A stretch of 64,000 nucleotides of DNA from Thermoflexus hugenholtzii (GTDB taxonomy: Bacteria > Chloroflexota > Anaerolineae > Thermoflexales > Thermoflexaceae): contig NZ_CP076326.1 in the NCBI RefSeq assembly GCF_018771565.1, forward strand, positions 3,169,785 through 3,233,784, in the 5' to 3' direction. Every line of letters begins with the position of its first letter. Position 1 is the stretch's first letter. Of the stretch, positions 1-64,000 are shown one piece after another. The notes below the pieces were generated by a model. It ran no database searches. It saw only the letters and a list, made by a program, of their open reading frames with translations, and had not been told where the DNA came from. A program made the translations under genes and the position numbers.

Positions 1-2069
1 ACGGCTGAGGGCGTCTGCCACGCCAGTTGCTGAACGCCTCTGTCGGTCTCCACGATCACCTCCGGCAGCCCCGTCCCCGCGGCTTCCACCTGCCAGGCCG
101 CCTGAACCCAGAGGCGATCCGGCCGGCCTGGCTCCGGGAAGATATCCGGTCCCTCTTGCCGATAGGACGTCCGGCGCATCCCCGCAAAGCGCTTCAGGAT
201 CAGATCCCCGCACCGCTGTCCGTCCTGGCTGTCGAGCCAGGTCGGGCGGGGGACGAGGGACACAGTTCCCAGCCGGACCACGTCCTCGCCGGTCTGGGTG
301 CGCAGGCGGGGCCATCCGTTAGACCCCGTCGGATAGGCTCCGGCGGTCACCGGATAAACCCCTGCCGGCAGCCAGGTGGGGACCTGGAGGGCACGCCAGA
401 AGGTGACGGAAGCTCCCGGCTGCATCGCCGGGGTAGGGATGGGCGGCTCTGCGTCGCTGCCGGTGATCCACCGGCCGGCGGGATCCAGCAGGTGGACAAA
501 CAGGGTGTAGGGCTGCGAGATAGGGGCGGTGGCGTGTAGCTGCAGGCCTACCCGCAGGATCCCCGGCGGGCCCTGGAGATCCAGGGCCGCCGCCTCGAGG
601 ACCAGCCCGCCCTCGAAGGAGACGGAGAGAGGCTGCCACGAAGGGGCCTCCGGCGGAGGGACGTAGCGCACGAGGGCGGCGTCCGCCGGCGCGGGCCATT
701 CTTTCTCCACTGTTCGGATCCAGCCGGCCAAGGCCCGCTCGAGGACCTCCCAGTTCCCACGATAGGCCGGGACGCCGAGGAGCCAGACGACCGGACGGTC
801 ACGGAGGGCCTCCCGCCAGCGGGCTTCCTCGTTGAGATCGAAGAGACGCCAGGGGCCGTCGGGCGCGTGCATCAGCAAGGCTTGGTAGTGCCAGGGGGCC
901 TGGACCACCACGACCTCCCCCGGAGCGACCCGTTCGAGGAGCGCCGTCACGACCTCCGCATACCAGGGATTGTTTTCGGGCAGAGCGGTGTAGGCGAGGA
1001 TGGTCCGGGAGAGGCCGATCAGCCCGAGCAGCCCGGCGCATCCGACGGCGAGGGCCCGGACCCGGCGAGGGGAGCGGGCCAGGATCAGGGCGAGGGCCAG
1101 AAGGAGCGGGGGCAGGGCCATCGCTGCGTAGCGCGCGGCGAAGAAGTTGTAGCGCCAGCCGACCAGAAGGAAGCCGGCCAGCGAGAGGCTTCCCGTCAGG
1201 AGCGGGAAACCCAAAGCGGGGAGCCCGCGGCGGATTGCGAAGATCAGCGCCCAAGCCAGGATGAGGAGCATTGCGCTGCCGGCCGCGATGGCGAAGCGGA
1301 TGTCCGCTGCCCATCCGCTCCAAAGGGTGAGCCAGAGGTTTTCCATCATCTCCAGCGGGCTGGGATGGATGCCGGGGTTCCCTTGATGGCGGATCACGAT
1401 GGCGAGGGCAGGGGCCAGGGCGAAGTAAGCCCATAGCGCGCCGGCCAGCCCGGGCAAGATCACACCGGGCCAGGCCGCCTGCCCGCGTCGACCCGCTCCG
1501 GGCCGTCGCAGGAGCCAGATGAAAGCGGCGGCGATCAGGAAGACCCCGTAGTAGAACGTGAAAAGCAGGGCGAGGCCTGCCAGCCCCCACGCCAGCCCGC
1601 GGGCAAGGGTTGGACGGCGGTCGGCTTTCGCGGCAAGCCAGAGGGTCAGGGCGCTCAGCATCAGCGTGAGGGGGTAAGCGCGCAGGAACATCATCAGGCC
1701 GGCCAGGAAGGGGTTGAAAGCCAGGAGGGCCAGGAGCAACATCCCGGCTCGTTTCCCCCCGAGCGAACAGGCCAGCCGGAACATCACCGGATAGAAGGGG
1801 AAGGCGAGGAGGAGACCGGTGAGGTAAAGCATGGGAACGGAGCGGAGGGAGGGGAGCTGCTGGATCCCCCAGAGGAGAACGGGGTAAAGGGGAGGCTGGC
1901 CGTCCAGGCGTAGCCCGGTGGCGATGAGGCCGGGGAAGTCATGGGTGCGAATGGCCCAGAGGACGTAGGCCTCATCGTTGTGGGCCGGGACAGGCCGCCA
2001 GAGGGCCAGGTCCAGGGCCCAGGCGACGAGGAGGAGGACGTGGATCATCCCGATGGGGGTGTGCCGCAT
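1..2069 (-). CDS. GT39-like membrane glycosyltransferase with C-terminal beta-rich domain (partial, C-terminus off the left edge)
   Basis: At least 689 residues are visible with no stop before the edge. The N-terminus has a hydrophobic helix and then an acidic first extracytoplasmic loop, NDEAYVLWAIRTH, followed by DGQPPLYPVLLWG. That arrangement is typical of polyprenyl-phosphate-sugar dependent GT-C enzymes (PMT/ArnT/GT39 superfamily). Several membrane helices follow. The last ~250 visible residues are soluble and contain the phrase YTLFVHLLDPAGR, a beta-sandwich pattern also found in the protein at 52372-54315. It probably transfers a sugar from a lipid-linked donor outside the membrane. 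The ATG at 2069 is preceded by GGAG and lies 13 bases after the upstream fragment's stop, so it is translationally coupled. The substrate cannot be told. Confidence 0.82.
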   Translation of the reverse strand, partial: MRHTPIGMIHVLLLVAWALDLALWRPVPAHNDEAYVLWAIRTHDFPGLIATGLRLDGQPPLYPVLLWGIQQLPSLRSVPMLYLTGLLLAFPFYPVMFRLACSLGGKRAGMLLLALLAFNPFLAGLMMFLRAYPLTLMLSALTLWLAAKADRRPTLARGLAWGLAGLALLFTFYYGVFLIAAAFIWLLRRPGAGRRGQAAWPGVILPGLAGALWAYFALAPALAIVIRHQGNPGIHPSPLEMMENLWLTLWSGWAADIRFAIAAGSAMLLILAWALIFAIRRGLPALGFPLLTGSLSLAGFLLVGWRYNFFAARYAAMALPPLLLALALILARSPRRVRALAVGCAGLLGLIGLSRTILAYTALPENNPWYAEVVTALLERVAPGEVVVVQAPWHYQALLMHAPDGPWRLFDLNEEARWREALRDRPVVWLLGVPAYRGNWEVLERALAGWIRTVEKEWPAPADAALVRYVPPPEAPSWQPLSVSFEGGLVLEAAALDLQGPPGILRVGLQLHATAPISQPYTLFVHLLDPAGRWITGSDAEPPIPTPAMQPGASVTFWRALQVPTWLPAGVYPVTAGAYPTGSNGWPRLRTQTGEDVVRLGTVSLVPRPTWLDSQDGQRCGDLILKRFAGMRRTSYRQEGPDIFPEPGRPDRLWVQAAWQVEAAGTGLPEVIVETDRGVQQLAWQTPSA

Positions 2070-2082
2070 CCGAAGGAACTCC

Positions 2083-2496
2083 TCAGGGCTGCGTTGGAGG
2101 GGTGGCGCGACGCCTCATCCTCCAGAGGGTGAGCGGCCACAGGAAGAATACGGTGAGGCCGCTGATCCATGCTCCGATGTAGAACGAGGTCGGCCGGAAC
2201 CGAAAGGCTATCTCGCTCTCCCCCGCGGGCAGATACACGGCCATCAGCACGCCGTCCGCGCGCCGCAACGGGGCAGGGCGGCCGTTGACCGTCACCGTCC
2301 ATCCGGGATACCACGGATCGCGGGTGATGAGTAACCCCGGGCGGCTCAGGCGCGCCCGATAGCGGACCTCGGTGGCGGTCCGGTGGAGGAGCTGGACCTC
2401 GTCCGGCTCCCCCGTGTCCGGGGCGCTCAGCGGCTCGGCGGGGCCCAGCACCACCGCCTCCTCCGCCGGGGAACCGTGTGCACCACCCGGGTGCAT
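2083..2496 (-). pseudogene. YfhO-type C-terminal domain fragment
   Basis: The 137-residue frame matches only the C-terminal end of YfhO-like membrane proteins, which are normally several hundred residues long. It has the conserved stretch SRPGLLITRDPWYPGW, then VNGRPAPLRRADGVLMAVYLPAG, a beta-domain phrase, and one final membrane helix followed by MRRR. The multi-helix N-terminal part expected for the family is absent; the chelatase gene ends 14 bases upstream instead. The first in-frame ATG is at 2496. The short A/T-rich gap contains the inverted repeat AACAA-TATG-TTGTT. The simplest reading is a remnant left by a deletion or rearrangement. A functional detached domain is possible, because it is still coupled to the downstream glycosyltransferase. 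Confidence 0.6.
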
Positions 2497-2510
2497 AACA
2501 ATATGTTGTT

Positions 2511-4553
2511 CTACCCCAGCGCCGACCGGACCGTGGAGTAGAGGGATTCGGCTTTCAGCTCGTGGAGGGTGTAGCAGGGGGCGCCCAGGTGATCGGCCAG
2601 GGCCTGGGCGAGGCCCTGATCGAAGGCCGCGTGCTCCATGTTGATGACCACACACGGGATCCCCCGCTCCCGGAAGAGATCGGCAATGCGATGAGCCTCC
2701 TCCTGCGGCGGCAGCTCGCTCATGGAGACGTTCCCCGCCCCATCGGTCAGCAAGATCATCAGCGGACGCACCTCCGGGCGCAGGAGCATCTCCCGGCAGA
2801 GCACCTCATACGCCAGAAGCAGGCCCGCCGACAGCGGCGTCTTGCCTCCCACCGGGATGTCCTCCAGCGCCTTCTTGGCTAGGTCCACGCTGGAGGTGGG
2901 CGGCAGCACCAGACGGGCCCGATCCTTCTGGAAAACGATCAGCCCCACCCGATCCCGCCGTTGATAGGCATCCGTCAACAGGGAGAGGATCGCCCCCTTG
3001 GTCGCCTCCATCCGCTCCGCCACCGCCATGCTCCACGAGGCGTCCACCACGAACAGGATCAGATTGGCCGCCCGGCGGACCCGCACCTTGCGATGGTAGT
3101 CCTCCGGATGAATGGCCAGGGCGGTCCGAGAGCGATCCCGCTCGATCTGATGGGGAGCGGCTGCCCGGAGGGTCGCATCGAAGGCCAGATCATCCGCTTG
3201 GCCCGGGGAGGGGCGCGCCCAGATGTAACGGCCCCGCTTGCGGGCGGAGCGGGTGACGCTGCGACGCCCCCCGACCCGTCGCTCCCGCCGATCCTTCGGG
3301 GTGTCCAGGCGCTTCACCCGAAACGTCTCCCCAATGGGGACCGGCTTCCCTCCCTCCCACCACACGCCTTCCTGGCGGGTGACGGTCTGGCGTTGCAACG
3401 GCGCGGATTCCTCCCCAACGGGCCGGCTCCGATCACGGAGCTCCCCGTCGGTGCGTTGGGCTTTTTTTGGGGTCCCTCCCTCCGGGGAGGAGGCGGGCTG
3501 AGAGGGGGCGTTGCCTTCAACCTGACGCCGGACCTGCTCCATGCGCTCGGCCAGCTGCTCCAGGGTGAGGTGCCCATCCTCGTCGAAGGGCCGGCGCTTG
3601 AGACGATGGGGCAACGCCAGCTCGGCCGCCAGCAGGATGTCCTCCTCGGTGATCTGATCCCGGCCCTTGAAGGCGGCATGGGCCCGCGCCGTCTTGAGGA
3701 TCACCAGGTCCGCCCGATGGCCGTCCACCCCCAGGCTGGAGACCAGCCCGGCGATCAGCAACAGATCCCGCGGGGTGTGCACCACATGGGGGAGCCGCTC
3801 CCGGGCGGCGGCGATCTCCTCCGAAAGCTGCCGCTCGTAAGGCTCCCACTCCGCCCGGAACCCCTCGGGGTCCTGCTCGAAGGCCAGGTTGCGCCGCAGG
3901 ATCTCCGCCCGCTGGGCGGGATCCCGCACCCCTTCCACGTTCACGCAGAGGGCGAAGCGGTCCAGCAGCTGCGGCCGCAGATCTCCCTCCTCGGGATTCA
4001 TGGTGCCCACGAGGATGAAGCGGGCCGGGTGCTGGAAGGAGATGCCCTCCCGCTCCACGACGTTCACCCCCATCGCCGCCGCGTCCAGCAAGACGTCCAC
4101 GATGTGATCGTCCAGCAGGTTCACCTCATCGACATACAGCAGGCCCCGGTTGGCCATGGCCAACACCCCGGGCTCAAAGCGGCGCTCCCCCTTCTGGATC
4201 GCCCGCTCGATGTCCAGAGTGCCCACCACGCGATCCTCCGTGGCGCTCACCGGCAGATCCACGAAGCGGGTTTTGCGCCGGGCCACCGGGAGGGTCTCGC
4301 CGCGCTCCACCCGCTCCCGGCAGAGGGTGCACCAGGTGGCGGGCTGGTGCGGGTCACAGGAGAAAGGGCAGTCCGCAACCACGTCGATCTCAGGCAGGAG
4401 AGCGGCCAGGGCGCGGGCGGCGGTAGACTTGGCGGTGCCCCGCTCCCCCCGGATCAGCACCCCGCCGATCTGGGGATAGATCGCACAGAGCACCAGGGCC
4501 CGCTTCATCCGTTCCTGGTCGACGATCGCCGTAAACGGGAAGACCACTCGCAT
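2511..4553 (-). CDS. Fused chelatase AAA+ ATPase / VWA protein (magnesium- or cobaltochelatase family, BchI-BchD type)
   Basis: The protein has 680 residues. Its N-terminal AAA+ module carries Walker A GERGTAKS at residues 36-43. A Cys cluster (DCPFSCDP...WCTLC) follows, as in the single-chain putative cobaltochelatase subunits, and then the BchI-type insert [21 protein letters not shown] Pro/Ser/basic linker leads to a C-terminal von Willebrand A domain with an intact MIDAS motif, [10 protein letters not shown], near residue 504 and TDGAG near 603. The family uses ATP hydrolysis to drive metal insertion into a tetrapyrrole together with a large CobN/BchH subunit. No such subunit lies in this window, so the metal and the partner are unknown. 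It is divergent from glgA and has its own promoter at 4626-4654. Confidence 0.88.
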
Positions 4554-4625
4554 CGGGAACCCCCTTCGATCCGGATCCGATGGGCGGCGGCGGTGGCGAG
4601 GGCGGGGCCTTGACGGTTGCCTTTT

Positions 4626-4654
4626 ATTTTATTTCAAGCGCGGAATCCGTCCAA
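4626..4654 (-). promoter_or_regulatory. Promoter of the chelatase gene
   Basis: On the minus strand TTGGAC (4649-4654) and TAAAAT (4626-4631) are separated by exactly 17 bases. Transcription would start near 4619, giving a leader of about 65 bases before the ATG at 4553. It lies in the divergent gap between the chelatase and glgA; the rest of that 297-base gap shows only the glgA -10 element. Confidence 0.55.
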
Positions 4655-4784
4655 ATCGATCAGCTCCAGACGTTTCATGCCCGAAGGAGGGGGAGCAGGG
4701 TTTCCCGGCTCGCCGGGCAGGGGGCCGCGTTCGGCCCCACCGGGGCCGAGGGGAGCGGAAGCCCGCGGATCCGCTTATGGCTTG

Positions 4785-4793
4785 TGGCATAAT
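4785..4793 (+). promoter_or_regulatory. Extended -10 promoter element of glgA
   Basis: TG-G-CATAAT is an extended -10 element with no recognisable -35. The longer string GTGGCATAATC occurs again at 6272-6282 ahead of glgC, so the two glycogen genes may share a promoter type. Confidence 0.45.
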
Positions 4794-4850
4794 CAAAGCG
4801 GCAGAACCCTCCTTCGCGGGCCTCTCCCGCCCGCGCGCCGGGAGGCCGAC

Positions 4851-6287
4851 ATGCGCATCCTTTACGTGATCGCGGAGGCGGCTCCCTTCATCAAAGTCGG
4901 CGGACTGGCTGATGTCGGATATGGACTCCCCCGGGCGTTGCGGGCGATGGGCCACGACGTCCGGGTGGTCCTCCCCCGCTACCGGGCCATCCCGGGATCC
5001 GCTTACGACCTTCGCCCCCTGCGGCCTCCCCTCCCGGTCCCCCTGGGTCTCGCTGGGGAGATCCGGGTGGTCGAGGTTGAGGTGAGCGAGGCCACGGGAG
5101 TCCCCACCTATTTCCTCTGGGAGGAAGGGTATTTCGGCCGGGACCAGGTGTATGGATACCCGGATGACCCCCAGCGGTTCATCTTCTTCTGCCGGGCGGC
5201 CCTGGCCCTGCTGCGCCACCTCGACTGGCAGCCGGAGATCCTCCACGGCAACGACTGGCACACCGGCTTCCTGTTCCTCTGGCTGGCCACCGTCGGCCGG
5301 CGGGACCGCTTCTATCGTCCCATCGCCACGGTCTTCACCATCCACAACATGGCGTATCAGGGGATCACCGGGGACGCCCTGCTGGCCTTCGGGGGGATCT
5401 CCGAACATGTGGATCGACTGGAGGTGGAGCCCCCCGGCCACATCAACTGGCTGGCTCGGGGCATCGCCCATGCCGACGCGGTCAACACGGTGAGCCCCCG
5501 CTACGCCCGGGAGATCCTCACCCCGGAGTTCGGCTTCGGCCTGGAGCCCTTGCTCCGGCGACGGGCCGATCGCCTGGTCGGCATCCTGAACGGCCTGGAC
5601 CCGGAGGCCTGGGATCCAAGCACGGATCCGGCCCTGGCGGCCCGGTTCGACGCGGAGGCCCTGGAGCGGCGGGTGGAGAACAAGCGGGCCGTCCAGCATG
5701 CCTTCGGTTTGCCCGTGCGAGAGGAGATCCCGCTCTTCGCTTTCATCGGGCGCCTGATCGAACAGAAGGGCCTCCCCTTGCTCCTGGAGGCCGCCGAAGC
5801 CCTGTTCGCCCGCGGGATCCAGGTGGCGGTCCTGGGGACCGGGATGCCGGAATACGAGGAGGCCCTGGCGGCGTGGCCCGCTCGCTTCCCCGGACAGGCC
5901 GGGGTGCGGCTGGCCCACGACGAGCGCCTGGCCCGGCTGCTCTACGGGGGCGCGGATGTGTTCCTGATGCCCTCGAAATTCGAGCCCTGCGGCCTGGGCC
6001 AGATGATCGCCATGCGCTACGGTGCCCTCCCCCTGGTCCACGCAGTGGGCGGCCTGGCCGACACCGTCCAGGACATCGACGGAGAAGCCGGCACGGGCTT
6101 CGTGTTCTCGCCGTTCTCCGTGGAGGCCTTCCTCACCGCGGTGGACCGCGCCCTGGCCCTTTACGCGGATCGCCCGGCATGGCAGGCAGCCCAGCGGCGA
6201 GCCATGAGCCGGGATTTCTCCTGGTCCGCCTCCGCCCGGGCCTACGAGGACCTTTACCGGCGGGCTCTCGCGTGGCATAATCCCTAA
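4851..6287 (+). CDS. glgA: Glycogen synthase (GT5)
   Basis: The product has 478 residues, the usual bacterial GlgA length. It transfers glucose from ADP-glucose to the non-reducing end of an alpha-1,4-glucan in the cytosol. The N-terminus MRILYVIAEAAPFIKVGGLA holds the KxGGL ADP-glucose loop, with the Lys at residue 15. The C-terminal Rossmann half has PSKFEPCGLGQ with the catalytic Glu of GT5 enzymes. An open frame extends upstream to 4617, but the family N-terminus and a GGAGG-like site (GGGAGG) fix the start at 4851. glgC follows in the same direction, so the ADP-glucose producer and consumer are adjacent. Confidence 0.96.
   Translation: MRILYVIAEAAPFIKVGGLADVGYGLPRALRAMGHDVRVVLPRYRAIPGSAYDLRPLRPPLPVPLGLAGEIRVVEVEVSEATGVPTYFLWEEGYFGRDQVYGYPDDPQRFIFFCRAALALLRHLDWQPEILHGNDWHTGFLFLWLATVGRRDRFYRPIATVFTIHNMAYQGITGDALLAFGGISEHVDRLEVEPPGHINWLARGIAHADAVNTVSPRYAREILTPEFGFGLEPLLRRRADRLVGILNGLDPEAWDPSTDPALAARFDAEALERRVENKRAVQHAFGLPVREEIPLFAFIGRLIEQKGLPLLLEAAEALFARGIQVAVLGTGMPEYEEALAAWPARFPGQAGVRLAHDERLARLLYGGADVFLMPSKFEPCGLGQMIAMRYGALPLVHAVGGLADTVQDIDGEAGTGFVFSPFSVEAFLTAVDRALALYADRPAWQAAQRRAMSRDFSWSASARAYEDLYRRALAWHNP
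6273..6281 (+). promoter_or_regulatory. Extended -10 promoter element of glgC
   Basis: TG-G-CATAAT lies inside the last codons of glgA, 133 bases before the glgC start, and shares GTGGCATAATC with the glgA promoter. It would start a leader of about 125 bases that contains the structured element at 6320-6377. Confidence 0.4.
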
Positions 6288-6319
6288 TGCCGAAGAGGTT
6301 GATGGGCGGGAGAGAGCAG

Positions 6320-6377
6320 GTCGCTCCGGGCTGCAAACGAGGCGGTTGCCTCGCGTTGCGAGCGGGGAGATCGCGAC
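6320..6377 (+). promoter_or_regulatory. Structured leader RNA ahead of glgC
   Basis: An inner hairpin pairs GCAAACGAGGC (6333-6343) with GCCTCGCGTTGC (6348-6359) across a GGTT loop, with one mismatched position. An outer helix pairs GTCGCTCC (6320-6327) with GGAG...GCGAC (6366-6377). It matches no riboswitch class I recognise and no poly-T follows, so it is not an intrinsic terminator. It may affect RNA stability or glgC translation. Confidence 0.35.
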
Positions 6378-6413
6378 GGACTCCGGTCAGGATTCGGATC
6401 AAGGGGATGGGGG

Positions 6414-7676
6414 ATGCGCACGGTGGCGATGATCCTGGCGGGGGGCAAGGGCACCCGCCTGAGCATTCTCACCCAGAAGCGGGCCAAGCCCGCGGTTCCG
6501 TTCGCCGGGAAATACCGCATCATCGATTTCGCCCTCTCGAACTGCGTGAACTCCGGCATCTACCTGGTAGGCGTCTGCACTCAGTTCCGACCCCGCTCCC
6601 TCCACGAGCACATCGGCAGCGGCGCCCCGTGGGATCTCAACGGGCTCCACCGCGGGGTCTGGATCCTCACCCCCTATCTGGGGCGGGCGGACTCCGACTG
6701 GTATCAGGGGACGGCGGACGCGATCTATCAGAACCTGGATTTCATTGAGCACCATCGCCCCACTCACGTGCTGATCCTGGCCGGCGATCACGTTTACAAG
6801 ATGAACTACAACCCCATGCTCCGCCTCCACACGGAGAAGAACGCCGATCTCACCATCGCCGCCCTCCCCGTGCCCCTGGAGGAGGCCTCCCGCTTCGGCA
6901 TCCTGGAGACCGATGAGGAGGGACGGGTGATCCGTTTCGAGGAGAAGCCCATCCGTCCCCGGAGCACCCTGGCCTCCATGGGCATCTACGTCTTCCGGCC
7001 GGAGGTGCTGCGCGAGGTGCTCACGGAGGACGCCCGCAACCCGGAGAGCACCCACGACTTCGGCAAGGACATCATCCCCCGTATGATCGAGGCCTACCGG
7101 GTTTACGCTTATCGGTTCAGCGGCTACTGGGTGGACGTGGGGACGGTGCAGGCCTACTGGGAAGCCCACATGGACCTGCTGGCTGACAACCCGCCCCTGG
7201 ACCTCCACGACCGGGAGTGGGTGATCCACACCCGCAGCGAGGAGCGGCCGCCGGTCAACATCCGCACCGGCGCCCACGTCGCCCACAGCCTGATCTCCGA
7301 CGGCTGCATCATCGAGGGCACGGTGGAATACAGCGTCCTCTCCCCGGGCGTGCGGGTCAAACGCGGCGCCGTGGTCCGCTACTCGGTGATCATGACCGAC
7401 ACGGTCATCGAGCCCGGGGCGGTGGTAGACCGCTGCATCGTGGACAAGAATGTGGTGGTGGGCGCCGAGGCCCACCTGGGCTACGGGATGGATTACAGCC
7501 CCAACCGCCTGGGGGACCTCTCCTCCGGGCTGACCCTGGTGGGCAAGAACGCGATCATCCCCCCGAACGCCCGCATCGGCCGCAACTGCATCATCGCCGG
7601 CGACGTCACCCCCGAGGACTTCCCCGACCTCCACCTCCCCAGCGGGACCACCGTCGGGGTCATCGCCCCCCTGTGA
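6414..7676 (+). CDS. glgC: Glucose-1-phosphate adenylyltransferase
   Basis: The protein has 420 residues, the family length. It makes ADP-glucose and pyrophosphate from ATP and glucose-1-phosphate and is the committed step of glycogen synthesis. The N-terminal nucleotidyltransferase motif is AMILAGGKGTRLSILTQKRA. The sugar-phosphate site FEEKPIRP and the ILAGDHVYKM segment are intact. The C-terminal third is a left-handed beta-helix rich in hexapeptide repeats. Allosteric control by sugar phosphates is known for the family. The ATG at 6414 is preceded by a purine-rich GGGGATGGGG. A GH57 enzyme with a separate, operator-bearing promoter follows. Confidence 0.96.
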   Translation: MRTVAMILAGGKGTRLSILTQKRAKPAVPFAGKYRIIDFALSNCVNSGIYLVGVCTQFRPRSLHEHIGSGAPWDLNGLHRGVWILTPYLGRADSDWYQGTADAIYQNLDFIEHHRPTHVLILAGDHVYKMNYNPMLRLHTEKNADLTIAALPVPLEEASRFGILETDEEGRVIRFEEKPIRPRSTLASMGIYVFRPEVLREVLTEDARNPESTHDFGKDIIPRMIEAYRVYAYRFSGYWVDVGTVQAYWEAHMDLLADNPPLDLHDREWVIHTRSEERPPVNIRTGAHVAHSLISDGCIIEGTVEYSVLSPGVRVKRGAVVRYSVIMTDTVIEPGAVVDRCIVDKNVVVGAEAHLGYGMDYSPNRLGDLSSGLTLVGKNAIIPPNARIGRNCIIAGDVTPEDFPDLHLPSGTTVGVIAPL

Positions 7677-7692
7677 AACCTCCCCACCCCCT

Positions 7693-7721
7693 TTGACAAA
7701 CATCCCCGTCGGATTTAATCT
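7693..7721 (+). promoter_or_regulatory. Promoter of the GH57 gene
   Basis: A perfect -35 TTGACA (7693-7698) is followed after 17 bases by TAATCT (7716-7721). The predicted start near 7728 sits just ahead of the palindrome at 7733-7744. Confidence 0.65.
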
Positions 7722-7732
7722 ACTGCGCTTAG

Positions 7733-7744
7733 TAAAGCGCTTTA
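7733..7744 (+). promoter_or_regulatory. Palindromic operator (LacI/GalR type) of the GH57 gene
   Basis: TAAAGCGCTTTA is a perfect 12-base palindrome with a central CG, the usual form of LacI/GalR-family operators. It lies 11 bases after the -10 element, where a bound repressor would block transcription. The LacI-family gene of this window (20869) has a different palindrome, so the cognate regulator may be encoded elsewhere. Confidence 0.6.
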
Positions 7745-7851
7745 TCCATCTCATTCCGATCGGGATTTGGGCTTTCCGGGTCGAGGCGGCATAGGCGGCC
7801 TGCATCGCGCCTCTGAGCGGCGAGCCTGTCCCGGTGGTGGAGGGATGCGGG

Positions 7852-9999
7852 ATGGGGACCATCTATCTTGCGCTGGCGTTTCACAACCACCAGCCGGTGG
7901 GGAACTTCGACTGGGTCTTCGAGGAGGCCTATCGCCGGGCGTATGAGCCCATGATCGCCGCCCTGGAGCGCCACCCGGGGGTTCGGGTGGCCCTGCATTA
8001 CACCGGGCCGCTGCGGGACTGGCTGCAGGAGCACCGGCCGGAGCTCCTTCTCCGGATCCGGCGCCTGGTGGCCCGGGGGCAGGTGGAGATCATGGCCGGG
8101 GCCTATTACGAGCCGATCCTGGCGGTGATCCCCGATGAGGATAAAGAGGGGCAGATCCGCAAGCACATCGAGTCCGTGCGGGCCGATTTCGGGGCGGAGC
8201 CCACCGGGTTCTGGCTGGCGGAGCGGGTGTGGGAGCCCCACCTCCCTCGCGCTCTGGCCCAGGCCGGCATCGCCTACACGATTGTGGATGACACCCACTT
8301 CAAATGGGTGGGGCTGAGCGATGACGACCTGTTCGGATATTACATCACAGAGGAGCTGGGCTTTCCCCTCAAGATCTTCGGCACCTCCAAACACCTGCGC
8401 TACACCATCCCCTGGGCGCCGGTCCGGGAGGTCATCGCCTGGCTGCGGGAGCAAGCGGAGCGGCCCCTGCCCCCCGGCGCCCCCCCTCGCGTCGCCGTGA
8501 TGGGCGACGACGGGGAGAAGTTCGGGCTCTGGCCGGGGACCGATGTCCATTGCTGGGATCGGGGATGGATCGAAGAGTTCTTCACCGCCCTGGAGGAGAA
8601 CGCCGACTGGCTGATCCCCATCCCGCCGGGCGAATACGCCGCCCGCTTCCCTCCCCTGAGCCGGGTCTATCTGCCCACCGCCTCTTACGATGAGATGACC
8701 GAATGGGCCCTGCCCCCCGAGGCCTCCGCCGCCCTCACCGCCCTTAAGCATCAGCTGCAGGCGGAGGGGCGCGACGATCTGCTGCGCTTCATCCGGGGCG
8801 GGTTCTGGCGGGTCTTCCTGGCCAAATACCCCGAAGTCAACCAGATGCACAAGAAGATGCTCTGGGTCAGCCGGAAGGCCCACCGCATCCCGGATCCGGA
8901 GCGGCGGGCTGAGGCCCTCGATCATGTCTGGGCGGGTCAGTGCAACTGCCCCTACTGGCACGGGGTGTTCGGAGGGATCTACCTGTTCCACATCCGGGAG
9001 GCCAACTATCAGCATCTGATCACCGCCGAAGCCATCGCCGATGAGGTCCGTTATGGACCGGGCCCCTGGGCGTATGTGGAGCAGGTGGATTTCGACGCCG
9101 ACACCCGGGAGGAGGTGGTGATCGGCACGCCTCACCAGTGGTTGCTGATCAGCCCCCATCTGGGCGGGCAGCTGCTGGAATGGGACCGGCGGGACGCTGC
9201 CCTGAACCTGCTCAACGGGATGACCCGCCATCGGGAAGGCTACCATACGGTGCTCCGGGAGGCCGCGGCCCGGGGGGAGGTCATCCGGACCGGCGAGGAG
9301 GGCCGTCTGGAAAGCATCCACACCCATCGGGTTCGGGTGAAGGAATACGGCCTGGAGGAGCGCCTGATCGTGGACTGGTATCGGCGGACCGGGCTGATCG
9401 ATCATGTGATGGCCCCCGAGGCCTCCCTGACGGACTTCTACCGCGCGCAGCATGCGGAGTGGGGGGACTTCGTGAACCAGCCTTACGAGCGGATCGCTCT
9501 GGAGGCGGAGCCCATCCCCCGCGTTGTTCTGCGCCGGGACGGCCACGTGTGGGAGCCGGGCGGACCGAAGCCGTTGCGCCTGGAGAAGACCCTGGAGGTT
9601 CTTCCCGACCGGCCCCTCCTCCGCGTCACCTATCGGGCGACGCCCCTGGGCCTTTCCGCCATCCGCGCCCGCTTCGGCGTGGAGATCAACTGGGGGATGT
9701 CCGGCGGGGACAGTGACAAAGCCTACACGGTGTGGCCGGATGGGGAGCTGCGGCCCTTCGCGACCCTCGAGGAGCTCCCCCCATCGGAGGAGCTGGCCAT
9801 CGTCCATGAATGGTGGGGGCGGATCCTGATCCGCCTGGATCGGCCGGCCCGCTGGTGGCAGTTCCCCGTGGAGGCCGTCTCCAACTCTGAGGCGGGCTTC
9901 GAGCGGGTCTATGAGGGAACCAGCCTGACCGCCCTCTGGGATCTGGAGCTCTCGCCGGGGGAGAGCTGGGAGGTCACGATGGAGTTCGAGCTGGCGTAG
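7852..9999 (+). CDS. GH57 alpha-glucan-active enzyme (4-alpha-glucanotransferase / alpha-amylase type)
   Basis: The protein has 715 residues. The N-terminal GH57 beta/alpha barrel begins ALAFHNHQPVGNFD. The nucleophile lies in FWLAERVWEP (Glu124) and the acid/base in VMGDDGEKFG (Asp220). These positions match Glu123 and Asp214 of the Thermococcus litoralis 4-alpha-glucanotransferase as I recall them. The C-terminal ~300 residues correspond to the DUF1925/DUF1926 beta domains of that enzyme type. It should cleave or transfer alpha-1,4-glucan chains in glycogen or maltodextrin metabolism. A GTG at 7834 is in frame, but GGAGGG seven bases before the ATG at 7852 and the family N-terminus favour the later start. 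Transferase and hydrolase activity cannot be separated by sequence. Confidence 0.88.
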   Translation: MGTIYLALAFHNHQPVGNFDWVFEEAYRRAYEPMIAALERHPGVRVALHYTGPLRDWLQEHRPELLLRIRRLVARGQVEIMAGAYYEPILAVIPDEDKEGQIRKHIESVRADFGAEPTGFWLAERVWEPHLPRALAQAGIAYTIVDDTHFKWVGLSDDDLFGYYITEELGFPLKIFGTSKHLRYTIPWAPVREVIAWLREQAERPLPPGAPPRVAVMGDDGEKFGLWPGTDVHCWDRGWIEEFFTALEENADWLIPIPPGEYAARFPPLSRVYLPTASYDEMTEWALPPEASAALTALKHQLQAEGRDDLLRFIRGGFWRVFLAKYPEVNQMHKKMLWVSRKAHRIPDPERRAEALDHVWAGQCNCPYWHGVFGGIYLFHIREANYQHLITAEAIADEVRYGPGPWAYVEQVDFDADTREEVVIGTPHQWLLISPHLGGQLLEWDRRDAALNLLNGMTRHREGYHTVLREAAARGEVIRTGEEGRLESIHTHRVRVKEYGLEERLIVDWYRRTGLIDHVMAPEASLTDFYRAQHAEWGDFVNQPYERIALEAEPIPRVVLRRDGHVWEPGGPKPLRLEKTLEVLPDRPLLRVTYRATPLGLSAIRARFGVEINWGMSGGDSDKAYTVWPDGELRPFATLEELPPSEELAIVHEWWGRILIRLDRPARWWQFPVEAVSNSEAGFERVYEGTSLTALWDLELSPGESWEVTMEFELA

Positions 10000-10005
10000 G
10001 CCGCC

Positions 10006-11367
10006 TCAGCGCATGCGCCGCAGGAGCTCCAGGGGGAGGAGGAACTTCTCGATCACCAGCTGGCGGAAGGTCAGAGGGGCGGACATCGGGATGAAGCCGA
10101 GGCGATACTGCACCATGAACAATCCGTTCCAGAGGACGAGGAGCAGCCCGACCGCCAGCGCCGGGCGAAGCCAGCCTCGGTCTCGCAGGGCCTCGAGCAA
10201 GGCCGAGAGCCCGAACACGAAGGCGGGCATCGCGCTCAGGAACATCCGCCCCCCGAAGGCGTCCCCCTGGGCCCAGTCGCGCCAGGCCCCGATCAGGTAG
10301 ACCTGAGCGAGGAAGCCGGCGGCCAGCGCGAGGGCCAGGGGGCGATCCCGCCGTGCGGCCCACGCCAGCCCCAGCACGGCGAAGGCGTAGATGGGATGCC
10401 AGGTGAAGAGGCCGTGCCAGCTGGAGAACAAGACCTCCAGCATGCGCGGCGCGGTCCAGCGGAACAGCGGCCCCGTCGCCCCGTAAAGATAGCTGCTCCG
10501 CCGCAGATCTCCATACATCCACTCCCAGGCCAGGGCCTGGGGAAGGAAGACCAGGATGGCGGCCCCGGCGAAGGCGAGGGCGCGCGCCGGGAGCCCGCGC
10601 AGCGCCTCCCGGAGCGGCCGCCCGAGGAGCCGGTCCACGAAAGGGCCGATCAGGAAGACCGCGTCCGCCGGGCGCACCAGGAGCATCAGCCCTCCCGCCG
10701 CCCCCAGCCCGAGCCAGTCTCCCCCTCGATCCCGCGCCCGGGCGATCAGCCAGCAGCGGAAAAAGAGCGCGGCGGCGAACATGGCCGTCATGTGCGCCAT
10801 GGACGGCTCGGCGACCATGTAGTAGACCGCGTTGCCGGCAAACCACAGGAGAACCACTGCAGCCCATGCCGCGGAGGGAGCGAACCAGCGGGCGGCGAGG
10901 CGATACAGCATCCAGAGGGCCATAAAGCCATACAGCATGCTGCCGAGCAACGTCACCCCCTCATAGAGCGGGCCGTAGCCATCCGCGGGCAGCGACGTCC
11001 CTCCGGCGCGCAGCGCCTGCGTCAGGCCGTGGGCGATGAGAAAGAAGGGGCTCCAGAGGAGGGCAGGGCCCATCGGATACGGGTTGGGGACCATCCCGGT
11101 GGGGCTGACCCGGGAGCGGGCTGGGTGATCGGGGGGCAGCGACCGCTCATACTGGTTCCGGAAGTCCAGATCGCCATCCAGAAGGAGCGAGGGGAGGTGA
11201 GCGTAATAGAAAGCCCCATCGGAGCCGATGAGATGGCCGTCGGCCCGGGGCAGCGGGATGGAGGCGATGAAGGTCAGCACGCACAGGGCGAAGAGGAGCA
11301 GGAGGCCCTGCTCCCGCCGGCGCTCCGCTTTCAGGGCATCGCTTCGGGAGAGGCCAGCGCCAGCCAT
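10006..11367 (-). CDS. Polytopic membrane protein, GT-C glycosyltransferase-like
   Basis: The 453-residue protein has about ten hydrophobic helices. The first extracytoplasmic loop contains GSDGAFYYAHLPSLLLDGDL, an acidic pattern like that of GT-C sugar transferases. It is the last gene of the minus-strand operon with a GT4, a GT87 and a flippase, and overlaps the GT4 gene by 37 bases, so it probably adds a sugar or completes a surface glycan. The start at 11367 has GGAGG just upstream. An in-frame extension to 12390 only reads antisense-like Pro/Gly/Arg sequence inside the GT4 gene and is not real. No specific family could be assigned with certainty. Confidence 0.78.
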   Translation of the reverse strand: MAGAGLSRSDALKAERRREQGLLLLFALCVLTFIASIPLPRADGHLIGSDGAFYYAHLPSLLLDGDLDFRNQYERSLPPDHPARSRVSPTGMVPNPYPMGPALLWSPFFLIAHGLTQALRAGGTSLPADGYGPLYEGVTLLGSMLYGFMALWMLYRLAARWFAPSAAWAAVVLLWFAGNAVYYMVAEPSMAHMTAMFAAALFFRCWLIARARDRGGDWLGLGAAGGLMLLVRPADAVFLIGPFVDRLLGRPLREALRGLPARALAFAGAAILVFLPQALAWEWMYGDLRRSSYLYGATGPLFRWTAPRMLEVLFSSWHGLFTWHPIYAFAVLGLAWAARRDRPLALALAAGFLAQVYLIGAWRDWAQGDAFGGRMFLSAMPAFVFGLSALLEALRDRGWLRPALAVGLLLVLWNGLFMVQYRLGFIPMSAPLTFRQLVIEKFLLPLELLRRMR

Positions 11368-12455
11368 AGCGCCTCCGCGGCGGCGACGTGTTGGCGCGCG
11401 TCGTAATGGGCCAGGGCGTAGATCCGCCCCTGGCGACCCAGGCGCTGCCGCAGTGCCCCGTCTTCCAGCAAGGAAAGGATCGCTTCGGCCAGGGCCTCCG
11501 GATCCCCCTCCGGGACCAGCCGACCGGCCACCCCATCGGGGACATACTCCGGGATCGCCCCGCTGCGGGTGGCGATGACCGGCACCCCGCAGGCCATCGC
11601 CTGCAGGTTGACCATCCCCACCTGCTCCGCCCACTTGCGGGTGGTCCGGGAGGGGCTGATCACGAGGTCGGCCGCCCGGAAATAAGGAGGGAGCTCCCGA
11701 TGTCGCACCGGGCCCAGCATGCGCACCGCGCCGGCCCACGGCGGGCGCCGGCTGAACGCCTCCATCTCCGCCCGCAGGGGGCCGCCGCCGATCAGCACCA
11801 GGCAGGCCTGGGGGAAGCGGGCGCGAACCCGGGGGAAGGCCTGCATCAGGTCCCGCACCCCTTTCTCCTCCACCAGCCGCCCCACAAAGAGGAGGACCGG
11901 CCCGGGGCCGAAATCGGGCTCCCGACCGTCGCGCTCCGGGGTGAACCGCTCGGGATCCACGCCCCATGTCCCATACATCCGTCGCTCGGTTTTCCCTTCG
12001 AAAGGACCGATCCATCGCACGTTGGCGCGGGCGCCTTCGTTGAGCACCACGATGCGACGGGCCCATCGGAAGACCGGGCGCAGCAGCGGACGCAGGAGGC
12101 GGGCGCCCTGGCCGTATTTGATCGGGAGGGGACGGTTCTCCAGGGTCACCAGGAGGAGGGGGCGTCCGAGGATCCGGGAGACGGCGAAGACCGTATACAG
12201 GATGGGCATCAGGCGCAGCGCGAAGGGGTCCACCCCTTGCAGGAGGTCCGGGTGGGCCCGGGCCAGCGCCCGAAGCAGGTCCGCCGGACCCCGGTAGCGG
12301 CGCAAGGAGGGATCCGCCAGCGCCTCCGGATCCAGGTCCCCATAGGAGGCGCGGCGGTAGAAGTGAAGGAGCTCCACCCGGGTCACCCACCGCAGCGGCT
12401 CGATCAGATCCCCTCGGATCTCCTCACTCACCATCGCCAGACGCGGGCGTCCCAT
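11331..12455 (-). CDS. Glycosyltransferase family 4
   Basis: The protein has 374 residues with a GT-B fold pattern. The C-terminal domain holds GPVLLFVGRLVEEKGVRDLM and the retaining-enzyme signature EQVGMVNLQAMACGVPVIAT followed by GDPEALAEAI. It is cytosolic or membrane-associated and would transfer a nucleotide-sugar residue onto a lipid-linked glycan. The gene overlaps the upstream GT87 gene by 32 bases and the downstream membrane protein by 37, so all three are translated together. The donor and acceptor are unknown. Confidence 0.9.
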   Translation of the reverse strand: MGRPRLAMVSEEIRGDLIEPLRWVTRVELLHFYRRASYGDLDPEALADPSLRRYRGPADLLRALARAHPDLLQGVDPFALRLMPILYTVFAVSRILGRPLLLVTLENRPLPIKYGQGARLLRPLLRPVFRWARRIVVLNEGARANVRWIGPFEGKTERRMYGTWGVDPERFTPERDGREPDFGPGPVLLFVGRLVEEKGVRDLMQAFPRVRARFPQACLVLIGGGPLRAEMEAFSRRPPWAGAVRMLGPVRHRELPPYFRAADLVISPSRTTRKWAEQVGMVNLQAMACGVPVIATRSGAIPEYVPDGVAGRLVPEGDPEALAEAILSLLEDGALRQRLGRQGRIYALAHYDARQHVAAAEALWLALASPEAMP

Positions 12456-13671
12456 TTGCGATCGCGTGCTCCCTCATCCTGCGGGAAGAACGCCAAATAT
12501 GAAGCGCAAGAGCGGCCCAGATTAGCATCAAACCAGTCACGGCGAAGATGCCGGAGCGTTCTATCTCTTTCAAGATCTCCCAGCCCACGCGGTGGACCAG
12601 GAACCCCAGGATCCACTGGAGATCGACCAGCAACACTCCCAGGATGGCGCTCCAGGTGGAAGACGGACTCAGAGCCCCATGCATCTTTTCCTTGATGAGA
12701 ACCCAGAGCGGAATGAGGGACCATACAAGGTGGTGATACCAGGAGAAGGGGGTGATCAGATTGCCCGCGGCCACGAACAGCCCGGCGGACCATTCCCACG
12801 GTTGACCGGAAGGCCATGTCAGGAGGAGCGTCAGGAGGCCGATGAGGAGGGAGAGAAACCGCTGAAGCGATGGGGTGGGCTCGGAGAGCAAAGGCGCGAA
12901 AAACGTCCGCCAGAGCTCGTTCTCCGGGGGGATCTTCAGGGCCAGCCGGATCATATCCGGCAGGCCGTGATATAGAAAGCTTCGAGCCCCTGAGGGTCCG
13001 AGGGCGATCATTAAGATGATCCCGATTAGCATGCCGTAGACAAAGACCATCGCGGCGGTTCGGAACATCCGACGCCAGAGGGCCCACAGCCATAACCAGA
13101 TGGGCCATGGCTTGATCCAGATCGCCAGGGCCAGCGCCAGGGGACTCCACGAGCGGTTCCACAGGAACATCACCATCAGGAGGAGGATCAACCCGTTGAC
13201 CTGGCCGTAGTTCATCGTCACGTTCACCGGCATGAAAACGAGGAGAGAAAGCAACATCGGCCACGCCGGGAGCTCGGTGCGCCGGGCGAACGCCCACGCC
13301 GCTCCCACAAAGGTTCCAATCGTCGCAGCACCCCATATCAGAGCCGCCCAAGGATAAGGAAGAACCGCAATCGGGATCATGAGCAGAGCAAGAAGAGGCG
13401 AATAAATATACACCGCAAGATGCGAACCCAATCCCAAATCTTTCCCGGCTAAATACCAATCATGAGAGGAAATCCGGTAAACATCCATCCCTCTTAAGAT
13501 AATTCGTGATGCCAGATAATAGGTAGCAAAGTCCATCATGCGATCGCGGCGTCCGTGTTCGATCTCCCAGTTCAGCCAGAGCCATCGACCCATCAGGATC
13601 AGAGCGACCAGGATTGTGGCGATGAGATCTGTGCTGGGCTTCTCCCGAAACCAGGATAAGACCTTGTTCAT
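12424..13671 (-). CDS. GT87-family (DUF2029) membrane glycosyltransferase
   Basis: The 415-residue protein has about ten membrane helices. The family hallmark is present: YSPLLALLMIPIAVLPYPWA, then MNYGQVNGLILLLM, then LALALAIWIKPWP. Characterised GT87 members are mycobacterial polyprenol-phosphate-mannose dependent alpha-mannosyltransferases, so a role in extracytoplasmic sugar addition is likely; mannose itself is not shown. The start at 13671 has GGAGGAGG nine bases upstream. Several A/T-ending codons and isoleucine-rich helices make it a little less GC-rich than its neighbours. Confidence 0.85.
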   Translation of the reverse strand: MNKVLSWFREKPSTDLIATILVALILMGRWLWLNWEIEHGRRDRMMDFATYYLASRIILRGMDVYRISSHDWYLAGKDLGLGSHLAVYIYSPLLALLMIPIAVLPYPWAALIWGAATIGTFVGAAWAFARRTELPAWPMLLSLLVFMPVNVTMNYGQVNGLILLLMVMFLWNRSWSPLALALAIWIKPWPIWLWLWALWRRMFRTAAMVFVYGMLIGIILMIALGPSGARSFLYHGLPDMIRLALKIPPENELWRTFFAPLLSEPTPSLQRFLSLLIGLLTLLLTWPSGQPWEWSAGLFVAAGNLITPFSWYHHLVWSLIPLWVLIKEKMHGALSPSSTWSAILGVLLVDLQWILGFLVHRVGWEILKEIERSGIFAVTGLMLIWAALALHIWRSSRRMREHAIANGTPASGDGE

Positions 13672-13719
13672 CGGGAGGATCCTCCTCCGTGGCGTCCCGA
13701 GCTCTGCCTGGGTCTCGAA

Positions 13720-15204
13720 TTATAGACTGTGGCGATTCATCAGGTGTGAGCGAAGGGAAGAAACCACGGGCCGCCAAGTCCGGCCCTCCAGGAGGAGCAA
13801 CGTCAGGAGGTAGAGGGTTCCGAAGGCCGCCGCTTTGGCGGCCATGCGCGCCAGGGGAGCGGAAGGGATCCCGCTGCCTTCGAGAGCGAGGGCCGGCGTG
13901 CTGGCGATCAAGAGCGCGCCCACGGCTCCACCCATCAAGGGCCATATGGAGAAGTCCACGGTCTCCCGGAGGGGGCGGTAGAGCATGAGGGCGCTCAGCG
14001 CCATCATGCCGTCGGCGGCGAGGGCCACGCCGTCGATCCCCCCGGCCCACGCCCCGACCACCACGCCCGGCAGGAAGAAAGCCAGGCGGGCGAGGGCCAC
14101 GCGACCCATCGCCGCCGGATGCCCCGTGGCCACCAGCAGCCCGCCGGCCAGGGCCACCCACCCCTCCAGCATGGCATACACCAGCATCAGGCGGAAGGTC
14201 CGCACCATCGGCAGCCAGCGGGGGTTCAACAGCTGCAGCAGCTCGGGCAACGCGATGGCCATCACCCCGCTGAGCAGCAGGCTGGCCCGCAGCAGCACAT
14301 ATGCGCCGCGGTAAAAGGCCTGGGAGAGCCGACGGCGATCACCCTGGAGGCGCGCGAAGGCCGGGGTGAGCACCAGGACCAGGGGGCCGGCCACCACCCG
14401 CCTCGGATACTGGGCGAACTCAAAGGCCCGGGCATACAGCCCCAGCGCCTCCTGCCCTAACACGGTGCCCACCCAGAAGTCATCGAAGCGCTCCAGCAGG
14501 AACTGGATGTTCCCGGAGAGCCAGAGGGGCCGACCGAACCGCACAAACCAACGGGCGATCTCCGGATCCCAGCCCCGGTGCGGGCGCCACATCCGGAGGG
14601 GCCCCCAGGTGAGCAGCGCCCGCACCCCGATGCCGCTGGCCTGTTCGGCCACCAGCGCCCAGACGCCCCAACCCCGCCAGGCCAGATAAGGGGCCACCAC
14701 GGTCATCGTTGCCGCGGCCGCCACATCCACCAGCGCCCGCCGGTCGAACCGCATATCCCGGCTCATCATCGTCTCCTGGACGAAGGAAAGGCCCTGCAGC
14801 AGCACCACCAGGCTCAGCCCGCGCAGGACCGCGGGCAGCTCCGGCATCCGGGGGTAGAGGGCGCCCAGGATCGGGGCGGCGAGGAAGAGGGCCAGCGCCG
14901 CCGTCGCCACCGTGCCCATCCGGAGCCATCCATAGGTCGCCAGCGTGGGCCGATCCCGCGCCTGCCGGTGCAACACCCCCTGGTCCAGCCCCCAGTCCAC
15001 CAGCTGAAGGGCCGCGGCGGCGTAGACACCCGCCATCCCGATCACCCCGAAGGCCTCCGGCCCCAGGAAGCGCAGGAGCAACAGGATCCGGAGGAACCCC
15101 AGGGCCATGGTGACCAGGGAGGCGGCCACGCTGTAGGCCGAGCCCCGCACCACCTGGCGAGCGATCCCGCCGGGATCCCGCGAAACTTCCACCGATGGGC
15201 CCAT
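13720..15204 (-). CDS. Lipid-linked oligosaccharide flippase, Wzx/MOP superfamily
   Basis: The 494-residue protein has 12-14 predicted helices. It begins with VVRGSAYSVAASLVTMALGF and RFLGPEAFGVIGMAGVY, the usual opening of polysaccharide-export (Polysacc_synt) proteins. It would move undecaprenyl-linked glycan units across the membrane for polymerisation or transfer by the downstream GT-C enzymes. It is the first gene of the minus-strand glycan operon. GAGGGA precedes the ATG. A possible -10, TATGAT on the minus strand at 15252-15257, has only a poor -35. Confidence 0.88.
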   Translation of the reverse strand: MGPSVEVSRDPGGIARQVVRGSAYSVAASLVTMALGFLRILLLLRFLGPEAFGVIGMAGVYAAAALQLVDWGLDQGVLHRQARDRPTLATYGWLRMGTVATAALALFLAAPILGALYPRMPELPAVLRGLSLVVLLQGLSFVQETMMSRDMRFDRRALVDVAAAATMTVVAPYLAWRGWGVWALVAEQASGIGVRALLTWGPLRMWRPHRGWDPEIARWFVRFGRPLWLSGNIQFLLERFDDFWVGTVLGQEALGLYARAFEFAQYPRRVVAGPLVLVLTPAFARLQGDRRRLSQAFYRGAYVLLRASLLLSGVMAIALPELLQLLNPRWLPMVRTFRLMLVYAMLEGWVALAGGLLVATGHPAAMGRVALARLAFFLPGVVVGAWAGGIDGVALAADGMMALSALMLYRPLRETVDFSIWPLMGGAVGALLIASTPALALEGSGIPSAPLARMAAKAAAFGTLYLLTLLLLEGRTWRPVVSSLRSHLMNRHSL

Positions 15205-15360
15205 TCGTCCCTCAACCGGCTCCCGGAATACCCGCGCATCGACCTCCCCGCATCATAACCCCACACCCCCCGTCCAGGAAACCCGACCCCCATCCGGAGG
15301 TTAACCCAGGTTATTTTGCTCGAAAATAATCCTGAAAATTCCTTGATGAACCTTTTTCTA

Positions 15361-15390
15361 TTGACAGCGGGATGGGAAGCTGGGTAAAGT
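15361..15390 (+). promoter_or_regulatory. Promoter of the phnD-like gene
   Basis: TTGACA (15361-15366) and TAAAGT (15385-15390) are 18 bases apart. The gap 15205-15424 separates this gene from the divergent flippase and is A/T-rich from 15300 to 15365. Nothing else is recognisable there apart from the weak minus-strand TATGAT at 15252-15257. Confidence 0.55.
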
Positions 15391-15424
15391 TTCGCCGGTC
15401 ATCCTGTTCCGCGGGGTAAAGAAC

Positions 15425-16411
15425 ATGCGGACGGCGCTTCGATGGGTATGGCTGATCGGCCTGTTCCTGATGGCCTGCGCACCGCGGCCGGCGGCCCGAA
15501 CGCGGCTGGTGGTGGCGGTGCAGCCGACCTTCGCCGTCTCTGAAGTGCTTGAGAAGGCTCGTCCGCTGGAGCAGTATCTGGAGCAGCGGCTGGGCCCGGA
15601 TGTGGATGTGGAGATCTATGTCCCGCTGAGCCAGGCCGGGGTGGTGGAGGCCCTGCGGTTCGGCCAGGCCCACGTGGCCTTCATGGGGCCCTTCGCGGGC
15701 CTGCTCGCTGTCGAGCGCGCCGGCGCCCAGGTGGTCCTGGCGGAGGTGCGGGAGGTGTTCCACGGCGCTCAGAAGACCGAGGCCACGTATTATTACTCCT
15801 ACTGGGTGGTCCCCAAGGACAGCCCCTATCAATCCTTAGCGGAGCTCAAGGGGAAGCGGGCGTGCTTCCCCAGCCCGATCTCCACCTCCGGCTACATCGG
15901 GCCCATGGCCCGGCTGGTCGAGCGGGGCCTCCTCCCCGAACCGGCGGAGGGACAGGAGGTGGACCCCAAGGCTTTCTTCGGCCAGGTGCTGTTCGCCGGG
16001 GGCTACGGCCAGTGCTGGGAGGCCTTGAAGGCCGGCCAGGTGGATGTCACGGTGATCGCCGGCGATGTGCCCGAGAAACTGTATCATGAAGTCCTTGACC
16101 ACACGCGGATCCTGGAGGAACAGGGGCCGCTCCCCTCCCACGTGGTGGTGGTGAGCCCGGCCCTCTCCGAGCCGTTGCGGACCCGCGTGGTGGAGGCCCT
16201 GATGGGGTTGGGCGCGCCGGAACACCGCAGCCTCATGCGCCAGTTCATTTCCGGCATCTTCGTAGGCTTCCAGAAGACCGACGCCCGGACCCATCTGGGG
16301 ACGTTGCGGGGGTATCTGCAGCGCACGCATATCGCCTTCTCGGAGCGCGTGGAGGTCGGCCGAGGCGGCGGAGGTGAGGAAGAGGAAGAAGAGAAGACGC
16401 CTCGACCCTGA
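15425..16411 (+). CDS. phnD: Phosphonate/phosphite/phosphate-type ABC transporter substrate-binding lipoprotein (PhnD family)
   Basis: The 328-residue protein has a signal peptide with lipobox LMAC (Cys18), so it is anchored outside the membrane. The PhnD pattern is clear: LVVAVQPTF, then ARPLEQYLEQRLG, GQAHVAFMGPFAGLLA, and SLAELKGKRACFPSPISTSG. It captures a phosphorus oxyanion, or a related anion, for the adjacent ATPase and permease. The C-terminus ends in an odd GRGGGGEEEEEEK tail that the family does not usually have. No C-P lyase or phosphite dehydrogenase gene is nearby, so the ligand is open. Confidence 0.87.
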   Translation: MRTALRWVWLIGLFLMACAPRPAARTRLVVAVQPTFAVSEVLEKARPLEQYLEQRLGPDVDVEIYVPLSQAGVVEALRFGQAHVAFMGPFAGLLAVERAGAQVVLAEVREVFHGAQKTEATYYYSYWVVPKDSPYQSLAELKGKRACFPSPISTSGYIGPMARLVERGLLPEPAEGQEVDPKAFFGQVLFAGGYGQCWEALKAGQVDVTVIAGDVPEKLYHEVLDHTRILEEQGPLPSHVVVVSPALSEPLRTRVVEALMGLGAPEHRSLMRQFISGIFVGFQKTDARTHLGTLRGYLQRTHIAFSERVEVGRGGGGEEEEEEKTPRP

Positions 16412-16419
16412 TCCTGAGG

Positions 16420-16468
16420 GCGGGCGGGCCCCGCGGGGATCCCACCCCGACGCGCGGGGCCCGCCCGC
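16420..16468 (+). terminator. Perfect 16-bp hairpin between phnD and phnC
   Basis: Arms 16420-16435 and 16453-16468 are exact reverse complements (GCGGGCGGGCCCCGCG and its complement) around a 17-base loop. There is no T-run, so it is more likely an mRNA-stabilising or partial-termination hairpin that raises binding protein over ATPase and permease than a full terminator. Confidence 0.6.
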
Positions 16469-16500
16469 TGTGGCTGGATCCTGAAAGCGAGGGAGCGCCG

Positions 16501-17340
16501 ATGACCTCACCCTTTTTATCCGTGCATGAGGAGATTTCCTCGGCCCCAGAGGCCGCGGTGATGGTAGAGGACCTCTGGTTCGCCTATCGTCCGGGGGCCT
16601 GGATCCTGAAGGGGGTGTCCCTGCGGGTGCCCCCGGGAGGGTTCTGGGCCATCATGGGCCCCTCGGGGGCGGGGAAGACCACCTTGATGCGGATCCTGGC
16701 CGGCCTGCTTCCGATCCCGCGCGGTCGGGTCTTCCTGCTGGGCCACCCGTTGCATGAAGGCCTGCCCCCGGCGATGCGGCGGATGGTGGGTTACATCCCT
16801 CAGCAGCTCGGCCTGGTGCGGGGCCTGACAGCCCTGGAGAACGTGCTGATGGGGGCCCTGGCCCGCCACGACGGATGGAGGACGGCCCTGGGCTTCTTCC
16901 CCCGGGCTGAGATCGAGCGGGCGTATGCCCTCCTGGCCGCCCTGGGGCTGGCGGAAAAGGCCGGCGAGAAAGTGATCCGCCTCAGCGGCGGCGAGCGCCA
17001 GCGGGTGGCCATCGCCCGCACCCTGATGCAGGACCCCCAGGTGATCCTGGCGGACGAGTTCGTCTCCGACCTGGATCTGCCGCGGGCGGCCCAGGTGCTG
17101 GCGCGGGTGCGGGAGCTGGCCCGGGAGCGCGGCCTCACCGTGATCCTGAACCTCCATGAGATCCAGCTGGTCCAGGAGTTCGCCGATCACGTGGCGGTGC
17201 TCAAAGAGGGCCGCATCGTCCACGAGAGCGCCGCCGCGGCCCTCTCCTGGCCGGCCCTTCGGGAGCTCATCGAAGCCCCTCCGGAGCCATCCCCGGTTCC
17301 CGCTGCCCCTCCCCTCATCGCCGTCGATCCGCGGGCGTGA
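16501..17340 (+). CDS. phnC: ABC transporter ATP-binding protein, PhnC type
   Basis: The 279-residue protein has Walker A GPSGAGKTT, Q-loop IPQQLG, signature LSGGERQRVAIA, Walker B VILADEFVSDLD and an H-loop His in NLHEIQL. It energises import by the PhnE permease. The Walker B Asp-Glu is followed by FVSDLD rather than the more common PTSALD, a known PhnC variation. It sits between phnD and phnE in the same direction. GAGGGA lies a few bases before the ATG. The last ~25 residues are a Pro/Ala tail. Confidence 0.9.
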   Translation: MTSPFLSVHEEISSAPEAAVMVEDLWFAYRPGAWILKGVSLRVPPGGFWAIMGPSGAGKTTLMRILAGLLPIPRGRVFLLGHPLHEGLPPAMRRMVGYIPQQLGLVRGLTALENVLMGALARHDGWRTALGFFPRAEIERAYALLAALGLAEKAGEKVIRLSGGERQRVAIARTLMQDPQVILADEFVSDLDLPRAAQVLARVRELARERGLTVILNLHEIQLVQEFADHVAVLKEGRIVHESAAAALSWPALRELIEAPPEPSPVPAAPPLIAVDPRA

Positions 17341-17394
17341 GCCCGCGCCCTATGGGAACAGCTCTTTTGGACGAATAGAGGAGGTCGTGAACCG

Positions 17395-18210
17395 ATGGGG
17401 ATGAAGGCGGAGCGGATGGAGCGACGGATGACGGTGGGCTGGGCGCTGGGCCCGTGGCGGGAGTTCGGGCTCGGCCTGGGGATGCTGGCGGTGCTGGCCG
17501 CGCTGCTTTACCGCATGGGCTTCTTTGAGGCCGGCCGTCTGCTCCAGGGCGGCCTGAACCTGGCGCGCTTCGCGCGGGAGATGTTCCCGCCGGACCTGGG
17601 GATCCTGCCGACGATCGGCGGCGCCCTGCTCGAGACCCTGGAGATGGCCCTGGCGGGGACGTTGCTGGGGTTTCTGTTTTCGTTCCCGCTGGGGGCTTTG
17701 GGCTCCCGCACCCTTTTCCCAGCCGCGGTGGTGGCCGCGGCTCGTCTGCTGATGGCCGCCATCCGCACGGTGCCCTCGTTGCTGTGGGCGGTGCTGATGG
17801 TCATCGTGGTCGGCCTGGGCCCCCTGGCCGGGACCCTGGCGCTGGCCTTCTACACGGTGGGGTATCTGGCCAAGCTCTACGCCGAGCTCTTCGAAGGGAT
17901 CGACCCGGAGATCCTGGAGGCGATGCGGGGCGTGGGGGCGAAGCGCCGGCATCTGATCCGCTACGTGCTGTGGCCGGAGAGCGCCAACGCCGTCCTCAGC
18001 CAGCTGCTCTTCATGCTGGAATACAACATCCGCGCCTCCACGGTGCTGGGCCTGGTGGGGGCAGGGGGCATCGGGTTCTACATGCAGATCTACCTCAGCA
18101 CCATGGCCTACGCCCGCCTGACCACCGTGCTGCTCACCGTGCTTCTCCTGGTCCTGGCCATGGACGGCCTCAGCGCCTGGATCCGGCGACGGTATTTGCT
18201 GAACCCGTAG
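17395..18210 (+). CDS. phnE: ABC transporter permease, PhnE type
   Basis: The 271-residue protein has about six helices. The permease EAA loop reads EAMRGVGAKRRHLIRYVLWPE, the site that docks on the ATPase, and the end ASTVLGLVGAGGIGFYMQIY is characteristic of PhnE. The start at 17395 has GGAGG eleven bases upstream. It ends ten bases before the convergent tenA gene, so no separate terminator is visible. Confidence 0.9.
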   Translation: MGMKAERMERRMTVGWALGPWREFGLGLGMLAVLAALLYRMGFFEAGRLLQGGLNLARFAREMFPPDLGILPTIGGALLETLEMALAGTLLGFLFSFPLGALGSRTLFPAAVVAAARLLMAAIRTVPSLLWAVLMVIVVGLGPLAGTLALAFYTVGYLAKLYAELFEGIDPEILEAMRGVGAKRRHLIRYVLWPESANAVLSQLLFMLEYNIRASTVLGLVGAGGIGFYMQIYLSTMAYARLTTVLLTVLLLVLAMDGLSAWIRRRYLLNP

Positions 18211-18220
18211 CCCGCAGGCC

Positions 18221-18853
18221 TCACCCGGAGCGAGCGGCCGTCGGGTAGGCGGCCTCGAAGAAGGCCAGCTCGAAGCGCAGCGCGGCCCGGTAGAGGGCGC
18301 GCTGCGCTTCCTCTTCGCCGGGCAGCCGATCCAGCAGCGCCTCCAGGCGGCGCGCCAGCCCTTCGAACTCCGCGCTGGAATACGTCTCCACCCACTCCCG
18401 GTAGGGGCTGTTCGGGTTCGTCCGCGGCCGGAGGAAGGCTCCCAGATGGGCGTAGAGGCGCATGCACGGGGTCATCGCCGCCGCCAGATGCCCCACCGGC
18501 TCCAGGGCCGCCACCCGCAGCAGGAAATCCGTGTAGGCTTGGGTGGCTGGCGCGGGCTCCGGGCGGAGGTTCGCCCCCCAGCGCGCGGCGTAGCGTTCGT
18601 GCAGCCGCAGCTCCTCAAAGACGCCCTGGAGCAGCTCGCGGAAGGCGTCCATCGTCTCCCGATCCGGGGCCTTGGCCAGGCCCAGGGCGTAAGCCCGGGC
18701 GAAGGCCTCCAGGAAGAAGGCGTCCTGCTCCACGTAGAAGACGAAACGCTCCCGCGGCAGCTCCCCCGAGGCGATCCCCTGCACGAAGGGATGCGCCTCG
18801 CAGCGCCGAACCAGATCCTGATGGGCTTCCCACAACGCGCGGGCCCGTGTCAT
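18221..18853 (-). CDS. tenA: TenA-family aminopyrimidine aminohydrolase (thiaminase II)
   Basis: The 210-residue protein is all-helical as expected for TenA. FVQGIASGELPRERFVFYVEQD is the family opening, the nucleophile Cys lies in MTPCMRLYAHLG, and NPYREW-like NSPYREWVETYSSAEF closes the active site. Typical TenA enzymes release 4-amino-5-hydroxymethyl-2-methylpyrimidine from degraded thiamine. The gene is downstream of a CytX-like transporter that carries a TPP riboswitch, so pyrimidine salvage is the likely job. The ATG is preceded by GGGGAG. Confidence 0.9.
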   Translation of the reverse strand: MTRARALWEAHQDLVRRCEAHPFVQGIASGELPRERFVFYVEQDAFFLEAFARAYALGLAKAPDRETMDAFRELLQGVFEELRLHERYAARWGANLRPEPAPATQAYTDFLLRVAALEPVGHLAAAMTPCMRLYAHLGAFLRPRTNPNSPYREWVETYSSAEFEGLARRLEALLDRLPGEEEAQRALYRAALRFELAFFEAAYPTAARSG

Positions 18854-18900
18854 CGAGTTCTCCCCTTCTTCCTTCGCGCAAGCATAAGGAAGATCTGAAA

Positions 18901-18949
18901 GGGGGAGAAAACGGCTGGCCGTGCCGCAATCGAGGCCGTTCCCTCCCCC
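18901..18949 (-). terminator. Hairpin between cytX and tenA, possible attenuator
   Basis: On the minus strand GGGGGAG (18943-18949) pairs with CTCCCCC (18901-18907), with an inner AACGGC/GCCGTT pairing; TTTC follows. It may lower tenA expression relative to cytX. The T-run is weak. Confidence 0.4.
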
Positions 18950-18961
18950 GGGTTCGATTTC

Positions 18962-20284
18962 TCACGCGCGCTCCGGCCGGACGCGGCCGATCCCGCGGAG
19001 CGCCCCCGCGATCCCCAGGTAAGCCAGGAAGGAGACCCCGAAGGCGGGGAAGGTAGCGCCCACGGAAGGGGCGAGACGGGCGAGGGCCTGATAGGTGACC
19101 ACGCCCAGCGCCCAGGCGATCACACCCTCCCATCGGAAGGCCAGGGGCTGATACAGGTCGGCCTCCGTGTAGGACCGGCGGAGGACGAAGTAGTCCGCCG
19201 CCAGGACCCCGAAGAGGGGCACGAAGAAGGTGCCGATGAGGAGCAGGAAGTTCTCATACTGGGCCAGGGGCACCGTGAGGGCCAGGATCAGGCAGATCGC
19301 GCCGATGAGGACCGCGAAGAGGGCCTGCCGGGCCCGGGGCCAGATGTTCTGCAGGGAGACCGCCGCCGAATAGATGTCCGCGAAGGCGTTGTCCGTCTCG
19401 TCCACCAGGATGATGGGCAGCACGATCCAGCCGATGGCCAGGGCCCCGATGGCCTGGACCAGGTCGCTGGACCGGGCGCTCAGGAGGAGCAAGGCGCCGA
19501 GGCCGTAGAACCAGACGTTGGCGATGAAATACCCGATGTAGGTGCCCCAGAAGGCGGGGCCGGCCCGCCGGGCGAAGCGGTTGTAATCCGCCACCAGGGG
19601 CATCCAGGAGATGGGCATCGCCGCCACCAGGTCCACGGCGAGCCAGAAGGGCATCTCCCCGGTCCCGGGCTGCCGCCACAGCGCCGCGAGATCCCCGCGG
19701 GTCAGCAGGTGGACGGTGAGCCAGAGGGTGGTCAGCAACACCAGCCAGACGGCGAACTTCTCCAGCCACTGGCGCACCACCACCAGCGGTCCCCCGACGG
19801 CCATCAGGGTGCACCAGAGGGCGAAGGCGATGGCCCAGAAGGGGTAGCTGGAGAAGCCGAGGAAGCGGGCGCTGATGAAGTTGGCGGCCTGGGCCATGAT
19901 GAGGATCTCGAAGGCTCCCCAGCCGATCAGCTGCAGCACGTTGAGGGCGGTGGGGAGATAGGAGCCGAGGCGTCCCAGGGCGGGGCGGAGCAGCACCATC
20001 GTGGGGGCGCCGGTGCGGCTGCCGATGTAGCCCGTCGCCGCCAGCAGCAGGTTCCCCAGCAGGGTCCCGACGACGATGGCCAGCAGCGCCTGGGGCAGCC
20101 CCAGCCCGGGCACCAGCAGCGCGCCGGCGGCCATCACCAGCAACCCCACGCCGAGGTCTCCCCACAGCACGGCGTAGTCGAGGAAGCCCAGCCGGCGCGC
20201 CTCTGCCGGCACCGGCTCGATGCCCCACTCGGGGGGTGCCTGGATGCGGGGGAGGAGCTCCGTCCACGGCTTGCGCAGCAGCAT
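18962..20284 (-). CDS. cytX: NCS1-family transporter, CytX type (hydroxymethylpyrimidine uptake)
   Basis: The 440-residue protein has about twelve helices. The NCS1 signature region contains LWGDLGVGLLVMAAGALLVP, ATGYIGSRTGAPTM and LQLIGWGAFEILIMAQAA. Members of this branch under TPP control carry thiamine pyrimidine precursors. The open frame continues to 20449, but that part is the TPP riboswitch; GGAGG seven bases before the ATG at 20284 fixes the start. It forms a TPP-controlled operon with tenA: import followed by deamination of pyrimidine precursors for thiamine salvage. Substrate assignment rests on the riboswitch and on tenA. Confidence 0.88.
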   Translation of the reverse strand: MLLRKPWTELLPRIQAPPEWGIEPVPAEARRLGFLDYAVLWGDLGVGLLVMAAGALLVPGLGLPQALLAIVVGTLLGNLLLAATGYIGSRTGAPTMVLLRPALGRLGSYLPTALNVLQLIGWGAFEILIMAQAANFISARFLGFSSYPFWAIAFALWCTLMAVGGPLVVVRQWLEKFAVWLVLLTTLWLTVHLLTRGDLAALWRQPGTGEMPFWLAVDLVAAMPISWMPLVADYNRFARRAGPAFWGTYIGYFIANVWFYGLGALLLLSARSSDLVQAIGALAIGWIVLPIILVDETDNAFADIYSAAVSLQNIWPRARQALFAVLIGAICLILALTVPLAQYENFLLLIGTFFVPLFGVLAADYFVLRRSYTEADLYQPLAFRWEGVIAWALGVVTYQALARLAPSVGATFPAFGVSFLAYLGIAGALRGIGRVRPERA

Positions 20285-20335
20285 GGCAGGCCTCCTGAGA
20301 AGGATGGAGATGGGAGAAGCGGCGTGGGGGGATGC

Positions 20336-20362
20336 AAAACGCCCGCCGACGGACGGGCGGGC
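20336..20362 (-). terminator. Intrinsic terminator of the TPP riboswitch
   Basis: On the minus strand GCCCGCC and GGCGGGC (20356-20362 and 20341-20347) form a 7-bp stem with an 8-base loop, followed by TTTT. It sits between the aptamer and the cytX ribosome site and is the expression platform. Confidence 0.8.
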
Positions 20363-20375
20363 AGGGGGCCGTGCA

Positions 20376-20491
<116 letters not shown>

Positions 20492-20501
20492 TTCTGCGCT
20501 C

Positions 20502-20529
20502 ATGATAGCGCGCCGCGCGCGGCTGTCAA
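20502..20529 (-). promoter_or_regulatory. Promoter of the TPP riboswitch operon
   Basis: Minus-strand TTGACA (20524-20529) and TATCAT (20502-20507) with a 16-base GC-rich spacer lie just upstream of the aptamer. Confidence 0.7.
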
Positions 20530-20807
20530 ACTGCGTGGAGAGAGGCGGATGGGGAGGGGATGAGGGCTTTCCAGATCTGCTCGGGGAAGAGGATGAAGGT
20601 GTCGACAGCGTGGGCCTCGGGGGCAGGGGGTTCAGTGGGTAGAGGGTGGAGTCTCCGGCGGTGCCCCTTTGGAGGGGTAGGAACGACCTGTCGCATCCTC
20701 CCGAATTGGGCACACATATCCGGAAGCCCTTGATCCGGGATCGACCCCAGCGCCCAGATTGGCCCCCATCCGGAGAACCGAAAAGCCCCGGAGTGAGAAT
20801 TCGCCCC
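20530..20807. other. Intergenic gap between the cytX promoter and the lacI promoter
   Basis: No gene is supported here. On the minus strand a short frame ending at 20526 (...FILFPEQIWKALIPSPSA) has high GC3 codons near its end, but its only starts lack ribosome sites and its stop overlaps the -35 element of the TPP promoter. It could be a decayed gene end or chance. Confidence 0.4.
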
Positions 20808-20836
20808 TTGACAGGCGAACACGATCTCTTTATAAT
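20808..20836 (+). promoter_or_regulatory. Consensus sigma-70 promoter of the LacI-family gene
   Basis: TTGACA (20808-20813), exactly 17 bases, TATAAT (20831-20836): both hexamers are perfect. Such strength fits a gene that is held down by its own product at the operator just downstream. Confidence 0.85.
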
Positions 20837-20849
20837 CGGGCTGAATTTC

Positions 20850-20861
20850 GCACACGTGTGC
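20850..20861 (+). promoter_or_regulatory. Palindromic operator in the lacI leader
   Basis: GCACACGTGTGC is a perfect 12-base palindrome with central CG, 13 bases after the -10 element and eight bases before the ATG. It is a typical LacI-family operator, so autorepression is likely. No ribosome site lies between it and the ATG. Confidence 0.65.
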
Positions 20862-20868
20862 ACCCGCC

Positions 20869-21870
20869 ATGCGCGTGACCATCAAGGACATCGCCCGGGC
20901 GGCGGGGGTGAGCCACACCACGGTCTCCCGGGCCCTGCGGGGCAGCGAGGAGATCCGCCCGGAGACCCGGGCGCGGATCCAGGCCATCGCCGAGGCCATG
21001 GGCTACCGGCCGAACCCCGTGGCCCGGGCTCTCCAGGGCCGCCGCACCCAGACCCTCGGCGTGGTGGTCACCCGCCTCAGCGACCCCTTCCATACGGAGG
21101 TGGTCCAGGGCATCGAGATGGTCGCCCAGGCCCGCGGCTACGGGATCCTCCTCAGCCTCTCCCACGAAGACCCGGAGAAGGAGCGCGCCATCGTGGAGCT
21201 CCTGGCGGCCAAGCAGGTGGACGGCATCATCGTGGCCGCCTCCCGGCTGGGCAGCCGCTATCTCCCCATGCTGGAGGCCCTGCGGATCCCCATCGTGCTG
21301 ATCAACAGCCACCAGACCGGTCCCTACGTCTACTCGGTGGCCACCGACAACGTCCACGGCGGCTACCTGGCCGCGGCTTACCTGATCCGCCTGGGCCACC
21401 GGGCCATCGCCTACATCGGCAGCCGCCGGGGCGGCCGTAGCAACCAGGATCGTTACCGCGGCTACCGGCAGGCGCTGCGGGAGGCCGGGCTATCCGTCCG
21501 CCCGGAATGGGTGGTGAAAGGGGACGGGCGGGTGGAGGGCGGGGAGGCGGCCATGCGCCGGCTGCTGGAGGCCGATCCCCGCCCTACGGCGGTGTTCTGC
21601 TACAACGACCTCACGGCCATTGGCGCCCTGAAGGCGGCGCTGCGGGCCGGCTTGCGGGTGCCCGGGGACCTCTCCATCATCGGCTTTGATGGGCTGGAGG
21701 AAGGCACATACGTGACCCCGATGCTGACCACCGTGGCCCAGCCCCGCCGGCAGCTGGGACGGCTGGCGGCGGAGATGCTCCTGGAGATCCTGGAGGGCCG
21801 TCCCTCCCCGAAGCGCATCCTGCTCCAGGGGACGCTGATCGAGCGCGAATCCTGCGGGCCGCCGCTTTAA
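20869..21870 (+). CDS. LacI-family transcriptional regulator
   Basis: The 333-residue protein is full length. The N-terminal helix-turn-helix reads TIKDIARAAGVSHTTVSRAL, and the hinge has NPVARALQGRRT. The periplasmic-binding-like effector domain includes VVVTRLSDPFHTEVVQGIE and ends SIIGFDGLEEGTYVTPMLTT, with the usual VAQP motif after it. It lies directly upstream of a sugar ABC importer, a PHP hydrolase and an alpha-mannosidase, and probably controls them in response to an oligosaccharide. It is expressed from a consensus promoter bearing its own palindrome. The leader of about 26 bases lacks a Shine-Dalgarno site. Confidence 0.92.
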   Translation: MRVTIKDIARAAGVSHTTVSRALRGSEEIRPETRARIQAIAEAMGYRPNPVARALQGRRTQTLGVVVTRLSDPFHTEVVQGIEMVAQARGYGILLSLSHEDPEKERAIVELLAAKQVDGIIVAASRLGSRYLPMLEALRIPIVLINSHQTGPYVYSVATDNVHGGYLAAAYLIRLGHRAIAYIGSRRGGRSNQDRYRGYRQALREAGLSVRPEWVVKGDGRVEGGEAAMRRLLEADPRPTAVFCYNDLTAIGALKAALRAGLRVPGDLSIIGFDGLEEGTYVTPMLTTVAQPRRQLGRLAAEMLLEILEGRPSPKRILLQGTLIERESCGPPL

Positions 21871-21881
21871 AGTTTTTTCAC

Positions 21882-21913
21882 ATCCCTTTCGTCGAGCTTG
21901 GGAATCCCTTTCG
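21882..21913 (+). repeat. Two direct repeats of ATCCCTTTCG, 22-base period, upstream of the sugar SBP gene
   Basis: ATCCCTTTCG occurs at 21882-21891 and 21904-21913, exactly two helical turns apart, in the 103-base gap between the regulator and the SBP gene. No clear -35/-10 pair follows. It may be an activator site or processing signal; chance is possible. Confidence 0.35.
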
Positions 21914-21973
21914 CATCCCGTTGATCCCTCCCCGGTATGCTGGGGAGCAGATCTTCTCAAGAAGGAGGCAGCC

Positions 21974-23431
21974 ATGAAGCGCACAATCGGTTCCGCCCTA
22001 TCGTGGATGGCGGTGTTCGTCCTCCTGATCGCGGCGTGCGCGCCGGCGGCCACGCCGACGCCCACCCCGACCGCCGCCCCGCCTACGCCGGCCCCCAGCC
22101 CCACCCCTGCGCCCTCTCCCACTCCAGCCCCGGTGGAGATCTCCATCACCTGCCGCTGCGTCAAGGGCGGGGTGAACGCCAACACGGTGAAGTGGCTCAC
22201 CGAGACTGTCATCCCCGCCTTCGAGCAGCAGATGGCCGCCAAAGGGACCCCCGTCAAGGTGCGGCTGGTGGAGTTCGGGGGCAGCGATGAGGAGCTCAAG
22301 GCCCAATACGCCCTGGATCTCAAGGCCGGCAAGGGTCACGACGTGATGGCCTTCGATGGCTTCTGGACGGCGGAGTTCGTCGCCGGCGGGCTGATCAAGC
22401 CGCTGGACGAGATCGCCGGCCCCGAGGTCAACCAGTGGGAGGGCTGGGCCCATATCCCGGACCGGGTGCAGGCGCTGCTGATGTATCAGGGCAAGCGCTA
22501 CGGCATCCCCACCGGCACCGACGTCCGGGTGATCTGGTATCGCAAGGACCTCTTCCAGAAGGCCGGCCTGCCGGCGAACTGGCAGCCCACCTCCTGGGAG
22601 GACATCTTCGCCGCCGCCCGGCAGATCAAGAAGGCCCTCCCCGATGTGATCCCCATGCAGGTTAACGCCGGGACCGCCATGGGCGAGGCGACCACGATGC
22701 AGGGCTTCTACCCGGTGCTGCTGTCGGCGGGCTCCTTCATCTACGATTGGGACAAAAACAAGTGGATCGTGCGCAGCCCGGCGATGCTGGACGCTTTGAA
22801 CTTCTACAAGCGGGTCTACCTCGATGAGAAGCTGGGCGATGCCCGCCTCCAGCTCATCAAGGAGGGCCGCAACCAGTCCTTCGCCCTGTTCCGCGACGGC
22901 AAGATCGCCATGCTGTGGGAGGGGGATTACTTCTGGCGCTCGGTGGTCAACCCGGCCGTTAAGTCCGAGTGGGCCATCCCCAACCGGGATGAGGTGGTGG
23001 GCTGGGCCAAGATCCCGGCCAAGGAGCCGGGCAAGGGCTACCGGGGCCAGGACTTCGTGACCATCTCCGGCGGCACCGGCTTCATCCTCAACCCCAACAC
23101 CAAGCACCCGAAGGAGGCCTGGGCTTTCCTCTCGTTCATGTTCAGCAAGGAGATGCTGATGGAGTTCCAGAAGATCGAGCCGCGGATCCGTGCTCGGGAC
23201 GACGTGCCGGTGACGGGGGATCCGGTGATGACGGAGCTGGCCAAGCTGCTGCCGCTGACCACGGTCCGCCCCATGCTTCCCGCCTATCCCAAGGTCTCCC
23301 AGGCGGCCCAGCTGGCCACCGAGCGGGTGGTCTCGGGCGAGATGACGCCGGAGCGGGCCATGGAGGCCTACGCGAAGGAGGTGACGGACCTGGTCGGGCC
23401 GGACAACGTGTTGGATCTCATGCCGCGCTGA
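21974..23431 (+). CDS. Sugar ABC transporter substrate-binding lipoprotein (extracellular binding protein family 1)
   Basis: The 485-residue protein has a lipobox ending LIAAC (Cys22) and then a long Pro/Thr/Ser linker. The fold region contains VRLVEFGGSDEELKAQYALD and the hallmark YGIPTGTDVRVIWYRKDLFQ, as in MalE/UgpB-type proteins. It captures an oligosaccharide outside the cell for the two permeases downstream. A TCRC pair of cysteines near the mature start is unusual. GAAGGAGG precedes the ATG. The alpha-mannosidase in the operon suggests a mannose-containing glycan, but this is inference. Confidence 0.92.
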   Translation: MKRTIGSALSWMAVFVLLIAACAPAATPTPTPTAAPPTPAPSPTPAPSPTPAPVEISITCRCVKGGVNANTVKWLTETVIPAFEQQMAAKGTPVKVRLVEFGGSDEELKAQYALDLKAGKGHDVMAFDGFWTAEFVAGGLIKPLDEIAGPEVNQWEGWAHIPDRVQALLMYQGKRYGIPTGTDVRVIWYRKDLFQKAGLPANWQPTSWEDIFAAARQIKKALPDVIPMQVNAGTAMGEATTMQGFYPVLLSAGSFIYDWDKNKWIVRSPAMLDALNFYKRVYLDEKLGDARLQLIKEGRNQSFALFRDGKIAMLWEGDYFWRSVVNPAVKSEWAIPNRDEVVGWAKIPAKEPGKGYRGQDFVTISGGTGFILNPNTKHPKEAWAFLSFMFSKEMLMEFQKIEPRIRARDDVPVTGDPVMTELAKLLPLTTVRPMLPAYPKVSQAAQLATERVVSGEMTPERAMEAYAKEVTDLVGPDNVLDLMPR

Positions 23432-23521
23432 GCCCGACGGAGCCAGTGAGGCCATTCGCAGGGCCCGGGGCGTCGTCCGGCGCCCCGGGCCTTCACTGGA
23501 GGATCGCGCGAGGAGGAGCCG

Positions 23522-24430
23522 GTGGTCCAGCGTCGCCCCATCCTGTCCCTTCCCATCGGGTTGCTGTTCCTGCTGCCCGCCCTCTTCTTCGTGGCTGTCT
23601 TCCTGGTCTTTCCCTCCCTCTGGGTGCTCTGGATCAGCCTGACCAACCAGACCCTGACCGGGGAGACGGCCCTGCGGCCTCAGTTCGTGGGCCTGGCCAA
23701 CTTCCGGTATCTCTTCGACCCTGAGAACTGGGCGGTGCGGGGCTACTTCGGGAACGCCCTGCGCAACAGCGTCCTCTTCGTCATCGGCTCAGGCCTGATC
23801 GGCCAGGCAGGGGTGGGGTTGGCCATCGCCTGGGCCTTCCACCGACGCCGGGGCCTGCTGCGGGAGGTCCTCTACACCCTGGTCATCCTGGCCTGGATCA
23901 TCCCGGACGTGGTGGTGGCCTTCATGTGGGTGGCTTACCTGGACCGGGATCAGGGGACCCTGAACGCCCTCCTCTCGGCCCTGGGCCTGGGGCGGGTGGA
24001 CTGGCTGATCGAACGGCCGCTGCTTTCGGTCATCATCTTTAACACCTGGCGGGGAACCGCTTTCTCGATGTTGCTGTTCTCCTCGGCCTTAGCGATGCTG
24101 CCTCCCTCGTATCTGGAGGCGGCGGCGGTGGCCGGGGCCCGCCCGTATCAGGCCTTCCGGGACATCATCCTTCCCTCCATCCGCAGCCACATCGTCACGG
24201 ACCTGATCCTGATCACCCTGTGGACCTTCAACACCTTCACGCCGTATCTGATCACCGGGGGCGGCCCTACCTTCCGCTCGGAGGTGGTCTCGATCTACAC
24301 CTTCCGGGTCGCCTTCCAGCATTTCGAGTTCGGCCGCGGGGCGGCGGTGGCCGTGGTGATGATGCTGATCAACCTGACTCTGGCCCTGGCCTATCTCTCC
24401 ACCCTGCGTCGGGAGGCCCGCGCCCGATGA
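23522..24430 (+). CDS. Sugar ABC transporter permease (MalF/UgpA type)
   Basis: The 302-residue protein has about six helices. FVGLANFRYLFDPENW is the family N-terminal loop and EAAAVAGARPYQAFRDIILP is the EAA motif that contacts the ATPase. It starts at a GTG with GGAGGAG upstream and ends in an ATGA overlap with the second permease. Together with the SBP, second permease and ATPase it forms a complete importer. Confidence 0.92.
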   Translation: MVQRRPILSLPIGLLFLLPALFFVAVFLVFPSLWVLWISLTNQTLTGETALRPQFVGLANFRYLFDPENWAVRGYFGNALRNSVLFVIGSGLIGQAGVGLAIAWAFHRRRGLLREVLYTLVILAWIIPDVVVAFMWVAYLDRDQGTLNALLSALGLGRVDWLIERPLLSVIIFNTWRGTAFSMLLFSSALAMLPPSYLEAAAVAGARPYQAFRDIILPSIRSHIVTDLILITLWTFNTFTPYLITGGGPTFRSEVVSIYTFRVAFQHFEFGRGAAVAVVMMLINLTLALAYLSTLRREARAR

Positions 24431-25254
24431 CGGTGATCCGCCATGTTCTCTCCCGTATCCTCTTCTCCGGCTTCGCCGCCCTGGTGGGCGCTTTCTTCGC
24501 CCTGCCCATGCTGTGGCTGACCCTGGCTCCTTTCAACGCCCGGGGGACCCTGGCGGTGGAGATCCCCCGGCCCTTCACCCTGGCCAACTTCCAGGCCGTT
24601 TTCGCCAACGCCTTCGCCGTGCGGGCCCTGGGCAACAGCCTCATCTTGGCGGGGGGGACCATGCTGGTGGTGACCCTGACGGCCACCCTGGCCGCCTACG
24701 CCCTCTCCCGGGCGGAGGTGCCTTACTACGATCTCCTCACCTACGGCCTGATCCTCTTCTCCTCGGTGGTGACCGGCACGGCGGCCATGGTCCCCATCTT
24801 CCTCCTGGCCAACGCCCTGGGGCTGGTGGACACTTACGTTGGGGTGATCATGGCCTTCACCGGGGGGCTGCTGCCCACGGCCATCTTCATCCTGCGGGAT
24901 TTCGTGGAGGGCCTCCCCCGGTCCTACGAGGAGTCGGCCATGGTCTGCGGGGCGAGCCCCTGGCGGATGGTATGGGACGTGGTGATGCCGCTGCTGCGGC
25001 CGGGGATGATGGTGGTGGGGATCTGGGCCTTCGTGCAGGTCTGGGGGGCCTTCCTTATCCCCTTCGTGCTGCTGCGCAGCCCGGCGCGCATGCCCGCCGC
25101 CATCGCCATCTACTCTTTCTACACGGAGGCGGGCACCCCCATCCTCACCCTCACCTCGGCCTACGCGCTGCTCTACGCCCTCCCGGTGCTGGCTCTCTAT
25201 CTCTTCGTCAACGCCCGTTATGGGTTCCGGTTCTTCGGGGGGATCAAGCGCTGA
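24427..25254 (+). CDS. Sugar ABC transporter permease (MalG/UgpE type)
   Basis: The 275-residue protein has six helices and the EAA motif EESAMVCGASPWRMVWDVVMP. The start ATG at 24427 overlaps the stop of the first permease (ATGA), which indicates coupled translation and equal dosage. An upstream in-frame extension only covers the end of the neighbouring gene. It completes the membrane channel of the importer. Confidence 0.92.
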   Translation: MTVIRHVLSRILFSGFAALVGAFFALPMLWLTLAPFNARGTLAVEIPRPFTLANFQAVFANAFAVRALGNSLILAGGTMLVVTLTATLAAYALSRAEVPYYDLLTYGLILFSSVVTGTAAMVPIFLLANALGLVDTYVGVIMAFTGGLLPTAIFILRDFVEGLPRSYEESAMVCGASPWRMVWDVVMPLLRPGMMVVGIWAFVQVWGAFLIPFVLLRSPARMPAAIAIYSFYTEAGTPILTLTSAYALLYALPVLALYLFVNARYGFRFFGGIKR

Positions 25255-25306
25255 GATCCGGTAGGATGGGATCTGCAGGACTTTTTTTGAGGAGGCAGAG
25301 CTGGCC

Positions 25307-26392
25307 ATGGCGCGAATCCGGCTGGAGGGGGTGACGAAGGCGTTCGGAACGGTGGTGGCGGTGGACGCGGTGACCCTGGACATTGAGGACGGGGAGTTCT
25401 TCGCCCTGCTGGGGCCCTCCGGGTGTGGGAAGACCACCACCCTGCGTCTCATCGCCGGGCTGGAGCGCCCCACCCGCGGGCGGATCTTCATCGGGGAGCG
25501 CGACGTCACCGAGCTCCCTCCGCAGGCCCGAGACGTAGCCATGGTCTTCCAGGACTACGCCCTCTACCCGCACATGACCGTCCTGGAGAACATCGGCTAC
25601 CCGCTCAAGGTGCGCCGTTACGCCAAGCCCGAGATCCACCGCCGGGTCCGGGAGGTGGCGGAGGTCTTGCAGATCGCGGATCTGCTGGACCGGCGGCCGG
25701 GGCAGCTGTCGGGCGGGCAACAGCAGCGAGCCGCCGTCGCCCGGGCCCTGGTCTACCACCCCCAGGCGTTCCTCTTCGATGAGCCGTTGAGCAACCTGGA
25801 CGCCAAGCTGCGCCTGGAGGCCCGCAGCTTCCTGAAGCACCTCCAGAAGTCCCTGGGCATCACCACTGTCTACGTCACCCATGACCAGGCGGAGGCCATG
25901 GCCCTGGCGGACCGCATCGGGGTGATGGATCGGGGCCGCCTGCTGCAGGTGGGGACGCCCCTGGAGATCTACCGGCGGCCCCGCAACACTTTCGTCGCCA
26001 CCTTCATCGGAAGCCCTCCCATGAACCTGCTCTCCGGCCGCCTCCACCTGGCCGAGTCCGCCCTGATCCTGACGGACGGCCAGGCGCTCTCGGTGGCCGA
26101 CCGCGTCGAGGCGTTGCGCCAGGCCTTCCGGGAGGGCGAGCGGGTCTGGCTGGGGGTTCGTCCCGAGCACCTGGCTTTGGCCGAGGGACCCGGGCCGACC
26201 CATCTCTCCGCCCGGGTCTACGCGGTGGAGCCCCTTGGGGTGGAGACGCTGGTGACGGTTCAGGTGGACGAGGAGCGCCTCACCCTGCGGCTGTCGGTGG
26301 ATGAGCCGCCGGTGCTGCGGGAGCAGGTGTGGGTGCGGGTGCCGATGGAGCGAGCGCTCTTCTTCCGCGAGAGCGGGGAGCTGGCCCTGTGA
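25307..26392 (+). CDS. Sugar ABC transporter ATP-binding protein (MalK/UgpC type)
   Basis: The 361-residue protein has Walker A GPSGCGKTTT, Q-loop FQDYALYPHMTV, signature [15 protein letters not shown], Walker B FLFDEPLSNLDA and switch His in TVYVTHDQAEAM. The C-terminal TOBE/regulatory domain ends VGVRPEHL-like (LGVRPEHLAL). GAGGAGG precedes the ATG. Proteins of this kind often serve several importers; here it is in one operon with a complete set of partners. Confidence 0.93.
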   Translation: MARIRLEGVTKAFGTVVAVDAVTLDIEDGEFFALLGPSGCGKTTTLRLIAGLERPTRGRIFIGERDVTELPPQARDVAMVFQDYALYPHMTVLENIGYPLKVRRYAKPEIHRRVREVAEVLQIADLLDRRPGQLSGGQQQRAAVARALVYHPQAFLFDEPLSNLDAKLRLEARSFLKHLQKSLGITTVYVTHDQAEAMALADRIGVMDRGRLLQVGTPLEIYRRPRNTFVATFIGSPPMNLLSGRLHLAESALILTDGQALSVADRVEALRQAFREGERVWLGVRPEHLALAEGPGPTHLSARVYAVEPLGVETLVTVQVDEERLTLRLSVDEPPVLREQVWVRVPMERALFFRESGELAL

Positions 26393-26456
26393 GGGCGCGG
26401 CCGGTCCTTTCCGGATGATGGGATCGCTCTCCATCCCCATGAGGAGGACGCCTTCG

Positions 26457-27881
26457 ATGAAGACCCTGCTTCGCTGGGAAGGCCGCTTCACCCCGGCCGA
26501 CAAGGCAGCTTCGGATTATGTGCTCCTGCCCTTCGACATGCCCCCCGGCGTCGCCCGCCTCGAGGTCCGCTACACGTTCGAGGGCCAGGGCCAGCCGGAG
26601 AGCCCGAACGTGATCGACCTGGGCCTGTTCGACCCGCGAGGGGCCGACTTCCTGCGCGGGGAGGGTTTCCGGGGCTGGAGCGGGAGCGCCCGAACGGAGG
26701 CGGTGCTCACGCCCCGGGCGGCCACCCCAGGCTATCTGCCCGGCCCTCTCCTCCCCGGCCGCTGGCACGTGATCCTGGGGCTCTACCGCATCGCCCCCCA
26801 GGGTTGCGCCTGCGCGGTGACCGTTCTGGCCTCCGAGGAGGAAGGGCCGCTCCCGCATCCCCCACCCCCGGAGGGGGGAACCGGGGAGCTTCCCTCCCGG
26901 CCCGGCGGCGGAGCAGCCTGGCTGCGGGGGGACCTCCAGAGCCACAGCCATCACAGCGACGCGCCGGGCTCCTTAGAGGACCTGGTGGCCGCCGCCCGGC
27001 GGCGGGGACTGGATTTCCTGGCGGTGACGGAGCACAACACCGTCAGCCACTTCCCGTATCTGCGAGCCTGGAGCGGGCCGGATCTCCTGCTCATCCCGGG
27101 GGAGGAGGTGACCACGTATTACGGCCACATGAACGCCTGGGGCCTCTCCCGCTGGCTGGATTTCCGCTGCCGGACGGCGGAGGAGCTGCAGGCGGTCATC
27201 GACGCCGCCCACGCCATGGGCGCCCTGGTCTCCATCAACCACCCCAAGACCGACGGGCCACCCTGGGAGTATCCCCCGGACCTCCCGGTGGATGCCGTGG
27301 AGGCCTGGCAGGGGCCATGGCCCCTGCGCAACCGGGAATCCCTGGCCTTCTGGGACCGGCTGTTGCGGGCCGGGCGCCGGGTGACGGCGGTGGGAGGCAG
27401 CGATAAACACCAGGACCGACCCGGCGAGGGCACGCCCTTTTATCAGGTCGGCCACCCCACCACCTGGGTGTATGCGGCGGATCGGACGATCCCGGCCATC
27501 CTGGAGGCCATCCGCTCCGGCCGGGTGGTGATCACCGCGGACGTGGACGCGCCGTGGCTGGAGCTCACGGCCGAGCGCGGGGATACGACCTGGATGGTTG
27601 GGGAGACCGTCCCGCCCGGCGGCGCTGTCCGGGTGCGCTATCGGGTGTGGGAAGGGAAGGGCCTGCACCTGCGGCTGCTCTCCCGGGAAGGGGAGCTCCT
27701 CTTCCTCCCGGTGGATCGTTCTCCCTTCGAGGGGGTGCTGGAGCTCGACCTGGGCCGCCATCGCTACGTCCGGGCGGAGCTACGGGGCGTGCGGCATTTC
27801 GCGGAGGAGACCCCGGATGACCTGCCGATGGTCGCGATGACCAACCCCATCTGGGGAGGCCCGGGTTCGGAGGGGCCGTGA
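26457..27881 (+). CDS. CehA/McbA-type PHP-domain metallohydrolase
   Basis: The protein has 474 residues. The N-terminal ~160 residues form a beta-rich domain. A PHP domain follows, beginning with RGDLQSHSHHSDAPGSLED and LDFLAVTEHNT, with further metal-ligand candidates in LIPGEEVTTYYGHMN, INHPK and GGSDKH. Family members use a multi-metal centre for phosphoester or related hydrolysis; the true substrate is often unknown. GAGGAGG ten bases upstream supports the ATG at 26457 over earlier in-frame starts. Lying between a sugar importer and an alpha-mannosidase, it may act on phosphorylated or otherwise decorated glycans. Confidence 0.8.
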   Translation: MKTLLRWEGRFTPADKAASDYVLLPFDMPPGVARLEVRYTFEGQGQPESPNVIDLGLFDPRGADFLRGEGFRGWSGSARTEAVLTPRAATPGYLPGPLLPGRWHVILGLYRIAPQGCACAVTVLASEEEGPLPHPPPPEGGTGELPSRPGGGAAWLRGDLQSHSHHSDAPGSLEDLVAAARRRGLDFLAVTEHNTVSHFPYLRAWSGPDLLLIPGEEVTTYYGHMNAWGLSRWLDFRCRTAEELQAVIDAAHAMGALVSINHPKTDGPPWEYPPDLPVDAVEAWQGPWPLRNRESLAFWDRLLRAGRRVTAVGGSDKHQDRPGEGTPFYQVGHPTTWVYAADRTIPAILEAIRSGRVVITADVDAPWLELTAERGDTTWMVGETVPPGGAVRVRYRVWEGKGLHLRLLSREGELLFLPVDRSPFEGVLELDLGRHRYVRAELRGVRHFAEETPDDLPMVAMTNPIWGGPGSEGP

Positions 27882-27923
27882 AGCGGCCTCGAAACGCGGT
27901 TATCTTCACATGGAGGCGCACGG

Positions 27924-30785
27924 ATGCAACCGGAAGCCTTCATCGTCCCCCACACCCACTGGGATCGGGAGTGGTATCGTCCCTTCCAGGCCTTTCGTTA
28001 CCGTCTGGTGGACCTGGTCGAACAGGTCCTTCGGATGATCGAGGGGGATCCGGATTTCAGGGGGTTCCTGCTCGACGGCCAGTCGGTGATCCTGGAGGAC
28101 GTCCTAACGGTGCGCCCGGATCTGGAGCCGCGGATCCGACAAGCGGTGGAGGCCGGCCGCCTCTGGATCGGCCCCTGGTATGTGCTCCCCGATGAGTTCC
28201 TGGTGAGCGGGGAGGCGCTCGTCCGCAACCTCCAGGTCGGGATCCGCATCGCCCGCCGCTTCGGCGGCGAGATGCCCATCGGCTACACGCCGGATCCCTT
28301 CGGCCACGTTGGGCAGCTGCCCCAGATCCTGAAAGGGTTCGGGATCGAGGCCGCCGTGTTCCAGCGCGGCCTGGACGAGCAGCCGACGCTCCTCTGGTGG
28401 GAAGCCCCGGACGGCACCCGGATCTTCACCGTGTATCTCCGGGACGGCTACGGGAACGCCGCCTGGATCCCGGAGGACGCGGAGGCCCTGGCGGCCTACC
28501 TGAAGGCCCAGGCCCTCTCCCTGGCGCCCCACACGCCGGTTCCCCTCCTCCTGCTTATGAACGGGACGGATCATCTCTTCCCCCATCCGCGGCTGACGGA
28601 GTGGCTCCGGGCGGCCCAGGCGCATCTCCCGGATCTCCGCCTGCGCCTCGCTTCCCTGGCGGATTACATCGCCGCGGTGCGGACTGCTCTCGGCCAACAG
28701 CTGTCGGATCTCCCCGTGGTTCACGGGGAGCTGCGCTCCAGCCGACGCCATCCGGTCCTGCCCGGCGTGCTCTCCACCCGCATCTGGATCAAGCAGCGCA
28801 ACGCCGCCGTCCAGACCGCGCTGGAGCGCTACGCGGAGCCCCTGATGGCCTTCGCGCATCTTCTCTGCGGCCTGGACCGACGGGCCTTCCTTTTCGAGGC
28901 ATGGCGGCTCCTCCTTCAAAATCACTTCCACGATTCGATCTGCGGGACGGGGGTGGACGCGGCCCATGAAGACATGCGGCCGCGCTTCGATCACGCCGAG
29001 CAGATCGCCGGCCTGGTGAGTCGGGAATCCCTGGAGCGGCTCCTGCGGCCGGAGGCAGCCGAAGCCCCACCCGGCTGGCTGGCCTCGGACCCGGCGTCGA
29101 TGGAGCAGGCGTTGCTGGTCTACTGCCCGATCCCGGGCTCCGTCCGGGGGCCGGTGGAGGTGACCCTTCCTGCCCTCCCGCCGGGCCTCACGTATCGCCT
29201 CCTGGACCCTGAGGGGCGTGAGCTCCCGCTCTTTCAGGTGGAGCGGGGGACGCCTGACGAGGCGCGCTGGACCGTCGCCCCGGCGGAGTGGCCGGGCTTC
29301 CTGAACCGCCTGCTCTGGATCCACGTGGGCCCCTATGCGGCGAAGCGGGTGTGGGTGGATCTCGAGAGGCGGCAGCTCTGGGCGGAGTGGGCGGACGCCT
29401 CGGCGGACATGGATCACGGGATGATCACCCGTGTCCTTCAAGTGGCCCGCCAGCTGGGAGAGCGAGAACCGGCCCTCACAGCCCCATGGACGGTCTCGGC
29501 GGCGATGGGAGGAGCCTCCCGCTGGGCCTTCGTCCTCCCCGAGGGCCGGGGGGTCGGCCTCCAGACCTATCGGTTGCAGATCCGCCCCGGGACACCGCGC
29601 GCGATCTCCCGACGTCCCCGGGCGGAGCCGGAGATCGCCAACGAGTTCTTCCGCCTCACCGCGGATCCCTCAGATGGGACCCTGCAACTGGAGGATCTCC
29701 GAACGGGCCGGCGGTGGCGCGGCCTGAACCGCTTCGAAGATGAAGGGGATGCCGGGGATGTCTACAACCATGAGTCGCCGGCGGAGGATCGGCGGGTGGA
29801 CCGCCCGGCGGCGCCGCCCCGGGTCGAGGCCTGGGAGGAGGAGCCGTTCGGTCAGTGCCTGGAGGTCGATTTGCCGTATGAGATCCCGGCCGGGCTGCGG
29901 CCGGACCGCCGGGGACGCTCCGCGGAGACGGTCCCGCTGTCGATCGCTGTGCGGGCATGGCTGCGACCGGGAGTTCCCCGGGTCGATATGGAAGTTGTGG
30001 TGGACAATCGGGCGGCCGATCACCGCCTGCGCGTGGTCTTCCCCACCGGCATCCGGTCCGAGACCTGGGTGACAGAGGGGGCGTTCGACCTCGTGGTCCG
30101 CCCGGTGGGCCTCCGCGTCCGGGCAGATGACTCCTGGGTGGAGCAGCCGGTGTCTGCCGCCCCCCAGCAGGGCTTCGCGTTCGTGGAGGACGCCGCCGGC
30201 GGGCTCCTGGTGGCGAACCAGGGGCTCCCGGAGATCGAGGCCCGGACGGACGCGGAGGGACAGGTGGAGCTGGCCCTCACCCTGTTGCGGTGCGTGGGCT
30301 GGCTGTCGCGGGGGGATCTGCGATCCCGGCGGGGGCATGCGGGGCCGCCGCTGCCCACGCCCTCCGCGCAGATGATCGGGCGCTGGGCCTTCCGCTACAG
30401 CCTGATCCCTTACACCGACCGCTGGGAGGCGATCCGGGAGGCCCAGCGGTTCCTGGCGCCGCCCCTCGCGGGGGCGGGCCCCGGCCGTCTGCCGGAGCGG
30501 CTGTTCCTGGAGGTGGAGCCGGCCGCCTTCGTCCTGACCGCCGTGAAGGCCCCCGAGGAGGGGGAGGGCCTCATCGTGCGAGGGTATAACGCCGCCGAGG
30601 AGGTCGTCCAGGTCCGGCTTACCTTCTGGCGGCCGGTTCAGGCGGCCTGGCGGGCGGACCTCATGGAGCGTCCCCAGGAGCCCCTTCGCCCGGAGGGGTC
30701 CTCTCTGACCTTCCGGGCCCGCCCCAAGGAGATCGTCACCGTGCGGGTGGTCCTCGCCCCGCTCCTCTGGCATCCGGAAGGATAA
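27924..30785 (+). CDS. Alpha-mannosidase, GH38
   Basis: The 953-residue protein has the zinc site HTHWDREW (His10, His12, Asp14) and the nucleophile Asp124 in GYTPDPFGHVGQLPQIL. The second zinc His region is HFHDSICGTGVDA. The C-terminal half is the beta-sandwich region of GH38. It should hydrolyse alpha-mannosides, probably in the cytosol because no signal peptide is present, after uptake by the adjacent ABC importer. GGAGG is found upstream of the ATG. It is the last gene of the glycan-uptake unit and a strong terminator follows. Related members trim mannosylglycerate or N-glycan fragments; which applies here is open. Confidence 0.92.
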   Translation: MQPEAFIVPHTHWDREWYRPFQAFRYRLVDLVEQVLRMIEGDPDFRGFLLDGQSVILEDVLTVRPDLEPRIRQAVEAGRLWIGPWYVLPDEFLVSGEALVRNLQVGIRIARRFGGEMPIGYTPDPFGHVGQLPQILKGFGIEAAVFQRGLDEQPTLLWWEAPDGTRIFTVYLRDGYGNAAWIPEDAEALAAYLKAQALSLAPHTPVPLLLLMNGTDHLFPHPRLTEWLRAAQAHLPDLRLRLASLADYIAAVRTALGQQLSDLPVVHGELRSSRRHPVLPGVLSTRIWIKQRNAAVQTALERYAEPLMAFAHLLCGLDRRAFLFEAWRLLLQNHFHDSICGTGVDAAHEDMRPRFDHAEQIAGLVSRESLERLLRPEAAEAPPGWLASDPASMEQALLVYCPIPGSVRGPVEVTLPALPPGLTYRLLDPEGRELPLFQVERGTPDEARWTVAPAEWPGFLNRLLWIHVGPYAAKRVWVDLERRQLWAEWADASADMDHGMITRVLQVARQLGEREPALTAPWTVSAAMGGASRWAFVLPEGRGVGLQTYRLQIRPGTPRAISRRPRAEPEIANEFFRLTADPSDGTLQLEDLRTGRRWRGLNRFEDEGDAGDVYNHESPAEDRRVDRPAAPPRVEAWEEEPFGQCLEVDLPYEIPAGLRPDRRGRSAETVPLSIAVRAWLRPGVPRVDMEVVVDNRAADHRLRVVFPTGIRSETWVTEGAFDLVVRPVGLRVRADDSWVEQPVSAAPQQGFAFVEDAAGGLLVANQGLPEIEARTDAEGQVELALTLLRCVGWLSRGDLRSRRGHAGPPLPTPSAQMIGRWAFRYSLIPYTDRWEAIREAQRFLAPPLAGAGPGRLPERLFLEVEPAAFVLTAVKAPEEGEGLIVRGYNAAEEVVQVRLTFWRPVQAAWRADLMERPQEPLRPEGSSLTFRARPKEIVTVRVVLAPLLWHPEG

Positions 30786-30820
30786 AGCCAGAAGCCGGTC
30801 CCGGGCGGATGCGGTACGCC

Positions 30821-30859
30821 GGGGAGGAAGGCCTGAGGAGGCCTCCTCCCCTTTTTGTT
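30821..30859 (+). terminator. Intrinsic terminator after the alpha-mannosidase gene
   Basis: GGGGAGG-A-AGGCCT and AGGCCTCCTCCCC pair over 13 bp with one bulge and a GAGG tetraloop, followed by TTTTTGTTT. It closes the sugar-uptake operon. Confidence 0.85.
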
Positions 30860-30923
30860 TGAGATCGCCGCGCCTCCGGGAGGGATGCCGGAGAGTCCCG
30901 ACGCCTTCATCCTTCCTCCGGGG

Positions 30924-30959
30924 GATCTTCACAGGATCTTCACAGGACCCGGGCAGAAT
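30924..30959 (+). promoter_or_regulatory. Tandem response-regulator box and promoter of the PepSY/two-component operon
   Basis: CTTCACA occurs at 30927-30933 and 30938-30944, an 11-base period like the direct-repeat boxes of PhoB/OmpR-type regulators. The second repeat is followed, after the sequence GGACCCGGG, by the -10-like CAGAAT (30954-30959). That places the box over the -35 position, as at PhoB-activated promoters. The likely binder is the regulator encoded at 32223, giving positive autoregulation. Confidence 0.65.
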
Positions 30960-30997
30960 CCAGGGTGGAAGTGAGACCCACAGGCGGGAGGAAGCCG

Positions 30998-31783
30998 ATG
31001 AAGCGCTGGAAAATCGTGGGGGCACTGGTGTTGCTGGTGCTTCTGATCGGGATGGTGGGGGTCGGAATCGGCATCGCACGGACGGCGATGGGGTGGACCC
31101 TTCCCACCTTCGGCGGGGCCGGGCCGGTCCCCTCGGCTCCGGGGCCGGGCAGGTGGCCCGGCGGGAGGATGGGTCCGTGGGGCGGGATCGGATGGGGAAC
31201 GATCCCGGGGACACCCCTCTCCGATGAGGAGGCGGTGCGCATCGCCCGCGACGTCATCGCCGCCTATGGGAACCCGGACCTGGAGCTGGCTGAGGTCATG
31301 GCCTTCGATAACCACTTCTACGCCCAGGCGCGGGAGCGCTCCACCGGCCGCTACGCCTTCGAGTTCCTCATCGATCGGTTCACCGGGGCTGCCCATCCGG
31401 AGCCGGGGCCCAACATGATGTGGAACGCCCGCTACGGGATGATGAGGAACCACGGCATGATGGGGAGCGGGTGGGGCGTCTCCGGGGAGATGCGCCTCTC
31501 GCCGGAGGAGGCACGGCGGATCGCTCAGGCTTACCTGGATCAGGCGATGCCGGGGGCCACGGTAGATGAGGAGGCCGATCCTTTCTATGGCTACTACACG
31601 CTGCACATCCTGCGGGACGGCCGGATCATTGGGATGCTCAGCGTGCACGGCAGCACCGGCCAGGTGTGGGTGCATACCTGGCATGGGAGCTTCCTGCAGA
31701 TGGTCTATGGCCATGAGGGGGAGCACGGATCCTTCGGGGGCGATGGCGCGACCATCGCGTTCCTGTCCATAATTTCCCTGTGA
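30998..31783 (+). CDS. Membrane-anchored or exported protein with two PepSY-like repeats, Met-rich
   Basis: The 261-residue protein starts with a membrane helix (about residues 5-28) and then a Gly/Pro-rich linker. Two related ~60-residue units follow, beginning LSDEEAVRIARDVIAAYG and LSPEEARRIAQAYLDQAMPG, each running into a beta segment ending in FTGAAHPEP or STGQVWVHT. This is the PepSY-type pattern. Between them lies a Met-rich stretch, MMWNARYGMMRNHGMMGSGW. It is probably extracytoplasmic. Its gene heads an operon with a zinc-ribbon membrane protein and a two-component system. A role in binding a soft metal such as copper, or in envelope stress, is inference. GGGAGGAAG precedes the ATG at 30998; an earlier GTG frame adds 11 residues. 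Confidence 0.8.
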   Translation: MKRWKIVGALVLLVLLIGMVGVGIGIARTAMGWTLPTFGGAGPVPSAPGPGRWPGGRMGPWGGIGWGTIPGTPLSDEEAVRIARDVIAAYGNPDLELAEVMAFDNHFYAQARERSTGRYAFEFLIDRFTGAAHPEPGPNMMWNARYGMMRNHGMMGSGWGVSGEMRLSPEEARRIAQAYLDQAMPGATVDEEADPFYGYYTLHILRDGRIIGMLSVHGSTGQVWVHTWHGSFLQMVYGHEGEHGSFGGDGATIAFLSIISL

Positions 31784-31795
31784 AGGAGGAAAACC

Positions 31796-32188
31796 ATGAG
31801 CCGCAACTGGATCGGCTTGCTGATCGGAGCGCTGGTGTTGCTGGTCCTGCTGGTCGGTGCCCTGGGCCTGCTGGCCGGCCCGGCGTGGGGCTGGGGCTGG
31901 GGGTGCCCGGGTTGCCCGATGATGGGGCGCTGGGGCTGGGGTGGCATGGGCTGGGGCTTCGGGCTGTTGATGATGTTGCTGGGCCTGCTGCTCCCCTTGC
32001 TGTTCTTCGGCCTGATCATCGCCGCGGTGGTCTGGGGGATCCAGCAGGTGACCCGGGCCGGCGGCCTGCCCCCCGCTGCGCCTCCGGCGGCTCGCTGTCC
32101 GCAGTGCGGCCGCCCCGTCCAGGCGGACTGGGCCCACTGCCCCTACTGTGGGGCTTCGTTGACCAGCGGGTCGGCGCGGCAGGGCTGA
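31796..32188 (+). CDS. Small membrane protein with C-terminal zinc ribbon
   Basis: The 130-residue protein has two hydrophobic segments (about residues 7-28 and 53-80). They are separated by a short loop rich in Gly, Trp and Met that contains CPGCPMMGRWGWGGMGWG. The C-terminal tail has a zinc ribbon, [28 protein letters not shown] precedes the ATG, 12 bases after the PepSY gene. I know no assigned function. The first loop could bind a metal on one side of the membrane while the ribbon works on the other. Confidence 0.78.
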   Translation: MSRNWIGLLIGALVLLVLLVGALGLLAGPAWGWGWGCPGCPMMGRWGWGGMGWGFGLLMMLLGLLLPLLFFGLIIAAVVWGIQQVTRAGGLPPAAPPAARCPQCGRPVQADWAHCPYCGASLTSGSARQG

Positions 32189-32222
32189 AGGCCCACGGAG
32201 TCAGGCGGAGCAGAGGGTCGGC

Positions 32223-32903
32223 ATGCGGACGGTGCTGGTGGTGGAGGACGAGCCCCGGATGCGCCAGGTGATCCGGGCCTACCTGGAGCAGGCGGGGTTC
32301 CGCGTGATCGCGGTGGGGGATGGCCCCAGCGCGTTGCATGCCTTCCGGCGGGAGCGGCCCGACCTCATCGTCCTGGACCTGATGCTGCCGGGCATGGATG
32401 GCTTCGACGTCTGTCGCACCATCCGACGGGAGTCCGGGGTGCCCATCATCATCCTGACGGCGCGGGTGGAGGAAGAGGATCGGGTGGTGGGCCTGGAGCT
32501 GGGGGCGGACGATTACATCACCAAGCCCTTCAGCCCGCGCGAGCTGGTGGCGCGGGTTCGCGCGGTCCTGCGGCGGGCGCAGGGGGAGATCTCCCCGCCC
32601 GCCGTCCTCCGGGTGGGGGATCTGGTCATCGACCTGGAGCGTCGGGAGGTGCGGGTGGGCGACCGGGAGGTCCGTCTGACGCCCACGGAGTTCGAGCTGC
32701 TGACGGCGATGGCGCGTCATCCGGGCCGCGTCTTCACCCGGTTACAGCTGCTGGAGCGGATCCAGGGCGTGGCCTACGAAGGATATGAGCGGACCATCGA
32801 CGCGCACATCAAGAACCTGCGCCAGAAGATCGAGCCGGACCCCCGCAACCCGCAGTATATCCTCACCGTCTATGGGGTCGGCTACAAGCTTCGGGAGGAG
32901 TGA
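32223..32903 (+). CDS. OmpR/PhoB-family response regulator
   Basis: The 226-residue protein has a receiver domain with acidic pocket VVEDEPRMR, phosphoacceptor Asp in IVLDLMLPGMDG, Thr/Ser switch in ILTARVEE and Lys in YITKPFSPREL. The C-terminal winged helix has RLTPTEFELLTAMARHPG and ends YILTVYGVGYKLREE. It is encoded four bases into the kinase frame, a classic pair. The tandem CTTCACA box at 30927-30944 is the likely binding site for its promoter. Confidence 0.95.
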   Translation: MRTVLVVEDEPRMRQVIRAYLEQAGFRVIAVGDGPSALHAFRRERPDLIVLDLMLPGMDGFDVCRTIRRESGVPIIILTARVEEEDRVVGLELGADDYITKPFSPRELVARVRAVLRRAQGEISPPAVLRVGDLVIDLERREVRVGDREVRLTPTEFELLTAMARHPGRVFTRLQLLERIQGVAYEGYERTIDAHIKNLRQKIEPDPRNPQYILTVYGVGYKLREE

Positions 32904-32917
32904 GCGAGGGGATCCGG

Positions 32918-34345
32918 ATGCGGAGCCTGTGGGCGAAGCTGACCCTGGCCTTCGTCGGCGTGGTCGTCCTGAGCCTGCTGACCACGGCCCTCCTGATCGC
33001 TCTGGCCACCGCGGGGGAGTTCCGGATCTACGTGGCCCGGGGGAACCGGCGCTGGGCGGAGGGGCTGGCCCCGCTCTTCGCCGCATATTACGCCCGGGTT
33101 GGGAGCTGGGAGGGCGTGGAGGCTGTGCTCGAGGACATGCCGATGCCCATGCCCGGCATGGGGCCCATGCATCCGCCCATGGGGATGAACCGGGCGATGT
33201 GGCGGATGATGGGCCACCGCCTGATCCTGACGGACGAGGCGGGGCGGGTCCGGCTGGATTCCGAGGGGAGCGCAGTGGGAACCCTTCTCCCGGCGGCGCG
33301 GGACCAGGGGGTCCCGATCCGCGTGGCGGGGCGGACGGTGGGGTGGCTGCTCATCGGCGAGGTGGAGAGCCCCACCGGGCCCTCGGCGGAGTTCCTGGCT
33401 CAGGTGCGGCGGGCCATCGCCCTCAGCACGCTGCTCGGGATCGCCCTGGCCCTGGGGGCGGGCTCCTTTGTGTTCTTCCGGCTGATGCGTCCGCTCCAGG
33501 CCCTCCAGCAGGCGTCCCGGCGGATCGCGAGGGGGGATCTCGGCGCGCGCATCCCGGCGCAGGAGGCCGGGGAGCTGGGGGAGGTGGCCCGGGCCTTCAA
33601 TCAGATGGCGGAGGCGCTGGCCCGGGCGGAGCAGCAGCGGCGTCAGATGCTGGCGGACATCGCCCACGAGCTCCGCACCCCTCTGGGCATCCTGCAGGGG
33701 CAGCTGGAGGCGCTGCTGGATGGCGTCCTTCCCCTGGCGCCGGAACAGATCGCCCAGGTCCACGACGAGGTCCGACACCTGGCCCGGCTGGTGGAGGACC
33801 TGCGGCTCCTCGCCCTGGCGGAGGCCGGTCAGTTGCGGCTGGAGCGGGGGCCTGTGGACCTGCGATCCCTGATCGAGGAGGCCGCCGACCGCATCGCGCT
33901 GCAGGCGGCGGAGAAGGGGATCCGGCTGGAGGTGCATCTTCCGGAAGGGCTGCCGCCGGCGTGGGGGGATGAGGGGCGCCTGCGGCAGGTGCTGATGAAC
34001 TTGCTCACCAACGCCCTCCGCTACACGCCTGCCGGCGGCCGGATCACCATCGAGGCCCAGCCCCTCGGGGATCAGGTGCAGGTGAGCGTCCGCGACACCG
34101 GGGTGGGGATCGCCCCGGAGGATCTGCCCTATGTCTTCGATCGGTTCTACCGGGCGGAGAAATCCCGGGCCCGGGCGGACGGGGGGTCGGGGCTGGGGCT
34201 GGCCATCGCCCGCCATCTGGTCGAGGCCCACGGCGGGCGCATCGGGGTCGAGAGCCAGCCCGGCCGGGGCTCCCATTTCTTCTTTACCCTCCCCATCGTC
34301 TCCCGCTCATCAAGTCGCCCCCGCATCCTTACGGATGTGCTATAA
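32918..34345 (+). CDS. Sensor histidine kinase with methionine-rich periplasmic loop
   Basis: The 475-residue protein has TM1 (about 8-30), an extracytoplasmic domain, TM2 (about 168-190), HAMP, a HisKA dimerisation helix with IAHELRTPLGIL, and an HATPase with NLLTNALRYTPAGG, DTGVGIAPEDLP and GSGLGLAIA. The sensor domain has ten Met in 25 residues (74-98, including DMPMPMPGMGPMH and RAMWRMM) plus His, but no Cys. This resembles Cu(I)/Ag(I)-binding Met clusters; the ligand is inferred. A GTG at 32900 also opens the frame and overlaps the regulator stop, but GAGGGG favours ATG 32918. The 3' end contains the tRNA promoter. Confidence 0.9.
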   Translation: MRSLWAKLTLAFVGVVVLSLLTTALLIALATAGEFRIYVARGNRRWAEGLAPLFAAYYARVGSWEGVEAVLEDMPMPMPGMGPMHPPMGMNRAMWRMMGHRLILTDEAGRVRLDSEGSAVGTLLPAARDQGVPIRVAGRTVGWLLIGEVESPTGPSAEFLAQVRRAIALSTLLGIALALGAGSFVFFRLMRPLQALQQASRRIARGDLGARIPAQEAGELGEVARAFNQMAEALARAEQQRRQMLADIAHELRTPLGILQGQLEALLDGVLPLAPEQIAQVHDEVRHLARLVEDLRLLALAEAGQLRLERGPVDLRSLIEEAADRIALQAAEKGIRLEVHLPEGLPPAWGDEGRLRQVLMNLLTNALRYTPAGGRITIEAQPLGDQVQVSVRDTGVGIAPEDLPYVFDRFYRAEKSRARADGGSGLGLAIARHLVEAHGGRIGVESQPGRGSHFFFTLPIVSRSSSRPRILTDVL

Positions 34346-34346
34346 T
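34338..34346 (+). promoter_or_regulatory. Extended -10 promoter of tRNA-Arg
   Basis: TG-C-TATAAT is a perfect extended -10 overlapping the last codons of the kinase gene, 12 bases before the tRNA. No -35 is visible. Confidence 0.65.
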
Positions 34347-34358
34347 GGGAGATGAGAG

Positions 34359-34432
34359 GCCCCCGTAGCTCAACTGGATAGAGCAAGGGCGTCCTAAGTC
34401 CTGCGTTGCGGGTTCGAATCCCGCCGGGGGCA
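34359..34432 (+). tRNA. tRNA-Arg (anticodon CCT)
   Basis: A full cloverleaf can be drawn: acceptor GCCCCCG/CGGGGGC, D-arm GCTC/GAGC, anticodon stem AGGGC/GTCCT with one G-T pair, loop GTCCTAA giving anticodon CCT, and T-arm GCGGG-TTCGAAT-CCCGC. CCA is not encoded; the 3' end reads CA then CTT. It decodes AGG. Confidence 0.95.
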
Positions 34433-34443
34433 CTTGAGAAGAA

Positions 34444-34470
34444 GCCGGGCGTTCCGCCCGGCTTTGTGTT
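34444..34470 (+). terminator. Intrinsic terminator after tRNA-Arg
   Basis: GCCGGGC and GCCCGGC form a 7-bp stem with a five-base loop, followed by TTTGTGTT. It separates the tRNA from the amino-acid transporter operon. Confidence 0.75.
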
Positions 34471-34513
34471 CCGGCGTGTTCGCGGGGAGCGACTCCATGT
34501 GGGGAAAGCGCGG

Positions 34514-35257
34514 ATGGGGTCCCGGCCGATCATCTCCTTCCGGCAGGTAAACAAGTGGTTCGGGAATCTGCACGTTTTGCGGGACATCACCCTGGACATC
34601 TATGAAGGGGAAGTGGTGGTGATCTTCGGCCCCAGCGGGGGCGGGAAGAGCACCCTGATCCGCACCATCAACCGGCTGGAGCCCATCGACTCCGGCGAGC
34701 TGTGGGTGGACGGCATCCCGGTTCACGATCCCCGCATCAACGTCAACCGCCTCCGCCAGGAGATCGGGATGGTCTTCCAGCAGTTCAATCTCTTCCCCCA
34801 TCTGACGGTGCTGGAGAACATCATCCTGGGTCCGGTGCACGTGAAGAAGATCCCCCGGGCGGAGGCGGAGCGGCTGGCCATGCAGCTCCTGGAGCGGGTG
34901 GGGATCCCCGAGAAGGCCCACGCTTACCCGGCCCAGCTGTCGGGCGGACAGCAGCAGCGGGTGGCCATCGCCCGGGGCCTGGCCATGCGGCCGAAGATCA
35001 TGCTCTTCGATGAGCCGACCAGCGCCCTGGACCCCGAGATGATCAAGGAAGTGCTGGACGTGATGGAGGATCTGGCCCGGGAAGGGATGACCATGGTGGT
35101 GGTCACCCATGAGATGGGCTTCGCCCGGCATGTGGCGGACCGTATGGTCTTCCTGGAGGGCGGCCGGATTGTGGAGGTCGGGACCCCCGATGAGATCTTC
35201 GAGAACCCCCGGCACGAGCGCACCCGGGTCTTCCTGAGCCAGGTCCTGCGTCATTAG
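34514..35257 (+). CDS. Polar amino-acid ABC transporter ATP-binding protein (GlnQ type)
   Basis: The 247-residue protein has Walker [12 protein letters not shown]-loop [15 protein letters not shown], signature [16 protein letters not shown], Walker [16 protein letters not shown] and switch His in [11 protein letters not shown], all typical of GlnQ/GltL. The frame is open upstream to 34406 across the tRNA end; the ATG at 34514 gives the usual family length. It is the first gene of a four-gene importer (ATPase, SBP, two permeases). Confidence 0.93.
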
Positions 35258-35264
35258 CGAGAAA

Positions 35265-35302
35265 GGCCTCCTGCCACGCCCGCGAAGCCGCGGCGGGAGG
35301 CC
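35265..35302 (+). terminator. Hairpin between the ATPase and SBP genes
   Basis: GGCCTCCTGCC (35265-35275) pairs with GGCGGGAGGCC (35292-35302) with one mismatch. It is followed by ATCTTTCTCT. Probably an attenuator or mRNA end-protector within the operon. Confidence 0.5.
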
Positions 35303-35325
35303 ATCTTTCTCTCAGGAGGTGGACG

Positions 35326-36216
35326 ATGGCGCTCAGACTGTTCCGAACGGCCTTGCTCGGGTTCGCCCTCGCCCTGGCCCTGGCGGCATGTCAGGCGCCC
35401 GGGGCCACGCCGGCCCCTAAAAAGGGCCGCGCCCCCCTCGCCCCCGAAGGGACCCTCCTGCGCAAGATCCAGGATCGCGGCAAGCTGATCTGCGGCACCA
35501 AGTATGACATCCCCACCTTCGGTTACCTCAACCCCAAGACCAATCAGGTGGAAGGCTTCGACGTGGAGATCTGCCGGGCCGTGGCCGAATACATCTTCGG
35601 CGATCCCAACGCGGTGGAGATTAAGGAGGCCATTTCCAAGAACCGCATCCCCTTCCTCAAAGAGGGCGTGGTGGACATCGTGGCTTCGACGATGACCATC
35701 AACGAGGAGCGCCTGAAGGAGATCGATTTCTCCGTCGTCTATTACGTCGCCGGCCAATCCCTCCTGGTCCCCAAGAACAGCCCCATCAACGGCCTGGATG
35801 ACCTCAAAGGCAAGCGGGTGGGCACCGTGAAGGGTTCCACCTCGGAGAAGAACATCCGGGCCATCTCGGATCAGAAGGGGCTGAACATCGAGGTGGTGCT
35901 CTTCGACACCTACTCGGAGGCGGTGGCGGCCATGGACGCCGGCCGCGTGGACGCGGTGACCACCGATGACATCATCCTCTACGGCTTCGTGCGCCAGGAG
36001 CCGGATAAGTGGAAGGTGGTCGGAGGGCGCTTCACGGTGGAGCCCTACGGCGTGGGGGTGAAGAAAGGCGAGAAGGAGCTCCTGGAGGTGGTGAACACGG
36101 TGATCCGGGAGCTCAAGTCCTCCGGCCGCTGGAAGGAAATCTACAAGAAGTGGATCCCCAGCGACACGGTGCCGGAACCCCCGCCGGATGATTGGCGGGC
36201 GGTGAGCCAGCCGTGA
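35326..36216 (+). CDS. Amino-acid ABC transporter substrate-binding lipoprotein
   Basis: The 296-residue protein has lipobox LALAAC (Cys22). The SBP family 3 pattern is intact: RGKLICGTKYDIPTFGYLNP, EGFDVEICRAVAEYIFGD, then VDIVASTMTINEERLKEIDF and LKGKRVGTVKGSTSEKNI. It resembles glutamate/aspartate- or glutamine-binding proteins of the PEB1/GlnH type; exact specificity is not fixed by sequence. GGAGGTG precedes the ATG. Confidence 0.92.
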   Translation: MALRLFRTALLGFALALALAACQAPGATPAPKKGRAPLAPEGTLLRKIQDRGKLICGTKYDIPTFGYLNPKTNQVEGFDVEICRAVAEYIFGDPNAVEIKEAISKNRIPFLKEGVVDIVASTMTINEERLKEIDFSVVYYVAGQSLLVPKNSPINGLDDLKGKRVGTVKGSTSEKNIRAISDQKGLNIEVVLFDTYSEAVAAMDAGRVDAVTTDDIILYGFVRQEPDKWKVVGGRFTVEPYGVGVKKGEKELLEVVNTVIRELKSSGRWKEIYKKWIPSDTVPEPPPDDWRAVSQP

Positions 36217-36238
36217 CCCCCTCCGATAGGGAGATCCG

Positions 36239-36267
36239 CCGGCGGGGCGCTCACGGCGCCCCGCCGG
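36239..36267 (+). terminator. Hairpin after the amino-acid SBP gene
   Basis: CCGGCGGGGCGC and GCGCCCCGCCGG (36239-36250, 36256-36267) form a perfect 12-bp stem with a five-base loop, followed by TTCTT. It probably limits readthrough into the permeases, keeping the SBP in excess. Confidence 0.6.
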
Positions 36268-36310
36268 TTCTTATCCGCACGGATCCCAGGCCCCCCATTC
36301 GGGTGGAACC

Positions 36311-36952
36311 ATGAGCACGGCGGACGTCTGGCATTACCTGCTTCTGGGCCTGTGGACGACCCTGCGGCTCTCCCTGGCCAGCATGGGGGTGGCCCTGGCC
36401 CTGGGGACGCTGATCGGGGTGTTGCGGGTCTCCCCGGTGCCTCCCCTTCGCTGGTTCGCCGCCGGGTATGTGGAGTTCTTCCGGGACATCCCGCTGTTGC
36501 CGGTGCTGGTCTTCGTCTACAGCGGGTTGCCCAAGGCGGGGATCCGGCTTCCCACTTCTTTCGATAGCGCGGTGGCCGGGCTGGGGGTTTACACGGCCGC
36601 CTTCGTCGCGGAGGTGGTGCGGGCCGGCCTCCAGTCGGTCCACAGGGGTCAGATCGAGGCCGCCCTCTCCCTGGGCATGACCTTCCCCCAGATGGTCCGC
36701 CTGGTGTTGCTGCCTCAAGCCTTCCGCATGATGATCCCGCCCCTGGGCACTGTGTTCATCGCCCTGGTGAAGAACACCTCCATCGCCTCGGCCATCGCTG
36801 TCGAGGAACTGCTGTATCAGGCGGAGTTCGTCATCGGCCGCACCTTCGCCGACTGGCCGATGCTGATCGCCTTTCTTCTCTATCTGGTGATCACCGTGCC
36901 CCTCAGCGGGCTGGTGAACTTTCTGGAGCGCCGTCTGCGGATCCTCTTCTGA
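36311..36952 (+). CDS. Amino-acid ABC transporter permease (HisM/GlnP type), first
   Basis: The 213-residue protein has about five helices. FFRDIPLLPVLVFVYSGLP and the EAA loop QIEAALSLGMTFPQMVRLVL-type sequence are diagnostic, as is PPLGTVFIALVKNTSIAS. It pairs with the permease that begins 10 bases after it ends. Length fits the short HisM class. Confidence 0.92.
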   Translation: MSTADVWHYLLLGLWTTLRLSLASMGVALALGTLIGVLRVSPVPPLRWFAAGYVEFFRDIPLLPVLVFVYSGLPKAGIRLPTSFDSAVAGLGVYTAAFVAEVVRAGLQSVHRGQIEAALSLGMTFPQMVRLVLLPQAFRMMIPPLGTVFIALVKNTSIASAIAVEELLYQAEFVIGRTFADWPMLIAFLLYLVITVPLSGLVNFLERRLRILF

Positions 36953-36962
36953 GGCGGAGGGG

Positions 36963-37727
36963 ATGCAGGCATCGGAGCGACCCTGGCAGACCCTGGTGGG
37001 CGTGGGGATCGTGCTGGCCCTGATCCCCCTGGCCTTCCGCATGGAGCCGGCGCGGTTCGCGCCGTTTCTCGAGGGATCTACCTGGCGGTTCCTGGCCCTG
37101 GGGCTGCTTCTCACCCTGGAGGCCTCGGCCATCGCCATCCTGGCCAGCATTCCCCTGGCCCTCTTCTTCGCTCTGGCCCGCCTGAGCGGCCCGCTCTGGC
37201 TCCGTTACCCCGTGATCGCCCTGGTGGAAGGCATCCGGGCTCTCCCCCTCCTGGGGCTGATGTTTTATCTCTTCCTGCGCCTGAGCGCCCTGGGCCGGCA
37301 GCTGGGGATGGAGGCGCTGACCCGGCCCGACGCGGCAGTGATCGCCGCCCTCTGGCTCTACACGGGCGCGGTGAACGGCGAGGCCCTGCGCGCGGCCATC
37401 CTCTCTCTCCCCCGAGGTCAGTGGGAGGCCGCCCGCTCCCTGGGCTTGACCTACGGCCAGGCGATGCGCCTGGTCATCCTCCCCCAGGCCTTCCGACGAG
37501 CCCTTCCCCCGCTGGTGGCCCAGTTCGCCACCCTGGTGAAGGACACCTCCCTGGGCGCCATCATCGGGTTCATCGAGCTCTACCGGCGGGGGGTGATCCT
37601 CTTTCAGGGGGAGCGCAACCCCATGGAAACCCTCTACGTGGTCTCGGTGATCTATTTCCTCGTTAACTACACCCTCGGCCGGCTGGCCGGGACGCTGGAG
37701 CGCCAGCTGGGGCTTCACCGCGGATAG
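36963..37727 (+). CDS. Amino-acid ABC transporter permease (HisM/GlnP type), second
   Basis: The 254-residue protein has the same architecture: VEGIRALPLLGLMFYLFLRL, EAA loop GQWEAARSLGLTYGQAMRLV, and PPLVAQFATLVKDTSLGAII. GGCGGAGGGG precedes the ATG. With the first permease it makes a heterodimeric channel. It is the last gene of the importer; no hairpin is evident before the cytidine deaminase promoter. Confidence 0.92.
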   Translation: MQASERPWQTLVGVGIVLALIPLAFRMEPARFAPFLEGSTWRFLALGLLLTLEASAIAILASIPLALFFALARLSGPLWLRYPVIALVEGIRALPLLGLMFYLFLRLSALGRQLGMEALTRPDAAVIAALWLYTGAVNGEALRAAILSLPRGQWEAARSLGLTYGQAMRLVILPQAFRRALPPLVAQFATLVKDTSLGAIIGFIELYRRGVILFQGERNPMETLYVVSVIYFLVNYTLGRLAGTLERQLGLHRG

Positions 37728-37759
37728 GGCCAGCCCCCGATCGGAAGAGGCGGCTGCGC

Positions 37760-37765
37760 TATAAT
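37760..37765 (+). promoter_or_regulatory. -10 element of the cytidine deaminase gene
   Basis: A perfect TATAAT lies 38 bases before the chosen ATG. No matching -35 is seen. Its position makes the earlier ATG at 37774 almost leaderless and favours the start at 37804. Confidence 0.5.
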
Positions 37766-37803
37766 TCCCGTGCATGAACTTCCAGCGGAAAGGAACCCCA
37801 CGG

Positions 37804-38199
37804 ATGGAAGATCGGGCGCTGGTGGAGCTGGCCCTCCGGATGCGTGAGCGGGCCTACGCCCCTTACTCCGGCTACCGGGTGGGGGCTGCCCTGCTGAGCG
37901 CCTCCGGCCAGGTGTTCACCGGATGCAACGTGGAGAACGCGGTCTACCCCCTTGGGCTGTGCGCGGAGCGGGTGGCCGTGTTCAAGGCCATCTCCGAAGG
38001 GGAGCATCATTTCACCGCCATCGCGGTCGCCACCGAAAACGGCGGCACTCCGTGCGGAGCCTGCCGCCAGGTCCTCTCCGAGTTCTCCCCGGACCTGCGG
38101 ATCCTCCTGGTCGACGCGAAAGGACACGTGCGGGAGACCTCCCTGCGGGCCCTGCTGCCGGAACCCTTCGGGCCCCGGGATCTCCAGGCGGTTCGCTGA
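37804..38199 (+). CDS. cdd: Cytidine deaminase
   Basis: The 131-residue protein has the usual length. It hydrolyses cytidine or deoxycytidine to uridine in pyrimidine salvage. Zinc and proton-shuttle residues are present: GCNVENAVYPLGLCAERVAV and the PCGACRQVLSEF motif. The family start YAPYSGYRVGAALL is intact. An in-frame ATG at 37774 adds 10 residues but would begin right at the predicted transcript start. Stop and next start (LCP protein) are 10 bases apart with TGAGGAG as ribosome site. Confidence 0.95.
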   Translation: MEDRALVELALRMRERAYAPYSGYRVGAALLSASGQVFTGCNVENAVYPLGLCAERVAVFKAISEGEHHFTAIAVATENGGTPCGACRQVLSEFSPDLRILLVDAKGHVRETSLRALLPEPFGPRDLQAVR

Positions 38200-38209
38200 G
38201 GAGACAGGC

Positions 38210-39538
38210 ATGGCACCCGGGATCCAGACGCCATGGCGGCGGCTCCCCCTCCTCGGGCTCCTCTGGGCGCTGGGGGTGCTGGGGATCGGGACAGGGTTGG
38301 GCCTCGTGGCGTATCGTCTGGCCTTCCAGGAGGCCCTGCGCGCCGTCCCCATCCTCCCGCCCCCCGGAGCCTCCGTCTCTTCCTCTCCCACCACCCACAG
38401 CGGCCCCCTCCATCTTCCGGAGTGGAACGGGAAGGAGCGGGTGAACATCCTGATTTTGGGGATCGATCAGCGGGAGGGGGAGTCAGGCCCCTGGCGGACC
38501 GACACGATCATGGTGGTGACGATCGATCCCGTGGGTCTCTCCGCCGGGGTGCTCTCCATCCCCCGCGATCTGTGGGTGACGATCCCCGGTTTCGGGGAGA
38601 ACCGCATCAACACGGCCCACTTTCTGGGGGACGCCTACGGCTACCCGGGCGGCGGGATCGCCCTGGCCCAGGAGACCCTGCGCTATAACTTCGGGATCGC
38701 CACCTCCTATTACGTGCGGGTGAACTTCACCGCCTTTGAGAAGGCCATCGATCTGCTGGGCGGCATCGATCTCTGCGTCCCGGAGGCCATCGATGATCCC
38801 CATTACCCGGACGCCCGTTACGGGTATGAGCCCTTCCACATCGAGGCAGGGTGCCAGCATCTCGATGGGCGGACGGCGTTGAAATACGCGCGGACGCGGG
38901 CCACCCGTGGGGGGGACTTCGATCGCATGCGCCGCCAGCAGCAGGTGATCCAGGCGGTGCGGGAGCGGGTGCTTCGGCTGAACATGCTGCCGGAGCTGAT
39001 CGCCCGGGCCCCGGCGCTCTGGGAGACGGTTCAGGATGGAGTCCGCACAAACCTCTCCCTGGAGGAGATGATCGCCCTCGCCCGCCTGGCCGCCCGCATC
39101 CCCGATGACCGGATCCGGATGGTGACCATCGGCCCCTCGATGACCATCCCGGCCACCACCCCCGACGGGGCCGAGGTGCTGATTCGCATCCCCGAGAAGG
39201 TCCAGGAAGCCTTGACGGACCTGTTCGGGCCCCAGCCGATGCGCCTGAAGGCCCGCATCTCCGTCCAGAACGGGACGATGCGGCCGGGCCTGGCGAGTCG
39301 GGTGGCGGAGCTCCTTCGCTCTCTCGGCGCGGAGATCGTGGAGGTGGGGAACGCGGATCGCTCCGATTACGGGCAGACCCGCATCCTGGCCCGCCCGGAG
39401 GCCCTGGAGGCCGGCCGTCAGGTGGCGGGATGGCTGGGCCTCCCCCTCACCGCGGTGCAGCCCGCGCCGGATCTCGCCTGCGCCTGCGATCTGGTCATCC
39501 GCCTGGGGGCGGACTTCCCGGAGCCGGCGGCGCCGTGA
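38210..39538 (+). CDS. LCP-family protein with LytR_C-type C-terminal domain
   Basis: The 442-residue protein has an N-terminal membrane anchor (about 12-34), then an LCP domain with NILILGIDQREGESGPWRTD, SIPRDLWVTIPGFGENRINT and ALKYARTRATRGGDFDRMRR. These hold the catalytic Arg and Asp residues that bind polyprenyl pyrophosphate. The C-terminal part, ARISVQNGTMRPGLASRVAE with DYGQTRI, is the LytR_C domain. LCP enzymes attach glycans or polymers to the cell wall or other acceptors. It could act on products of glycan gene sets elsewhere in this window. GGAG lies upstream of the ATG. Confidence 0.92.
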   Translation: MAPGIQTPWRRLPLLGLLWALGVLGIGTGLGLVAYRLAFQEALRAVPILPPPGASVSSSPTTHSGPLHLPEWNGKERVNILILGIDQREGESGPWRTDTIMVVTIDPVGLSAGVLSIPRDLWVTIPGFGENRINTAHFLGDAYGYPGGGIALAQETLRYNFGIATSYYVRVNFTAFEKAIDLLGGIDLCVPEAIDDPHYPDARYGYEPFHIEAGCQHLDGRTALKYARTRATRGGDFDRMRRQQQVIQAVRERVLRLNMLPELIARAPALWETVQDGVRTNLSLEEMIALARLAARIPDDRIRMVTIGPSMTIPATTPDGAEVLIRIPEKVQEALTDLFGPQPMRLKARISVQNGTMRPGLASRVAELLRSLGAEIVEVGNADRSDYGQTRILARPEALEAGRQVAGWLGLPLTAVQPAPDLACACDLVIRLGADFPEPAAP

Positions 39539-39637
39539 GGGATGCCGCAGCGTCCCCGCGTGGCCCGGCATGCCCCTCCCGTAGAGGAGGAAGGCCGTGA
39601 AGCGAAGAGACCGAGCTTTGCGTTTCCGGGAGGCGCC

Positions 39638-40816
<1,179 letters not shown>

Positions 40817-40819
40817 GCC

Positions 40820-41887
40820 GTGGTCCTCAAGGAGCGCCTGAAAGCCTATGCCCGCTCCCTCGGCTTCGATCTGATCGGGGTGGCCGCGGCGGGCCCCACG
40901 CCCTCCGCCGATCGCTATGAGGAATGGGTCCGCGCGGGCCGCGCGGCCACCATGGCCTATCTCACCCGGCCCGACGCCATCGAGAAACGCCGGGACATCC
41001 GCAACCTCTGGCCGGAGGCCCGCTCCGTCATCGTGGTGGCGATGAACTACTACGCCGGGGATCCCCCGCCGCCCCGGGAGGATGTGCCGCAGGGACGGGT
41101 CGCCCGCTACGCTTGGGGGGAGGACTACCACGAGGTCCTGCGGGAGCGCCTGGAGGCGCTCCTGGCGTTCCTCAACCGGGAGGCCGGCCGCCCGGTGCGG
41201 GGACGGATCTACGTGGACACCGGGCCGGTGCTGGAGCGGGCCTGGGCCGTCCAGGCCGGCCTGGGATGGATCGGCAAGAACAGCATGCTCATCCACCCGC
41301 GCCTGGGCTCCTACCTGTTCCTGGGGATCCTGCTGGTGGATCTGGAGCTGGAGCCCGACCCGCCCTTCCCAACGGACCACTGCGGCACCTGCACCCGCTG
41401 CATCGAGGCGTGCCCGACCGGCTGTATCCGGCTCGATCGCACCCTGGAGGCGGAGCGCTGTCTCTCTTACCTGACCATCGAGCGGCGGGAGGGGATCCCG
41501 ACGGAGCGGCGGGCAGCGATCGGGGACTGGATCTTCGGGTGCGACATCTGCCAGGAAGTCTGCCCCTGGAACCGGCGGTTCGCCCGGCCGACCGCTGAGC
41601 CGGCCTTCCAGCCCCGGGAAGGGATCCCCCGCTTGGCCCTGGCGGAGGTCCTAAGGATGGATGAGGAAGCGTTCCGGGCGCGGTTCCGCCGCAGCGCCAT
41701 CCGCCGGGCCAAACGGCGGGGGCTGGTGCGCAACGCCCTGGTGGTCGCGGGGAACCTGCGGGCGCGTTCGCTCCGCCCGCTGCTCGAGCGCTGGCGGGCC
41801 GATGAGGACCCCATCTTGCAGGAGCACGCCGCATGGGCTCTGGAACGGATGGAGGAAGCTCAGGTCCTTTTAGAGGGTCCGGGATGA
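40820..41887 (+). CDS. queG: Epoxyqueuosine reductase
   Basis: The 355-residue protein performs the last step of queuosine synthesis in tRNA, reducing epoxyqueuosine with cobalamin and two 4Fe-4S clusters. Visible features are the GLGWIGKNSMLIHPRLGSY segment and cluster motifs CGTCTRCIEACPTGC and CDICQEVCPWN. A HEAT-like end completes the usual length. It begins with GTG, three bases after the previous stop, and overlaps the next gene by ATGA. No other queuosine genes are in the window. Confidence 0.95.
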   Translation: MVLKERLKAYARSLGFDLIGVAAAGPTPSADRYEEWVRAGRAATMAYLTRPDAIEKRRDIRNLWPEARSVIVVAMNYYAGDPPPPREDVPQGRVARYAWGEDYHEVLRERLEALLAFLNREAGRPVRGRIYVDTGPVLERAWAVQAGLGWIGKNSMLIHPRLGSYLFLGILLVDLELEPDPPFPTDHCGTCTRCIEACPTGCIRLDRTLEAERCLSYLTIERREGIPTERRAAIGDWIFGCDICQEVCPWNRRFARPTAEPAFQPREGIPRLALAEVLRMDEEAFRARFRRSAIRRAKRRGLVRNALVVAGNLRARSLRPLLERWRADEDPILQEHAAWALERMEEAQVLLEGPG

Positions 41888-42342
41888 AAGCCGCGCGGGG
41901 CGTTTATGTGCTGTCGCTGGAGGTGTGGGGGGAAGTGACTGTCGGCCGGCTCGGGCGCTGGCCGCTCGCTGGGACCTACGCCTACGTGGGCTCGGCCCGG
42001 GGGCCCGGAGGCTTCCAGCGGTTGGAGCGCCACCGGAGGGTGGCGGAGGGCCGGAGCTCGACACGCCGCTGGCACATCGATTACCTGCTCGCCGTCGGGC
42101 GATGGCGGGGCGCTTTCGTGAGGGAAACGGAGGATCCCGCTGCGGAGTGCGCCCTGGCCCGGGCCCTGGCCGAACACTTGCCCCCCGCCATCCCGCACTT
42201 CGGCAGCAGCGACTGCCGCTGCCCCACCCATCTCTTCGCCGTCCCCGATCCCGAAGGATTCCTTCAGTTACTCGCCGCCCTGGGCCTCCAGACTTTCCCG
42301 GAGCGTGAGGATGCGGGCGTTCGGTCCGCCCGGATGCGTTAA
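41884..42342 (+). CDS. GIY-YIG / DUF123-family protein
   Basis: The 152-residue protein belongs to the DUF123 branch of the GIY-YIG nucleases. It has AARGVYVLSLEV, GTYAYVGSARGPGGFQRLERH, then RRWHIDYLLAV and the Cys-rich GSSDCRCPTHLF near the end. In other bacteria and archaea this domain appears alone or fused to endonuclease III, which hints at DNA repair. The start overlaps the queG stop (ATGA). Confidence 0.85.
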   Translation: MKAARGVYVLSLEVWGEVTVGRLGRWPLAGTYAYVGSARGPGGFQRLERHRRVAEGRSSTRRWHIDYLLAVGRWRGAFVRETEDPAAECALARALAEHLPPAIPHFGSSDCRCPTHLFAVPDPEGFLQLLAALGLQTFPEREDAGVRSARMR

Positions 42343-42345
42343 AAT
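42340..42345 (+). promoter_or_regulatory. Possible -10 element ahead of the HicB-like gene
   Basis: TAAAAT overlaps the stop of the DUF123 gene, in an otherwise GC-rich context and without a -35. The following 100 bases to the HicB-like start show only a ribosome site. Confidence 0.3.
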
Positions 42346-42445
42346 AAGTGAGAGAAGGGGACTCGATGGGGATTATCCGCGAGGACAGCGCTCCGGGGCG
42401 TGGGCGCCCCACGGGTTTCCCTGAGCCACCGGGAGGAGCGAATCG

Positions 42446-42634
42446 ATGTTTTCCGCATTGGTCGAGGCCGCGATGGAAAAGGCCCGCTTCCGCCAGCTGG
42501 AGGACGGGACCTATTACGGAGAGATCGAGGTGTACCCGGAGGTCTACGCTACCGGAGCGACCCTGGAAGAATGTCGCCGGGAGCTGGAAGAGGTGTTGAT
42601 CGAGTGGCTGCAGGATCGCCTGTCCCGCCCGTGA
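42446..42634 (+). CDS. Small HicB-like antitoxin-family protein, orphan
   Basis: The 62-residue protein has the HicB pattern: a short beta hairpin, QLEDGTYYGEIEVYPEVYAT, then GATLEECRRELEEVLIEWL. It lacks the C-terminal DNA-binding domain of longer HicB proteins. No HicA toxin gene lies on either side. The gene has GGGAGGAG and its stop overlaps the GTG start of the lipoate ligase (GTGA), so it is translated with housekeeping genes rather than as a toxin-antitoxin pair. Confidence 0.75.
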   Translation: MFSALVEAAMEKARFRQLEDGTYYGEIEVYPEVYATGATLEECRRELEEVLIEWLQDRLSRP

Positions 42635-43461
42635 CCTTCCCACCGGCCCGCTGGCGTCTGCTGTGGTCGCCTCCTGCGGACGGCGCCACTCAGATGGCCA
42701 TCGATGGGGCCATCGTGGAGGCCGTGGCGGCCGGAGAGGCCCCGCCGACGGTGCGGTTCTACCGCTGGGATCCGCCCTGCCTCAGCCTGGGGCGGAGCCA
42801 GCCGGTGGAGGAGGTGGATCTCTCGCGCTGTCGGGCCGATGGGGTCGAGGTGGTGCGGCGGCCCACAGGGGGGCGGGCCATCCTTCACGCGGAGGAGCTC
42901 ACTTACAGCGTGATCTTCCCGGAGGCCGACCCTCGGGCGGCGGGGGGTATACCGGAGACCTTCCGCCGGTTCGCCGAGGCCTTCGCGGCCGCCTTACGCG
43001 CCCTGGGCGTCCCCGACGTCGCCCTGGCCCCCCCGCTGGATCCGCGCGTCCGGGGCGAGGGGTTCGTCTGCTTCGAGGTGCCCACAGATTCCGAGCTCAC
43101 CGTGGGCGGGCGCAAGATCATGGGCAGCGCCCAGTGGCGTCATCGCGGCGTGGTGCTGCAGCACGGCTCCCTGCCCCTGGACGGCGACCCGGGGGCCATC
43201 GCCCGGTATCTGCGCCGCGGGCCGGATCCCGAGCGGCTCCGTCGGCGGGCGATCACCCTCCGGGAGGCCGTGGGGCACCCGGTGGCTTTCGAGGCGGCGG
43301 CGGAGGCGATCCTGATCGCGTTCCGCGAGCTCCTGAACATCCATGTCTTTCCGGGGGACCTGACCCCGGCGGAGGCGGCGCGGATCCCGGCGTGGCGGGA
43401 TCGCGTGGCCATCCTGAGGCGGGAAGGGGAGCCCCGGCAAGGAGCGTGGCGATGGTCGTAG
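42631..43461 (+). CDS. Lipoate-protein ligase A / octanoyltransferase family
   Basis: The 276-residue protein has the BPL/LplA fold: NMAIDG-like QMAIDGAIVEA, FYRWDPPCLSLGRSQ, VRRPTGGRAILHAEELTYSV, and GRKIMGSAQWRHRGVVLQHG with the binding Lys. These enzymes attach lipoate or octanoate to E2 and GcvH domains. The Cys in EGFVCFEVPTDSE could be the nucleophile of a LipM-type octanoyltransferase, so ligase and transferase cannot be separated here. It starts at a GTG overlapping the previous stop. Confidence 0.87.
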   Translation: MTFPPARWRLLWSPPADGATQMAIDGAIVEAVAAGEAPPTVRFYRWDPPCLSLGRSQPVEEVDLSRCRADGVEVVRRPTGGRAILHAEELTYSVIFPEADPRAAGGIPETFRRFAEAFAAALRALGVPDVALAPPLDPRVRGEGFVCFEVPTDSELTVGGRKIMGSAQWRHRGVVLQHGSLPLDGDPGAIARYLRRGPDPERLRRRAITLREAVGHPVAFEAAAEAILIAFRELLNIHVFPGDLTPAEAARIPAWRDRVAILRREGEPRQGAWRWS

Positions 43462-43736
43462 GCACCTGCACGGTGGAGCTGCATCTGCCGGAGGCGCTGT
43501 CGTTAAAAGACAAGCGCAGCGTGATGAAATCCCTTATCGCCCATCTGCGCCAGTCCTTCAACGTGGCGGCGGCGGAGATCGATCATCAGGACTTCCCGCA
43601 ATCGGCCCGGCTGGGCCTGGCCACCATCTCCAACGACGCCGGCCACATCCACGCCACGCTGGAGGGCGCCGTCCGCTGGATCCAGGCCCATCGGCCGGAC
43701 GTGATGGTGGTGGATTGGGAGATCGCGATCCTGTGA
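43452..43736 (+). CDS. DUF503-family protein (YlxP type)
   Basis: The 94-residue protein has the usual length and motif: VGTCTVELHLPEALSLKDKR then SFNVAAAEIDHQDFPQSARLG. A homologue (YlxP) lies in the Bacillus nusA-infB-rbfA operon and may relate to ribosome assembly; no function is firmly known. It overlaps the lipoate ligase end by 10 bases. A GTG six bases earlier would add two residues. Confidence 0.9.
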   Translation: MVVGTCTVELHLPEALSLKDKRSVMKSLIAHLRQSFNVAAAEIDHQDFPQSARLGLATISNDAGHIHATLEGAVRWIQAHRPDVMVVDWEIAIL

Positions 43737-43781
43737 ACGCTCCCGCGGGCGCTCGCCCGTTCACAGGGAAAGGAGCCTGGG

Positions 43782-45191
43782 ATGGCGTATCGGACCACGC
43801 TTGTCCGGGAGCCTGCGGTGGCCGGCGCCTTCTACCCGGCAGACCCGGGGGCGCTGCAGGAGATGGTGGATCGCCTGCTCGCGGAGGCGCCCCGCTACGA
43901 GACCGAGCCGGCCGCCCTGATCGTCCCCCACGCCGGCTACATCTACTCGGGCCATGTGGCCGCGTGGGGGTTCCGGCAGCTGGAGGGCCGTCCTTACGAC
44001 GCGGTGGTGGTGCTGGGCACCAACCACGTCGAGCCTTTCTTCCACGAAATCTCCGTATGGGCGCGGGGGGCGTGGCGGACCCCTCTGGGGGAGATCCCCA
44101 TCGATGAGGAGCTGGCTGACGCCCTGCTCGCCGCAGGCCCGCCGCTGCGCTTCGTCCCCGAGGTCCACCTGGAGGAGCATTCCATCGAGGTGGAGCTTCC
44201 CTTCCTGCAGCGGCTGTTCCCCGGGTTGCGCTTCGTCCCGGTGATGATCGGGGAGCCTTCCCCGGAGAACATCGAGGCCCTCGCGGAGGCCCTGGCCCGG
44301 GCCCTGGCCGGCCGGCGGGCCATTGTCATCGCCAGCAGCGACCTCTCCCACTACCCGCGGGATGAGCACGCCCGTCAGGTGGACCTCAGCGCCATCGGCG
44401 CCATCCTCTCCCTGGATGAGGAGCTGCTTCGCCACACCATCGCGGAGTGGATGGCCCGTCGGATCCCGGGGCTGGCGACGCTGATGTGCGGCGAGGGGCC
44501 CGTGCGCACGGCCATGGCCTACGCCCGGCGCACCGGCGCGGTCCACACGACCCTGCTCCGCTACGCCAACTCCAGCGACGTCCCCTACGGGCGCAAGGAC
44601 CATGTGGTGGGCTACGCGGCCATCCGCTTCGCCCGGGAGCCGGACCCGCCCCTCGGGGCGGAGGACCGCCGCACCCTTCTGGAGATCGCCCGGGAGGCGG
44701 TGACCCACGCGGTGCAGGGGCGGCCCCTGCCGGAGCTGTCGGTTTCGTCCCCCGCCTTGCAATTGCCCCGCGCCTGTTTCGTGACCCTGACCCGGGGCGG
44801 CCACCTGCGGGGATGCCGGGGGGAGGTCTGGCCGCGCTCGGATCTCGCCCACGCCGTGCAGCGGGTGGCGGTGCTCTCCGCCCTTGACGATCCCCGCTTC
44901 CCTCCTGTGACCGAGGAGGAGTTGCCCCATCTGGAATATGAGATCAGCGTCCTCTCCCCGCTGCGGCCGGTGGCCGACCCTGAGGAGATCGTGATCGGGC
45001 GGGACGGCCTCTTCATCCTGGCGGGGGGCCGCACGGGGTTGCTGCTCCCCCAGGTCCCGGTGGAGCAGGGATGGGATCGGGAGGCCTTCCTGCGGGCCAT
45101 CTGCCTCAAAGCGGGCCTTCCGGAGGACGCCTGGCGATGGCCGGAAGCCCGCCTCTTCCGCTTCGAGGCGGAGGTGTTTGGGGAATCGTAG
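43782..45191 (+). CDS. AmmB-AmmA fusion (Memo-like and AMMECR1 domains)
   Basis: The 469-residue protein joins two conserved domains. Residues 1-~285 are the Memo-like AmmeMemoRadiSam system protein B, with VAGAFYPADPGALQEMV, LIVPHAGYIYSGHVAA, VVLGTNHVEPF and IASSDLSHYPRDEHAR. Residues ~300-469 are the AMMECR1 domain (protein A), with ACFVTLTRGGHLRGCRG and LPQVPVEQGWDREAFLRAIC. Usually a radical-SAM partner is encoded close by; none is seen. The chemistry is unknown. GGAAAGGAG precedes the ATG. Confidence 0.92.
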   Translation: MAYRTTLVREPAVAGAFYPADPGALQEMVDRLLAEAPRYETEPAALIVPHAGYIYSGHVAAWGFRQLEGRPYDAVVVLGTNHVEPFFHEISVWARGAWRTPLGEIPIDEELADALLAAGPPLRFVPEVHLEEHSIEVELPFLQRLFPGLRFVPVMIGEPSPENIEALAEALARALAGRRAIVIASSDLSHYPRDEHARQVDLSAIGAILSLDEELLRHTIAEWMARRIPGLATLMCGEGPVRTAMAYARRTGAVHTTLLRYANSSDVPYGRKDHVVGYAAIRFAREPDPPLGAEDRRTLLEIAREAVTHAVQGRPLPELSVSSPALQLPRACFVTLTRGGHLRGCRGEVWPRSDLAHAVQRVAVLSALDDPRFPPVTEEELPHLEYEISVLSPLRPVADPEEIVIGRDGLFILAGGRTGLLLPQVPVEQGWDREAFLRAICLKAGLPEDAWRWPEARLFRFEAEVFGES

Positions 45192-45307
45192 GAAGCGCGC
45201 TGCGGAGAGGGGGCGTGTCGATCCGGTCTTCTATGGAGCCGGGCGACCGACCCTCCCTTGATTTCCACCTCCCCCGCGGCGCGCTCCCATCGGAGGACAT
45301 CGTCCGT

Positions 45308-45544
45308 TCACCGGGCACGGCCATACACCTTTGCGGCCAGCTCGGCTCCCAGCAGCATCTCGGCCAGCATCCGGCGCACCTCTTCGGGCGTGGCCTGCGG
45401 ATGGCGCTGTCGGATGCCGCTGATGGTCAGCGTGCGGACGGTCTCGTTGAGGCTATCCACGATCGCGAATTTCTTCCACGGCGGCATGCGTCGGATCCAT
45501 TCGATTTGAAGGGCCCGGATCTTCGGATGGGTGTCCGAGAACAT
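45308..45544 (-). CDS. Small conserved hypothetical protein
   Basis: The 78-residue protein is soluble and helical: THPKIRALQIEWIRRMPPWK, a central VDSLNETVRTLTISGIRQRH, and EVRRMLAEMLLGAELAAKVY. Short proteins of this layout are common in Chloroflexota, Cyanobacteria and other genomes near nucleotidyltransferase or toxin-antitoxin-like genes, from memory. A good GGAGG precedes the ATG. No partner gene is seen in the adjacent DNA. It lies in a loosely packed region. Confidence 0.7.
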   Translation of the reverse strand: MFSDTHPKIRALQIEWIRRMPPWKKFAIVDSLNETVRTLTISGIRQRHPQATPEEVRRMLAEMLLGAELAAKVYGRAR

Positions 45545-45733
45545 CCGGCCTCCTGAGGCGATCCGGCTTGCCTCGCACGAGTTGCGCTCTGCCCTTTGCG
45601 GGATGGCCGAGGATCGGAGGTCCGAAGTCCGCCGAATCCCCGAACATCCGCCGCTGCCCCGAAACCCATTTTCTCCTCAAACCCTCTTTTGACTCGCGCG
45701 CAGATGCCGCCGGTTCGGGGAGTCCGCCTCGGA

Positions 45734-45773
45734 TCTAAAATTGCACATATCGACATGAGGTCTAAAATTGCGC
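45734..45773 (+). promoter_or_regulatory. Direct repeats and likely promoter upstream of the subtilase gene
   Basis: TCTAAAATTGC appears at 45734-45744 and 45761-45771 (27-base period). TTGCAC of the first copy (45741-45746) and TAAAAT of the second (45763-45768) make a -35/-10 pair with a 16-base spacer. The rest of the gap 45545-45799 shows no gene. Confidence 0.5.
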
Positions 45774-45799
45774 ACGACACCAGGGGAGGGAGGTGCACG

Positions 45800-47170
45800 A
45801 TGCGACGGTCCAGACGGCTCGTCCTGGTGCTGGCCTGGGTCCTGGGAGGGCTGCCGGTCGCGAGACCATGGCCGGGCGCATCCGGCACCTCCGCCGCGCC
45901 GGCGTGTTTCCTCCCGCTGGAGGATGGCCGTTGTCTTCCCCCACCGACCCCGGCCGATTCCGCCCCGCCGCCTGCGGCGGATGCGCAAACGGCTCCGGCC
46001 TCCCGCGGTCCCGGCGTTCTGGTGAAGCGTAAAGCGAACGTCCCGCCGGGCGCCTTCCGGGCGGGCCTGGCCGCGGCCGGCTTCCCCGGTGCCGAGGCCC
46101 TGGCCGTCCCCCGCTGGTGGCGCATCCCGGTGCCGCCGGGGGAGGACCCCGAGGCCCTGGCGGCGCGGCTCCGCCAGCGCCCCGATGTCGAAACCGCCGA
46201 GGTCGATCGCCCGGTCCGCATCGCCTTCACGCCCAATGATCCTTACTATGGCCTTGATCAGTGGAACCTCCCGAAGATCCGCGCCCCCCAGGCCTGGGAC
46301 GTGGTGACCGGGACCACCGGGGTCTGGATCGCCATCGTGGACACGGGGGTGGATTACACCCATCCGGATCTCGCCTCCTCCCGGTTGTGGTTGGGGTGGG
46401 ATTTCGCCAACAATGACAGCGATCCCATGGATGACCATGGTCATGGCACTCACGTGGCGGGGATTGCCGGGGCGAACACGAACAACAACCAGGGCGTCGC
46501 CGGGGTCTGCTGGGGGTGCGGCCTGCTTGCAGTGAAGGTGCTGGATGCAGACGGGTGGGGTCTGGTGTCCTGGGTGGCGAATGGGATCCGGTATGCCGCC
46601 GATTGGGGGGCGGCTTTCGGAAAGCGCACAGTCATCAACCTGAGCCTGGGGAGCCTCTATCCCAGCAGCGTCGTCGCCGACGCCGTCGCCTACGCCCAGG
46701 GCAAGGGCGCCCTGATCGTGGCGGCGGCGGGGAACGATGGCATCAATGAGCTGTTCTATCCGGCGGCCTATCCTGGGGTGATCGGGGTGGCCGCCACGGA
46801 TTCCTCGGATCAGCGTGCGTCTTTCTCTAACTCTGGATCCCACGTGGACATCGCCGCGCCCGGGGTGATTATCTTTTCCACGGAGTGGGGCTGGTATCAC
46901 TATGAAAGCGGCACCTCCATGGCCGCGCCCCATGTGGCCGGGGTGGCGGGGCTGGTGTGGACTGTCTGGTGTCGGGCACCTGCCACAATGATCTTGGATA
47001 TCCTTCTCTCCACTGCGCGTGATCTGGGGGATCCCGGGTGGGATCCGTTCTATGGGTATGGTCGGGTGGATGCGGAGGCGGCAATCCGGTGGCGGCCTGC
47101 TGTGCCCTCCTTGCCTCCGCCCGGGCCTTATCGACAGTTCCTCCCCCTGATCGCCAGCTCCTGTCCCTGA
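45800..47170 (+). CDS. Secreted subtilisin-like serine protease (S8)
   Basis: The 456-residue preproprotein starts with a signal peptide (RRLVLVLAWVLGGLPVA), then a low-complexity Pro/Ala stretch and a short propeptide (about 71-145). The catalytic triad is Asp181 in IAIVDTGVDYTHPDL, His215 in DDHGHGTHVAG and Ser373 in SGTSMAAPHVAG. It degrades proteins outside the cell. The end RQFLPLIASSCP resembles the short FLPL/YLPL tails that I recall on many Chloroflexota secreted proteins. The frame is open to 45596, but the ATG at 45800 with GGAGGGAGG and signal peptide is right. Confidence 0.93.
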   Translation: MRRSRRLVLVLAWVLGGLPVARPWPGASGTSAAPACFLPLEDGRCLPPPTPADSAPPPAADAQTAPASRGPGVLVKRKANVPPGAFRAGLAAAGFPGAEALAVPRWWRIPVPPGEDPEALAARLRQRPDVETAEVDRPVRIAFTPNDPYYGLDQWNLPKIRAPQAWDVVTGTTGVWIAIVDTGVDYTHPDLASSRLWLGWDFANNDSDPMDDHGHGTHVAGIAGANTNNNQGVAGVCWGCGLLAVKVLDADGWGLVSWVANGIRYAADWGAAFGKRTVINLSLGSLYPSSVVADAVAYAQGKGALIVAAAGNDGINELFYPAAYPGVIGVAATDSSDQRASFSNSGSHVDIAAPGVIIFSTEWGWYHYESGTSMAAPHVAGVAGLVWTVWCRAPATMILDILLSTARDLGDPGWDPFYGYGRVDAEAAIRWRPAVPSLPPPGPYRQFLPLIASSCP

Positions 47171-47480
47171 CGATACTTTCCATACCAGCCCTTAAACTCC
47201 CTGCCCCTGCTATGCCGCGGCCGGCTCACATTGTTCACAGTGGTGCGGAGACCATCCGAATGGTCGGTGAAGGGGCAAGCGCTCGCCTGCAGTGGGTGCG
47301 GGTTCAAGCTGGCGGCCGGAGCCCTTCCTGGACTATCATAAAGAGGTCGGTGGATGGATTTGCCAGGCAGGTTCCCGCGGCGAAGTGCTCGGGGAGCCAA
47401 CGCTCAGGCAGCGCACCATGGCAACGACAGGTGTCCCCGAACACATAGCTCTCCACCATTTAAATCCGGGAGGAAATCCC
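47171..47480. other. Intergenic region of 310 bases, no gene found
   Basis: It is less GC-rich than its surroundings and lacks a coding frame on either strand with plausible composition. A short inverted repeat GACCATCC-GAATGGTC (47249-47264) and TATCAT (47334-47339) are visible without a -35. The region precedes the GNAT gene and its ribosome site. Confidence 0.5.
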
Positions 47481-48059
47481 GTGCAACCGGTGATCGTCAG
47501 GCCTCTAACCACTGAAACCTTCTCTGACTTTCTGGACCTCTTCGACGATCCGGCAACTTTCTCCCATCGACCGGAATGGGCAGGTTGCTACTGCTTCTAC
47601 TACTACTTTTCGGGCGCACGGACGGAGTGGGAGCACCGCTCCCCTGATGCCAACCGGACGGCTATAGCCCAGGCCGTCCAGGACGGAGTGGCACGGGGGA
47701 TCCTGGCCTATGTCGGTGGCCGTCCGGTCGGGTGGTGCAACGCGGCGCCCCGCCGATCCTTTCCTTTACTTAGCCAGTTACCGTGGTTGATCACCTCAGA
47801 TAGCGGCGACGTCGGTGCCATCGTTTGCTTTATTGTTCATCCTCACTACCGGCGTTGCGGTGTGGCGACGGCTCTTCTGAACGCGGCATGTGCGCTCTTG
47901 GCGGAGCTGGGTATGCGCTGGGCCGAAGGGTATCCCGCTGTTGCGCCGCAATCCGACGCGGAGGCCTATCACGGCACCTTGAACATGTTCCGCAGGGCTG
48001 GTTTCACGGTGGTGGCGGAGGCAGGCCGTTACGCAGTGGTGCGGCGTTCGCTTCCCTGA
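47481..48059 (+). CDS. GNAT-family N-acetyltransferase
   Basis: The 192-residue protein has the GNAT core: VGGRPVGWCNAAPR, then VGAIVCFIVHPHYRRCGVAT, the acetyl-CoA loop being HYRRCGVATAL in place of R/QxxGxG/A. The C-terminal strand is GTLNMFRRAGFTVVAEAGR. The N-terminus EWAGCYCFYYYF is unusual and rich in aromatics. Substrate unknown. The GTG start at 47481 has GGGAGGAAA upstream; an ATG at 47418 would add 21 residues without a clear site. Codons are less GC-biased than nearby genes, consistent with later acquisition. Confidence 0.82.
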   Translation: MQPVIVRPLTTETFSDFLDLFDDPATFSHRPEWAGCYCFYYYFSGARTEWEHRSPDANRTAIAQAVQDGVARGILAYVGGRPVGWCNAAPRRSFPLLSQLPWLITSDSGDVGAIVCFIVHPHYRRCGVATALLNAACALLAELGMRWAEGYPAVAPQSDAEAYHGTLNMFRRAGFTVVAEAGRYAVVRRSLP

Positions 48060-48182
48060 AGGCCTGGCTGGCTCCTGCCAGTTCCCGTTCCAGCCGTAGT
48101 GGGAGCTCGAGCCAGCGGGCGCGGTGACAGCAACAGGCTTCAACGCATCTAAAACAGAAATCCCGCTCTTCGAGCCCTTCCG

Positions 48183-49103
48183 ATGCCGCGACCGATCCTC
48201 ATCGTTCACGGAGGCGCGGGGACCATCCCGGAGGAGCGCCACGCGGCGGCGGTGGAGGGATGCCGCCGGGCGGCGCAGGCGGGATGGTCGATCCTGGAGG
48301 CCGGCGGCTCCGCCCTGGACGCGGTGGAGGCCGCCGTGCGGACGCTGGAGGAGGACCCCACTTTCAACGCCGGACGGGGCAGTGTGCGCACCCGGGCGGG
48401 CACCGTGGAGATGGACGCCCTGATCATGGAAGGGACCACCCTGCGCGCCGGGGCCGTGGCGGCCGTCCGTCGGGTCTGCCACCCCATCGTCCTGGCCCGG
48501 GCGGTGATGGAGCGCACCCCCCATGTCCTCCTCGTGGGCCCGGCGGCTGAGGCCCTGGCGGAGTTGCTGGGGCTGCCCATGGCCGATGACGCCGAGCTCG
48601 CTGCCCCTCGGGACGCTGTGGGCGGGGCGCTGCTCCGGGCGGACGGACCCGTGGATCTCCGGGAGGTCCTGGCGCGGGCCCTGTCCGAGCCGATGGACAC
48701 CGTCGGGGCAGCAGCCATGGATGCCGCTGGCCGCCTCGCCGCCGCGGTCTCCACCGGCGGCATGTCGAACAAATGGCCGGGCCGGGTGGGGGATTCGGCC
48801 CTCATCGGCTGCGGCGCTTACGCCGACGATCACAGCGGAGCGGCGGTGGCCACCGGGTGGGGGGAGACCCTGATGCGGGTGGTGATCGCCAAAACGGCCT
48901 GCGACTTCATGGCCCTGGGGCTCTCCGCCTCGGGCGCCGTGACCGCCGCCATCCGCCTGCTGGAGGAGCGGGTGAATGGGCGGGGCGGGCTGATCGCCAT
49001 CGACCGGGAGGGCCGCATCGGCATCGCCCACAACACGCCTCATATGAGCTGGGCGTGGACCGACGGACGTGTTCTGGAGGCCGGGATCCGCGCGCCGGAG
49101 TGA
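48183..49103 (+). CDS. iaaA: Isoaspartyl peptidase / L-asparaginase (Ntn hydrolase)
   Basis: The 306-residue precursor should self-cleave before Thr173 in EPMDTVGAAAMD to give an alpha/beta heterotetramer. The opening ILIVHGGAGTIPEE, the FNAGRGSVRT loop and STGGMSNKWPGRVGDSALIG with GAYADD are typical. It removes isoaspartyl residues from peptides or hydrolyses asparagine. The precursor Met-Asp-Thr replaces the more usual His/Gly-Asp-Thr. No Shine-Dalgarno is obvious before the ATG. Confidence 0.92.
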   Translation: MPRPILIVHGGAGTIPEERHAAAVEGCRRAAQAGWSILEAGGSALDAVEAAVRTLEEDPTFNAGRGSVRTRAGTVEMDALIMEGTTLRAGAVAAVRRVCHPIVLARAVMERTPHVLLVGPAAEALAELLGLPMADDAELAAPRDAVGGALLRADGPVDLREVLARALSEPMDTVGAAAMDAAGRLAAAVSTGGMSNKWPGRVGDSALIGCGAYADDHSGAAVATGWGETLMRVVIAKTACDFMALGLSASGAVTAAIRLLEERVNGRGGLIAIDREGRIGIAHNTPHMSWAWTDGRVLEAGIRAPE

Positions 49104-49116
49104 GTGCGGGGCTTGG

Positions 49117-49533
49117 TCACCGGCGAGTCCGGAGCCGCTCGAGCTCGAGGCTGAGCCGCAGGGCGACCCCGCTGAGGACCCCGGTGAGGTGCGCGGCCAG
49201 GTAGGGGGAGATGTCCAGCTCCCGCCCCAGGATCCGGGTTTGATAGAAATAGGGGACCCAGGCCAGCACGCCCAGATAGATCAGAACCCGGCTGAGCCAG
49301 CGCCGCCGCCAACCATGCCGCGCCTCGCCGGAACGTCCTTCCATTGCCGCCGCCCGGGCCCGCAGCCGCCACCCGCCCAGCACGCCCGCGAGATGCGCCG
49401 CCAGGAAGGGGAGGATCGGCCAGTCCTCCCCCGCTGCGGTCGCTGTGAGGAAGGGAACCCAGACCAGCACGCCCAGGAGGATCAGCCCGTTGCCCAGCCA
49501 CCGCCATCCCTCCGGGCGGAGAGGGAAACCCAT
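49117..49533 (-). CDS. Small membrane protein with internal duplication
   Basis: The 138-residue protein consists of two similar halves: LGNGLILLGVLVWVPFL...FLAAHLAGVLGGWRL and LSRVLIYLGVLAWVPYF...YLAAHLTGVLSGVAL. Each has two hydrophobic helices, with a basic linker between them. That suggests a duplicated two-helix unit. No family known to me. The ATG has GGAGG upstream. It is convergent with iaaA (13-base gap). Confidence 0.7.
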   Translation of the reverse strand: MGFPLRPEGWRWLGNGLILLGVLVWVPFLTATAAGEDWPILPFLAAHLAGVLGGWRLRARAAAMEGRSGEARHGWRRRWLSRVLIYLGVLAWVPYFYQTRILGRELDISPYLAAHLTGVLSGVALRLSLELERLRTRR

Positions 49534-49629
49534 GAAACCTCCGCCATAGAAGAGATTTCTGCGCTTTCATGTTGCCCGGAGAAGTTGTGGGGGGCAAGAC
49601 GCGCGGATCCGGTTTAGGGGAAGAGGGCG

Positions 49630-50427
49630 ATGGGTCGGGTTCGTCTGGATCTTCTGCTGGTGGAGCGAGGGCTGGCGGAGAGCCGGGAGCGGGCGCAGCG
49701 CCTGATCCGCGCCGGCCGGGTCCGGGTGGGGGATCGGGTGGTGGACAAGCCCGGGGCCCTGGTGCCGCCGGACGCGCCGGTGCGGATCATCGAGCCTTTC
49801 CCTTACGTGAGCCGCGGCGGCCTGAAGCTGGCCGCCGCCCTGGCCCGCTTCCCGGTCCCCGTGCGGGGGGCGGTGTGCGCCGATGTGGGCGCTTCCACGG
49901 GGGGCTTCACCGATTGCCTGCTCCAGCACGGGGCCGTTCGGGTCTACGCCATCGATGTGGGCTACGGCCTGCTGGACATGCGGCTGCGCCAGGATCCGCG
50001 GGTGATCGTGATGGAACGGACCAACGCCCGTTATCTCACGGAACTGCCGGAGCCCGTGCATCTGGTGACCATGGATGTCTCCTTCATCTCGGTCCGGCTG
50101 ATCCTTCCCAATGCTCATCGCTGGCTGGTCCCGGAGGGCCACGCCATCGTGCTGGTCAAGCCTCAGTTTGAGGCCGGGCGCGCTGAGGTCAAACGGGGCG
50201 TGGTGCGCGACCGCGCGGTCCACGAACGGGTGTTGCGGACGCTGATCGAGTGGAGCCGGGCGCATGGCTGGTGGCCCCGGGGGCTGATCCCCTCGCCGCT
50301 GCTGGGGCCGGCGGGCAACGTGGAGTTCCTCCTCTGGCTGCAGAAGGGAGAGGGGCCGACGGATGTCGAAAGCCTTCTCCGCGAGGCTTTCGCCGAACTG
50401 GAGGCCCATCCCCCAACCCGGGAGTAG
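49630..50427 (+). CDS. tlyA: TlyA-family rRNA methyltransferase / hemolysin-like protein
   Basis: The 265-residue protein has an N-terminal S4 RNA-binding domain ([20 protein letters not shown]) and an FtsJ-like methyltransferase with [20 protein letters not shown] and the KPQFE motif. Known TlyA proteins 2'-O-methylate 16S and 23S rRNA. GGGAAGAGGG precedes the ATG. Its promoter may lie in the short gap after the divergent membrane protein gene. Confidence 0.93.
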
Positions 50428-50602
50428 TGGCGGCATCCATCGTGCGGACACCGGAAAGCCCCGGGGCGGCTCCTGGCGCCGGAGGATGGGTTCCGGATAT
50501 GTATGCCGGCCGGTGAAGGTGACCCGCCGGGTCGTCCTCACCCGATTCGCTCGGAAAGCCCGGCATGGCGGGATGGCGGGAAGAATCCTGGGGTTCGGAC
50601 GG

Positions 50603-50630
50603 TTGACATTTCCTTTTACTGTGGTAAGAT
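50603..50630 (+). promoter_or_regulatory. Promoter of the SAM riboswitch-metK unit
   Basis: TTGACA (50603-50608), 16 bases, then TAAGAT (50625-50630) preceded by TGG, an extended -10. Transcription would start near 50637, immediately before a hairpin. The gap from 50428 to this promoter holds nothing recognisable. Confidence 0.75.
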
Positions 50631-50640
50631 AAACGCAAAA

Positions 50641-50679
50641 GGGATGATGGCGTCGTGGAAAGCGACGACGCCTCATCCC
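50641..50679 (+). promoter_or_regulatory. 5'-terminal hairpin of the metK transcript
   Basis: GGGATGA-T-GGCGTCGT pairs with ACGACGCC-TCATCCC: 15 bp with one bulged T and an eight-base loop. It begins about four bases after the predicted transcript start, a position that often protects mRNA from 5' decay. It lacks a T-run. Confidence 0.6.
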
Positions 50680-50703
50680 GGGACAACTGAATAGAGCGTG
50701 GCA

Positions 50704-50853
50704 CTCATCGAGAGAGGCGGAGGGACCCGGCCCGACGAAGCCTCGGCAACCTCCCGTGGAGCATCAGGGCCGACCGGGGAGCACGCCGCCCCCCGGCGGA
50801 GCGCTCCCGGGGATGGTGCCAAATCCGGCAGACGGTTCGGTCTGGGAGATGAG
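50704..50853 (+). promoter_or_regulatory. SAM-I riboswitch (S-box)
   Basis: The S-box consensus is clear: CTCATCGAGAGAGGCGGAGG, GGCCCGACGAAGCC, GGCAACC, then GGTGCCAAATCCGGCAG and closing GGGAGATGAG. The outer helix is CTCATC (50704-50709) with GATGAG (50848-50853). SAM binding should favour the terminator at 50874-50904 and lower metK expression. Confidence 0.96.
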
Positions 50854-50873
50854 GTGGCCCGCAGCGGCGATGT

Positions 50874-50904
50874 GCCTCTTCTTCCCAGAAGAGGCTTTTG
50901 TTTT
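50874..50904 (+). terminator. Terminator of the SAM-I riboswitch
   Basis: GCCTCTTCT and AGAAGAGGC form a perfect 9-bp stem with a TCCC loop, followed by TTTTGTTTT. Confidence 0.92.
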
Positions 50905-50905
50905 G

Positions 50906-50935
50906 CCCCGCCCCTCCTCCCGGCGGGGTGTTTTT
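50906..50935 (+). terminator. Second terminator-like hairpin in the metK leader
   Basis: CCCCGCC and GGCGGGG (50906-50912, 50922-50928) with a nine-base loop are followed by TGTTTTT. The 3' arm can instead pair with CACCCCGTC at 50943-50951. It lies only one base after the riboswitch terminator. A further stem, GGAGGAAGG with CCTTCCTCC, is at 50995-51023. Confidence 0.55.
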
Positions 50936-51067
50936 ATGTTCACACCCCGTCGGGGGAAGCGGGGGCCGTGCGGTGCGGCGAGCGGCGAACAGGCGGAGGA
51001 AGGCCCCTCGGGCACCTTCCTCCGTGGGATCCAGGCACCCTGAACCCGTTATGAAAGGAGGACCCGG

Positions 51068-52258
51068 ATGCGGAACATCGTGGTTTCCGAAGCCGGCGGC
51101 CCTTACATCGAGGACCTTCCGGTGGAGATCGTGGAGCGGAAGGGCATCGGGCACCCGGACAGCCTGTGCGATGGGATTGCCGAGCGCATCAGCCGGGAAT
51201 ACACCCGCTGGTGCGAGGAGCACCTGGGCGGCGCGTTGCACCACAACTTTGACAAGGTCCAGCTGGTCGCCGGAGAGGTCTCGGTGCGCTTCGGCGGCGG
51301 AGAGCTGCTGAAACCCATCCGCATCCAGATCGCCGGCCGGGGCACCCCCTACTACAACGGCCAGGCGATCCCGATGGAGACCATCGCCATCGAGGCCGCC
51401 CGGGCCTATCTGCGGGAGACCATGCGCTACCTGGATCCGGTGAAGCATGTGATCATCGACTGCTTCGCCGGGCGCGGCGCCAGCGAGCTGATCGACATCG
51501 TCCATCAGGTGACCGCCAACGACACCAGTTTCGGCGTCGCCCACTGGCCCCGCAGCGGCCTGGAGGAGGCGGTCTACCAGGCCGCCCAGTATCTCAACTA
51601 CGAGCTGATCAACCAGTTCCCCATCGGCGAGGACGTCAAGGTCATGGGGCTGCGCCAGGGGAACCAGGTCATCCTGACCGTGGCCGTCCCCTTCATCGCC
51701 ACCCGGGTGCACGATGCGGCGGAGTATGAAGAAGCCAAGCGGGGGGTGCAGGAGGCGCTGCAGCGCTTCGTCTCCAGCCTCCCCGCCCTGGAGGGACGAA
51801 CGGTCCGGGTTGACGTCAACACCGCCGATCACGCCAAGCGGGGGGATTTCTACCTGACCCTGACCGGGACCAGCGCCGAGATGGGCGACGATGGCGCCGT
51901 CGGCCGGGGGAACCGCATCACCGGCCTGATCACCCCCTTCCGCTCCTCCAGCCTGGAGGCCGCCGCGGGCAAGAACCCCATCTCCCACGTCGGGAAGGTC
52001 TACAACGTGCTGGCCCTGGAGATCGCCCGGGACATCGTCGCCCGTCTGCCGGAGATCCGGGAAGCCACCGTGTATCTGCTCTCCCAGATCGGCAAGCCGC
52101 TGGATCAGCCGCTGATCGCCAACGCCGCCGTCCGGGTCCGCTCCGGCCCGCTCACCCCGGGGATCCAGGAGGCCGTGCGGGCGATCGTGGATGAACACCT
52201 CTCCAACATCCACCAGGTCCGCCGTAAGATCATCGCCGGCGAGGTCTCCCTGTTCTGA
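51068..52258 (+). CDS. S-adenosylmethionine synthetase, archaeal type (AdoMetSyn_2)
   Basis: The 396-residue protein matches the archaeal-type MAT (PF01941 family), not bacterial MetK. It opens with [20 protein letters not shown] and [17 protein letters not shown], and further on has GRGGYYxx-like [12 protein letters not shown] and [20 protein letters not shown]. It makes S-adenosylmethionine from ATP and methionine. AAAGGAGG precedes the ATG. A SAM-I riboswitch, normally a bacterial control element, sits upstream, which fixes both its role and its feedback regulation. Confidence 0.95.
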
Positions 52259-52288
52259 GCCTTCGTGCTCGGAGAACGGGCGCCTTCA

Positions 52289-52325
52289 AGGGCTGAGCGG
52301 GCGCACCGATGCCCCGCTCAGCCCT
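52289..52325 (+). terminator. Hairpin terminator after the SAM synthetase gene
   Basis: AGGGCTGAGCGGG and CCCGCTCAGCCCT are perfect 13-base arms around an 11-base loop. The T-run is short (TT), so it may work with Rho or as an mRNA end. Confidence 0.6.
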
Positions 52326-52371
52326 TTGGAGGAATCCTCCGCGCGATTCCTGGCTGTGTGGAGCTTGCGGG

Positions 52372-54315
52372 ATGCCCCGACGAACCCGGATGCGATGGCT
52401 GGCAGCGGTCGCCCTGCTCTGGCTCGCCGCTCTGCTCCGCTGGCTGGACCTGCCTCACATCCCCTATGGGCTCTGGTATGACGAAGCGTATTACGGGCTG
52501 GATGCGCTGCGGGTGCTGCAGGGGGAGGTGCGGATCTTTTTCCCGGAGAACAACGGCCGCGAGCCCCTGTTCGTCTATCTGGTGGCCGGCGCCATCGCCA
52601 TCCTGGGGCCCACCCCTTACGCGCTGCGGCTCACCGCCAGCATGATCGGCCTGCTCGCGGTGGCCGCGACCTTCCGGATGGCGTGGACGATCTCCCGGCG
52701 CTGGGAGGTGGGCGCCCTGAGCGGGGCGCTGATGGCTTTTCTGCTCTGGCCCCTGAACCTCAGCCGGGTGGGGTTCCGGGCCGGCCTGTTCCCCATGGCC
52801 GCCGCCCTCACCCTTTGGGCCTTCACCCGCGCCGCCCGCAGCGGCCGGGAGCGGGATTGGGCGCGGGCGGGATGGATCTGGGGACTGGGGTTCTACACTT
52901 ACCTGGCCGCCCGCATGACGGTTCTCCCCATCGCCCTGGGGCTGCTGCTCGGTCGCTGGCGGGCGCCGGATCGCTTCCGGGTTCGGGCCGTCGGGGCCTT
53001 CCTGGGATGCGCGCTGCTCACCGCCTCGCCGCTGATCGCCTATTTCCTCACGCACCCGGCGGAGTTCACCCTCCGCGGGGAGCAGACGGCGGCCTTCCAG
53101 GGCGGGCGCCCCTGGCTGGGGGTGGCCAAGGAACAGGCGCTGCGGGTAGGCGGGATGTTTTTCTGGCAAGGCGACTCGATTCCGCGCCACAACACCGAGA
53201 GCCGCCCGGTCTTCGATCCCCTCCTAACTGTCGTTTTCCTGGTCGGTGGGATCCAGGCCCTCCGCCAGGCGCCCTTCACGGCCCTTTGGGGGGGAGCGAT
53301 GCTGTTGCCCACGTTCCTGGCTGCGGAAGCCCCCCATTACCTGCGGGCCAGCGGAGCGCTGCCGGTGGTGGTCTTCTGGGCCGCCCTCGGCCTGTGGACC
53401 CTCGCGGAGGCGGCGGCCCGCTGGGCCCGCACGCCCTGGGCGGCGGCCCTCCTCCTCGGGGGCGGGCTCGGCCTCAGCTTCCCCTGGCACGCCGTCGCTT
53501 ACTTCCATCCGGGATGGTGGGCCCAGGCCCAGGTGCGCGGGGCCTTCTCCCTGGATTCGTGGGAGGTGGCCCAGGAGATCCGCGCCTTCCGGCGCGCGGA
53601 GCCCTCTGGCACCGTGGTGCTCTCGGAGCGCCTCTGGGCCGGGCGGGCGGAGATGCGCTACCTCCTCTGGGGGGAATCCGGCGTGCGGATCCGGCGGCTG
53701 ACGGAGGATCCTCCCGATCCGCCCCCGGCTCCGGCGATGGTCATCGGCTGGCAATATGAGGAAGTCCCACTCCTGCGGCGGTGGCTTCCTCCGGGCGCGC
53801 TGCTTTCGGTGCGGGCGCCGCCCCCGTGGCCGGGAGAGAGCGTCCCCCGCTACCGGGTGATGCGGGCGGAGCCGCCCGATCGGATGCGCTCGAATCTGCG
53901 CGCGGTCTTCGAGGACGGGATCGCGTTGCAGGGAGGGATGGCGGTGCGGGCGGGACGGGTCCTCACGGTGACGCTGGACTGGGAGGCGGTTGGACAGCCC
54001 TCCCGGGATTATAGCGTCTTCGTCCACGTCTATCGGGAGGCGGAGGCGCTCCGGTGGCCGCCGGCCATCCCACCGCAGGCCCAGCGCGATGGCGGGATCG
54101 CGGAGGGCGCCTACAACACGGGGGTCTGGCGACCCGGCGACCGCATCCGGGAGGTTCGGGTCATCCCGCTCCCGGAGACGCTCCTTCAGGGGCCGTTAAG
54201 GGTCTGGGTGGGCCTTTACCGGTGGGAGGACGGCGCGCGCCTCCCACTTCGGGGAGGCGGCGAGGCGGTCGCCGTTCCGGTGGAGGAGGCCGGGCGCTCT
54301 GCCCGGTCCCCATAA
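52372..54315 (+). CDS. GT39-like membrane glycosyltransferase with C-terminal beta-rich domain
   Basis: The 647-residue protein starts with a membrane helix, then the acidic GT-C loop GLWYDEAYYGLDALRVL and FPENNGREPLFVYLVAGA. It has about ten helices to residue ~380. The C-terminal ~250 residues are extracytoplasmic and include DYSVFVHVYREAEALRWPP, matching the YTLFVHLLDPAG-type region of the gene at 1-2069. It probably transfers a lipid-linked sugar to a protein or glycan. The frame extends to 52309, but the ATG at 52372 is adjacent to a GGAG and gives the family start. Confidence 0.85.
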   Translation: MPRRTRMRWLAAVALLWLAALLRWLDLPHIPYGLWYDEAYYGLDALRVLQGEVRIFFPENNGREPLFVYLVAGAIAILGPTPYALRLTASMIGLLAVAATFRMAWTISRRWEVGALSGALMAFLLWPLNLSRVGFRAGLFPMAAALTLWAFTRAARSGRERDWARAGWIWGLGFYTYLAARMTVLPIALGLLLGRWRAPDRFRVRAVGAFLGCALLTASPLIAYFLTHPAEFTLRGEQTAAFQGGRPWLGVAKEQALRVGGMFFWQGDSIPRHNTESRPVFDPLLTVVFLVGGIQALRQAPFTALWGGAMLLPTFLAAEAPHYLRASGALPVVVFWAALGLWTLAEAAARWARTPWAAALLLGGGLGLSFPWHAVAYFHPGWWAQAQVRGAFSLDSWEVAQEIRAFRRAEPSGTVVLSERLWAGRAEMRYLLWGESGVRIRRLTEDPPDPPPAPAMVIGWQYEEVPLLRRWLPPGALLSVRAPPPWPGESVPRYRVMRAEPPDRMRSNLRAVFEDGIALQGGMAVRAGRVLTVTLDWEAVGQPSRDYSVFVHVYREAEALRWPPAIPPQAQRDGGIAEGAYNTGVWRPGDRIREVRVIPLPETLLQGPLRVWVGLYRWEDGARLPLRGGGEAVAVPVEEAGRSARSP

Positions 54316-54340
54316 CCGTTCCGCAACGCCTCGTCCGCGG

Positions 54341-57300
54341 TTAACCCGCCGATCGGCCTTCTCCTTCGGGCGGCCGGAGATGCCCTTCCTCAGGGGCGGA
54401 ACGGGAGAGGGTCTCCCGGAGCAGCAACCGCACCCGAGCCCGTTGGGCGATCTCCATCACAGTGAGGAAAACCGCGTTGGGCATCTCCGAGGCCGGCAGC
54501 GCCCGGATCAGCGCCTGCACGGTGTCGGGATCGTTCCCCACTCGACGCAGCGCCTCCAGAGCGCGCCCCTGGATATAGGGCGGCATCTCGGGGTCCAGGG
54601 CCAGGGTCAGCAGGGTCTCCTCGAACTCCGGCCCGGCGCAGGTGACCAGGGCATCCGCGGCCGCCCGCCGCAACGGCATCGGGGTCTCTGGATTCCGAAC
54701 CAGGATCCAGAAGGTCGGGAAGGCCTCCGGCCCGCCGTGGCGCTCCAGGGTCCGGAGGATCCCCTGGCGGACGGGGAGATCCAGGGCGCTCTCCAGAAGC
54801 AGCCGGGCCAGGGGGGCGATCAGGGTGGGATCCCACAGGTTCCCCAGGCTTTCCGCCAGGGCCTGGCGGATCGCCGGATCGATCCGGACGTCCGGGAGCA
54901 TGGCGAGGATCTCCGGGGCTGCCGGGCGATGATGGAGTGTGGCGAGGGTCAGGGCGATGGCCCCCCGCACGTGCGGATCGATCCGCTCGTCGCGCGCCAG
55001 CCACATCAGCTCCTCGCCGATCTCCGCCGCGCCCAGGACGCCGAGGGTTTCGGCGATGGCCTGCCGCACCGAGGAGGGGATTCGCTCATCGGGCAACAGC
55101 TGGATCAGCGAACGCACCACCTCGCGCGCCCGGAGCGTCCCCAGGGCGTCGGCGATGGCCCGGCGAGCGGTCACCGGGAGGTTCTCCGCGCGCAGCAGGG
55201 GGATCAGCTCGGGGGCCACGGAGGGATCGCGGATCAACCCGATGGCCAGGGCCGCCCGGGCCTGGATAAAGGGATCTTCAGTGGGATCGCGCAGCCGTTC
55301 CAGGAGGGCCGGGATGGCGGCGGACGCGCGCATCGCACCCAGGGCCAGGGCGATCCGCTCGCGGATTGTGGAATCGGCGTGGCGGTCTCGCAGGACCTCC
55401 AGCAGCTGGGGGACCACACGGAGGGCCCCGATGGCGGCCAGGGCGTCCGGCACCAGCGCCCGCAGGGAGGGATGGGCCTGAGGGTCCTGAAGGATCCGCA
55501 GCAGCAGGGGGACTGCGCGGGCCTCCTTCAGCCGGCCCAGGGCGATGATCGCCTGCCGTTGCAACAGCAGGCGGGCGAACTCCTCCTGCTCCGCGCCGGC
55601 CAGGCCGAGCCGGCGGCCCAGGCGTTCGAGCCACGGCCGGAAGGGGCTGCCTGAGCGGAGGATCCACGTGCTCACCCGTGCCCGAAGGCGGTGGCGGGGG
55701 CCTTCCCGGAGCAGGCCTATCAGCCACGGGCCGAGCTCCCGGAAGCCGGCCTCGGCCAGGCCGTTCACGATCGCCGCCCGGAGGCTCACCTCCAGGTTTG
55801 GATCCTCCGCCAGGGTCAGCAAGGTCTCCAGATGCGAGGCCTCAGCGAGAGCCGTCGCCGTCTCGATCATTCGGCGCCGGAGCTCCAGCGGCAGGTCAGG
55901 ATCCCGGATCAGGGGCACCAGCTCCTCCACGACGCGGCTATCGCCCAGGGTGCGCAGCGCATCCAGAAGGGTCTCGCGGACGATGGGGTTCAGCCAGGGA
56001 AGGCCCAGGTGCTCGACCAGGGCTGGGCCCAGGGATCGATCGCCGATGCGAGCGATGGCCATCACCACCTTGCGCCGCAGCTCCACCCCCAGGCTCTCAT
56101 CCCCGATGAGATCCAGGAGGTCCCGAGCGATGGCGGGATCCCCCAGATGCCCGAGGTGTTCGGCGATCTGCTCTCGAATCGGAAGCGGAATGCGATCGTC
56201 CCGCAGGGCCAGGGCCAGGAGCCCAACGGCGCGGGGGCCCTGCTCCCGGGCGATGGCTTCCACAATGGCCGCGCGGGCGCTGAAGGGCAGATCCGGACGG
56301 CGGAGCTGATCCGCCAGCCACTCCAGCTGGCCCGGGATGCCGGCCAGGATGGAGGCAGCCTCCTGTTGCAGGAACGAATAGGGGGCCTCCGTCAGCAACG
56401 TCCGCAGGCGCCCCACGATCGCGTCCCGGATCTCCGTCTGAAGGTGCGGAGCCTCCATGAGGCATCGGCCGGCCAGCCGGGTTCGGGTGTAGAAGAAGTC
56501 GTCCTCCGGCTCCAGAAGCTCCGTCAAGAGCCGCCGCGCGGCCGCAGGCTCGCTCAGGCCGGCGAGCATCACCAGCGCCTCCTGCCATTCCGGCTCCTCG
56601 GCCTGCTGCAGCAGCTGGGCCTGCCGCGAGGGATCCACCAGGGCGGATTGGGCGATCAGGGCCGAGGCGAAGGCCGGATGCCGGAAGGCGATGGTGGACC
56701 CGGGGGTGATCAGCCCGCAGCGCTCCCGCAGCCAGGAGAGGGCGGCATGGACCTGGGCCGTCTCCAAGCGGGGATCCTGACGCAAGAGATCCGATAGATC
56801 TTCTTCGATGAATCCGATAGGGAAGGAGGAGCGGCGCAGCCAGCGCATCGCCCAGGCCAGATGTTCCAGGGCCGTCCGTTTGAGGGAGGCCGGGAGATCC
56901 TCCTCCGGGGGGAGAGCCTGAGGGCGGTCCATCAGGATCGGGACGAGCTGGGCGTAGAGGGCGGAGCGACGCGCAGGCAGGCCCCCGCTCTGGACGGCGA
57001 GGGCGAGAAGCCCACTCAGGAATCCGGGCTGGCGGGCCAGCTCCCAGCGCTCCGCATTCTCCCGCAGCGCCGACAGCAACGCCTGGGGATCTGGAAGGGC
57101 AGGCCCTTTGCGGCGGCCCAGGGCCGCCTGCCAGCGCTCGATCAGCGTCTGGATCTGGGGATCCGACCAGGGGGCGAGGTCGAAGCCGTCGAAGCCCTCC
57201 AGCCGCAGGGCCGGGTTGTTCCCCGCGATCACAATGGAGCATCGCGTTCGAGCGGCCAGCTCCTCCAGCGCCTCCAGGAGGGCGGCCTCCGCGTCCGGGC

Positions 57301-57988
57301 GATCCGTTTGCCCCAGATCATCCACCAGCAGCGCGCACCGGCCCTGCTGTAGCCAGCGTTCCACCTGATCCGCAGGCAGGGAGAGTGCTCCCCGGCTGAT
57401 CCGGTAGAGGAGCCCCGCCAGTTGCGGGCCCAGGGGGAGGTGAGGCTGGTAGTGGGCGGCCGATAAATAGAAAGGGAGTTGAGCGGTGAAGGTGGCGGCG
57501 GCGGGCACCCGGTCCGCCGGGGCCAGCGTCCGGAGCAGCGCCAGCAGGCCCTGCGGCCGTCCCCGGACGGCCTCCGACCAGCGGAGGGCCAGCATCTGCA
57601 GGAGCGTGGTCTTCCCGGATCCCGGTCCGCCCACGATCCACCAGCGGATCGCGGTGGGGACGTTGGCGGAAGAGGGCTGGCGGAGGATCAGCGGAGGGAC
57701 CACGAAGACCTGCTCCAGCGGGATCGGATCGGTGAGGTGTTGCAGGGGCCCGGTGGCGTGGGGGAGGACCGGCTGGGTGCGCGCCGCGACCCGCCGGAGG
57801 CTCCCTTCCCGGAACGATCTGCCGACCCGGCGGCTCAGGAAGGCCCCGGCGCGATGGAGAAGCAACGGGATCAGCAGCGTCAGCAACGCCCCCAGGGCCG
57901 CTGCCAGAGCCAGCATCACCCACTGGATGAGGTCGGTCCGCGCCTGCAACAACAAGTGGAGCACCTCTGTCCCCTGCCTGCCGACCAT
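54341..57988 (-). CDS. Membrane-anchored STAND/NACHT-like NTPase with HEAT-repeat array
   Basis: The 1215-residue protein has one N-terminal membrane helix (about 21-44). A P-loop NTPase follows, with Walker A GGPGSGKTTLL (120-130) and Walker B CALLVDDLGQTD (218-229), then a helical region (about 230-500). From ~510 to ~1180 there is a long run of HEAT-like repeats, each about 30 residues, with phrases such as VRQAIAETLGVLG, IRQALAESLGNLW and TARRAIADALGTLR. The layout recalls bacterial NACHT/STAND proteins, some of which act in phage defence; signalling is another option. GAGGAG abuts the ATG at 57997, so the ATG nine bases later (57988) is preferred. It lies downstream of gyrB. Confidence 0.82.
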   Translation of the reverse strand: MVGRQGTEVLHLLLQARTDLIQWVMLALAAALGALLTLLIPLLLHRAGAFLSRRVGRSFREGSLRRVAARTQPVLPHATGPLQHLTDPIPLEQVFVVPPLILRQPSSANVPTAIRWWIVGGPGSGKTTLLQMLALRWSEAVRGRPQGLLALLRTLAPADRVPAAATFTAQLPFYLSAAHYQPHLPLGPQLAGLLYRISRGALSLPADQVERWLQQGRCALLVDDLGQTDRPDAEAALLEALEELAARTRCSIVIAGNNPALRLEGFDGFDLAPWSDPQIQTLIERWQAALGRRKGPALPDPQALLSALRENAERWELARQPGFLSGLLALAVQSGGLPARRSALYAQLVPILMDRPQALPPEEDLPASLKRTALEHLAWAMRWLRRSSFPIGFIEEDLSDLLRQDPRLETAQVHAALSWLRERCGLITPGSTIAFRHPAFASALIAQSALVDPSRQAQLLQQAEEPEWQEALVMLAGLSEPAAARRLLTELLEPEDDFFYTRTRLAGRCLMEAPHLQTEIRDAIVGRLRTLLTEAPYSFLQQEAASILAGIPGQLEWLADQLRRPDLPFSARAAIVEAIAREQGPRAVGLLALALRDDRIPLPIREQIAEHLGHLGDPAIARDLLDLIGDESLGVELRRKVVMAIARIGDRSLGPALVEHLGLPWLNPIVRETLLDALRTLGDSRVVEELVPLIRDPDLPLELRRRMIETATALAEASHLETLLTLAEDPNLEVSLRAAIVNGLAEAGFRELGPWLIGLLREGPRHRLRARVSTWILRSGSPFRPWLERLGRRLGLAGAEQEEFARLLLQRQAIIALGRLKEARAVPLLLRILQDPQAHPSLRALVPDALAAIGALRVVPQLLEVLRDRHADSTIRERIALALGAMRASAAIPALLERLRDPTEDPFIQARAALAIGLIRDPSVAPELIPLLRAENLPVTARRAIADALGTLRAREVVRSLIQLLPDERIPSSVRQAIAETLGVLGAAEIGEELMWLARDERIDPHVRGAIALTLATLHHRPAAPEILAMLPDVRIDPAIRQALAESLGNLWDPTLIAPLARLLLESALDLPVRQGILRTLERHGGPEAFPTFWILVRNPETPMPLRRAAADALVTCAGPEFEETLLTLALDPEMPPYIQGRALEALRRVGNDPDTVQALIRALPASEMPNAVFLTVMEIAQRARVRLLLRETLSRSAPEEGHLRPPEGEGRSAG

Positions 57989-58169
57989 CGTTCTCATCTC
58001 CTCGAGATCTTCTCAGGATATGGCGATGCTGCGGCGATGGGCCCGCAAATTTCCTCGCGTTGGGCAAGACGGACGCGCTCCGGAAGCCCGCTTGAACCCC
58101 TGGCTGTTACGGAAACCGCTGTCCGGTCTTCCATGGATATGGTTTAATCCTCCAGACTGATTTCTTCAT

Positions 58170-58203
58170 AAAGGCTGGGCGGACGCCCGAAGCGTCCGCC
58201 CAG
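58170..58203 (-). terminator. Terminator of gyrB
   Basis: On the minus strand CTGGGCGGACGC and GCGTCCGCCCAG form a perfect 12-bp stem with a TTCGG loop, followed by CCTTTAT. It ends gyrB transcription before the NTPase gene. The gap 57998-58232 shows no further gene; the NTPase promoter was not identified. Confidence 0.75.
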
Positions 58204-58232
58204 CGTATGGATCTGGCTCTTTGGGATGCGCC

Positions 58233-60320
<2,088 letters not shown>

Positions 60321-60413
60321 TTAATTGTAACGCAAATCGTCCTCCCCGACCGGCCCCGCCCACTGCACCCCCCACCGGACCGATCCCGCATCCCGCACCG
60401 AAGCCTCCTGGAC

Positions 60414-60441
60414 TTGACTTTTTGAAAGACATGCTTAAAAT
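60414..60441 (+). promoter_or_regulatory. Promoter of the DUF2089 operon
   Basis: TTGACT (60414-60419), 16 bases, TAAAAT (60436-60441). The A/T-rich block 60411-60475 stands out from the surrounding DNA. Transcription should start near 60448, within the inverted repeat at 60445-60460. Confidence 0.6.
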
Positions 60442-60444
60442 TCC

Positions 60445-60460
60445 TAAACAAAGATGTTTA
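60445..60460 (+). promoter_or_regulatory. Inverted repeat (operator-like) at the DUF2089 promoter
   Basis: TAAACA-AAGA-TGTTTA has perfect 6-base arms and covers the predicted transcript start. A dimeric regulator bound here would block initiation. The DUF2089 protein itself is a candidate binder. Confidence 0.45.
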
Positions 60461-60482
60461 ATTTCCTGAAAGGGCATGGAGG

Positions 60483-60872
60483 ATGAACGGGTGGCTGGGG
60501 GTGTGTCCGGTGTGTGGGGCGGGGCTGGAGGTGGTGGCCCTGCAGTGTCCGGCCTGCGAGACGCGGATTGAGGGCCGGTTCCATCTGGGGCGGCTGGCGC
60601 GGCTGACGCCGGAGCAGCTGGCCTTTGTGGAGCTGTTCCTGCGGAGCGAGGGGAAGTTCACCCGCCTGGAGAGCCTGACGGGGCTTTCGTATCCGACGCT
60701 GCGCAAGCGGTTGCAGGAGATCCTGCGGGCGATGGGCTATGAGGCGGAGGAGGAAGCGCCCCCCGGCCCGGAGGAGCGGCGACAGATCCTGGAGGAGCTG
60801 GCGGCGGGTCGGATTTCCTATGAGGAGGCGTTGCGACGGCTCCGCGGCCGCCCGGGATCTCCGGAGGCGTGA
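60483..60872 (+). CDS. DUF2089-family protein, zinc ribbon plus helix-turn-helix
   Basis: The 129-residue protein has an N-terminal zinc ribbon (CPVCGAGLEVVALQCPACET), then a helix-turn-helix-like helical part: TPEQLAFVELFLRSEGKFTR and TGLSYPTLRKRLQEILRA. The C-terminus (RRQILEELAAGRISYEEALR) resembles a SHOCT-like helix. It is probably a small DNA-binding regulator. It is followed within two bases by a GNAT gene, then by a SHOCT-like protein and an MFS transporter, and has its own operator-like repeat. GGAGG precedes the ATG. Confidence 0.85.
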   Translation: MNGWLGVCPVCGAGLEVVALQCPACETRIEGRFHLGRLARLTPEQLAFVELFLRSEGKFTRLESLTGLSYPTLRKRLQEILRAMGYEAEEEAPPGPEERRQILEELAAGRISYEEALRRLRGRPGSPEA

Positions 60873-60873
60873 G

Positions 60874-61860
60874 ATGGTGATCACGGCCCGCCGGGGAGCG
60901 GATCGAGGGTTGCGGCCTGCCGACGTGCGGCGGGATCTGGGAGGGATCGCCGATTTGCTGGCGGAGGCCTTCGCGGGGGAGCTGGATGAGGCGGGCTGGC
61001 GGATCCTGCGGGAGATGCGCTTCTGGGCGCGGTTGGGATGGCTGTTGCGCGTGCTGGAGTGGTTCCTCCCTCCCGGGGAGGCCTTCGCCCCTGGCTACGT
61101 CTGGGTGGAGGACGGCCGCATCGTGGGTTACACGATGGTCCGCCGCCTCCGGCCGGGCTCAGGGGACTGGCTGATCGCCAATGTGGCGGTGGCGGAGGGG
61201 TTCCGGGGGAGGGGGATCGGCCGGGCCCTGGTCTCCGCGTGTCTGGAATACGCCCGGGCTTCCGGGGCCCGTCGGGCTGTCCTTCAGGTCCGGGCGGACA
61301 ACACGCCTGCTCTCCGGCTATATCGGTCGCTGGGGTTTCAGGAGATCGGGCGGATCCAGCTTTGGCGGCGGGAGGCAGGAGGGCATGCGGGACAGCTGGG
61401 AGCGGCCGCCTTGGAGATCCCGGGATGCCGGGTGCGCCCCGCCCGGGCGGCGGAGCTTTCCCCTCTGATGGCGCATGTCGCGGCCTGGGAGAACCCGGCG
61501 ATGCGCCTGTTTGAGCCCCTGGATCTCCTCCCGACCGCTCTGGTTTTGGGACCTCTTCGGCCGCGCGGGAGGGGGCTCTGGGTGCTGGAGGCGGAGGATG
61601 GCAGGATGCTGGGCCTGGCAGCGTGGACGCGGCGGGAGGGCCGCTGGACGCTCCGGCCCTTCGTGGATGCCTCGGCGACGCCGCTGCAAGCCCAGTGGCT
61701 GGTGACCTCCGCTTTGCAGGAGGCTCCTCCGGGCGTCCCCCTCGGGGCCCTCACTGGCGGGGAGCCCGTCCTCTCCGCGGCCATGCTGGCCGTCGGGTTC
61801 CGGCCGGCGCGCACGTTGATCGGCATGGGTTGCGACCTGAGCGCGGCGTCTCTGCGTTGA
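60874..61860 (+). CDS. GNAT-family N-acetyltransferase, two-part
   Basis: The 328-residue protein has an N-terminal GNAT domain (about 1-165), with LIANVAVAEGFRGRGIGRAL as the acetyl-CoA loop and NTPALRLYRSLGFQEIGRIQ. The second half (about 180-328) shows a fainter GNAT-like pattern (LWVLEAEDGRMLGLAAWTRR) and may be a degenerate second domain. The start ATG at 60874 is two bases after the DUF2089 stop, with GGAGG upstream. Substrate unknown; small molecule or protein modification are both possible. Confidence 0.83.
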   Translation: MVITARRGADRGLRPADVRRDLGGIADLLAEAFAGELDEAGWRILREMRFWARLGWLLRVLEWFLPPGEAFAPGYVWVEDGRIVGYTMVRRLRPGSGDWLIANVAVAEGFRGRGIGRALVSACLEYARASGARRAVLQVRADNTPALRLYRSLGFQEIGRIQLWRREAGGHAGQLGAAALEIPGCRVRPARAAELSPLMAHVAAWENPAMRLFEPLDLLPTALVLGPLRPRGRGLWVLEAEDGRMLGLAAWTRREGRWTLRPFVDASATPLQAQWLVTSALQEAPPGVPLGALTGGEPVLSAAMLAVGFRPARTLIGMGCDLSAASLR

Positions 61861-61902
61861 TGGGAAAACGCCGCGCACGACCCTTTTCATCAGGAGGCAC
61901 CG

Positions 61903-62271
61903 ATGACGCGGGATGCGGAGCGGCTGCGGATCCTGAAGATGATCGAAGCCGGGCAGATCACCGCCGAGCAGGGCCTGGAGCTGCTGCGGGCTCTCCAGGA
62001 GGCGGAGGAGGCGGAGGGCTCTCCTTCATCGGCCGGCCGCTGGTTGCGCATCCGGGTCACCGATGTGGCCACCGGACGCCCCCGGGTGCATGTGAACGTC
62101 CCGCTGCGCCTGCTGGATCTGGGGCTGCGGATCGGTGGGCGGCTGGCGCCGGAGATCGCGGGGCTGGACCTCCAGAAGTGGCTCGAACAGTTGCGGGCGA
62201 GCGGCAGCGGGAAGCTGGTGGAGGTCCTGGACGAGGAGGAGGGCGAGCGCGTGGAGATCACCGTGGAGTGA
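61903..62271 (+). CDS. SHOCT-like domain protein
   Basis: The 122-residue protein begins RLRILKMIEAGQITAEQGLE, the short helical SHOCT-like unit found at the N-terminus of YvlB/LiaX-type proteins. It then has a beta-rich WLRIRVTDVATGRPRVHVNV region and LAPEIAGLDLQKWLEQL. Such proteins often belong to membrane-stress modules together with DUF2089 regulators. GGAGG precedes the ATG. Function unknown. Confidence 0.82.
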   Translation: MTRDAERLRILKMIEAGQITAEQGLELLRALQEAEEAEGSPSSAGRWLRIRVTDVATGRPRVHVNVPLRLLDLGLRIGGRLAPEIAGLDLQKWLEQLRASGSGKLVEVLDEEEGERVEITVE

Positions 62272-62301
62272 GCGCGAGGATCTCAGCTTGGGAGCGCTTC
62301 G

Positions 62302-63540
62302 ATGCGATCTCCGGACGGCATCTCGCGGGCGTTCTGGGCCGTCTGGGCTGCTCACGCCCTCTCGCTGTTCGGGAGCATGCTGGTCCAGTTCGCTCTGGTC
62401 TGGTGGATCGCCCGCACCACCGACTCCGCCACCGCCCTCTCCATCGCCACGTTGCTGGTTCTCCTGCCGGGAGTCCTGCTGGGGCCGGTGATCGGTGCCC
62501 TGGTGGACCGCTGGGATCGGCGGGGGATCATGCTGGGAGCCGATGGGGGGATGGCGGCTGTCACGCTCCTCCTGATCCTGCTCGCCCGGGCCGACATGTT
62601 GCATCTGGGCCCGATCTACGCTGCCCTGTTCCTCCGGTCCATCCTGGAAACCTTCCACTGGTCCGCCCTTCAGGCCTCAATCGCCCTGCTGGTCCCGGAG
62701 CGTCATCTCGCTCGCATCGCCGGGCTGAACCAGGCCTTGAGCGGGGCCCTGAATATGGTCGCTCCTCCTGCCGGGGCGCTCCTGCTGGGCCTCCTTCCCC
62801 TCCCGGGGGTGCTGCTCGTGGATGTGGTGACGGCGGCGCTGGCGATGCTGGCCCTGGGGTTCGTGCGGATCCCTCGTCCGGGGGGCTTCGGCCCGGCGCG
62901 GCCTGTGGGATGGCAAGAAATCCGGGAAGGCCTGGAGTATGTGCGGCGATGGTCAGGGGCGTTGATCCTGATGGGGATGGGGGCGCTGATCAACTTCCTG
63001 GTGAACCCGGCGTTTGCGCTGCTTCCGCTGCTGGTGATCCGGCATTTCCGGGGCGGCGCCCTGGAGCTGGGCGCTCTGGAATCCGCCTGGGGGGCTGGGA
63101 TCATCAGCGGCGGGCTCCTTCTAAGCGCGTGGGGAGGCTTCCGCCGGCGCATTCACACCACCCTGGTCGGGCTGATCGGGATGGGAGCAGCGATCCTCTC
63201 GCTGGGGCTTCTTCCCGCCGGGGCCTTTCCGTTCGCGCTGGGTGTGATGTTCATGGGGGGCCTGATGAACGTGCTGACGAACGGGCCGATCCTGGCCATC
63301 CTCCAGGCGGTGGTGCCACCTGCCCTGCAGGGTCGGGTGTTGACGGTGGTCTCCAGCGTCGTCGGTCTCATCTCTCCTCTGGGGATGGTCCTCGCCGGGC
63401 CGGTGGCAGATACCCTGGGCGTGCGCGTCTGGTTTGTGGCCGGAGGGCTGGCCTGCGCCCTGGCGGGTGGGATCGGCCTGGGGATCCCCGCGGTGGTGCG
63501 CATCGAGGAACAGGCGTCGGTCAGGGCCGCTGAGCCATAA
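62302..63540 (+). CDS. MFS transporter (macrolide/drug-efflux type)
   Basis: The 412-residue protein has 12 helices and the MFS_3 layout: ARTTDSATALSIATLLVLLP, GALVDRWDRRGIML (the A-loop motif after TM2) and a central cytoplasmic loop. It resembles MefA-like exporters and may pump a drug or a small metabolite out. It is the last gene of the DUF2089-GNAT-SHOCT unit. GGGAG is found upstream of the ATG. Confidence 0.9.
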   Translation: MRSPDGISRAFWAVWAAHALSLFGSMLVQFALVWWIARTTDSATALSIATLLVLLPGVLLGPVIGALVDRWDRRGIMLGADGGMAAVTLLLILLARADMLHLGPIYAALFLRSILETFHWSALQASIALLVPERHLARIAGLNQALSGALNMVAPPAGALLLGLLPLPGVLLVDVVTAALAMLALGFVRIPRPGGFGPARPVGWQEIREGLEYVRRWSGALILMGMGALINFLVNPAFALLPLLVIRHFRGGALELGALESAWGAGIISGGLLLSAWGGFRRRIHTTLVGLIGMGAAILSLGLLPAGAFPFALGVMFMGGLMNVLTNGPILAILQAVVPPALQGRVLTVVSSVVGLISPLGMVLAGPVADTLGVRVWFVAGGLACALAGGIGLGIPAVVRIEEQASVRAAEP

Positions 63541-63653
63541 TGAGAAGTGGGAAATGAGGATGCCCCTTCCAGGCCGGCCCTCCTTGGGGGGGCAGCTGTG
63601 TCGTGCACCCCGCGTGGAGGGGATATCCAGCGTTTCGCTTCAGGAGGAGGGCG

Positions 63654-64000
63654 ATGCCCTGGCGCTTCGGTGTTCAGCTCCTTCAGGCTCCGTTGCTCCT
63701 GGAGCTCCTGTGGCCCCCAGCGTCGGGTGCCCCGGGGGGGACCCGGGTGGATGCCGCGGAGCTGGCGGGGCGGATCGCGGATCGCGGGTTCCATCTGATC
63801 GAGCTGAACCCCGACCTTCAGGTGGTGCTCCCGGAGTCCTTTGCCCTCCCCGCGCTTCGCCGTTTGCAGGACCTGAAACAAACGCGGGGCCTGCGCTACA
63901 CGGTCCATCTTCCGCTCTGGACGCTGGATCCCTCCAGCCCGGTGGAGGGGATCCGTCGCGCTTCGGTGGATGTGCTGGTGGAAGCGGTGTTCCGTCTGGC
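63654..64000 (+). CDS. Sugar-phosphate isomerase/epimerase-like TIM-barrel protein (partial, C-terminus beyond right edge)
   Basis: The visible 115 residues open with WRFGVQLLQAPLLLELLWPP, then RGFHLIELNPDLQVVLPE and RYTVHLPLWTLDPSSPVEG. The strands FHLIELN and YTVHLPLW fit the beginning of a xylose-isomerase-like (AP_endonuc_2) barrel. GGAGGAGGG precedes the ATG. The exact family needs the missing C-terminus. Confidence 0.65.
   Translation, partial: MPWRFGVQLLQAPLLLELLWPPASGAPGGTRVDAAELAGRIADRGFHLIELNPDLQVVLPESFALPALRRLQDLKQTRGLRYTVHLPLWTLDPSSPVEGIRRASVDVLVEAVFRL

Follow-up and report, generated by a model that had tools for sequence, protein, structure and literature searches.

A tandem CTTCACA repeat upstream of a two-component operon in Thermoflexus hugenholtzii as the probable core of an autoregulatory operator

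What is the function of a perfect tandem repeat that is located directly in front of a -10-like hexamer and a two-component operon in Thermoflexus hugenholtzii? An earlier sequence-only reading had interpreted it as a PhoB-type activator site. We followed up this interpretation in the window, meaning the whole analysed stretch of 64,000 nucleotides, in the complete genome, in the genus Thermoflexus and in the phylum Chloroflexota.

Results

A perfect 11-base repeat and a lone -10 hexamer

The sequence GGATCTTCACAGGATCTTCACAGGA holds the tandem repeat, a 9-bp gap and the hexamer CAGAAT. Two exact copies of CTTCACA (30927-30933 and 30938-30944) follow each other with a period of 11, and CTTCACA-N4-CTTCACA is contained in a 25-base stretch (30923-30947) that is a perfect period-11 repeat, with a perfect run of 14 bases starting at 30923. 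The putative promoter element is separated from the second CTTCACA by exactly 9 bp.

30954..30959, forward strand: -10 hexamer CAGAAT

This hexamer deviates from the consensus. A TTGACA-like hexamer was not found 15-19 bp upstream of it, and no sigma-70 promoter passed in a scan of positions 30780-31010. The repeat is confirmed as real and not misread: the two exact copies, their 11-base period, the 9-base distance and the lack of an own -35 had all been described correctly in the sequence-only reading, with coordinates that deviate by no more than one or two bases.

Runs of at least 11 at periods 8-15 were limited in the 64 kb to this period-11 run and a GGAGGC-type run of period 9 at 61997. 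Among 100 dinucleotide shuffles of the window, one contained a period-11 run of at least 13, at all periods from 8 to 15 there were 0.06 runs of at least 13 per shuffle, and none contained the exact CTTCACAN4CTTCACA. A functionless 11-bp duplication that arose by chance or slippage would be in line with the perfection of the window copy, as slippage produces short tandem duplications. However, the rarity of such a run in the shuffles and the diverged copies that are kept at fixed spacing in genus and phylum (see below) render this explanation negligibly probable compared to that of a functional site.

The sequence-only reading had seen a possible objection in a pattern that is common in coding DNA; instead, the exact CTTCACAN4CTTCACA is a single copy in the whole 3.3 Mb genome and likewise in the 64 kb. 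With up to three mismatches the window contains 3 matches versus 1.58 expected, so only the exact site is notable there. Allowing up to two mismatches, we detected 17 places in the whole genome, compared to 2 for the backwards control. Four of these 17 represent a different word, GTTCACAN4GTTCACA (270862 and 270979 on the forward strand, 287120 and 1733072 on the reverse strand). The first two of these repeats are 117 bases apart, and another regulator of the OmpR/PhoB family may use all four as operators.

The operon downstream of the repeat

The following features surround the promoter region.

30835..30860, forward strand: intrinsic-terminator-like stem and T run after the GH38 mannosidase gene (two overlapping stems, 0.2 expected)
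30998..31783, forward strand: P1, predicted membrane-anchored protein with two PepSY-like domains and Met-rich segments (AlphaFold model, YpeB match)
31796..32188, forward strand: P2, Gly/Trp/Met-rich membrane protein with a C-terminal zinc ribbon (Pfam Zn_ribbon_3)
32223..32903, forward strand: RR, OmpR/PhoB-family response regulator with the recognition helix RTIDAHIKNLR (Pfam Response_reg and Trans_reg_C)
32900..34345, forward strand: HK, sensor histidine kinase (HAMP, HisKA, HATPase_c) with a Met/His-rich N-terminal loop (family search)

The terminator-like stem behind the GH38 mannosidase gene makes it probable that a new operon starts with P1 at 30998, and P1-P2-RR-HK would then represent a transcription unit of its own. 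P1 had no match in Pfam or NCBIfam. Its AlphaFold model (mean pLDDT 74) comprises a predicted transmembrane helix and two PepSY-like folds, and its best PDB match was the C-terminal domain of YpeB (E 4.2e-4), with TM-scores of only 0.21-0.24. At E<=1e-15, the P1 family has members in 35 of 400 genomes of the phylum (loci L236-L263 among them) and is characterised by the consensus motifs PNMMWNxKYGMM and FYGYYTLH...GMLSVNGYTGQVWxHTWHG.

RR combines a receiver with a winged-helix Trans_reg_C domain (Pfam, 118.6 and 96.7 bits), which is the domain composition of the OmpR/PhoB family, and the claim that the regulator is encoded in the same operon holds. RR is under the curated cut-off of all 25 NCBIfam models listed (the best 25 of 105 matching). 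Identification as PhoB (TIGR02154, 237.9 bits versus a cut-off of 296.2), as MtrA (NF040689, 257 versus 300 bits) or as a CztR/SilR/CopR heavy-metal regulator (TIGR01387, 179.8 versus 279.2 bits) was rejected on these scores. The best NCBIfam score of HK was obtained with BaeS, under the BaeS cut-off. Using Pfam and NCBIfam, we recognised no phosphate gene among the four genes of the operon. The earlier proposal of a PhoB-type site is supported, with the qualification that RR is a member of the OmpR/PhoB family but not PhoB itself.

Conservation within Thermoflexus

Six of the nine Thermoflexus genomes in our collection, representing about three lineages, carry an RR ortholog (own genome 100% identity, others 91-99%), and in all six the site precedes P1 with 0-1 mismatch to the genus pattern. 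In a box-anchored, ungapped comparison of these genomes, 37 of 55 columns were invariant between the most upstream operator unit (unit 1, see below) and the -10, which reads CANNAT in all of them. The flanks contained 2 invariant columns out of 55 just upstream and 5 out of 28 just downstream, although the ungapped comparison makes insertion-bearing flanks look less conserved. One half-site of genome G001 (CTTCGCA) is off consensus. In G002, an insertion separates promoter and P1, while the operator block appears intact by eye. In G003 (contig C122), a stretch of N starts inside P1 of the Thermoflexus operon, and P2 was not found there.

The exact site was absent from the three Thermoflexus genomes without RR (76-93% complete), one of which (G005) contains one match to the genus pattern with 1 mismatch. 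A genome-wide regulon in the own genome was rejected, as the pattern GATCTTCAN3GATCTTCA (up to 3 mismatches) yielded just one exact site. At the exact level in this genome, we found no evidence of a second target in Thermoflexus; a further 33 places at 2-3 mismatches compare to 2 for the control.

Recurrence across Chloroflexota

We then analysed a sample of 400 phylum genomes, in which up to seven RR candidates per genome were scored and RR was detected at E<=1e-75 in 172 (own genome and one congener included). Outside Thermoflexus, 28 loci of close RR relatives (61-68% identity) were read, and [CT]TTCA-N6-[CT]TTCA was found 11 times in 10 of them, always on the RR strand, compared to 5 matches altogether for the other 15 spacings. 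A combined box and -10 (CTTCA-N6-CTTCA with up to 2 mismatches, -A---T demanded at the -10, within 1.5 kb upstream) was present upstream of RR in 16 of the 28 loci at up to 1 mismatch and in 21 at up to 2. Spacing 6 with gap 11 gave 24 sites, compared to 0-7 when the spacing and 0-8 when the gap was varied; the counts at the other spacings imply that the boxes with 2 mismatches include some chance matches. Seven of the 28 relatives have no box within 1.5 kb upstream. At least three of these (L070, L080 and L089) share the helix RTIDAHIKNLR, so the recognition helix cannot tell boxed from unboxed regulators.

The stricter pattern CTTCAN6CTTCACAN9TANNNT revealed 47 exact sites in 42 of the 400 genomes versus 1 for the reversed control; the own genome has no match because its -10 starts with C, while the pattern requires TANNNT. 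We read 46 of these sites (that of G274 was left out) over 0.5-3 kb downstream and 1-2 kb upstream. An RR match (E<=1e-8) followed downstream on the same strand at 25 sites, including one truncated RR (L142), whereas none of the 46 had a match on the opposite strand or 1-2 kb upstream. The other 21 sites, without an RR match within 0.5-3 kb downstream, may serve other targets or be due to chance. RR at E<=1e-75 occurs in 35 of the 42 site genomes versus 137 of the 358 others (Fisher p 2.5e-8, which ignores kinship) and is absent from 7 of the 42. All 18 site-linked RRs that were readable by search expression carry the helix RT[IV]D[AV]H[IVL]xNLR. Of 28 loci with P1 homologues, 6 have a downstream RR match, and in 5 of these 6 the box (up to 1 mismatch) is located within 600 bases 5' of P1. 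Among the 22 loci without such a match, only L239 has a box match, 459 bases upstream. The conserved direct repeat with 11-bp period that marks OmpR/PhoB-family operators is present, and both the PhoB-type geometry (7+4 tandem half-sites, lack of a -35, fixed -10 distance) and the association with a co-encoded regulator recur outside the window.

Alternatively, the box could belong to a different OmpR/PhoB-family regulator acting in trans, for instance a PhoB/PhoP-like protein that recognises TTCACA repeats. The own genome encodes at least ten other near-full-length regulators of the family, any of which could share the site, and contains the GTTCACA repeats at four other places. TTCACA-type repeats also serve other PhoP proteins, in S. 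coelicolor (PMC4415409, available in part) and in M. tuberculosis (PMC4832192, available in part). However, the sites track the clade of the window RR in position and strand, and the conserved word begins with C (CTTCA) and not with G. We therefore regard a regulator other than RR as improbable.

Among the matches listed in a sample of named genomes, 80 RR relatives (79 of them 41-60% identical, several from Chloroflexi) revealed no excess of spacing 6 within 4 kb upstream, neither in sense (5 versus 0-6 elsewhere) nor in antisense orientation (8 versus 0-14 at other spacings). The only clear promoter-like sense match was Thermoflexus itself, and one Corynebacterium copper locus stood out in the other orientation. 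This sample thus gives no support to a reach of the box beyond close relatives in Chloroflexota. The missing excess in named genomes and the unboxed regulators with the same helix slightly lower our confidence in RR as the cognate regulator. A description of the motif in Chloroflexota was not found in a literature search that covered few subscription journals.

An operator of four units

Upstream of the CTTCACA pair, two further units can be aligned in the same phase.

30905..30915, forward strand: operator unit 1, CTTCATCCTTC, located two periods farther upstream (all 6 Thermoflexus genomes have CTTCA here)
30916..30926, forward strand: operator unit 2, CTCCGGGGGAT, a degenerate copy (CTCC is shared by all 6 Thermoflexus genomes)
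30927..30937, forward strand: operator unit 3, CTTCACAGGAT (one substitution in G001, see above)
30938..30948, forward strand: operator unit 4, CTTCACAGGAC (adjoins the -10 and would take over the role of a -35 contact)

The unit search was based on 37-39 nonredundant phylum sites, in whose selection positions 5' of the box played no part. CTYCA was enriched at -22 (at least 4 of 5 matches in 14 of 39 sites) and at -11 (11 of 39, with 7 at -12), compared to 0-4 sites at other offsets between -50 and -5. The phylum sites read YTCCAC at -11, matching the position of unit 2. In the window, CTTCA at 30905 and CTCC at 30916 are in phase with the CTTCACA pair. The operator thus appears to consist of four half-sites rather than two. 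The tandem box described earlier is accurate for its two exact units and missed the in-phase units at 30905 and 30916. A precedent for tandem occupancy is PhoP of M. tuberculosis, which is reported to occupy repeats up to the level of trimers and tetramers (PMC4832192, available in part).

Targets and potential signal

Immediately after the phylum sites lie, among others, RR-HK operons and genes for P1-like, P2-like and Gly-rich secreted proteins. Two of the latter were tested (L125 and L127) and had no Pfam match. In six genomes of family f35 (L112-L117), the gene behind the promoter pattern encodes a secreted, Gly-rich protein that contains repeated helical segments; L127 was the one tested of this kind. 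A HlyD/MacB-type efflux cluster follows the site at L122, and at L142 (contig C69 of G318) the order is a boxed P2-like gene, the truncated RR, a YHS-HMA protein and a P-type ATPase. This set of genes suggests envelope or metal stress.

Copper as a proven signal was rejected, as the Met/His-rich kinase loop is no more than suggestive and copper genes are not recurrent beside the sites. Among 32 site loci of other genomes, queries with one P-type ATPase and one CsoR-type repressor matched their own source loci only. The kinase loop is Met/His-rich in Thermoflexus, but most of the 14 site-linked kinases read have no such loop; Met-rich loops occur in Thermoflexus, L138, L140 and L144 and are absent in L146-L152.

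Discussion

The repeat is, with high probability, the core of an operator through which the co-encoded RR activates its own operon. In this model, tandem dimers of phosphorylated RR would occupy, head-to-tail, four half-sites in 11-bp phase (CTTCA/CTCC/CTTCACA/CTTCACA), with the proximal CTTCACA pair standing in for the -35. RR could thereby bring sigma-70 RNA polymerase to the isolated -10 hexamer CAGAAT, which would result in positive autoregulation of P1-P2-RR-HK. RR binding, its dependence on phosphorylation and activation are inferred from sequence comparison, and the signal is probably metal or envelope stress. As a protein at the -35 position can also block polymerase, the site might instead mediate autorepression. 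This is highly improbable, since there is no -35 for basal transcription and the preferred distance of 9 bp between the last 7-mer and the -10 fits a protein that replaces -35 contacts. Moreover, PhoB sites overlap the -35 (PMC3348028, available in part) and the related CopR activates (PMC3140484, available in part).

The proposed activator operator resembles several known systems. The pho box of E. coli consists of 11-base direct-repeat units with 7 conserved and 4 less conserved positions (PMC4415409 and PMC3348028, both available in part). The window site shares these 7+4 units and their location at the -35, whereas the word differs (CTGTCAT in E. coli, CTTCACA here) and RR is not recognised by the PhoB model. 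The site would hence work like a PhoB box, yet RR is not PhoB. For S. coelicolor PhoP, the repeat word is GTTCACC (PMC4415409, available in part). The M. tuberculosis PhoP operator TCACAGC-N4-TCACAGC comprises 7-bp motifs with a strict 4-bp spacer and is bound by a tandem dimer (PMC4832192, available in part). The window reads TCACAGG-N4-TCACAGG in this register, but the phylum motif is CTTCA-centred, and the PhoP contacts Asn212, Val213, Glu215, Ser216, Tyr217 and Tyr220 correspond to Arg, Thr, Asp, Ala, His and Asn here (hand alignment by residue numbers only).

The closest parallel to the core is CopR of C. glutamicum. According to the available part of PMC3140484, CopR binds TGAAGATTTgaTGAAGATTT in EMSA, motif mutations abolish binding, and the site, located beside its own copRS genes and thought by the authors to be the sole one in the genome, mediates activation. 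It contains the same CTTCA-N6-CTTCA core as the window, on the other strand (TGAAGAT). In the Corynebacterium copper locus (L201), 19 of 20 bases of this site are kept about 110-120 bases before an RR that is 49% identical to the window RR, and the two recognition helices have R, D, H and NLR in common (R..D.H..NLR). The window has the site and the related RR of a Corynebacterium-type CopRS system. In contrast, TGAAGAT lies on the RR sense strand in locus L201, so that the CTTCA repeat points away from RR, opposite to the window, and two units are reported for CopR compared to four here. Multicopper oxidase/CueP genes and a P-type ATPase gene flank the Corynebacterium site and RR, whereas the window operon is composed of P1-P2-RR-HK only and contains no copper resistance genes.

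It may be speculated that the recognition pair of CTTCA operator and RTIDxHxxNLR helix was kept from Chloroflexota to Corynebacterium while sensors, targets and operator orientation were swapped, and that in Chloroflexota it governs a so far undescribed regulon for metal/envelope stress that is widespread (PepSY proteins, zinc-ribbon membrane proteins, MacB-type efflux) on a rigid, -35-less promoter with four half-sites. We consider this bolder reading doubtful, not least because of the missing excess in named genomes and the unboxed regulators with the same helix. The operator motif and its spacing rules are testable for an RR clade that is common in Chloroflexota (172 of 400 genomes) and allow culture-free target prediction. 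In comparison to the systems above, the sequence evidence characterises a known kind of switch, for which the motif is newly defined and the architecture better resolved.
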